25,014 nucleotides of DNA, from positions 1 to 25,014 of the IMG/VR virus record IMGVR_UViG_3300027754_000409. The stretch is one strand, 5' to 3'. Numbering within the stretch: the stretch's first letter is position 1; the number at the start of each line of letters is the position of its first letter. Origin of the DNA: a virus. The position numbers were made by a program, and so were the translations under genes. The notes beneath the pieces are model-generated. The model saw nothing but the letters and a program-made list of their open reading frames with translations, was not told where the DNA came from and ran no database searches. Below, piece after piece: positions 1 to 25,014 of this stretch.

Positions 1-205
1 CAGAAACTGAGTTACCTGATTCATCAACAAGCATAGCATCTGCGCCAATCTCTAAAGCTGATAAGTCAATCTTACTACCATCTTTAAGGTCGTAAGTTTC
101 GAATACCAATTGAGTCGCTGGCTCAGATGCAATTTCTTCAGTTTGTTGAACGGAATTATCCGCTAACATAACTTTAATTTTTTCAATTGCTTCTGAAACG
201 TTCAT
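1..205 (-). CDS. N-terminus of a probable scaffold-like head protein (partial)
   Basis: An open frame starts at an ATG at 205 and runs off the left edge; 68 residues are visible, beginning MNVSEAIEKIKVML. It is acidic and rich in Glu, Ala and Ser, with a predicted helical first 20 residues and no recognisable catalytic motif. It follows the XkdF-like prohead protease gene by about 50 bp. In many phages the gene after the protease encodes a scaffold or other head-assembly protein, so that role is inferred from position and composition only. A decoration or other head protein is equally possible from this fragment. Confidence 0.6.
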   Translation of the reverse strand, partial: MNVSEAIEKIKVMLADNSVQQTEEIASEPATQLVFETYDLKDGSKIDLSALEIGADAMLVDESGNSVS

Positions 206-255
206 AAATTGTTTTACTATTGTTTGATTATAAATACTTATTTGTTAATACTTTA

Positions 256-849
256 TCATTTAACTTGTTCTAAAATCGAACATATCTCAGACCATAACGA
301 TTCTTCAACGCTCATCGGTTGCTTTTCTTTCTTATAATTAAATATGCCCTCAACACTAAATCCTTTAAATTCTCCTGATTTAATCTTATTCCAAACCGAT
401 TCATTTTCTACTTTAAAACTTCCAAACCAAGAGCCTTCGGGTGCATCTTCAAATCCTTTCATTGCCATTACTCCCCGTGATGAATCAACAATAAAAGATT
501 CATACATCGTTACTCCCTCAACTGCCAAAGCCTCATCGTGCATTAAGTTTACGTTTGATTGATAACCTTTCTTGAAAAACTTTTGTGCTATCTTCTCAAT
601 CGTATCTTTAGTAAACGTAACATAGTACTCGCCATTTTGGTCGTTACGATAAATAGGAGTATCGGCAAGCATTAAAGCGCCTGAAACAATTCTCCTATCT
701 TCGGACTGAATAACAAATTTAGCCTTGTCTTCTTTAAACTTTAAGAAATCTCTTTCAATTGCTGGTCTGTCTACTAAAGCAACAAAGTCAACCTCGACAT
801 CATCGTTTAAATCCTCGCTTATTTCTAATTGATAAATTGGTAATTTCAT
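256..849 (-). CDS. XkdF-like prohead serine protease
   Basis: This 197-residue protein resembles the XkdF-type phage prohead protease family. Visible marks are an N-terminal strand ending in VALVDRPAI (about residues 23-31), a SGALMLADTPIYR segment (56-68), a histidine in LMHDE (His104), PEGSWFGSFKV (138-147) and GFSVEG (163-168) with the likely nucleophile Ser165. His and Ser spacing fits a herpesvirus-assemblin-type fold. The enzyme would process scaffold and capsid protein during head maturation. It sits between the tape measure gene and a probable scaffold gene, which is unusual because head genes normally precede the tail module. The start is an ATG at 849, 12 bp after the tape measure stop. 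Confidence 0.8.
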   Translation of the reverse strand: MKLPIYQLEISEDLNDDVEVDFVALVDRPAIERDFLKFKEDKAKFVIQSEDRRIVSGALMLADTPIYRNDQNGEYYVTFTKDTIEKIAQKFFKKGYQSNVNLMHDEALAVEGVTMYESFIVDSSRGVMAMKGFEDAPEGSWFGSFKVENESVWNKIKSGEFKGFSVEGIFNYKKEKQPMSVEESLWSEICSILEQVK

Positions 850-860
850 ATTATTTGTTT

Positions 861-2615
861 TTAAATTCTTGCGGAGTTTTCAATTCTCCTTATTCTTTTT
901 TGACTTCCCGTAATATCTGACTCAACAACGTATGCCCTTGCCGCTACATTTCCAATGGCATTTAAAGAAGTTTGATCTAAAGCAGTTGGCGCATTAGGAG
1001 TAAAACTTGGAGGTACTGGCGCTGCTGATAGTCTTGCTCCGCCTCCGCCTCCACTTGTATCGCTAACTCCAGGCATACTTGGTAATGGAGTATTAATAAT
1101 TGAATTAACAGTTAATAAACCTTGAGCAATAGTCGCTGCCGCTGCAATAAAGTTAAATGGAGCTGGGTAATCTTTTAATGCTCTTGATGCTCCGACATAA
1201 GTATTAATAGTAGCATCTGCAATACCTAATGCTTTTCCAGCAACAGTTCCTTCCCCAGCTAATTGCATCCCAGTACGTAAAGCATTACTAACTATACCTA
1301 ATTTTTCATCTTGTTTTCTTCTTTCAAGTTCTATTTCAAACTTTGAGTTTTCTTTTACAGACTTATCCATTGCATTATTTACTAATGCAAGAACTTTAGG
1401 CTTATTATTTTGGATTACATCAAATATATTTTTAACATCTTTTAATTCCTTAACCTCGACTTTACTTGAGTCTCTTTTAATTTGGTCAATTTCATCATTT
1501 GCTTTTTTTGTTAAAAATACTTTTAATCTTTCATTATCAGAAAATAGCGATAAATCGGTTTCGAGTTGTTGCTTAATTTTAACAATCTTTTTATCTTCTT
1601 CAGATAAGCCAGCTTCCGCAAGTTCATTTATTCTTGTAATTCGTGATAATTCATTTGCTAATTCTTTATCAATCCGTTCAGCTTGCTTTTTTAAATACTC
1701 ATCATCGCCTTTCTTTTGTGTGGCTAAAACGGATTTTTTATAATTTCCTTCAATTACAATTAATTCATTTTTTGAATCGGCTAATTGCTTTGTTTCTTCA
1801 GTAGATAATTTTACTCCATTACGTTTCTTAGCCTCAAGTACATTGATGTCTTCAGATGCTATTTGCTTTCGCTTATTAGACAAATCCCTTTCAGATGCAC
1901 CTTGTGATTCAAGAACTTTTAATTCTCTTTCATATTGTTCTTTACGATTCTTTGAATTTTTAGCATATAATTCTAATCCCCTATCAACTTCAGATGTGAT
2001 GCCAACAAAATCGGTAACTTTTGTAACTATATCGCCTATTGCATTAGCTACAACTCCTAAGCCTGGCACTAATTTTAGTATCGCATCCCTTACTTTGTCA
2101 AAGTTTGCAATCAATAAACCTAATCCAATTGCTAATGCGCCAATTCCCGAAGCAATTAATGCACCTCTTAACGTTGTAAATGCTTGTAAAACTTGAGTTT
2201 TAATTACTAATGCTAAGTTTTTAAACCCATCTATTGAACCTAAGATAGTATTTAAGCCTTCAGAAAATGCTAATGCACCTTGTACTTTAAGTAATTGTTT
2301 TTGTACGTTCTCAGATTCAACTCCGAATAAAGCCAATGCTCCTTGCGCTCCAGCAAATGCACCTGCAACTCCTTGAATAGATTGTCCAAATGCTTTAAAC
2401 TTAGCATCAGGATTAAATGCATCAATAGTCGCTTTGGCATCTCCAATTCGGTCTTTTAATTCAGCGGCTCTTTTAGCTGCATTCGCTATTTCCTTAGCAG
2501 ATGCGCCAGCAGTATTTTGTAGTCGTGCTAATTCTTGTACTGATTCTCTTAATTGACTTCGTAAACTTCTCGTGTCCGCTACTAAATCAATACCAACCTT
2601 TGCGTTTTCAGCCAT
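861..2615 (-). CDS. Tail tape measure protein
   Basis: A 584-residue protein with the composition of a tape measure: a long Ala/Gly/Lys/Glu-rich helical N-terminus (1-65), hydrophobic Gly-Ala stretches (about 80-100 and 150-172, including ALAIGLGLL), a long charged coiled-coil middle (about 210-440) and a second Ala-rich hydrophobic region near 455-510 followed by a Gly run (GGGGG). Such proteins fill the tail tube, set its length and help pass DNA through the host envelope. At about 0.15 nm per residue the predicted tail is near 88 nm, an inference. It follows the two large tail-tip-like genes rather than preceding them, which is atypical. Confidence 0.78.
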   Translation of the reverse strand: MAENAKVGIDLVADTRSLRSQLRESVQELARLQNTAGASAKEIANAAKRAAELKDRIGDAKATIDAFNPDAKFKAFGQSIQGVAGAFAGAQGALALFGVESENVQKQLLKVQGALAFSEGLNTILGSIDGFKNLALVIKTQVLQAFTTLRGALIASGIGALAIGLGLLIANFDKVRDAILKLVPGLGVVANAIGDIVTKVTDFVGITSEVDRGLELYAKNSKNRKEQYERELKVLESQGASERDLSNKRKQIASEDINVLEAKKRNGVKLSTEETKQLADSKNELIVIEGNYKKSVLATQKKGDDEYLKKQAERIDKELANELSRITRINELAEAGLSEEDKKIVKIKQQLETDLSLFSDNERLKVFLTKKANDEIDQIKRDSSKVEVKELKDVKNIFDVIQNNKPKVLALVNNAMDKSVKENSKFEIELERRKQDEKLGIVSNALRTGMQLAGEGTVAGKALGIADATINTYVGASRALKDYPAPFNFIAAAATIAQGLLTVNSIINTPLPSMPGVSDTSGGGGGARLSAAPVPPSFTPNAPTALDQTSLNAIGNVAARAYVVESDITGSQKRIRRIENSARI

Positions 2616-2618
2616 TTC

Positions 2619-4805
2619 TTAACTTGGATAAAATAATTCAATTACTCTCAACAATTCACATTTGGTTGTTTGCGAAATATTCGGGTTAAAATCAATGACT
2701 TTATTTAATCGCCATAATGCTCCATCAATATAAATAAGTTGAGCAAAATCAAGAGAATAAATATCTTGTACGGTTAAATATAAATAGCAAGTTAGAAGCT
2801 TACTATCTTTGTTTATTATTTCAGCTAAATATTCATCCCACCAAGCATTAAATAAATTAGCCGTAGGATATGGATTTGATAAACTAAAATAAACTTCATT
2901 TGGTACTCCAAAATTAATATCTAATGTTGGTTCTAATGGATCATCTAAATGCCCAGCATACCCAAAGTTTGTTAATCCCGTTGTTAAATTACCTTCTCCA
3001 GTAGAGGATTCTTGTTTTATTGCCCAAGAAGTTGTTGTTGCGTTTTTGAATAACATAATACGAATGTTATTATCTTTTCGCTCTTGTACTCCACTTGTTG
3101 CCTTAAATAAATTTGCCCTTAATTTTGTATCGGTAGAATCTTTAGTAATAATACTTGAACTAAAAATTACTTTTACTTCGCTTCTATCTTCGGCAAATTG
3201 GAAGCCAGTATCTTCTTTCCTATCGCCATAAGATTCATTATATTTTTTAAAATAAATTTCATTATAATAGTCATCATCTTCGGTATAAACATAATCGTAA
3301 TACCTTGAATTTAATTCCGACATTGGTTTAATAGAAATCTCTTTTGAATAATCTAACTTATCAGACCAATCAATTGAATCGGCAATAGGGTCAGAAAGTA
3401 AAAGTAATCCCGTAGCATCGCCAGGCTCTCCATGCAATAATAATTCGCCTACATCATTTACTTTTAAGAATCCAGCACCTCGCCTATAAAATTCAATATA
3501 AGGTTCAATTAATAAATGAGTTGTTATTTTAGGGTCTTCATAAACATACAAATTAAACATCCTACAAATTGAAGCAAAGAAGTCTTTTTGTTGTATTCCT
3601 TTTGGAAGCAAATGACCCATTATTAAATTTGAATTTCTAATTGCGTTTGCAGATTGAGCGTAATCAGCTACAAATTCTAAAAATAAATTAGGGTCTAAAG
3701 TAACATACGTTTCACTTGCAGTAAAATTTGCATCGACATTAATAACGTCTCCAACACCTAATAAAGTTGACATAAGCCAATCAATATTAAATTCTTGATA
3801 GTCGGTAACTGAAGTAAAAGTTTCCGTGTATAATAAAGTTGCTGATTGATATACTGAAAGTGTAAATGTCCCTGGTCTTGATAATGAAATTTTACCATAG
3901 AGCCTTACTTTACCAAGTGCTGAACCTGATCCAGCAAAAGTAAAAGATTGATTAGTTGCGTCTTTTGTAAAATTTACTAAATTGGTTATTGTATTAAATG
4001 CCAAAGTACCTCCAGCACTTGTACTTGAACCACTATCTAAAGCATTATTACCATAAACCAATAATAAATCCTTTGTTAATTGCTCAAGGTTTGCCTTGTT
4101 ATTAGGAATAATTAAACTCTTAAAAAATGGAGTATCAAAAAATGCAGAAGTATACGTGTAATCTGAATTTATAATTATTTTATCTATTATTTCGTGTACA
4201 AAAAATGCTGGTCTAAAAGCATTTAAATGCCAATCGTGACCCGAATTATTAGCTGGATGCCTACATAATCCATAATCAATTAAAGGATATACAATACCTA
4301 CTCCACTTGCAACACCCGAAGCACTCCAAGAATTGGCTACATTGGTTTCATTCCAAGCTTGATTATACTGATTAAAGTCAGTCATATCCTCAAGCAATTT
4401 ATTACCGATTGCGGAGGCAAAACCACCTAACTCTCCAAAAACAACACATTGATATTCAATAATTCCGTTCTGAATGGTTATCTCCAAAAGGCGAAGAACT
4501 CCCTTAAATACTTGTATCTTATTAACAAATATCTGACAATTTGCTTGTCGTGTCGGGTCGAAATTATTATTAACATTAATCGTATTACCGTTGATATCAG
4601 TTGTACTAATATTACCACTGGTAAAATTATAAATATGACCAAAAATCTTGTTATTATTAGCGTTGCCAGGTATGTTAATCGTTTTCGAATAGTTCGTATT
4701 CCTCGCTGAAAAGTCTTTAATGTCATCTATTGCGTAGTTTAATTCTGCTCCTAAATCTTCAAATAAATCAAGTCGTTGTTGTTCAACTATTATTTCGGTT
4801 ATCAT
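2619..4805 (-). CDS. Large tail-tip or baseplate hub-like structural protein
   Basis: A 728-residue protein with no catalytic motif. The N-terminus (about 1-60) has a short beta-rich domain with DLFEDLGAELNYAI and SKTINIPG, a layout I associate with tail-tip or hub proteins of Bacteroidota phages. The middle (about 280-385) is a Ser/Thr-rich beta sandwich-like stretch, possibly carbohydrate binding. The C-terminus (WRLNKVIDFNPN near 700) resembles the end of hub proteins. The start ATG at 4805 overlaps the previous stop by one base (TAATG type), so the genes are probably coupled. The tail assignment comes from context, size and composition; the exact position in the tail is not determined. 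Confidence 0.6.
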   Translation of the reverse strand: MITEIIVEQQRLDLFEDLGAELNYAIDDIKDFSARNTNYSKTINIPGNANNNKIFGHIYNFTSGNISTTDINGNTINVNNNFDPTRQANCQIFVNKIQVFKGVLRLLEITIQNGIIEYQCVVFGELGGFASAIGNKLLEDMTDFNQYNQAWNETNVANSWSASGVASGVGIVYPLIDYGLCRHPANNSGHDWHLNAFRPAFFVHEIIDKIIINSDYTYTSAFFDTPFFKSLIIPNNKANLEQLTKDLLLVYGNNALDSGSSTSAGGTLAFNTITNLVNFTKDATNQSFTFAGSGSALGKVRLYGKISLSRPGTFTLSVYQSATLLYTETFTSVTDYQEFNIDWLMSTLLGVGDVINVDANFTASETYVTLDPNLFLEFVADYAQSANAIRNSNLIMGHLLPKGIQQKDFFASICRMFNLYVYEDPKITTHLLIEPYIEFYRRGAGFLKVNDVGELLLHGEPGDATGLLLLSDPIADSIDWSDKLDYSKEISIKPMSELNSRYYDYVYTEDDDYYNEIYFKKYNESYGDRKEDTGFQFAEDRSEVKVIFSSSIITKDSTDTKLRANLFKATSGVQERKDNNIRIMLFKNATTTSWAIKQESSTGEGNLTTGLTNFGYAGHLDDPLEPTLDINFGVPNEVYFSLSNPYPTANLFNAWWDEYLAEIINKDSKLLTCYLYLTVQDIYSLDFAQLIYIDGALWRLNKVIDFNPNISQTTKCELLRVIELFYPS

Positions 4806-5953
4806 TATCTAAATTGGCTAAATTGTTTTTGACCTAAATCAAATTGAAGTTGGTAGTTAAATAATTTATCTGAAGTACTTGTTTTTTCTTGGTAGTTACT
4901 ATCCTTCATAACGATTGGATAATAATCGCTAACTCCTCCATTAATAATATGTAAATAAACCTCATTAGAAGCAAGCAATTCAGAGCCAAGCGCATAATCT
5001 ATTGCTGATAGATAATCACTCGTTACAAGATAACTCCAATCAATTTGAGTGGCTAATGCTTGCACTCCACCATAATGAACTCCCGAACTTGACTTATGAG
5101 CCATTGTAATTCCGCTCCTTTGATATTCAGCAGTTTGATAAGTCGTTCTTTTAAAATTCTTTTGTTGGCGATTAAGTAACCTAAAACCAAAAGTGTCATA
5201 TCCTCCGAATTGATTTTGAAATACTAAATTAACGGCAGTAAATCTTGGCGCACATACTTGCTTCATTATCATTGTGTCTGAGCCAATCGTTACTTTATAT
5301 CCGTAGGTAGCATCGGTAATAAATGAAGTACCTAAATAAGTATTAATTGCACTTGGACTTAAATCTAAAAGCAAAGATGAAAGGCTTGATAATGTTCCTC
5401 CAGTAGATGGACTTCCGCTATTGCTACCATCCTCATTTATCTTTTGAATCGTTGCCGTTACTGCTGATAAGTTGGCATTAAAATAAGTAATGTAAAACTT
5501 CTCCCCATTTATTACCTCTCCAGCCGTTCTATCTCGTGTCGTTAAAAACTTATTTGCATAAGTAGAAATAGAAGTTCTAAATGGATTTAAAGAATAGTTC
5601 CATCCTTTGGCAGTTGCTGAAGTTCTAAAAATAAGTTCTTGTCCAACCCATTCTTCTCCCAAATTTATCGTATAGTCAACGAATAAGAATGAACCAGCGA
5701 AGTGTAAGAGCGAACTTCCTGATGGGTTAAAACCGCTTCCAAGATAGTTTCTGACAATGGGAGCGACATCAAGTACACCATATCCCCCTGAGTCTGGATA
5801 ATTTTTAAGTGTGGCGATGTCTGCTCCACCAATTTGTATTTTAAATACATATTTAAAAGAGGATTGTGAATTATTGCTTGAAGAAACTATATGCCATAAA
5901 CTATCGTGAGCCGATGTATATGATGCTGGTACTAATTCGCTTGCGTATGCCAT
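4805..5953 (-). CDS. Tail structural protein, possibly distal tail
   Basis: A 382-residue beta-rich protein, rich in Ser, Gly, Tyr and Asn, without signal peptide, membrane span or catalytic motif. The C-terminal portion (about 340-378, including YYPIVMKDSNYQEK and QLQFDLGQKQFSQ) looks like the terminal part of a tail-tip component. It is joined to both neighbours by one-base stop/start overlaps, at 5953 and 4805, so the three genes form one translational unit between the tail chaperones and the tape measure. A distal-tail or adaptor role is an inference from position. Confidence 0.55.
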   Translation of the reverse strand: MAYASELVPASYTSAHDSLWHIVSSSNNSQSSFKYVFKIQIGGADIATLKNYPDSGGYGVLDVAPIVRNYLGSGFNPSGSSLLHFAGSFLFVDYTINLGEEWVGQELIFRTSATAKGWNYSLNPFRTSISTYANKFLTTRDRTAGEVINGEKFYITYFNANLSAVTATIQKINEDGSNSGSPSTGGTLSSLSSLLLDLSPSAINTYLGTSFITDATYGYKVTIGSDTMIMKQVCAPRFTAVNLVFQNQFGGYDTFGFRLLNRQQKNFKRTTYQTAEYQRSGITMAHKSSSGVHYGGVQALATQIDWSYLVTSDYLSAIDYALGSELLASNEVYLHIINGGVSDYYPIVMKDSNYQEKTSTSDKLFNYQLQFDLGQKQFSQFR

Positions 5954-6621
5954 TATTTCTTAAATGTTTGTGTAATCGTTAATGCTATATCTTGTCCTAA
6001 TGCTTGTGCTAATTTTGCTTGAAATTGTTGTCCAAATGCTTTATCCAAATTGTCTTCAAAAAATCCTACTCTTCCTATTCCCTTTTTCTTAATATTCTTA
6101 GCAGTATTGGTTGCTAATTGTCTTAATTTAATTTTAGGGTCAGCAACATTGGAAATCGTTTTTCTTTTTATTTGTAACGGACTTAATCCCTTTCGTTGGT
6201 CTTCTGTTCTAATGTAATTCTTATGCCTTAAATACCATTGAAGAATTGCTTCCACCATATTTTTAGAAACGCTTAACGTTCTAAATTTATAAAGCGAATT
6301 TGGTTGACCGCTTTTTATTCCCTTTACTCCTTTGTTTTGGAAATCATAATACTCAGATGCTGGATTTGTTTTATCATATCCAATCGTTAACGAATATTTA
6401 TTTCCCGATTTCTCAGTAAATGAAAAGTCAATATCATTTAAATTCCCTTTATCAATTTTTTTCTTTTGATTAATTCTTTGTTTGGCTAATCCAATAAATT
6501 TTTCAGCAGCATCTTTCATGACCTTTTCAACTGCATTTAATTTAAATGCACCTTGCCTTTCTATTCCACCTACATCAAAATTTTCCCCTAATGATTCTTG
6601 TGCTTTAAGAATGCTTGCCAT
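5953..6621 (-). CDS. Tail-module protein of unknown function
   Basis: A basic 222-residue protein. The first third is helical and Lys-rich (GLAKQRINQKKKID near 43-56), the middle is beta-rich (SLTIGYDKTNPASEYYDFQ), and the C-terminal part is again helical and basic. It overlaps the end of the frameshift extension of the tail chaperone by 17 bp, which places it in the tail operon. Size and position would suit a tail-completion, neck or minor tail protein, but I see no diagnostic motif and do not assign one. The ATG at 6621 is the first in frame and fits the overlap. Confidence 0.5.
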   Translation of the reverse strand: MASILKAQESLGENFDVGGIERQGAFKLNAVEKVMKDAAEKFIGLAKQRINQKKKIDKGNLNDIDFSFTEKSGNKYSLTIGYDKTNPASEYYDFQNKGVKGIKSGQPNSLYKFRTLSVSKNMVEAILQWYLRHKNYIRTEDQRKGLSPLQIKRKTISNVADPKIKLRQLATNTAKNIKKKGIGRVGFFEDNLDKAFGQQFQAKLAQALGQDIALTITQTFKK

Positions 6622-6889
6622 ATATCTTTTTCATTTGCTCTGCATCAAAGCTATTCTTAGCCTTGATATAACTTAAATCATTTAATGCTTGAATCGTTGG
6701 CAATTCAAAAGCATCTGCTAAATTTATTCTTTCGTGTTCGGCAATGATGGTAGCCTGGTAAATCCATCCATAACGTTGCATAAAGCCATTATCGTTACCT
6801 CTGCTTCCAATTTGTCCATCCCGTTCTTCATCAACTCCTCTTTCAAATAATCCTTTAAACTCGTTATCGATTCGCTGAATACTTGACAA
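6605..6889 (-). CDS. Tail assembly chaperone, -1 frameshift extension (gpT-like part)
   Basis: This 94-codon frame has no ATG at its upstream end. It opens with TTG at 6889, exactly where a run of nine T residues lets ribosomes slip -1 from the upstream chaperone frame. That is the classic G/GT arrangement of long-tailed phages, in which a small fraction of product is a fusion linking tube subunits to the tape measure. The fusion would hold residues 1-161 of the upstream protein plus these 94 residues, 255 in all. The extension is polar and acidic, beginning LSSIQRIDNEFKG and ending QMKKIYGKHS. Independent initiation at TTG is possible but less likely. Confidence 0.78.
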   Translation of the reverse strand: MSSIQRIDNEFKGLFERGVDEERDGQIGSRGNDNGFMQRYGWIYQATIIAEHERINLADAFELPTIQALNDLSYIKAKNSFDAEQMKKIYGKHS

Positions 6890-7371
6890 AAAAAAACCAC
6901 ACTCCCATAAACCGATTCAAAGCTTGCTGATAATAAATCCTCAGCATATTCTTCGTGTTTGCTTGCATCGTATTTAGCTACTTTCCAACCTCGCCAGGTC
7001 AACTTCATAGGCATAACCATTGAAGCTGCAATCTTATGCAAATTGTTTATAATATCATCCCCAAAGAATTTAGTTTCTAAATACCTTGAATAAGGGATAT
7101 TCCTAATATCATAAACGCACCTATATCTTTTTTTGCCAACCTTAATGTAATCGTTTGGCTTTGGTATAGGCGCTGATTCAGTAATAAATGTAATCTTCTT
7201 TAACTGCTCGTTTAATTCCTTAATACTTAAAGAATCAATTTGTGCTTCCGTTTGGTAAGTTAAAATCTCTAATGACTTTACTGCAATATCCAACTCGGTT
7301 AAACCTTCCCTTTTTACAAGCAAGTTTTGAATTTGTTGCCATTGCCATATCGTGACATCTTTCCAGTTCAT
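6724..7371 (-). CDS. Tail assembly chaperone (gpG-like)
   Basis: A 215-residue protein starting MNWKDVTIWQWQQ, a typical opening for this class, followed by helical, charged sequence. No enzymatic motif is present. Codons 159-162 read GTT TTT TTT TGT across a T9 run (minus strand), so most ribosomes finish here at residue 215 and some shift to the -1 frame at 6889. In phages with this layout the short form coats the tape measure during tail assembly. It starts 16 bp after the terminase large subunit gene ends, with no portal or capsid genes between. Confidence 0.75.
   Translation of the reverse strand: MNWKDVTIWQWQQIQNLLVKREGLTELDIAVKSLEILTYQTEAQIDSLSIKELNEQLKKITFITESAPIPKPNDYIKVGKKRYRCVYDIRNIPYSRYLETKFFGDDIINNLHKIAASMVMPMKLTWRGWKVAKYDASKHEEYAEDLLSASFESVYGSVVFFCQVFSESITSLKDYLKEELMKNGMDKLEAEVTIMALCNVMDGFTRLPSLPNTKE
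6888..6896 (-). other. T9 slippery site for programmed -1 frameshifting
   Basis: On the minus strand there are nine consecutive T residues (A9 on the plus strand), flanked by GG and G. In the upstream frame the heptamer reads T TTT TTT, which satisfies the X XXY YYZ rule, and both tRNAs re-pair perfectly after a -1 slip. The -1 frame is open from precisely this point. RNA polymerase slippage on T9 could give the same outcome. Confidence 0.78.
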
Positions 7372-7387
7372 ATTTATAAATAGCTAA

Positions 7388-8554
7388 TTAAACAAAGTTG
7401 TATCTGCCCGTTCCTGACTTAAAATCAAACTTGCGCCATGCTAATGCTAAAGCACAAACGCAGTCATCAGTAAATCCAGTCGGTGCGGAATACTTAACTC
7501 CGTGTGATGTATATTGATACTCAAAAACTTCTAATTCATTTTTAATCATTCCTTCAGGATAATGTACTCGTTCCTGATGAATTGCCACTTGAAGACCTAA
7601 CATTAATTCTTGCTTGCTTTGGCTTGTAAATTTAAAGCCTTCAATGTCCATGCCTTCCCGTTGTAATTGCTCGACTATCGGGTCACCTACTCCAGTGCTA
7701 TCAATTAACATTGGTGCTTTTGGACAATTGCGTAAAATGTTCTGAGTTGATGCCCAATCCTTCTGAAATCGGTCATAGTAAGCCACATTGCCACTATTAT
7801 CTAAACCAATAATAACCGTCCAATCTGAGTACTTTGCCAAATCGACTCCGTAACATTTAACAATATTGGTAGAAATGTCCGATGTACACTTACTTATTGC
7901 CTCACTACCAAATGGATTCGCAGCGTTCTCAGCTGGGTTAGCCATGTACTCTTGTTCAAATACTACGGGAATTGCTGATTGTTTAATTGAATCGACTTCG
8001 GAATTAGCAATATAAGGGTTATCGTAAGTCGAATATTTAAAAGATTCCCATTCTCCGTTTGCTTCTAATCCTTTTAAATATAAAGAATAGAAATAATTCT
8101 TGCCTCTTGGAGTCGATAGGAATAGCGCCTTGCCTTTATAATCGGTTAAGGTAGGTCTTATAGCATTATTCCAACCGTTCTCTAAATCGGGAATATATGA
8201 AGCCTCATCAATAATCACATAGTGAAATCGCATACCTCGAAGATTGTCTAATCTTTCACCCGTATAAAATCGAATGACTCCACCCGTAGACAATTTAAAA
8301 GTTAAATCTGATATGTTAGAAGTTGCTACTTCGGGCGGAAGTATTAAAGCAATATCGTCAAAAAAGACTTTAGCTAATTTGTAGGTCGGAGTTATGTAAG
8401 CAACTGACTTGCCTTGTAATGCCTCCACGCAAGTGATGACCTGGCTAATCAATGACTTGCCAAATCTTCTCCCGCACATAAGCACTCTAAACCTCGCCTT
8501 GCTCTGTAATACTTTTTTCTGCGCCTCGTGTGGAGTCGGTAGGATAATCTCCAT
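7388..8554 (-). CDS. terL: Terminase large subunit
   Basis: The motor and nuclease of DNA packaging. Counting from the ATG at 8554, Walker A is GRRFGKS (28-34), Walker B is VIIDEAS (113-119) and the coupling motif is LSTPRG (146-151). The nuclease half has YGVDLAKYSDW (Asp238), MLIDSTGVGD (Asp285) and TDDCVCALA (363-371), which carry the usual RNase H-like acidic residues. Total length is 388 residues, short but within the family range. An in-frame TTG two codons upstream exists, but ATG is the more likely start. The gene overlaps the probable small subunit gene by 68 bp and is followed at once by the tail chaperones. Confidence 0.92.
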   Translation of the reverse strand: MEIILPTPHEAQKKVLQSKARFRVLMCGRRFGKSLISQVITCVEALQGKSVAYITPTYKLAKVFFDDIALILPPEVATSNISDLTFKLSTGGVIRFYTGERLDNLRGMRFHYVIIDEASYIPDLENGWNNAIRPTLTDYKGKALFLSTPRGKNYFYSLYLKGLEANGEWESFKYSTYDNPYIANSEVDSIKQSAIPVVFEQEYMANPAENAANPFGSEAISKCTSDISTNIVKCYGVDLAKYSDWTVIIGLDNSGNVAYYDRFQKDWASTQNILRNCPKAPMLIDSTGVGDPIVEQLQREGMDIEGFKFTSQSKQELMLGLQVAIHQERVHYPEGMIKNELEVFEYQYTSHGVKYSAPTGFTDDCVCALALAWRKFDFKSGTGRYNFV

Positions 8555-8897
8555 TGGCAAATTTTATAGTTATTTCAGTATCTTGTTTTATGTCAGCCGA
8601 TTCTTTTGGCTTACCAAATACTCTACTTAATAAAGTTTCTATTGAATATAATGAGCCATTCTTTAGAGACTTGTTCATTGCTCCAGCAATTGTCTTTTCT
8701 AATATTGAACTTTCAGGATTATCAAATATCTCTTTAAGTTGGTCAATATTCATAGCAAGCATTTTACGAATCGTTATCCCAATCTCGGTCATATTATAAC
8801 CCGATTCTTTTAAAAGAGTAACGTACTTCTTTGGTCGACCATTTGGATTGCCTGATTGACCTTTCTTAAAACTTACTAAATTTTGTTCGTTTGCCAT
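8487..8897 (-). CDS. Probable terminase small subunit (DUF5681-like N-terminus)
   Basis: A 136-residue protein opening with FKKGQSGNPNGRPKK (residues 10-24), the signature of DUF5681-like proteins found next to large terminases. The following region (about 27-100) is helical and would form the DNA-binding and oligomerising part; the tail is acidic and disordered. It lies directly before the large terminase and overlaps it by 68 bp, which is the main reason for calling it the small subunit. It starts inside the end of the methylase gene (22-bp overlap), so packaging genes are translationally linked to the modification cluster. Confidence 0.72.
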   Translation of the reverse strand: MANEQNLVSFKKGQSGNPNGRPKKYVTLLKESGYNMTEIGITIRKMLAMNIDQLKEIFDNPESSILEKTIAGAMNKSLKNGSLYSIETLLSRVFGKPKESADIKQDTEITIKFANGDYPTDSTRGAEKSITEQGEV

Positions 8898-10066
8898 ATC
8901 TCTCCGTTTCTTTTAATTGTTAATGTTGGGTCTAACTTAATCATTCGGTCAACTATTACTTGGCAATACTTAGGGTCATATTCTACTAAATAACCTTTCC
9001 TATCGAGTTGATGACAAGCTATCATTGTAGTCCCTGAACCACCAAAACCATCTGCAACTATATCTCCTATTTTTGATGAATTTTTAATTTGATAAGCAAA
9101 TAATTCAATTGGTTTCATTGTTGGGTGTTCAGAATTTCTACTTGGTCTTTGAAAATCTAAAACCGTTGTCTGCTTTCTATCTGAATACCATTTATGAGAT
9201 GCTCCTTCTTTCCATCCATATAAGCAAGGCTCATGTTTCCATTGATAATCTTGCCTACCCATTACCATGCTATTTTTAACCCAAATTAAACACTGCTTAA
9301 CCATTATGCCAGCATCCTTCATTGCTTGCCTAAAATTTGCACCTTCTGAATCTGCATGCCAAACATACCAAGCGCCTCCTGGCTTTGAGTAACTTCCTAA
9401 TGCAGTATAAAAATCATAAAGGAACTGATAAAAATCTTTATCCCCCATATTATCATTTTCAATAGTCAATGCATCTTTTGTTTTTCCAGTATATGCAACA
9501 TTATAAGGAGGGTCTGTTATAACCATGTCAGCCAAATCATTATTAAATAATTTGGCAAAAGTATCAGTTTGAGTACTATCTCCACAAACTAATTTGTGCT
9601 GACCTATTTCAAATACATCACCTAATACTATATCAGTTTCAATTCCACCTTCGGGTACATCATAGCCATCATCTTGAGCTTCTCCTAAATCATCAACTAA
9701 AAAATTAGGAATATCTAAACCCCATTCAACTAATTCTTCTTCATTCCATTCATTTGCAAGCATATCCCAATCCCATTCTCCGTAGCCAACATTGTCTTTA
9801 ATTATAAATGCCTTTTGTTGTTCTTCATTTAAATCACTTGCCTTTATTACTGGTACTTCTTTTAGCCCAGCTTCCTTACAAGCCTTCAATCTCATATTAC
9901 CCCCCAATACAATCATATCATCGTTAACGACAATAGGTCTTAAAGATAACATCTGAGGAAATTCCTTAATCGATGCAACTAATTTTTTAAATTTATCATC
10001 CTTGATAATTCTTGGATTGTTTGGATTCGACTTTATGTCGGTCAGTTTGGTTGTTGTGATATTCAT
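8876..10066 (-). CDS. ParB/Srx-like domain fused to a DNA adenine/cytosine-N4 methyltransferase
   Basis: A 396-residue fusion. Residues 1-95 form a ParB/sulfiredoxin-type domain with NPNNPR (14-19) and LGGNMRLKA (54-62). The C-terminal part is a beta-class amino-methyltransferase: catalytic TDPPYNV (184-190), HPTMKP (314-319) and SAM-binding FGGSGTT (341-347), in the order DPPY before FxGxG. It would methylate adenine-N6 or cytosine-N4 in a specific DNA site. No restriction endonuclease lies nearby, so this is an orphan methylase, probably for protection against host restriction or for marking phage DNA. The start ATG overlaps the upstream methyltransferase stop by 4 bp. Confidence 0.88.
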   Translation of the reverse strand: MNITTTKLTDIKSNPNNPRIIKDDKFKKLVASIKEFPQMLSLRPIVVNDDMIVLGGNMRLKACKEAGLKEVPVIKASDLNEEQQKAFIIKDNVGYGEWDWDMLANEWNEEELVEWGLDIPNFLVDDLGEAQDDGYDVPEGGIETDIVLGDVFEIGQHKLVCGDSTQTDTFAKLFNNDLADMVITDPPYNVAYTGKTKDALTIENDNMGDKDFYQFLYDFYTALGSYSKPGGAWYVWHADSEGANFRQAMKDAGIMVKQCLIWVKNSMVMGRQDYQWKHEPCLYGWKEGASHKWYSDRKQTTVLDFQRPSRNSEHPTMKPIELFAYQIKNSSKIGDIVADGFGGSGTTMIACHQLDRKGYLVEYDPKYCQVIVDRMIKLDPTLTIKRNGEIWQTNKI

Positions 10067-10596
10067 TTTTTAAATAGTAATGACCACTCGGTCGGTAGTG
10101 TTAATTTCTTTTCTAAGCTAAATCCAAATTGAGCAAAGAACTCAATCCATTTTTCTTCAGATTTAATATTAATATGACCCCAAACCTCATCTTGCTCAGG
10201 AGTAGTATAATATGGAGTTGAAGAAAATAAGAAATATTGGCAATTTATATTGTTCATATAATCCTTTATTTGTTCATCCGTTAAATGCTCCATTACTTCG
10301 ATGCTTACAACCATTCCGCATTGGTCGGGATAAACACTAATATCATTTAATTTAACTCCTCTTTTCTTAGCAAATCTTTGATGATATTTATTTGGCTCAA
10401 TGCCATAGTAATTAACTCCTTTTTTTTGCAAGCACTCTCCGAGCGTACCCATGCCAGCACCTATCTCAATTATATCTTTAGAATATTGAATAATTATCTC
10501 AGCCGTTGCATCCATCAAATTATAATAATCAGGATTTTCAGGAGTAACTCCAGCTTGTACTTCAATATCAAAAAATTCTTTGTCGGTTACTTTCAA
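10063..10596 (-). CDS. Class I SAM-dependent methyltransferase, TTG start
   Basis: A 177-residue methyltransferase with SAM motif I EIGAGMGT (44-51), an acidic residue at the end of strand 2 (YGIEPN, 64-69) and a post-motif SIEVMEHL (98-105), as in the Methyltransf_11/23 group that acts on small molecules or sugars. No DPPY is present, so DNA base methylation is unlikely. The first in-frame start is TTG at 10596, which overlaps the upstream stop as TTGA; a stop codon precedes it closely in frame and the next ATG is at codon 28, inside what looks like real protein. Together with the glycosyltransferase and HAD genes it may decorate a glycan, a modified base or a virion protein. Confidence 0.75.
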   Translation of the reverse strand: MKVTDKEFFDIEVQAGVTPENPDYYNLMDATAEIIIQYSKDIIEIGAGMGTLGECLQKKGVNYYGIEPNKYHQRFAKKRGVKLNDISVYPDQCGMVVSIEVMEHLTDEQIKDYMNNINCQYFLFSSTPYYTTPEQDEVWGHINIKSEEKWIEFFAQFGFSLEKKLTLPTEWSLLFKK

Positions 10597-11024
10597 AATT
10601 TAATTGCTTTAGTATCTGTATTAATTTTAATTAAATCAATCTCTCTTTGATTATTATCATAATGAGTTCCAATTCCTAATCGTTTAATTGTCATCCATTT
10701 GTATTGACCATTAGTAAAGAATACTTGTGATTTAGGTATTTTTAATCTTTCAGCCATACGATAAACCTCAGAAGAATTGTATTCGTTTCTTCGAGTTATA
10801 ATATAAACTTGTTTGCCTTGCAAGATATTCCTTTTCGCAATCTCTTGACCTCTTGCCGTAGACAAAGTGTCATCGAAATCAAAAGAAATCTTGTTAATAT
10901 CTGCTCGATATTCTCCGCTTGCCAATATAGCCTGCCATACTTCAGTTGCTTTTTCTTCCGTTTCATAAATACAAGCGCCATTACCGATGCGCCATCTCGA
11001 ATTTGAACATTTAATTACTGGCAT
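10593..11024 (-). CDS. HAD-superfamily-like phosphatase or kinase-phosphatase fragment
   Basis: A 143-residue protein in two parts. Residues 1-38 form a short motif-rich segment (CSNSRWRIGNGACIYET) seen as an add-on domain in diverse phage proteins. Residues 44-143 are HAD-like: motif I FDFDDTL (48-54, nucleophile Asp49 and acid Asp51), motif II IITRR (75-79, Thr77), a Lys near 109 and an acidic end HYDNNQREID (121-130). The cap domain is minimal. Substrate is unknown; related phage enzymes act on nucleotides or nucleic acid ends. It ends with a TTGA overlap into the methyltransferase, so the two are probably made together. Confidence 0.68.
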   Translation of the reverse strand: MPVIKCSNSRWRIGNGACIYETEEKATEVWQAILASGEYRADINKISFDFDDTLSTARGQEIAKRNILQGKQVYIITRRNEYNSSEVYRMAERLKIPKSQVFFTNGQYKWMTIKRLGIGTHYDNNQREIDLIKINTDTKAIKF

Positions 11025-11025
11025 T

Positions 11026-12042
11026 TTATTCTATTAGTTTACTATAAATAGCTAAACGCTCATCATTAATTTTAAATAAATCGTAATGCTCTCGCACATA
11101 TTCAGCATTAGCCTCGCCAAAATCCGTTCTCATTTGTTTTGAGAATACCATTCTTTTAATATCTCTCTCCCAATTATCTACCCAGCACACCGTTGGAATG
11201 TCATCGTATGGCGCTCGTTTAATTGCCATCAAGGGAATCCGTTTAGCGCCAGCTTCTAATGCCTTTAGATTTGATTTTAAACGATTGAATTTATTGTCCA
11301 GCAATGGAGCAAGTAATATGTCCGCCTCCAAGTAGAAATTCATGTACAAATCTACGGGCATCGATTCAAGAATCTTGTGGTTTAATCTTTCTCCAGCAGT
11401 AAACCAATCGCCCATCTGCTTCCAATGAAATTCGTTTGCTTTATTCCAACCGCAAAGAAGCATCCGTGTTGACTCCTTAAATGATTTAGACTTGGCTAAT
11501 TCTCTAATCGGATTCTTGAGTTGCCTCATATCAGGAAAGTGAGTAATGCTACCCGTGTGAGCAATGTTAACAAATTCGTTTACATTTCTTACCGCAGTAA
11601 ATTGGTCACGGTCAAACGGTAAAGCATTAGGGAGAATATAGCAATTAGGATTTATCTTAATTATCTCAAGTCTTAATCGGTTATGAGTTGTCGTAACGAC
11701 ATCCGCCACTTGAATATAATTCTTGATTATTCTTGTGACTCCTAATGACCTATAAGTTGGCGCAGATAAATGTTGGCTAAATAGTTCCCAATAGTCATCA
11801 ATATCCACAACCAATTTAAAGCCAAGTTTAGCCTTCCATTTTAATAAATCTGGCAATGGTATCAATTCACAAAATCGATTAACTACGACCACGTTTATCG
11901 CCTTCTCAATCAGCATCTCTTCGGTCATTGTATCCGTGATAATACAATACTCCTTTTTCATCACTGACAATGGTAACGCAAGGCGATGGTAAGTGACTCC
12001 TGAATGTCTACTTCCGACTGCGCAGATTCTTAATTTGGACAT
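11026..12042 (-). CDS. GT4-like glycosyltransferase
   Basis: A 338-residue glycosyltransferase of GT-B type. The N-terminal half carries ICAVGSRHSGVTYHRL and a DIDDYW loop; the C-terminal half has IAHTGSITHFPD and the donor-site segment ADILLAPL followed by KSNLKALEAGA, where Lys and Glu are the family's diphosphate-sugar ligands. I place the start at the ATG at 12042; the frame opens 31 codons earlier but that stretch lies inside the previous gene. It overlaps that gene by 35 bp. The target could be a modified DNA base, a virion protein or host surface glycan. Cluster context with methyltransferases and a HAD protein favours modification of phage material, but this is not proved. Confidence 0.8.
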   Translation of the reverse strand: MSKLRICAVGSRHSGVTYHRLALPLSVMKKEYCIITDTMTEEMLIEKAINVVVVNRFCELIPLPDLLKWKAKLGFKLVVDIDDYWELFSQHLSAPTYRSLGVTRIIKNYIQVADVVTTTHNRLRLEIIKINPNCYILPNALPFDRDQFTAVRNVNEFVNIAHTGSITHFPDMRQLKNPIRELAKSKSFKESTRMLLCGWNKANEFHWKQMGDWFTAGERLNHKILESMPVDLYMNFYLEADILLAPLLDNKFNRLKSNLKALEAGAKRIPLMAIKRAPYDDIPTVCWVDNWERDIKRMVFSKQMRTDFGEANAEYVREHYDLFKINDERLAIYSKLIE

Positions 12043-12292
12043 CGTTTGGTTTTGGTTGGTTGAGTTTTGCAATGTACTTAATACCTTCGTAATGTGCGGA
12101 TAATCTTTTAAGCATATCAAAGACACAAGAACCACACCACGAATTAAAGTTAAAATCTTTGTTTACATATTTACGATATAGGCTTGCATATTCTTCAAGC
12201 ACTTCTCGGTCAATGTTTTTGGTAAACCCTAAAGCAACTGCCTCAAAGTTTATAATATTGGCTTCTATAAATGCTATCTCTTGCTCGGTCAT
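12008..12292 (-). CDS. Unknown 94-residue protein with a CxxC pair
   Basis: I do not recognise a family with certainty. The protein is mostly helical and contains NSWCGSCVFDMLKR near residues 50-63, a CxxC pair that could bind metal or form a disulfide. The C-terminus is basic. It starts by ATGA overlap with the preceding membrane-protein gene and overlaps the glycosyltransferase start, so it belongs to the same translational chain. Proteins of this size with this Cys motif occur commonly in Bacteroidota phages, to my recollection, without known function. Confidence 0.6.
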   Translation of the reverse strand: MTEQEIAFIEANIINFEAVALGFTKNIDREVLEEYASLYRKYVNKDFNFNSWCGSCVFDMLKRLSAHYEGIKYIAKLNQPKPNDVQIKNLRSRK

Positions 12293-12516
12293 AGTTTATT
12301 AATTAATCGATAAATGACTGCTCCTAATATCCCTGAACTAAATACGATTGCAATCCATTCTTGAAACTGAATAGGTATGACAATTAAAACGATAGCGCTC
12401 CAGGTACTTAGACAAGGAGTACAACTAAACGGCTTAAAGTTTAGTCCGAATGACTGATATAAATTAGTCATTGTAAAAAAGACTGCAAAAGAAACGGCTG
12501 CGATTATTGTGATCAT
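12289..12516 (-). CDS. Small membrane protein with CxxC motif
   Basis: A 75-residue protein with two or three hydrophobic segments (about 2-22, 37-52 and 55-72). Between the first two lies FSCTPCLSTWSA, a CxxCxxxW pattern reminiscent of DUF1360-type membrane proteins; I give that only as a resemblance. It has 4-bp stop/start overlaps on both sides, with the 60-residue gene before it and the 94-residue gene after it. A holin role is conceivable from size and topology but it is far from the lysis cassette, so I do not call it one. Confidence 0.62.
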   Translation of the reverse strand: MITIIAAVSFAVFFTMTNLYQSFGLNFKPFSCTPCLSTWSAIVLIVIPIQFQEWIAIVFSSGILGAVIYRLINKL

Positions 12517-12695
12517 TTGTTTGTTTGGTAAATTTCATCTTGCACTACACTCCAGTAAGCACGGTCATCCGCCTTTAATTTCTGCTCAAGAATTAATGAA
12601 CAAAAGTACAAAGCTAATTCGAAAGCAAATGCTTTATTGCCACAAAAATATAGGGCATTGATTAACAAACTTTTAGCTTTCTCGTCAGGCTTCAT
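12513..12695 (-). CDS. Unknown 60-residue protein
   Basis: A short, mostly helical protein with two Cys residues (in LYFCGNK and LYFCSLI) separated by an amphipathic helix. No family is recognised. It overlaps the end of the sigma-like gene by 11 bp and the start of the membrane-protein gene by 4 bp, and this tight packing on both sides is the main support that it is real. Confidence 0.55.
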   Translation of the reverse strand: MKPDEKAKSLLINALYFCGNKAFAFELALYFCSLILEQKLKADDRAYWSVVQDEIYQTNK

Positions 12696-13197
12696 CCCTT
12701 ATTTTCTTTTTAATGTTTGAAATCGTTTTAACTATTGACATATACGGAATGCCAGTCTTTCTTGAAATCTCAGTTTGATTAAAATTTAATTCGACATAAG
12801 TATCGAGTAGCATATCTTCATACCAAGATAATTCTTTTCGTGCTACCTCCACTCGATTAAATAGCTTTTCTTTGTAATCCTTTGATTCATCCTCAATCTG
12901 CACTAATTCTTCTAAGCCATCTATTGATTCGTACTTGGCTCTGAAATGCCTAAAAAATGGCTGATTCATACCAGTACTATAAATCATATTAAGCATACAT
13001 CTTACTAACCAAAACTTTAATCCGTTACTTCCGTTGTTATTGTAAATCGACCAAAATTTGTCTTCAGTTATCGAGCAAAGATTAACGAACATTTCTTGCT
13101 TGAGTTCTTCTCGCAGATTTGCTGGGTGCATTTTCATCAAGGCTTGCTTAATCTCCTTTGAATTATAAAGTTCCTCAATGATTTGCGACCTGGTCAT
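12685..13197 (-). CDS. Sigma-70-like regulator
   Basis: A 170-residue protein with the two-part layout of a small sigma factor. Residues 27-72 (NLREELKQEMFVNLC onward, with KFWLVRCMLNMI) match a region-2-like helical bundle, and 139-160 (FNQTEISRKTGIPYMSIVKT) form a helix-turn-helix like region 4, followed by a basic tail. It could redirect host RNA polymerase to phage promoters, or be a sigma-derived DNA-binding regulator. It sits after the replication genes and directly before the modification and late genes, the position expected of a middle-to-late switch. Its ATG overlaps the stop of a tiny membrane-protein frame (ATGA). Confidence 0.6.
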   Translation of the reverse strand: MTRSQIIEELYNSKEIKQALMKMHPANLREELKQEMFVNLCSITEDKFWSIYNNNGSNGLKFWLVRCMLNMIYSTGMNQPFFRHFRAKYESIDGLEELVQIEDESKDYKEKLFNRVEVARKELSWYEDMLLDTYVELNFNQTEISRKTGIPYMSIVKTISNIKKKIRDEA

Positions 13198-13292
13198 TCC
13201 TTTGATTTTCTGATTATTTCAAAAATAAAATAAACGATAAAAGCCACCTCGATAATTCCTACCGCAATGGCTTCCCAAATTAACCTTTCCAC
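13194..13292 (-). CDS. Possible 32-residue single-span membrane protein, GTG start
   Basis: A frame with GTG at 13292 encodes 32 residues beginning MERLIWEAIAVGIIEVAF (GTG read as Met), a hydrophobic span and a basic end IIRKSKE. The stop TGA overlaps the ATG of the sigma-like gene as ATGA, the same link used by the other tiny membrane genes here. It overlaps the end of the DUF3310 gene by 13 bp. Against it: no ATG is available, and AT-rich DNA readily gives hydrophobic frames. It fills an otherwise empty 82-bp gap in a region where genes are packed without gaps. Confidence 0.42.
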   Translation of the reverse strand: MERLIWEAIAVGIIEVAFIVYFIFEIIRKSKE

Positions 13293-13510
13293 TTTTCGAG
13301 TTCCCGATTTAAATACCAAATAGCTTTATCCAAATCTTTCTTTTTAAATCCTTTCTTATCGGCTCGCAGTATGTACTTGATTGAATTGCCAAGATTAAAA
13401 TTAAGGTCGAAAGCATCAATTATGTCAATCACTTCAATGCCATTTCCTTGATAATGCTCAGGATGATTGACCTCTTCTTTGATAACTCCCTGATAACTAA
13501 TCTTTTCCAT
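13280..13510 (-). CDS. DUF3310 family protein
   Basis: A 76-residue protein from the ATG at 13510; an in-frame TTG two codons upstream is less likely. It shows the DUF3310 pattern throughout: NHPEHYQGNGIEVIDIIDAF, then LGNSIKYILRADKKG and KKDLDKAIWYLNREL. The family is widespread in phages of many hosts and usually sits among replication and nucleotide-metabolism genes, as here. A nucleotide-kinase-related function has been suggested, but the biochemical role is not established. Confidence 0.85.
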   Translation of the reverse strand: MEKISYQGVIKEEVNHPEHYQGNGIEVIDIIDAFDLNFNLGNSIKYILRADKKGFKKKDLDKAIWYLNRELEKWKG

Positions 13511-13524
13511 GTGCAAAGTTTACA

Positions 13525-13737
13525 TTAAAGATTGTGCAATTCCAAATAATCCTTGATTTTTTTTGTTTGTCGATATGCTGGGTACGATGCACCGCTTTCC
13601 ATTTTGATTCGATTAAGGTTAATTTTAAGGCTATAATTTAAATCTTGATAGGTTGCGCAGTCGATAACTACTTGAATCGTAGGTCGTTGTATTCTCATTG
13701 TAATCCATTTGATTGCATTTAAATGATTATCCTTCAT
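13525..13737 (-). CDS. Unknown 70-residue basic protein
   Basis: No family recognised. The protein is basic and mixed alpha/beta, starting MKDNHLNAIKWITMRIQ and ending KIKDYLELHNL. A stretch with ASYPAYRQTKKIKDYLE could be the end of a small helix-turn-helix fold, but that is speculative. Its ATG shares one base with the stop of the PAPS-reductase-like gene (TAATG), which argues for coupled expression. It ends 14 bp before the DUF3310 start. Confidence 0.55.
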   Translation of the reverse strand: MKDNHLNAIKWITMRIQRPTIQVVIDCATYQDLNYSLKINLNRIKMESGASYPAYRQTKKIKDYLELHNL

Positions 13738-14558
13738 TAGTCAGTACAAAATCCAGCTTGACATCCGCTTCCAGTTCCAAAGAAAAAGTCTTGTTGCAAT
13801 CCTATTTTTTTAAATTGTTCATAAGTTCCTTCTTTCTTAAATCTTTTATTCTTTGTTTCTTGATCTGCAAACCATTGCATCTTTTCAGTTTCTAAATCCC
13901 AATTCTTTCTTAGTTGTTGTAATGGCTTATGGAAGCATCCCACACAATTTGAGTCCTGAGGAAATATTAATTGAGTTGTGTCAACCCATTTTTTAACATC
14001 GTAATGAGTAACCTTATTTTCAATCAAAGGAAAGTAACCTTCTCGCCATTCTATTTCTTCCCATTTGTTTCGTACCCCCCCCCCTTGCTTACCTACTATT
14101 CCCTTAAATAAAGTACTGAACCTTTCTGCTCTTTCTATTTCATCGTATCTAAATCCTATTCCCATTTTTACTTTTTGCCCAATGTGTTTAAACCACCAAT
14201 CCCAAATAGGACGCATCTTCATTTCAGTTGTGCAAAATCTCCATTGTTGATTTGGTAATCCTTTCCCTCCAGTTGCTTTTCTATTAACTTCTTCAAATGT
14301 TTTACCCGTTACCCAAATAATTTCTTTGCCTATCAATTGCTCTAAGTCAATTACTGCTTTTAAGGTTATATCTGATTCCGCAGTTGCGATAAACTCTTTA
14401 CCTATCTTATCTGAAATAAATTGAACTAACTTTAAATCTTTAGGAGTACATCTTTTATCTTCAATTCTAATTAAAGAAAATATATTGTAATCAGCTGGAT
14501 AGTGATAAGCAAGGTAACTTGAAGTTTTGCCTCCGCTTAATGAATTAATACTTATCAT
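13737..14558 (-). CDS. PAPS-reductase-like PP-loop protein with a four-Cys cluster
   Basis: A 273-residue member of the adenine-nucleotide alpha-hydrolase (PP-loop) group. The loop SLSGGKTSS spans 6-14, and RFCTTEMKMRP (107-117, Cys109) matches the PAPS-reductase-type segment. The C-terminal half has Cys205 and Cys208 (NCVGCF) and Cys266 and Cys271 (GCQAGFC), a pattern able to hold an iron-sulfur cluster as in DndC and tRNA thiolases. Phage members of this group are common but their substrate is generally unknown; DNA or tRNA sulfur chemistry or nucleotide modification are possible. The codons for Gly159-161 contain a G10 run. The start overlaps the nuclease gene by ATGA. Confidence 0.8.
   Translation of the reverse strand: MISINSLSGGKTSSYLAYHYPADYNIFSLIRIEDKRCTPKDLKLVQFISDKIGKEFIATAESDITLKAVIDLEQLIGKEIIWVTGKTFEEVNRKATGGKGLPNQQWRFCTTEMKMRPIWDWWFKHIGQKVKMGIGFRYDEIERAERFSTLFKGIVGKQGGGVRNKWEEIEWREGYFPLIENKVTHYDVKKWVDTTQLIFPQDSNCVGCFHKPLQQLRKNWDLETEKMQWFADQETKNKRFKKEGTYEQFKKIGLQQDFFFGTGSGCQAGFCTD
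14075..14084 (-). repeat. G10 homopolymer in the PAPS-reductase-like gene
   Basis: Ten consecutive C on the plus strand (G10 on the coding strand) encode three Gly codons, with one more G beginning the next Val codon. I found no other G or C run of this length here. A change of one base would truncate or extend the protein after residue 161, before the last four cysteines, so this is a plausible slippage or phase-variation site. Confidence 0.9.
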
Positions 14559-14905
14559 ATCTCATCTAATCTAAATCTCCGAATCAAACTTTCACAATCT
14601 TCAATAGACCTAACAATCGCATAATAATAACCATGATTAATTGCTATCTGCTCAAATGCTTTTTGATTTGGTTGCTGAGTTCCTTTCTCAATTTTAACCT
14701 CAACAAATAAACCTTTCCATCGCTTATTTGAAATCATCCAAAACATATCAGCCACTCCAGCCTTTGCGCCTTCCATCTTTAATTTGATAGCAACCAGTCT
14801 ATGCCTTGCGCCTCCGTTAGGAATGGCATAATAATAAAAGTCCTGAGTCCAATCTAACCATTTACAAATTGCAACCTGGAGTTTATGCTCGTGTTCGTTT
14901 CTCAT
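14555..14905 (-). CDS. VRR-NUC domain nuclease
   Basis: A 116-residue single-domain VRR-NUC protein of the PD-(D/E)XK superfamily. Marks are an early Glu (EHEHKLQ), AIPNGGARH (27-35), EGAKAGVADMFW (45-56; Asp53), FVEVKIEKG (67-75; the ExK pair Glu69 and Lys71) and a Gln at 81 (PNQKAF). Stand-alone VRR-NUC proteins are frequent in phages and cut structured or branched DNA, so roles in recombination intermediates or packaging are likely. It sits in the replication operon, 22 bp after a small membrane-protein gene, and its stop overlaps the PP-loop gene start. Confidence 0.88.
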   Translation of the reverse strand: MRNEHEHKLQVAICKWLDWTQDFYYYAIPNGGARHRLVAIKLKMEGAKAGVADMFWMISNKRWKGLFVEVKIEKGTQQPNQKAFEQIAINHGYYYAIVRSIEDCESLIRRFRLDEI

Positions 14906-14927
14906 TTTACAATTTATATGCTTTTTG

Positions 14928-15137
14928 TCAATTATCTTTAACGTTATATTTTAATCTTCCGTGACTTGTGTATAATCTTAAATCAATCGTATCGCTATAA
15001 ATATCCTCTTGAGTTACTATTCCCCAGTCTTTTGCAATGACTGATTTTTTTTCTATTGTCTGTTTATTTTTAATCGCACAAAAATAAGCATAGCAAATAA
15101 ATGCCAGCGCAGTTCCGTAAATTAGTTTTCTTTTCAT
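14928..15137 (-). CDS. Small membrane-anchored or secreted protein
   Basis: A 69-residue protein with a positively charged start (MKRKLIYG) and a hydrophobic helix (about 5-21) ending at YFCAIKNKQ, followed by a short soluble tail of about 45 residues. The helix could be a signal anchor; a Cys at residue 20 does not sit in a convincing lipobox. Function unknown. It starts with a one-base overlap (TAATG) after the 249-residue gene. A surface or envelope role, for example against superinfection, is only a guess from topology. Confidence 0.6.
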   Translation of the reverse strand: MKRKLIYGTALAFICYAYFCAIKNKQTIEKKSVIAKDWGIVTQEDIYSDTIDLRLYTSHGRLKYNVKDN

Positions 15138-15886
15138 TATTCGTTTGGTTTAATAGTTCCATTATTATCGATATAACAATCAAATGTAACTAATGAATTT
15201 ATAAATTTAATATACCCTTGAGTTTTGCAGTGCATTTTCCGTTCTTCAACATCGTGAATATTAGAATATTTATTCCAAAGTTCAATTCGTTCTTCTTTTG
15301 ATATTGTCGGAATCTTAAATTGCTCCAGGTAATCAAATAGGATTGATAAGCCCCCAGCGATAAATGTAAATTTCTTATCATTCTTCTCGCAGTATCTAAT
15401 CTGATTTGCATATTCGTTAGCCGTGTCAATCGCTTGCTTCATTAATTCTTTATCACTTGGTTTTTCTTTCAGCTCTATTGGTTTAGGTAGGTTTTTAATT
15501 TCTTGTCTTGCATACTCCTGGTAAGCACTCATAATTCTTCCAAAGTATTCGCAAGAGAAATTTTCATAGCATTTAGAATCGATATTTAACTTTCCAGCAA
15601 CTGCCATTTCAAAGGCTAATTTTATTTCCTCGCAAGTATTATTTCCAAAATTAGATTTAACAAAATTGGTCAATACAAACTTTTCTTCTTCAGTAGGTAG
15701 ATTGCTTCCTCGTAAGCCAACCAAAAGCATCGAGTAACGTAATGCTTGCTTTATAGTATCTTCGTTGCTTACACGCAAAGTATGACCTATCTGTGCTTGT
15801 CTTATTGCTATTGCATTACCACTTCCTAAGTGCTTCCATTCTTGCGGCACTTGTTCCAAGTTTAGGTTCGTTGTTTGAATTTCCAT
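15137..15886 (-). CDS. Unknown 249-residue protein in helicase-loader position
   Basis: A helical, acidic protein with no Walker motif and no recognised domain. It starts MEIQTTNLNLEQVPQEW and has a Cys-rich patch near 105-115 (SKCYENFSCEYF). It directly follows the replication initiator and overlaps its last 71 bp in another frame. In phages with lambda O/P or DnaD-type layouts the gene after the initiator often loads the host helicase, so that role is suggested by position only. Moderate composition similarity to primosomal helical proteins is the sole further hint. The next in-frame Met is far downstream, so the long overlap cannot be avoided by choosing another start. Confidence 0.6.
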   Translation of the reverse strand: MEIQTTNLNLEQVPQEWKHLGSGNAIAIRQAQIGHTLRVSNEDTIKQALRYSMLLVGLRGSNLPTEEEKFVLTNFVKSNFGNNTCEEIKLAFEMAVAGKLNIDSKCYENFSCEYFGRIMSAYQEYARQEIKNLPKPIELKEKPSDKELMKQAIDTANEYANQIRYCEKNDKKFTFIAGGLSILFDYLEQFKIPTISKEERIELWNKYSNIHDVEERKMHCKTQGYIKFINSLVTFDCYIDNNGTIKPNE

Positions 15887-16535
15887 TATTGCTAAATTTA
15901 TTTGCGTTAGTTAACCAGGTATTTATTCTTCTGCTAATATCAAAAAACTTTTCAACTTGCCATCGTTCTTTCCCTTTGTTATTTTTCTCTGACCAATAAG
16001 AATAAAAATTAGTGTATTCAATTCCTAAATCAGCAATATGGGGAGAAAGCATTTCAACCAAACTATACTCTTCTTTTATTTCATTTACTTTACTTTCTTT
16101 TTCTTTACTTTCCTTTACTTTACTTTCCTTTGTTGAACGGTCGTTGAACGGTTGTTGAACGGTCGTTGAAATTTCAATTCCCCTTCTCTTGTCTGCGCTC
16201 TTTTGACCAGCAATTTTTCTTTGTTCTTTCATCTTAAAATATGGCTCTAAGTAAACCAACATCTTAGGACTAAAGAATTTTTGTTCTTCGTCAATTTCAA
16301 ACAATCCGTAGTTACAAATAGCCACTCTTACCTTTGCTTCAGATACACCAAACTCTTCGGCTAACAAATCCAAATCATCCAAAGGATACATTAAGTCTTG
16401 TTGTTCTCTTAGCGTTTCTAATAGCATAAAATAAATGCCATAACCTTCCGTTCCAAGTTCCTTTCGCAACCTCCTAATTTTCCTATCATGCCTGGCATTG
16501 CAGAAATGTGGGAAATAAAATGCTTCTTTTTCCAT
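15816..16535 (-). CDS. Replication initiator-like protein (Lin1244/Lin1753-type N-terminus)
   Basis: A 239-residue protein from the ATG at 16535; an upstream in-frame ATG at 16565 would add a hydrophobic, unlikely tail. Residues 1-100 (KEAFYFPHF, RKIRRLRKELGTEGYGIYF, LAEEFGVSEAKVR) form the Lin1244/Lin1753-like winged-helix domain common in phage replication proteins. A low-complexity Lys/Glu/Ser linker (about 133-157) follows, then a C-terminal domain ending LGTSAARMEALRKW. The linker DNA holds 11-bp tandem repeats and a purine-biased tract, so the gene probably contains the origin the protein binds. It has its own promoter (16649-16679) and a structured leader. Confidence 0.78.
   Translation of the reverse strand: MEKEAFYFPHFCNARHDRKIRRLRKELGTEGYGIYFMLLETLREQQDLMYPLDDLDLLAEEFGVSEAKVRVAICNYGLFEIDEEQKFFSPKMLVYLEPYFKMKEQRKIAGQKSADKRRGIEISTTVQQPFNDRSTKESKVKESKEKESKVNEIKEEYSLVEMLSPHIADLGIEYTNFYSYWSEKNNKGKERWQVEKFFDISRRINTWLTNANKFSNNGNSNNEPKLGTSAARMEALRKW
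16071..16130 (-). other. Purine-biased, C-free tract next to the iterons
   Basis: Sixty bases contain no C on the coding strand (no G on the plus strand) and are made of GAAAG/TAAAG-like words. They encode the Lys/Glu/Ser linker of the initiator. Strand-asymmetric AT-rich DNA beside iterons is typical of the unwinding element of phage origins such as that of lambda. The protein-level low complexity could also explain the base bias. Confidence 0.6.
16131..16170. repeat. Array of 11-bp tandem repeats, candidate replication origin iterons
   Basis: Three full 11-bp units at 16131-16141, 16142-16152 and 16153-16163 read yGTTGAACGGT on the plus strand (first base T, C, T), followed by seven matching bases of a fourth at 16164-16170. 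The period is 11, not a multiple of three, so the repeat passes through all three reading frames of the initiator gene and cannot come from a protein repeat. Near one helical turn per unit places all copies on one face of the DNA, as in iteron-type origins. Confidence 0.78.
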
Positions 16536-16576
16536 ATTAATTATTATAAAATAAAAATGCCTCATAAATCCATTGG

Positions 16577-16643
16577 CTCACTACTTCCAATTTCAATACA
16601 AGGCATTTAAGTCTTTTAATCGCTATAATGTAGTGAGGCGATT
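16577..16643 (-). promoter_or_regulatory. Structured 5-prime leader with two interlocking inverted repeats
   Basis: In the transcript from the initiator promoter, AATCGC (16643-16638) can pair with GCGATT (16623-16618), enclosing a 14-base loop. That loop begins with CTCACTAC (16637-16630), which can pair perfectly with GTAGTGAG (16584-16577), just before the gene. The arrangement allows either an H-type pseudoknot or two competing folds. The first arm lies at the expected transcript start. A protein-binding operator is an alternative reading. Confidence 0.5.
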
Positions 16644-16648
16644 GTTTA

Positions 16649-16679
16649 CAAATATAAAAAAATTAAACCGATTTACAAA
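16649..16679 (-). promoter_or_regulatory. Bacteroidota-type promoter for the replication initiator operon
   Basis: On the minus strand TTTG at 16679-16676 is followed after exactly 19 bases by TATATTTG at 16656-16649, an exact fit to the -33 TTTG and -7 TAnnTTTG elements of the Bacteroidota primary sigma factor. Transcription should begin near 16645-16641. The -33 element lies in the last codons of the upstream 88-residue gene. Confidence 0.75.
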
Positions 16680-16929
16680 GTCTTTTAAGAAAATACCCAG
16701 CATAGATCGGATGGTCGTTCTCAAATAACCTGGCATAGTCAGAAGTATAATTATTGTTGACCTTGTAGCCATCATTACCTTCGACCATTGTGTGCCATCG
16801 GATAACTTCGAATATTTGTTTTGCTCCTAATCTGACATACCCACGATTAATCATTTGGAATGCCAGGCGCTTAAACTCTATGTAAATCTGCGGATTCTCT
16901 TCGTGATACTTTTTGAAACTTGTTTTCAT
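16663..16929 (-). CDS. Unknown 88-residue phage protein
   Basis: A mixed helical protein with EVIRWHTMVEG near 41-51 and NNYTSDYARLFENDHP near 59-74, ending GYFLKRLCKSV. The pattern of a Trp-containing helix followed by a YARLF-like segment is one I have seen in small unknown proteins of many phages, but no function is attached to it. It is the last gene of the early operon; the next promoter starts inside its final codons. Its start at 16929 lies within the preceding 51-residue gene (59-bp overlap). Confidence 0.7.
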   Translation of the reverse strand: MKTSFKKYHEENPQIYIEFKRLAFQMINRGYVRLGAKQIFEVIRWHTMVEGNDGYKVNNNYTSDYARLFENDHPIYAGYFLKRLCKSV

Positions 16930-17026
16930 TTGGTTTAAATTTTGAGGTTTTATATAATTTCTTGTAATCCTTTTGCAATTGTTTACTTAAATGGTCTTGC
17001 CATTGGTTGAATGTTAATTCTTTCAT
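16871..17026 (-). CDS. Unknown 51-residue basic protein
   Basis: From the ATG at 17026 the frame gives 51 residues starting MKELTFNQWQDHLSK, strongly basic and helical in the first half. The frame extends 11 codons further upstream, but those codons lie in the tiny membrane gene before it, and the ATGA overlap at 17023-17026 identifies the inner ATG as the start. No family recognised. The C-terminal 17 residues are read from the same DNA as the start of the next gene in another frame. Confidence 0.55.
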   Translation of the reverse strand: MKELTFNQWQDHLSKQLQKDYKKLYKTSKFKPNENKFQKVSRRESADLHRV

Positions 17027-17142
17027 GTCGTTAAATAAACTATTAAATAAAATATCCACACCGCAATTATTCCCACAATGCCCACCATCGTGAGAAACTC
17101 TGCCGTTTTAGTTGAGTTGTTCGACTTGCCCTGATTTTTCAT
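17023..17142 (-). CDS. Tiny single-span membrane protein, coupled to the next gene
   Basis: A 39-residue frame starts at ATG 17142 (a second ATG lies directly upstream at 17145). A polar, Asn/Ser/Lys-rich N-terminus (MKNQGKSNNSTKT) is followed by one strong hydrophobic helix (about 18-36, TMVGIVGIIAVWIFYLIVY). It bridges the gap between two flanking genes, overlapping the first by 35 bp and the second by ATGA. Function unknown. The sharp split between a polar head and one clean span, and the overlap at its stop, argue that it is real. Confidence 0.52.
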   Translation of the reverse strand: MKNQGKSNNSTKTAEFLTMVGIVGIIAVWIFYLIVYLTT

Positions 17143-17347
17143 CATACATTTGTTTAGCTATTATTTCAACTTCTTTCATTACTTCAGGATACCTTACATA
17201 TCCTTGTTCTCTATTCCTGGTATTCCAGTACACCACTTGCTGGACATTCAAAACGTTCCACTCTCTTGCGGAGAAAGGCAAAATACCTTTCTTATTTAAG
17301 CTATCGGCAACTGCCTGATGTATATTGATTTTTTTTATCTTAATCAT
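17108..17347 (-). CDS. Unknown 79-residue protein
   Basis: A mixed alpha/beta protein, MIKIKKINIHQAVADSLN onward, with FSAREWNVLNVQQVVYW (20-36) and a helical C-terminus. The middle could be a small helix-turn-helix but the match is weak, so no function is given. Its translation start carries the 19-bp sequence also found at the start of the 67-residue gene before it, and the upstream spacing is 14 bp. Confidence 0.6.
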   Translation of the reverse strand: MIKIKKINIHQAVADSLNKKGILPFSAREWNVLNVQQVVYWNTRNREQGYVRYPEVMKEVEIIAKQMYDEKSGQVEQLN

Positions 17348-17363
17348 TATAGTATTGTTTTTT
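17345..17363 (-). repeat. 19-bp direct repeat, copy B
   Basis: The minus strand reads AAAAAACAATACTATAATG, identical to copy A at 17563-17581, and ends in the start codon of the 79-residue gene. Here the segment is mostly non-coding spacer after the stop of the 67-residue gene. Confidence 0.9.
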
Positions 17364-17565
17364 AATAGTTAGTAACTTGAGTTATTGCAGATTTATCTAA
17401 TGGAAATGATGCAACTAAAGGATTCATTCCCATATCAATATAATCTTGTTTACCTTGAAAAAATTGCATTCTATTTGATTCATAATTTTCAACTACATAA
17501 TCTGCATATATTGTATGATTTTCTTTATCATAATAAACAAGATATCTTTTAGTTTTTAATTCCAT
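17362..17565 (-). CDS. Unknown 67-residue protein, possible inserted cassette
   Basis: A small beta-rich protein (MELKTKRYLVYYDKENHTIY, then VVENYESNRMQFFQG) with no family recognised. It is flanked by two exact copies of a 19-bp sequence, one at its own start and one at the start of the next gene. Removing the gene together with one copy would restore a direct TAATG junction between its neighbours. That suggests it was added to, or can be lost from, the operon by recombination at the repeat. The start shares one base with the upstream stop. Confidence 0.62.
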   Translation of the reverse strand: MELKTKRYLVYYDKENHTIYADYVVENYESNRMQFFQGKQDYIDMGMNPLVASFPLDKSAITQVTNY

Positions 17566-17581
17566 TATAGTATTGTTTTTT
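17563..17581 (-). repeat. 19-bp direct repeat, copy A
   Basis: Identical to copy B at 17345-17363. In this copy the same bases encode the last residues (KTIL and stop) of the 165-residue protein and end in the ATG of the 67-residue gene. Confidence 0.9.
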
Positions 17582-18062
17582 TGATTGATGTTGTACTTGA
17601 TTTAGCTGGAGGGAAAAACTCAAAAGATTCGCCCGTTTCTTCGTCAACCGTGATAGTCTTATTCTTAATCCCTTTACAAAACTTCTCAACTTCTTTTTGC
17701 TTTTCTTTTAACTCATCAATTTGGTCTTGTAAATCAACCCATTGCTTAGTTGCACTAAAGTCGTATTTCGTTCCAACCTCAGCCACTTGCATCTCAACAT
17801 TGTGAACCTCGAATCTGCCTTTGTCGTATTTAAGTAATTCATCGACTGCGCTTTCCTTTAAAGTCTTCTCAAGTTCAGAGAATAACAACTGGTACTTCGA
17901 TGCAATTGCAAGCAAAGACTTTATGTCCTTACCACCTTCTTTGACTCCTTCGTTAATCAAATGAACCAAGTGATTAATCTGAGCCTTGCTCATGTCTTGA
18001 ATCGGGTTATGACCGAATAAACCTATCTCGAATTGTTGTGGATTAAATTGTATTTCTTCCAT
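17565..18062 (-). CDS. Unknown coiled-coil protein near the annealing protein
   Basis: A 165-residue, largely helical protein. Charged heptad-like stretches appear near 62-78 (SELEKTLKESAVDELLK) and 109-127 (WVDLQDQIDELKEKQKEVE), with a beta-rich patch between them and a flexible C-terminus. It lies three genes after the ERF annealing protein in the same operon, so a part in recombination or protection of DNA ends is conceivable, but no Gam or other known motif is clear. It overlaps the previous gene by 20 bp. Confidence 0.65.
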   Translation of the reverse strand: MEEIQFNPQQFEIGLFGHNPIQDMSKAQINHLVHLINEGVKEGGKDIKSLLAIASKYQLLFSELEKTLKESAVDELLKYDKGRFEVHNVEMQVAEVGTKYDFSATKQWVDLQDQIDELKEKQKEVEKFCKGIKNKTITVDEETGESFEFFPPAKSSTTSIKKTIL

Positions 18063-18246
18063 GATTAAATTTGTTTAAAAATTCTTGTGAAAATCTTTTG
18101 TCTTTTACGGCATTCTCAAAACATTGTTTTGTTATATTCATTTCAAAATTTAAGTCTTTTTCATCAACGTTAAGCAATTTTGAAAAATGAACTTCCAGGA
18201 ATGCTCTCTCATAAACTTCCTGGTATTTTATTTCGTGGTCTTCCAT
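18043..18246 (-). CDS. Unknown 67-residue acidic protein
   Basis: A short helical protein, MEDHEIKYQEVYERAFLEVH onward, with a central LNVDEKDLNFEMNITKQCFE and a basic end. No family recognised. It starts two bases after the SSB-like gene stops and overlaps the next gene by 20 bp, which fits the tightly packed early operon. Confidence 0.6.
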   Translation of the reverse strand: MEDHEIKYQEVYERAFLEVHFSKLLNVDEKDLNFEMNITKQCFENAVKDKRFSQEFLNKFNHGRNTI

Positions 18247-18248
18247 CG

Positions 18249-18545
18249 TTAAAAAGGTAAATCGTTTTCAACTAATGTAGCGCTGGGAATATCAAAATAG
18301 GGCGCTGGCTTTGAAGATTGAGCGCTAAACCCTTCCGTTCCTTTAATCTTAAAGTTACCTAAGATTGGAGCATTACTTTCGGGAGTCTTTACTCCATCTT
18401 GCGTTACGAAACCGAAGTTCCCGTAGTTATCAGCATCCTCTTTTAAGAATCCTGAAATGTTAAGGTATGTACCTTTCTTACCCTTGTACAATTTAGACTT
18501 GTCTAACAAATCTACGTTAATTGAAATGCTTACTAATTTGCTCAT
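18249..18545 (-). CDS. SSB-like single-stranded DNA-binding protein
   Basis: A 98-residue beta-rich protein. The first half (LVSISINVDLL, KKGTYLNISGF) has the alternating pattern of OB-fold strands, and the C-terminus ends LVENDLPF, very like the acidic hydrophobic tail (DDIPF/DDLPF) through which SSB proteins recruit replication partners. It follows the ERF annealing protein by four bases, a pairing common in phage recombination modules. It is much shorter than bacterial SSB. The fold is inferred from pattern, the tail is seen directly. Confidence 0.6.
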   Translation of the reverse strand: MSKLVSISINVDLLDKSKLYKGKKGTYLNISGFLKEDADNYGNFGFVTQDGVKTPESNAPILGNFKIKGTEGFSAQSSKPAPYFDIPSATLVENDLPF

Positions 18546-18549
18546 TTGA

Positions 18550-19101
18550 TTATTGGTTAATTGTGAAACTTAATTTTTTAGTTTTAAATAATGATAATAT
18601 ATTTTGGTCGTTATTAACAATGTGTGATTTTAGTGCGTATAAATCATTTAATTCATCAATGGAATTACAAGCATCAATTAATTTTTTCCATTGTGTTAAA
18701 GACAAAGGTACTATTATTGGCTTATTAGACTCCGCTTGTGTACCAGCTGCATCTAAATCTTTATCAGTAATCAAACCAAGCATTGAGGATAAAGAGTATC
18801 TACGATAATAAGTAACTCCTGATCCATAGGATTGATACTCATTCATTGCACCGAGTTTAACTTTAGGAATGCTTGTAAACGATTCTAATGATTCGCCTGA
18901 CTCAACATGAAAGAGAATAGTTTTGATGCCATCATTCTCAAGCAATTGGCTAAAGCATAACCCATTCTTTTTAAGCAATGGATTAATAACTGAAAAGATT
19001 TGTGGAAGATCAGCATAAGTATAATTGTGACCTTTGGTATCCTTATGAATAACTGGGCATTCATTTTGGAAATTTGATAATGATTTAATTAGGTTCTTCA
19101 T
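18550..19101 (-). CDS. erf: ERF-family single-strand annealing protein
   Basis: A 183-residue recombinase of the ERF superfamily, which anneals complementary single strands during phage recombination. Visible family marks: NYTYADLPQIFSVINPLLKK (an aromatic-Ala segment near 27-46), FHVESGESL near 67-75, and the hallmark GSGVTYYRRYSLSSMLGL near 93-110, followed by the acidic ITDKDLDAAG. I start it at ATG 19101; the open frame extends 23 codons upstream, but that DNA is the coding region of the small gene before it. It lies two bases after that gene and just before an SSB-like gene, as expected for a recombination module. Confidence 0.82.
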   Translation of the reverse strand: MKNLIKSLSNFQNECPVIHKDTKGHNYTYADLPQIFSVINPLLKKNGLCFSQLLENDGIKTILFHVESGESLESFTSIPKVKLGAMNEYQSYGSGVTYYRRYSLSSMLGLITDKDLDAAGTQAESNKPIIVPLSLTQWKKLIDACNSIDELNDLYALKSHIVNNDQNILSLFKTKKLSFTINQ

Positions 19102-19103
19102 AA

Positions 19104-19250
19104 TTAGTCGGTAATTAATTGTTGAAATTTTGATTTGTAAACTCGTTCTTCTCTGCAAACTGCTGCCCAAAAGTCTTCGAGTTCATCGAAATACCAGGTG
19201 CAATAATAGAAACCAGCTTCATCTTTAAATTTTGCTTTATACTTTTTCAT
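19104..19250 (-). CDS. Unknown 48-residue protein
   Basis: Too short for most gene finders. The frame encodes MKKYKAKFKDEAGFYYCTWY then FDELEDFWAAVCREERVYKS and ends QQLITD. Aromatic- and charge-rich, it looks like a compact soluble domain rather than random sequence. It starts by ATGA overlap with the tiny membrane gene and ends two bases before the ERF start, so it fills the gap exactly. No family recognised. Confidence 0.66.
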   Translation of the reverse strand: MKKYKAKFKDEAGFYYCTWYFDELEDFWAAVCREERVYKSKFQQLITD

Positions 19251-19378
19251 AGTCCTAGAATTATTGGTGCGATGTGACAATATAAAATGTATCCAAATAT
19301 TGCGATAGCAATGCTACCAAGTAAACCTTCTCGGTCAGTTTGGTAAAAGTCTTTGATGTAATCGATAATTTTTTTCAT
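19247..19378 (-). CDS. Tiny membrane protein, first gene of the early operon
   Basis: A 43-residue frame: a charged N-terminal part (MKKIIDYIKDFYQTDREG) followed by one hydrophobic span (about 19-43, LLGSIAIAIFGYILYC onward). It is the first gene after the early promoter, with a leader of about 35 bases, and its stop TGA overlaps the next ATG. First-gene position in an early operon often marks host-takeover or superinfection functions, but nothing in the sequence specifies which. Confidence 0.62.
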   Translation of the reverse strand: MKKIIDYIKDFYQTDREGLLGSIAIAIFGYILYCHIAPIILGL

Positions 19379-19396
19379 TTTGATAAGGTTTAAGAA

Positions 19397-19412
19397 ATAG
19401 CATCGTTGCTAT
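19397..19412 (-). promoter_or_regulatory. Palindrome at the early transcript start
   Basis: ATAGCA at 19397-19402 and TGCTAT at 19407-19412 are perfect inverted repeats around a four-base centre. They lie just after the -7 element, so they would cover the first bases of the early transcript. The site could be a repressor operator or a hairpin protecting the 5-prime end of the mRNA. Confidence 0.5.
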
Positions 19413-19419
19413 CTTGAGA

Positions 19420-19450
19420 CAAATATAAATATAATTATTAAATAAAAAAA
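19420..19450 (-). promoter_or_regulatory. Probable early promoter
   Basis: The minus strand has TATATTTG at 19427-19420, an exact TAnnTTTG -7 element. At the 19-bp spacing the -33 position reads TTTT within a T7 run instead of TTTG. The surrounding 90 bases are almost pure A/T, which would help open or bend the DNA. Transcription should start near 19417-19412 and drive the recombination operon to the left. Confidence 0.6.
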
Positions 19451-19491
19451 CTTTATATAAAATTATTTATTCAAAAATCATATAAAACAAA

Positions 19492-19520
19492 AATCCCCAC
19501 CGATATGATCAATAGGGATT
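19492..19520 (-). terminator. Possible terminator after the metallophosphoesterase
   Basis: The minus strand has AATCCC (19520-19515) and GGGATT (19497-19492), six-base arms around a 17-base loop, running into TTTTGTTTT. It sits about 38-66 bases after the end of the rightward late genes. The stem is short and the loop long, so the call is weak. The interval 19379-19557 holds no gene I support. Confidence 0.35.
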
Positions 19521-19557
19521 CTATTACTTAAACCTATTTAACTATGAAAACACAAAC

Positions 19558-20550
19558 CTACAAAATTTTTCCGTCTCTTATCTGAATATTATTAACTTTT
19601 GATTTACCGTTCTCAATTTCTACAATGGCAAACCCATGATTGTGCATAGAGAATGGCATATACTTTGGACTTAATAAAGTTAAACACCCAGTACTATAAG
19701 TATTTATAAATTCCTTAAATCCAGTCTTCTTTTGAGTTGCTGAAGTTCTATGAACGTGACCGATTAACGTATTGCAAATAGTCTTATTAAATAGATTCTG
19801 ACTTGGATTGACTCCGCCTCCGCCATACAATTCATGACCGTGTAATACAAGTAAATCTCCCATTTCCATTCCTTGCCAATCCTCGATCATTGTAATGCCT
19901 AATTTATCTAACCTAAAAAATACATCGAATTGTAAATCATGTATTTGAGCAAACTCCTCCGCTTGCAATTGTAATGACCTGGCGAATCGATTCTCGTGGT
20001 TGCCTAACTTATAATAAATTGGAATGGTTCTAAATATATCCCTAAGCCTTTGCAAGAAATCCCGATTCATATCGACTTCTCTTTTAAAATCTCGCATATC
20101 CTTTTCCTTCTCGTGCCTTGAAATAGAATAAAAGTCTTGGATATCGCCATTCAGATACAAGCAATCAATCTCTTGCTCCTTTAAATGCTTGATAGCGCAA
20201 GTCAAAGCAGTAAGGTCATGATAAGGAAAATGAATGTCAGATAGTATTCCAATCTTCTTTAAATGCGGAGGCAGTTTAGCCGATACATATTCCTTGCCAA
20301 TGCTTTCTTCGATTCCAAAGTTGTCCAAAGTTTCAAGATTATAGTTTGCGACTACTGGCGGAATGATTTTATTTATTTCTTGTAATGACCTATCCTTTGA
20401 AGTTATATTCTTTTTGATCATAAACTTTCTTAAAGATTCAGAATTTTGATATCCATACATTTCAAAGAATTGTTTATGAAAATCCATTTTACTCATGTTA
20501 GTAGAGTAAAAATGTTCTCTAATCTTTAATATTTTATCTTCCATTTTCAT
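19558..20550 (-). CDS. Calcineurin-like metallophosphoesterase
   Basis: A 330-residue protein with a helical N-terminal extension (1-90) and a complete metallophosphoesterase core: SDIHFPYHD (104-112), NGDIQDF (134-140), KLGNHENR (181-188), LVLHGHEL (234-241) and IGHVHR (263-268). The metal ligands Asp, His, Asn and His of all five family motifs are present. It may cleave phosphodiesters in nucleic acids, cyclic nucleotides or capped ends; the substrate is not deducible. It is the last gene before the control region, after the lysis cassette. The ATG at 20550 overlaps the previous gene by 17 bp. Confidence 0.85.
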   Translation of the reverse strand: MKMEDKILKIREHFYSTNMSKMDFHKQFFEMYGYQNSESLRKFMIKKNITSKDRSLQEINKIIPPVVANYNLETLDNFGIEESIGKEYVSAKLPPHLKKIGILSDIHFPYHDLTALTCAIKHLKEQEIDCLYLNGDIQDFYSISRHEKEKDMRDFKREVDMNRDFLQRLRDIFRTIPIYYKLGNHENRFARSLQLQAEEFAQIHDLQFDVFFRLDKLGITMIEDWQGMEMGDLLVLHGHELYGGGGVNPSQNLFNKTICNTLIGHVHRTSATQKKTGFKEFINTYSTGCLTLLSPKYMPFSMHNHGFAIVEIENGKSKVNNIQIRDGKIL

Positions 20551-20725
20551 ATTCTTCCATTAAAACATCGACTAAAAACTCGATATTGTTTAGCACTTTC
20601 ATTCTTAAAACATATGCAGCATCATCAACGTGTTCGATGTTCTCCATTACATCCATCATCGTATCCAATAAATCCTTTGCCCTTGATTTTGGTTTTTCCA
20701 CTGGCTCTATGTCAATTTTATACAT
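20534..20725 (-). CDS. Unknown 63-residue acidic helical protein
   Basis: A short protein, MYKIDIEPVEKPKSRAKDLL onward, that is almost entirely helical and acidic after residue 20 (MMDVMENIEHVDDAAYVLRM). No family recognised. Size and charge would suit a small protein-binding inhibitor or a regulator, but nothing confirms it. It overlaps the spanin by 8 bp and the phosphoesterase by 17 bp. Confidence 0.6.
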   Translation of the reverse strand: MYKIDIEPVEKPKSRAKDLLDTMMDVMENIEHVDDAAYVLRMKVLNNIEFLVDVLMEEYENGR

Positions 20726-21167
20726 GGAATATTCTTAGATATAAGTAACCAAAGATTATAAGTCCTTGAAAAATAATGGTTAAGATACACCAAGTTGGAA
20801 TGATATTGGTTATTTTTTCTTTATTAGTTGATGAACTATCAGTATGCAAACTGGAAACATACATATTTTTATACACGTTTTCGATTGAATCTATATTTAC
20901 CGTAGCTTGAATGTTGCCTTTGTAAGACCTTATAATTATCTTGCCTTGTGGAACGGTTATCTTTGAATAGAAAGTGTTTAATATGCCCGTAGAATCGCAA
21001 GGATTCTCAATGATTAGCGTATCATATACCGCATTGAATTTAGTTATTACTTTGTAGTCACGGATTGTGTCTACACGAATTCTTTCCTTTTCGATTATGA
21101 CCGACTTTTGTGGCTTACACGAAATAAAAAAGTTTGCAATTAGCAAACTAAGGATTAATTTTTTCAT
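20718..21167 (-). CDS. Unimolecular spanin-like lipoprotein
   Basis: A 149-residue protein with a lipoprotein signal peptide at one end (MKKLILSLLIANFFISC, acylated Cys17 expected) and a transmembrane helix at the other (about 122-145, IIPTWCILTIIFQGLIIFGY). About 100 residues of beta-rich sequence lie between. A single protein anchored in the outer membrane by lipid and in the inner membrane by a C-terminal helix is the defining layout of a u-spanin, which fuses the two membranes in the last step of Gram-negative lysis. It follows the lysozyme with an ATGA overlap. The lipobox has Phe at -3, which is less usual. Confidence 0.72.
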   Translation of the reverse strand: MKKLILSLLIANFFISCKPQKSVIIEKERIRVDTIRDYKVITKFNAVYDTLIIENPCDSTGILNTFYSKITVPQGKIIIRSYKGNIQATVNIDSIENVYKNMYVSSLHTDSSSTNKEKITNIIPTWCILTIIFQGLIIFGYLYLRIFHV

Positions 21168-21619
21168 GAAAAGTAAAGTTCTGATTCAGCGTTTCTTCGA
21201 AGTGTCAATCCGTTTAAGACTTTGCCTCCACTCTTATTCCATTTTAAAAACTCTAATTTAATTGATTCATCATTTGGATCAGCATTTACTTTTTTAAGCA
21301 AAGTGCTTTTCTTTAAAGACCCAGCGCCCAAGTTATAGCAAAATGATACCAATGCATCGAATTGGTTCTGATTAATGTCATCACGGCAAAACGAGTCAAC
21401 GCTCCGTTCATAATGTTTAATTACATTTAAAAAAATATCGGTTGCTCTTGCTTCGCTAATGGGTGCATCGGTCATTTTAACCTTTGTCCCGTCTTCGTAA
21501 TAAGTGCAACCGATTGATATTGTTGGAATACCAGCTGGACATAAATAAGGCTTGAGTTTAACTCCCTCAAACTTCTTTATTAGGCTTAGTCCTTTTTGGC
21601 TTATTTGGTTGACCTTCAT
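21164..21619 (-). CDS. GH24 lysozyme (endolysin)
   Basis: A 151-residue muramidase that cuts peptidoglycan. The T4-lysozyme-type catalytic triad appears with the family spacing Glu-8-Asp/Cys-5-Thr: Glu18 in KKFEG, Cys27 in PYLCPAG and Thr33 in IPTIS. Downstream NQNQFDALVSFCYNLGAG (about 83-100) and LTLRRNAESELY near the end are strong GH24 marks. The Cys at the middle position is a known variant of the usual Asp. No signal peptide or N-terminal anchor is visible, so release through a holin is expected. The start overlaps the previous gene by 53 bp. Confidence 0.9.
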   Translation of the reverse strand: MKVNQISQKGLSLIKKFEGVKLKPYLCPAGIPTISIGCTYYEDGTKVKMTDAPISEARATDIFLNVIKHYERSVDSFCRDDINQNQFDALVSFCYNLGAGSLKKSTLLKKVNADPNDESIKLEFLKWNKSGGKVLNGLTLRRNAESELYFS

Positions 21620-21884
21620 CTAATTTTGCTCTTAATTCAATGTTTTCACTTCTCAAATTATGAATCTCAGTTGTCAAAGTTTCAACTTTGTCTTTTAAAT
21701 CTGCAACCTCAGCTTTTAAATCAGTTGCCATCTCTCTCCAAATTTTAATTGCTTCTTGGACATTGGTAATCTCAGTCGATTGTACCTCAACTCCTTCTTT
21801 CTTTCGACCAAATAACCAGGTTACTAATGCTCCAAAAAATCCAGTTGTCGCTGGTATAATTACCTCTTCCCAATCATTCATCAT
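21567..21884 (-). CDS. Membrane-anchored coiled-coil protein, possible holin-like lysis protein
   Basis: A 105-residue protein with one hydrophobic segment near the start (about 7-24, EVIIPATTGFFGALVTWLF), followed by GRKKEG and a long coiled coil (about 45-92, with ATDLKAEVADLKDKVETL). It stands directly before the lysozyme, with a 53-bp overlap, which is where a holin is expected. One short span with a coiled coil also suits an inner-membrane lysis partner or a virion-exit protein. I favour a lysis role by position without deciding which. Confidence 0.5.
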   Translation of the reverse strand: MMNDWEEVIIPATTGFFGALVTWLFGRKKEGVEVQSTEITNVQEAIKIWREMATDLKAEVADLKDKVETLTTEIHNLRSENIELRAKLDEGQPNKPKRTKPNKEV

Positions 21885-22174
21885 TCAACTGGAGTTTCAG
21901 GTGCAACTTCTTCTTGAATTGGAGTAATTACTCTCTCTTTTAAACCTAATGTTTCTAATGCCCATTTAACAATAAATGAGTCATCGATTCCCCATTGCGC
22001 CACGATAGGCTCAGGGATAATCAGATTGCCTTCTTCAATCATAGGATTAAATTGGCTCATTAATTTAAAATACAAAGTTTGCTCAATGCCTTCAAGAGAA
22101 TAATTAACGACACGAATTTCCACTCGGTCAGCTACCTCTCTTACTCCTTTAATTGGCTCAATGAATATGATCAT
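21881..22174 (-). CDS. Unknown 97-residue protein
   Basis: A beta-rich N-terminal part (EPIKGVREVADRVEIRVVNY) and a helical, acidic C-terminus ending VAPETPVE. I have seen this kind of small protein between tail fibre and lysis genes of Bacteroidota phages but know no function. It starts one base after the previous gene ends and overlaps the next by 4 bp. Confidence 0.6.
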   Translation of the reverse strand: MIIFIEPIKGVREVADRVEIRVVNYSLEGIEQTLYFKLMSQFNPMIEEGNLIIPEPIVAQWGIDDSFIVKWALETLGLKERVITPIQEEVAPETPVE

Positions 22175-22175
22175 A

Positions 22176-22445
22176 TTAGTCTTTTATAAATATCTCTAAT
22201 AACTGCGCTTTGGCTAAAACGGTAAAAGACTCTGAATCTTTTACAAATCCTTTTAAAGTTTCTTGGTCTGACTTGTCTAAATCTAAGACCTCGCCTTTAA
22301 ATAACTTCTTTGCCCAATCCCAAAATTTAAGTGCATCTCCTTTAGATGCGGAGGCTAATGCGCCAGCTAACATTTTACCAGCATTACCGCCTTCAAAAAC
22401 TTGGTCATCAAGACCAATAAAGTCAAAGTTAAAATCTAATTTCAT
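22176..22445 (-). CDS. Unknown 89-residue protein
   Basis: A short acidic protein (MKLDFNFDFIGLDDQVFEGG onward) with an Ala-rich helix (AGKMLAGALASASKG, 23-37) and a charged C-terminal half. No family recognised. It stands 48 bp after the adhesin gene and next to the 97-residue gene, so it may be a small virion or assembly protein. It has no signal peptide or membrane span. Confidence 0.6.
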   Translation of the reverse strand: MKLDFNFDFIGLDDQVFEGGNAGKMLAGALASASKGDALKFWDWAKKLFKGEVLDLDKSDQETLKGFVKDSESFTVLAKAQLLEIFIKD

Positions 22446-22493
22446 TTGTTTGGTTGTTTAGTTTACAATCATAAATAGCTATTATCCAAAATT

Positions 22494-24629
22494 TTACCAA
22501 AATGAATAAGTGCCATTTGAATTAACAACTATTTCAAATGTTGTATTTCTATATTTAGGCTCGTTATTTGCTCGGTTAATTGTAATCCCATCATAGGGAT
22601 TATAATCTCCGCTTTTGGATACTATCAAATTTCCTTGATAATAAATTCTATAATAAATTCTTATGCCAAAATTAGTAGCATCTTGATAAGGGTAAGAAGT
22701 ATTTAATGCCCCATTTGTTGTATCTCTTGGCGGATTGACTACATAAATTACTTGAGTTGCAAAGAATTGTTGATTAATAAATCCCATTGAATACTGCGGA
22801 CTATAATTAGCCTGGTTATTAACTGAGAATGAATATGTCAATCCGTTAACATCATTAGGAATACGATTATTAGTCGTTTGAAATATTGGTAAAAACGTAT
22901 AATTATTCGCCCATATTGTCGTAATGTTTCCTGATTCAACTAAGTTATTATTTACATAATTTTTATTTAATGTAACTCGCTTTCTTGGAACGGTAATATT
23001 AAGGGCATCGATAATTAAATTATCTTCAGGTCTTAAATTTTCATCTTGGCTTACGGTTGACATACGATAATATGTAATTGGTAAACTAAAGAATATATAA
23101 AATCCGTATTGCCCAACTGGAACGGTTACATTATCTTTTTGAGTAAACACCGCAATATTAAAAGCCGATCCTTGAGAAAATGTAAAGTAATCAGTATTAT
23201 AATTTACTTGTACATCATCAACAACCCGAAAAGGAATCGGTAATTCAAACTCAATTCTTACTTTAGAATCATTGGTACTTGGAAAACTATTTATAGTTAA
23301 AATAGTCCCATTATAAATTAAATCCGTTGGCGCTGCATTTGCATTTATGCTTGTCCCATTATAATAACTTTGGTTATCTATTACCCTTGTAAATGAAAAT
23401 ATAGGAGTACTAAATACATAAGTTGAGACCGTATTACTTGTAGCATTATTATTTAAAATACTGCCACCATAAGCCGAAGCAAAGTTTGTGTAATTGCCCA
23501 CCGTAATTCCCCGAACTAAAAATTTAAAAGAAGCAAAATATCCAGCTGGCAAAGATGCGTTAGTTGTAAAAGTTACTGACCTACCATAAATATTTAAATC
23601 AAAAATATCAGGCTTAGTAATTAAACTCACATATTCAAACCCACTTGCTAAGTCATCAAACATCACAATTTGTCCTGAAGTTGCAGCGCCTAAAGTTCTC
23701 ATTACAATTTCAACTTCTCCTGAAGTATTTAAATTAAAAGAGCCAGGCATTGACTTTGATAATGTCATTTGTGGGTATCCATATTGACAAGTGCCTGATT
23801 GATTTGCTACCGCTTGTCCATTAGCATCTAACCATTGGTTACATAAATCAGTTGCCTGATTGTTTGCATTTGTATCCGCATCCGCTTGGCTTATTGTACT
23901 TGTGTAAGTAGCCGTAAAGAAAGGAGAATAAATCTCTTGGAATGAGCCTATTCCGTAAGCATCGCAATTATTCTTTTGGATTGTACGAACTAATCTTTTA
24001 GTTACTGAACTTGTCCACGTTGGCACTCCACCAACTCCCGTATAAACCGTGTTTGAAGTCTTAGTTATTGTTTCGCCTCCGCCTTCAACGCTTGCAAAAT
24101 TTGAATAAGTTCCTTGAATAGAAGTAGTAACGTAAATCGTTATTACTGCCCCGAATCCTACGGGCAAAGTTGAAGTAAAGGTAGCCGTTACTTGTTGTCC
24201 TGATATGCTAAATCCCCAAGCTGGAGTGTCCCTTTCATACCTTACAAAAGATAATCCATTTGGAATGTAATCCCGAACTATTATGTCTCCTGAGGAATTG
24301 ATTTGACCATTGTTTGCAATCGTTAATCGATAGGCAAATTCTTGTCCTGAGTTTACACTTGTAGGCGCAGTCTTTGAAATTGTTATGTATGGCGCTGGAA
24401 CATTACACCTTTGACAATAAAGATACCATTCAGTCGGGAATACCGTCGGAAGATTGCCGTCAGGTCTTGGAGTATAATATTGATTTAATGGAATTGTTTG
24501 CCCACTTGAGTTTTGAAGTTGTCCAAGTTCAGCCAATGTAATGGAAATAAGAGGATTCGCTTGCGATTCCCCCGTAATCTCATTATAGACATCGGCAAAA
24601 GACATTTCGCCACTTCCTTGTAACGGCAT
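22494..24629 (-). CDS. Adhesin-like virion protein with DUF11 and DUF5977 domains
   Basis: A 711-residue protein without signal peptide. Residues 1-20 (MPLQGSGEMSFADVYNEITG) resemble the short attachment motif at the start of many tail fibre proteins. A DUF11-type repeat domain follows at about 81-195 (ITISKTAPTSVNSGQ, NTVYTGVGG), then a DUF5977-like domain at 206-281 (TISQADADTNANNQAT, NQSGTC), a second DUF11-type domain at 287-405, and about 300 beta-rich residues. These are beta domains of surface adhesins, so host binding is likely. The ATG at 24629 follows the stop of the S74 spike gene immediately. Confidence 0.78.
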   Translation of the reverse strand: MPLQGSGEMSFADVYNEITGESQANPLISITLAELGQLQNSSGQTIPLNQYYTPRPDGNLPTVFPTEWYLYCQRCNVPAPYITISKTAPTSVNSGQEFAYRLTIANNGQINSSGDIIVRDYIPNGLSFVRYERDTPAWGFSISGQQVTATFTSTLPVGFGAVITIYVTTSIQGTYSNFASVEGGGETITKTSNTVYTGVGGVPTWTSSVTKRLVRTIQKNNCDAYGIGSFQEIYSPFFTATYTSTISQADADTNANNQATDLCNQWLDANGQAVANQSGTCQYGYPQMTLSKSMPGSFNLNTSGEVEIVMRTLGAATSGQIVMFDDLASGFEYVSLITKPDIFDLNIYGRSVTFTTNASLPAGYFASFKFLVRGITVGNYTNFASAYGGSILNNNATSNTVSTYVFSTPIFSFTRVIDNQSYYNGTSINANAAPTDLIYNGTILTINSFPSTNDSKVRIEFELPIPFRVVDDVQVNYNTDYFTFSQGSAFNIAVFTQKDNVTVPVGQYGFYIFFSLPITYYRMSTVSQDENLRPEDNLIIDALNITVPRKRVTLNKNYVNNNLVESGNITTIWANNYTFLPIFQTTNNRIPNDVNGLTYSFSVNNQANYSPQYSMGFINQQFFATQVIYVVNPPRDTTNGALNTSYPYQDATNFGIRIYYRIYYQGNLIVSKSGDYNPYDGITINRANNEPKYRNTTFEIVVNSNGTYSFW

Positions 24630-25014
24630 TTATTTAGAAGCTAAAAGTGTTTCTAAATTCTTTATTTTAGTATTTTGTTCTTTAATTGCTTCAATTAATA
24701 AAGCAGAAATATTACCATATTCAACACCCATTAAACCATCGTTACCCGTGTTGACAATCTCAGGAAATACCTTCTGCATTTCTTGTGCAATTACTCCACC
24801 ATGACGCTTGTCATCGTAAGTGGTATTATAAGTATATCCCGAAATTTGACCTACTTTTTCAAGTGCATTTTCTATTTTAGTAATATTGCTTTTTAAACGA
24901 ATATCTGAGTTAGCAGTAATTGAACCCGTTGCTCTAATTGCACCTGATACATAAAGCCGTTCTCCGTTATCACTTTGCGTTCCCACTAATAAATTTCCTG
25001 ATGTAGCTATCATT
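24630..25014 (-). CDS. Tail spike or fibre C-terminus with peptidase S74 chaperone (partial)
   Basis: Only the C-terminal part is in the window; the gene continues past the right edge, and the Met at 25013 is probably internal. The sequence has GNLLVGTQSDNGERLYVSG, then the S74 intramolecular chaperone with SDIRLKSNI (self-cleavage Ser), GGVIAQEMQKVFPEIV and a terminal coiled coil (ALLIEAIKEQNTKIKNLETL). In this family the chaperone assembles the spike or fibre trimer and then cuts itself off before the Ser. The protein is probably a receptor-binding spike. Confidence 0.88.
   Translation of the reverse strand, partial: MIATSGNLLVGTQSDNGERLYVSGAIRATGSITANSDIRLKSNITKIENALEKVGQISGYTYNTTYDDKRHGGVIAQEMQKVFPEIVNTGNDGLMGVEYGNISALLIEAIKEQNTKIKNLETLLASK

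Follow-up and report, generated by a model that had tools for sequence, protein, structure and literature searches.

The window analysed here spans the entire IMG/VR virus record IMGVR_UViG_3300027754_000409, a stretch of 25,014 bp from an incomplete genome, and its main genes all lie on the minus strand. Named phages gave no near DNA match to the window, and an Rfam search of it returned no match. The features of concern are a replication initiator gene, the parts of its predicted protein, the repeats within its coding sequence and two further genes:

15137–15886, minus strand: downstream gene of 249 aa, overlapping the end of the initiator gene, with phrog_26016 as its sole match
15816–16535, minus strand: initiator gene of 239 aa, Lin1244_N (PF14297; Pfam E=3.5e-15)
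15819–16061, minus strand: C-terminal helical part of the initiator, residues 159–239 (AlphaFold2)
16062–16131, minus strand: AT- and purine-rich tract, a candidate DNA unwinding element (77% AT, 86% purine on the coding strand)
16080–16175, no strand assigned: block of synonymous conservation, codons 121–152, the minimal candidate origin (synonymous change 1.3% vs 34%)
16132–16171, minus strand: 11-bp iteron array with four 7-bp cores (TRF, core scan, relatives in three frames)
16182–16214, minus strand: 'hook' IAGQKSADKRR, residues 108–118, at the end of a long helix (covariation and AlphaFold2; helix 90–119)
16272–16505, minus strand: winged-helix domain, residues 11–88 (AlphaFold2, pLDDT mostly >90)
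18550–19170, minus strand: gene from the same early module, coding for an ERF-type single-strand annealing protein (PF04404, E=3e-22)

The initiator scores 56.9 bits against the Lin1244_N profile of Pfam, for which the curated cut-off is 25, and its match in PHROGs is phrog_2562, replication initiation protein (E=8e-21). The longest open reading frame begins at 16565; the ATG at 16535 is taken as the start by homology to relatives, which open with MEKEAFYF. Residues 123–156 are predicted to be disordered by AlphaFold2, and this is almost exactly the stretch coded by the array and the tract. A PDB fold search with the initiator gave weak matches, mostly to winged-helix proteins, none of them significant (best E 0.3). 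No homology to the lambda O family was found, Pfam giving Lin1244_N only and PHROGs no O-type match. The product of 15137–15886 is all-helical and its gene is also kept next to the initiator in relatives; it has no Pfam match and no PDB fold match, and is possibly a loader of an unrecognised kind. No known helicase or loader gene was identified within the 25-kb window, and a loader cannot be named there because the fold search with this product gave nothing. Among relatives the initiator gene has such neighbours, a DnaB_C gene following that of phage L082 and DnaC/IstB-like loader genes following those of EF62phi and the Rac prophage.

The array consists of three GTTGAAC cores (16132–16138, 16143–16149 and 16154–16160) and a degenerate GTTGAAA (16165–16171) in exact 11-bp register. 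On the coding strand it reads TTTCAACGACC GTTCAACAACC GTTCAACGACC GTTCAAC and passes directly into AAAGGAAAGTAAAGTAAAGGAAAGTAAAG..., so that several direct repeats lie in register within the initiator coding sequence, as they do at lambda ori and SPP1 oriL. TRF reports 16132–16170 with a period of 11, 3.5 copies and 92% matches. The self-match score at period 11 is 22, against a best of 15 over periods 7–30 among 60 simulated contigs of 25 kb; when the codons were redrawn 20,000 times for the same protein, the period-11 score reached at most 21, with a mean of 4.5. A search of the contig for the core-pair pattern, tolerating 3 mismatches, gave 6 matches (3 sites on both strands) where 0.08 are expected, all within the array, and no second array is present within this incomplete 25-kb contig.

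The tract is built of GTAAAGGAAA-type repeats of 5, 10 and 15 bp and directly abuts the array; within it TRF finds a period of 15 at 16075–16131, and the most purine-rich 60 bp of the coding strand of the whole contig falls within it. An AT-rich region adjoining the repeats is again the arrangement of lambda ori and SPP1 oriL, and the synonymous sites of the tract are conserved in relatives. The first-pass annotation, made from the sequence of the window, had already described 11-bp tandem units inside a Lin1244-type replication protein gene, beside a strand-biased AT-rich tract. The units, the Pfam and PHROGs assignment of the gene and the composition of the tract all bear this out, but its coordinates for the array, 16131–16170, are off by one base. 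It had further reasoned that a period not divisible by three excludes a protein repeat. The conclusion that the pattern is one of DNA holds, but the argument is incomplete because three 11-bp units make up an 11-residue super-repeat (FNDRSTTVQQP).

Selection on the DNA is best seen among close relatives. Eighty relatives of the window gene were gathered by protein similarity alone, and at least two in-register units are retained in 79 of the 81 genes (the window gene included) as the codons and the reading frame vary. The first-pass annotation had named as refuting an origin the finding of related initiator genes with no repeats at the corresponding position. Such genes were looked for in this set, and the units instead persist in nearly all of it. 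Across the 80 relatives, comparisons at unchanged amino acids show a different codon in 1.3% of cases within codons 121–152 and in 34% elsewhere (Mann–Whitney p=6e-17 over codons), and the block so defined takes in the array and most of the tract. The last core before the tract, with the AAA that follows, is read in frame 1, 0 or 2 in 33, 28 and 19 genes, and the identical DNA is translated as ISTTVQQPFNDRSTKES, LNDRSTTVQQSK or ISTTVQRPFNKGKES accordingly. What is conserved in the array and tract is the DNA, whichever frame is read, and not the peptide. The use of three frames, the synonymous depletion and the copies in noncoding DNA described below together establish selection at the DNA level, to which the first-pass annotation had taken the period to point. 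Such an overlap of coding sequence and candidate origin in three reading frames would be a clean case of intragenic DNA-level selection.

These observations bear directly on the idea that a functional low-complexity linker (S/T/Q/N followed by K/E/S) drives the pattern at the level of the protein. The linker is indeed repetitive as protein, with KESKV repeats; however, three different peptides are produced from one DNA, synonymous change is 1.3%, copies exist that are noncoding and the segment is predicted to be disordered. This explanation is already contradicted and can be given practically no weight.

The whole module of units and tract is also found in noncoding DNA of the phages L082, L148 and L140. 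In L082 and L148 the noncoding array and purine tract follow a Cpn10-like gene (called in L148) and precede the next gene downstream; these modules adjoin structural-type genes. In L140 the module sits between two ORFs. Whether a copy is coding or not, the tract adjoins the same flank of the array. L148 has a decayed copy in its initiator gene, with a single intact core left, and an intact noncoding copy at a distance of 11 kb. Two Bacteroidales loci, L171 and L219, have an array that begins about 10 bp past the Lin1244_N stop codon. The second noncoding arrays lie at about 9138 in L082 and about 2950 in L148 (locus coordinates), in the same gene context, and are possibly either operators or further origins comparable to SPP1 oriR.

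For the array in the window, too, the chief alternative to an origin is an autoregulatory operator. The array would in that case be an operator placed within the gene, through which the protein regulates transcription of this gene or of those downstream, with the origin located elsewhere. An initiator-bound array in its own gene could block transcription, and the noncoding copies of L082 and L148, being just upstream of structural-type genes, would suit an operator too. A plain operator, however, needs no AT-rich tract, whereas coding and noncoding copies alike have one directly at the same flank of the array, with its synonymous sites conserved, and the way in which array, tract and initiator are placed corresponds to that in lambda and SPP1. 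The operator is considered unlikely.

The arrangement extends well beyond the close relatives. Viral contigs were scanned for GTTCAAC repeated three times in 11-bp register, which yielded 85 stretches; among the loci listed, most are inside Lin1244_N genes and most of the others, unexpectedly, inside genes of a second family, DUF1376 (PF07120). The array has a common position in both, just after the winged helix, and profile comparison by hhalign shows their domains to be homologous (probability 96.8, E 2e-10). With the protein as the sole query, further homologues were next gathered from viral contigs and among whole genomes belonging to three phyla, and the representatives that came from the DNA pattern scan were excluded from the period and covariation statistics because they are biased. 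When the linkers of 58 diverged genes were compared with a synonymous-codon null, 16 of them exceeded it at period 11, 14 at period 22 and 6 at period 33 (p≤0.01; 0.6 expected at each), whereas the winged-helix and C-terminal regions of the same genes, used as controls, gave 0–2 at these periods. Periods 5/10 and 7/14 are also raised in the linkers and reflect the units of the AT tract, whose lengths of 5 bp in Lin1244_N and 7 bp in DUF1376 are neither of them a multiple of three. The tracts of the Lin1244_N (Bacteroidota) type are made of GTAAA/GGAAA units, and those of DUF1376 linkers (e.g. L337–L416) of AACCAAT/AACCATA units.

The spacing was also counted through palindromes, defined as 7-mers of the form xyz-N-z'y'x' with identical arms. 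In 91 linkers of the two families, palindromes with the same arms are spaced 11 bp apart in 46 genes, 22 bp in 33, 33 bp in 19 and 44 bp in 12, and each other distance occurs in at most 3 genes; shuffling of the linker codons predicts 0.14 of 59 genes, against 24 of 59 observed. An 11-bp spacing is thus general in Lin1244_N and DUF1376 genes. About half of the sampled homologues carry no clear 11-bp array, chiefly ones that have other hook types and come from Bacteroidota and Bacillota genomes. A loose three-unit scan of genome contigs with S-centred cores was rejected as evidence of breadth, since most of its matches are unrelated 11-bp satellites, and only matches inside or beside Lin1244_N or DUF1376 genes were counted from it. 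Degenerate 11-bp tandem repeats resembling GTTGAACAATG occur in L167, L188, L192, L194, L196, L198, L220 and others, from Clostridia, Bacteroides and Chitinophagales MAGs, apparently unlinked to genes of either family. Long perfect 11-bp arrays were seen in a Geomonas sequence (L236, 1208–1335; about 12 units of GTTCAACGACC), with no initiator gene detected nearby, and in a Nitrososphaeraceae MAG (L239, 7672–7733; GTTGAACGGCG).

The arms of the core vary from gene to gene, the forms observed being GTT-S-AAC, GCA-W-TGC and ATC-W-GAT, and they covary with the hook at the end of the winged-helix domain. Genes with a G-x-x-S hook and an array have GTT cores in 36 of 38 cases (a run of N accounts for one exception), and those with an R-W hook have GCA or ATC cores in 12 of 12, across both families. 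The association gives a Fisher p=7e-10, which is optimistic because the rows are related; phylogenetically independent pairs number 3–4 concordant and 0 discordant, too few for significance. When the GTT label is mapped on a tree built from the winged helix minus the hook, 12 changes are required, of which well-supported branches force at least 6. Shuffled labels require about as many; the ancestry of the domain therefore does not explain the core type. It had been predicted in writing beforehand that the arrays of new R-W genes would be of types other than GTT. This held: among 20 new R-W genes with less than 80% identity to the earlier ones, 11 have arrays, of which 10 are GCA, 1 is of another type and 0 are GTT.

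Since the hook-coding DNA lies next to the array, a coupling of the two could also arise by the swap of a single short cassette. Another proposal is that the array is a recombination joint, a short shared repeat that is kept as phages swap initiator C-terminal domains across it. The C-terminal part is replaced by unrelated sequence in some relatives (e.g. L060, L064–L066), which retain the winged helix, hook, array and tract as in the window, and core type is scattered over the winged-helix tree; both would be expected of a joint. It would nevertheless leave unexplained the exact 11-bp phasing with unrelated cores, the palindromic nature of the cores, the match of hook to core across two families and the arrays outside the gene, and is regarded as improbable. 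Functionless expansion of a tandem repeat, as in a microsatellite, might be suggested by the unrelated 11-bp GTTGAAC-like satellites that some genomes have outside initiator genes. The fixed position in two domain families, the near-zero synonymous change and the covariation with the hook contradict it, and it is very improbable.

Origins inside phage initiator genes have long been known in general. The region 16062–16175 is probably another, a phage replication origin of the iteron type embedded in the gene for its own initiator, at which binding, melting and initiation would take place. The initiator, with its winged helix and its hook on a long helix, would bind the 7-bp odd palindrome GTT-S-AAC every 11 bp; the covariation of hook and core lends this indirect support. 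As 11 bp is close to one helical turn, the bound initiators would be aligned on nearly one face of the DNA. Their assembly may then strain and open the abutting AT-rich tract with its purine/pyrimidine asymmetry, and the C-terminal domain may help to recruit the helicase. The cumulative GC skew of the window is monotonic and tracks gene direction, with no turning point at the array; it says nothing on the origin because the genes run one way.

Plasmid iteron origins of the RepA/RepE type similarly have direct repeats beside an AT-rich region; their iterons are bound by the initiator, as is proposed here, but are typically of about 17–22 bp and lie outside the rep gene. Phage lambda is closer, its origin being in the middle of O, and in a plasmid derived from an Stx phage, mutations of the iterons that leave the protein unchanged abolish replication (PMC7466680). 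The first-pass annotation had likened the locus to lambda O with a different initiator family, and the published order in lambda, iterons followed by an AT-rich tract inside the initiator gene (PMC7466680), agrees with this. Also shared are the lengthening of the linker by extra units and an N-terminal part that binds DNA, as is predicted for the window protein. The window initiator differs in belonging to another family by sequence, in its 11-bp units with a 7-bp odd palindrome and in that the unit type shifts among relatives together with the hook motif. SPP1 fits still better than lambda, having oriL inside gene 38 and a distant oriR in an intergenic late region (PMC6316719). Direct repeats and an AT-rich unwinding element, the latter a candidate here, lie inside the initiator gene in both, and a possible counterpart of oriR is seen in the far intergenic second arrays of L082 and L148.

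The Lin1244_N (PF14297) proteins, to which the window gene belongs, and the DUF1376 (PF07120) proteins, such as the EF62phi replication initiation protein and E. coli Rac YdaU as examples from the two families, share the homologous winged-helix domain, the position of the linker and the array rule. On balance we lean, with modest confidence, towards a general reading: both families would be initiators that read 11-bp-spaced 7-bp odd palindromes in their own genes via a swappable hook, with hook and iteron changing together as a recognition code across Bacteroidota, Pseudomonadota, Campylobacterota and Bacillota. The proposed pairs are G-x-x-S with GTT-S-AAC, and R-W with GCA-W-TGC or ATC-W-GAT; a G-R-P hook perhaps pairs with a GG..CC-type core. 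No paper giving DUF1376, Lin1244_N or DUF4373 an origin was found, in a literature search that missed most subscription journals. If the reading is true, it would supply a function and a binding site for two widespread protein families, of which DUF1376 is listed in Pfam as of unknown function, and the origins of many uncultured phages could be read from sequence alone. The match of hook to iteron would offer a small, testable protein–DNA recognition code.

The Rac prophage has a known origin, oriJ, which to our knowledge is undefined, and the linker of E. coli ydaU may, judging from its sequence, be a candidate for it. The period test is not significant for ydaU, in which core-like words drift to a 12-bp spacing; by eye, an 11-bp periodicity is seen in both Rac ydaU and the EF62phi gene. 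In the E. coli K-12 Rac ydaU (L253, 11490–11580), degenerate GTTCAAA/TTTGAAC words with a spacing of 11–12 bp are followed by a AAAGATACAGAT tract.
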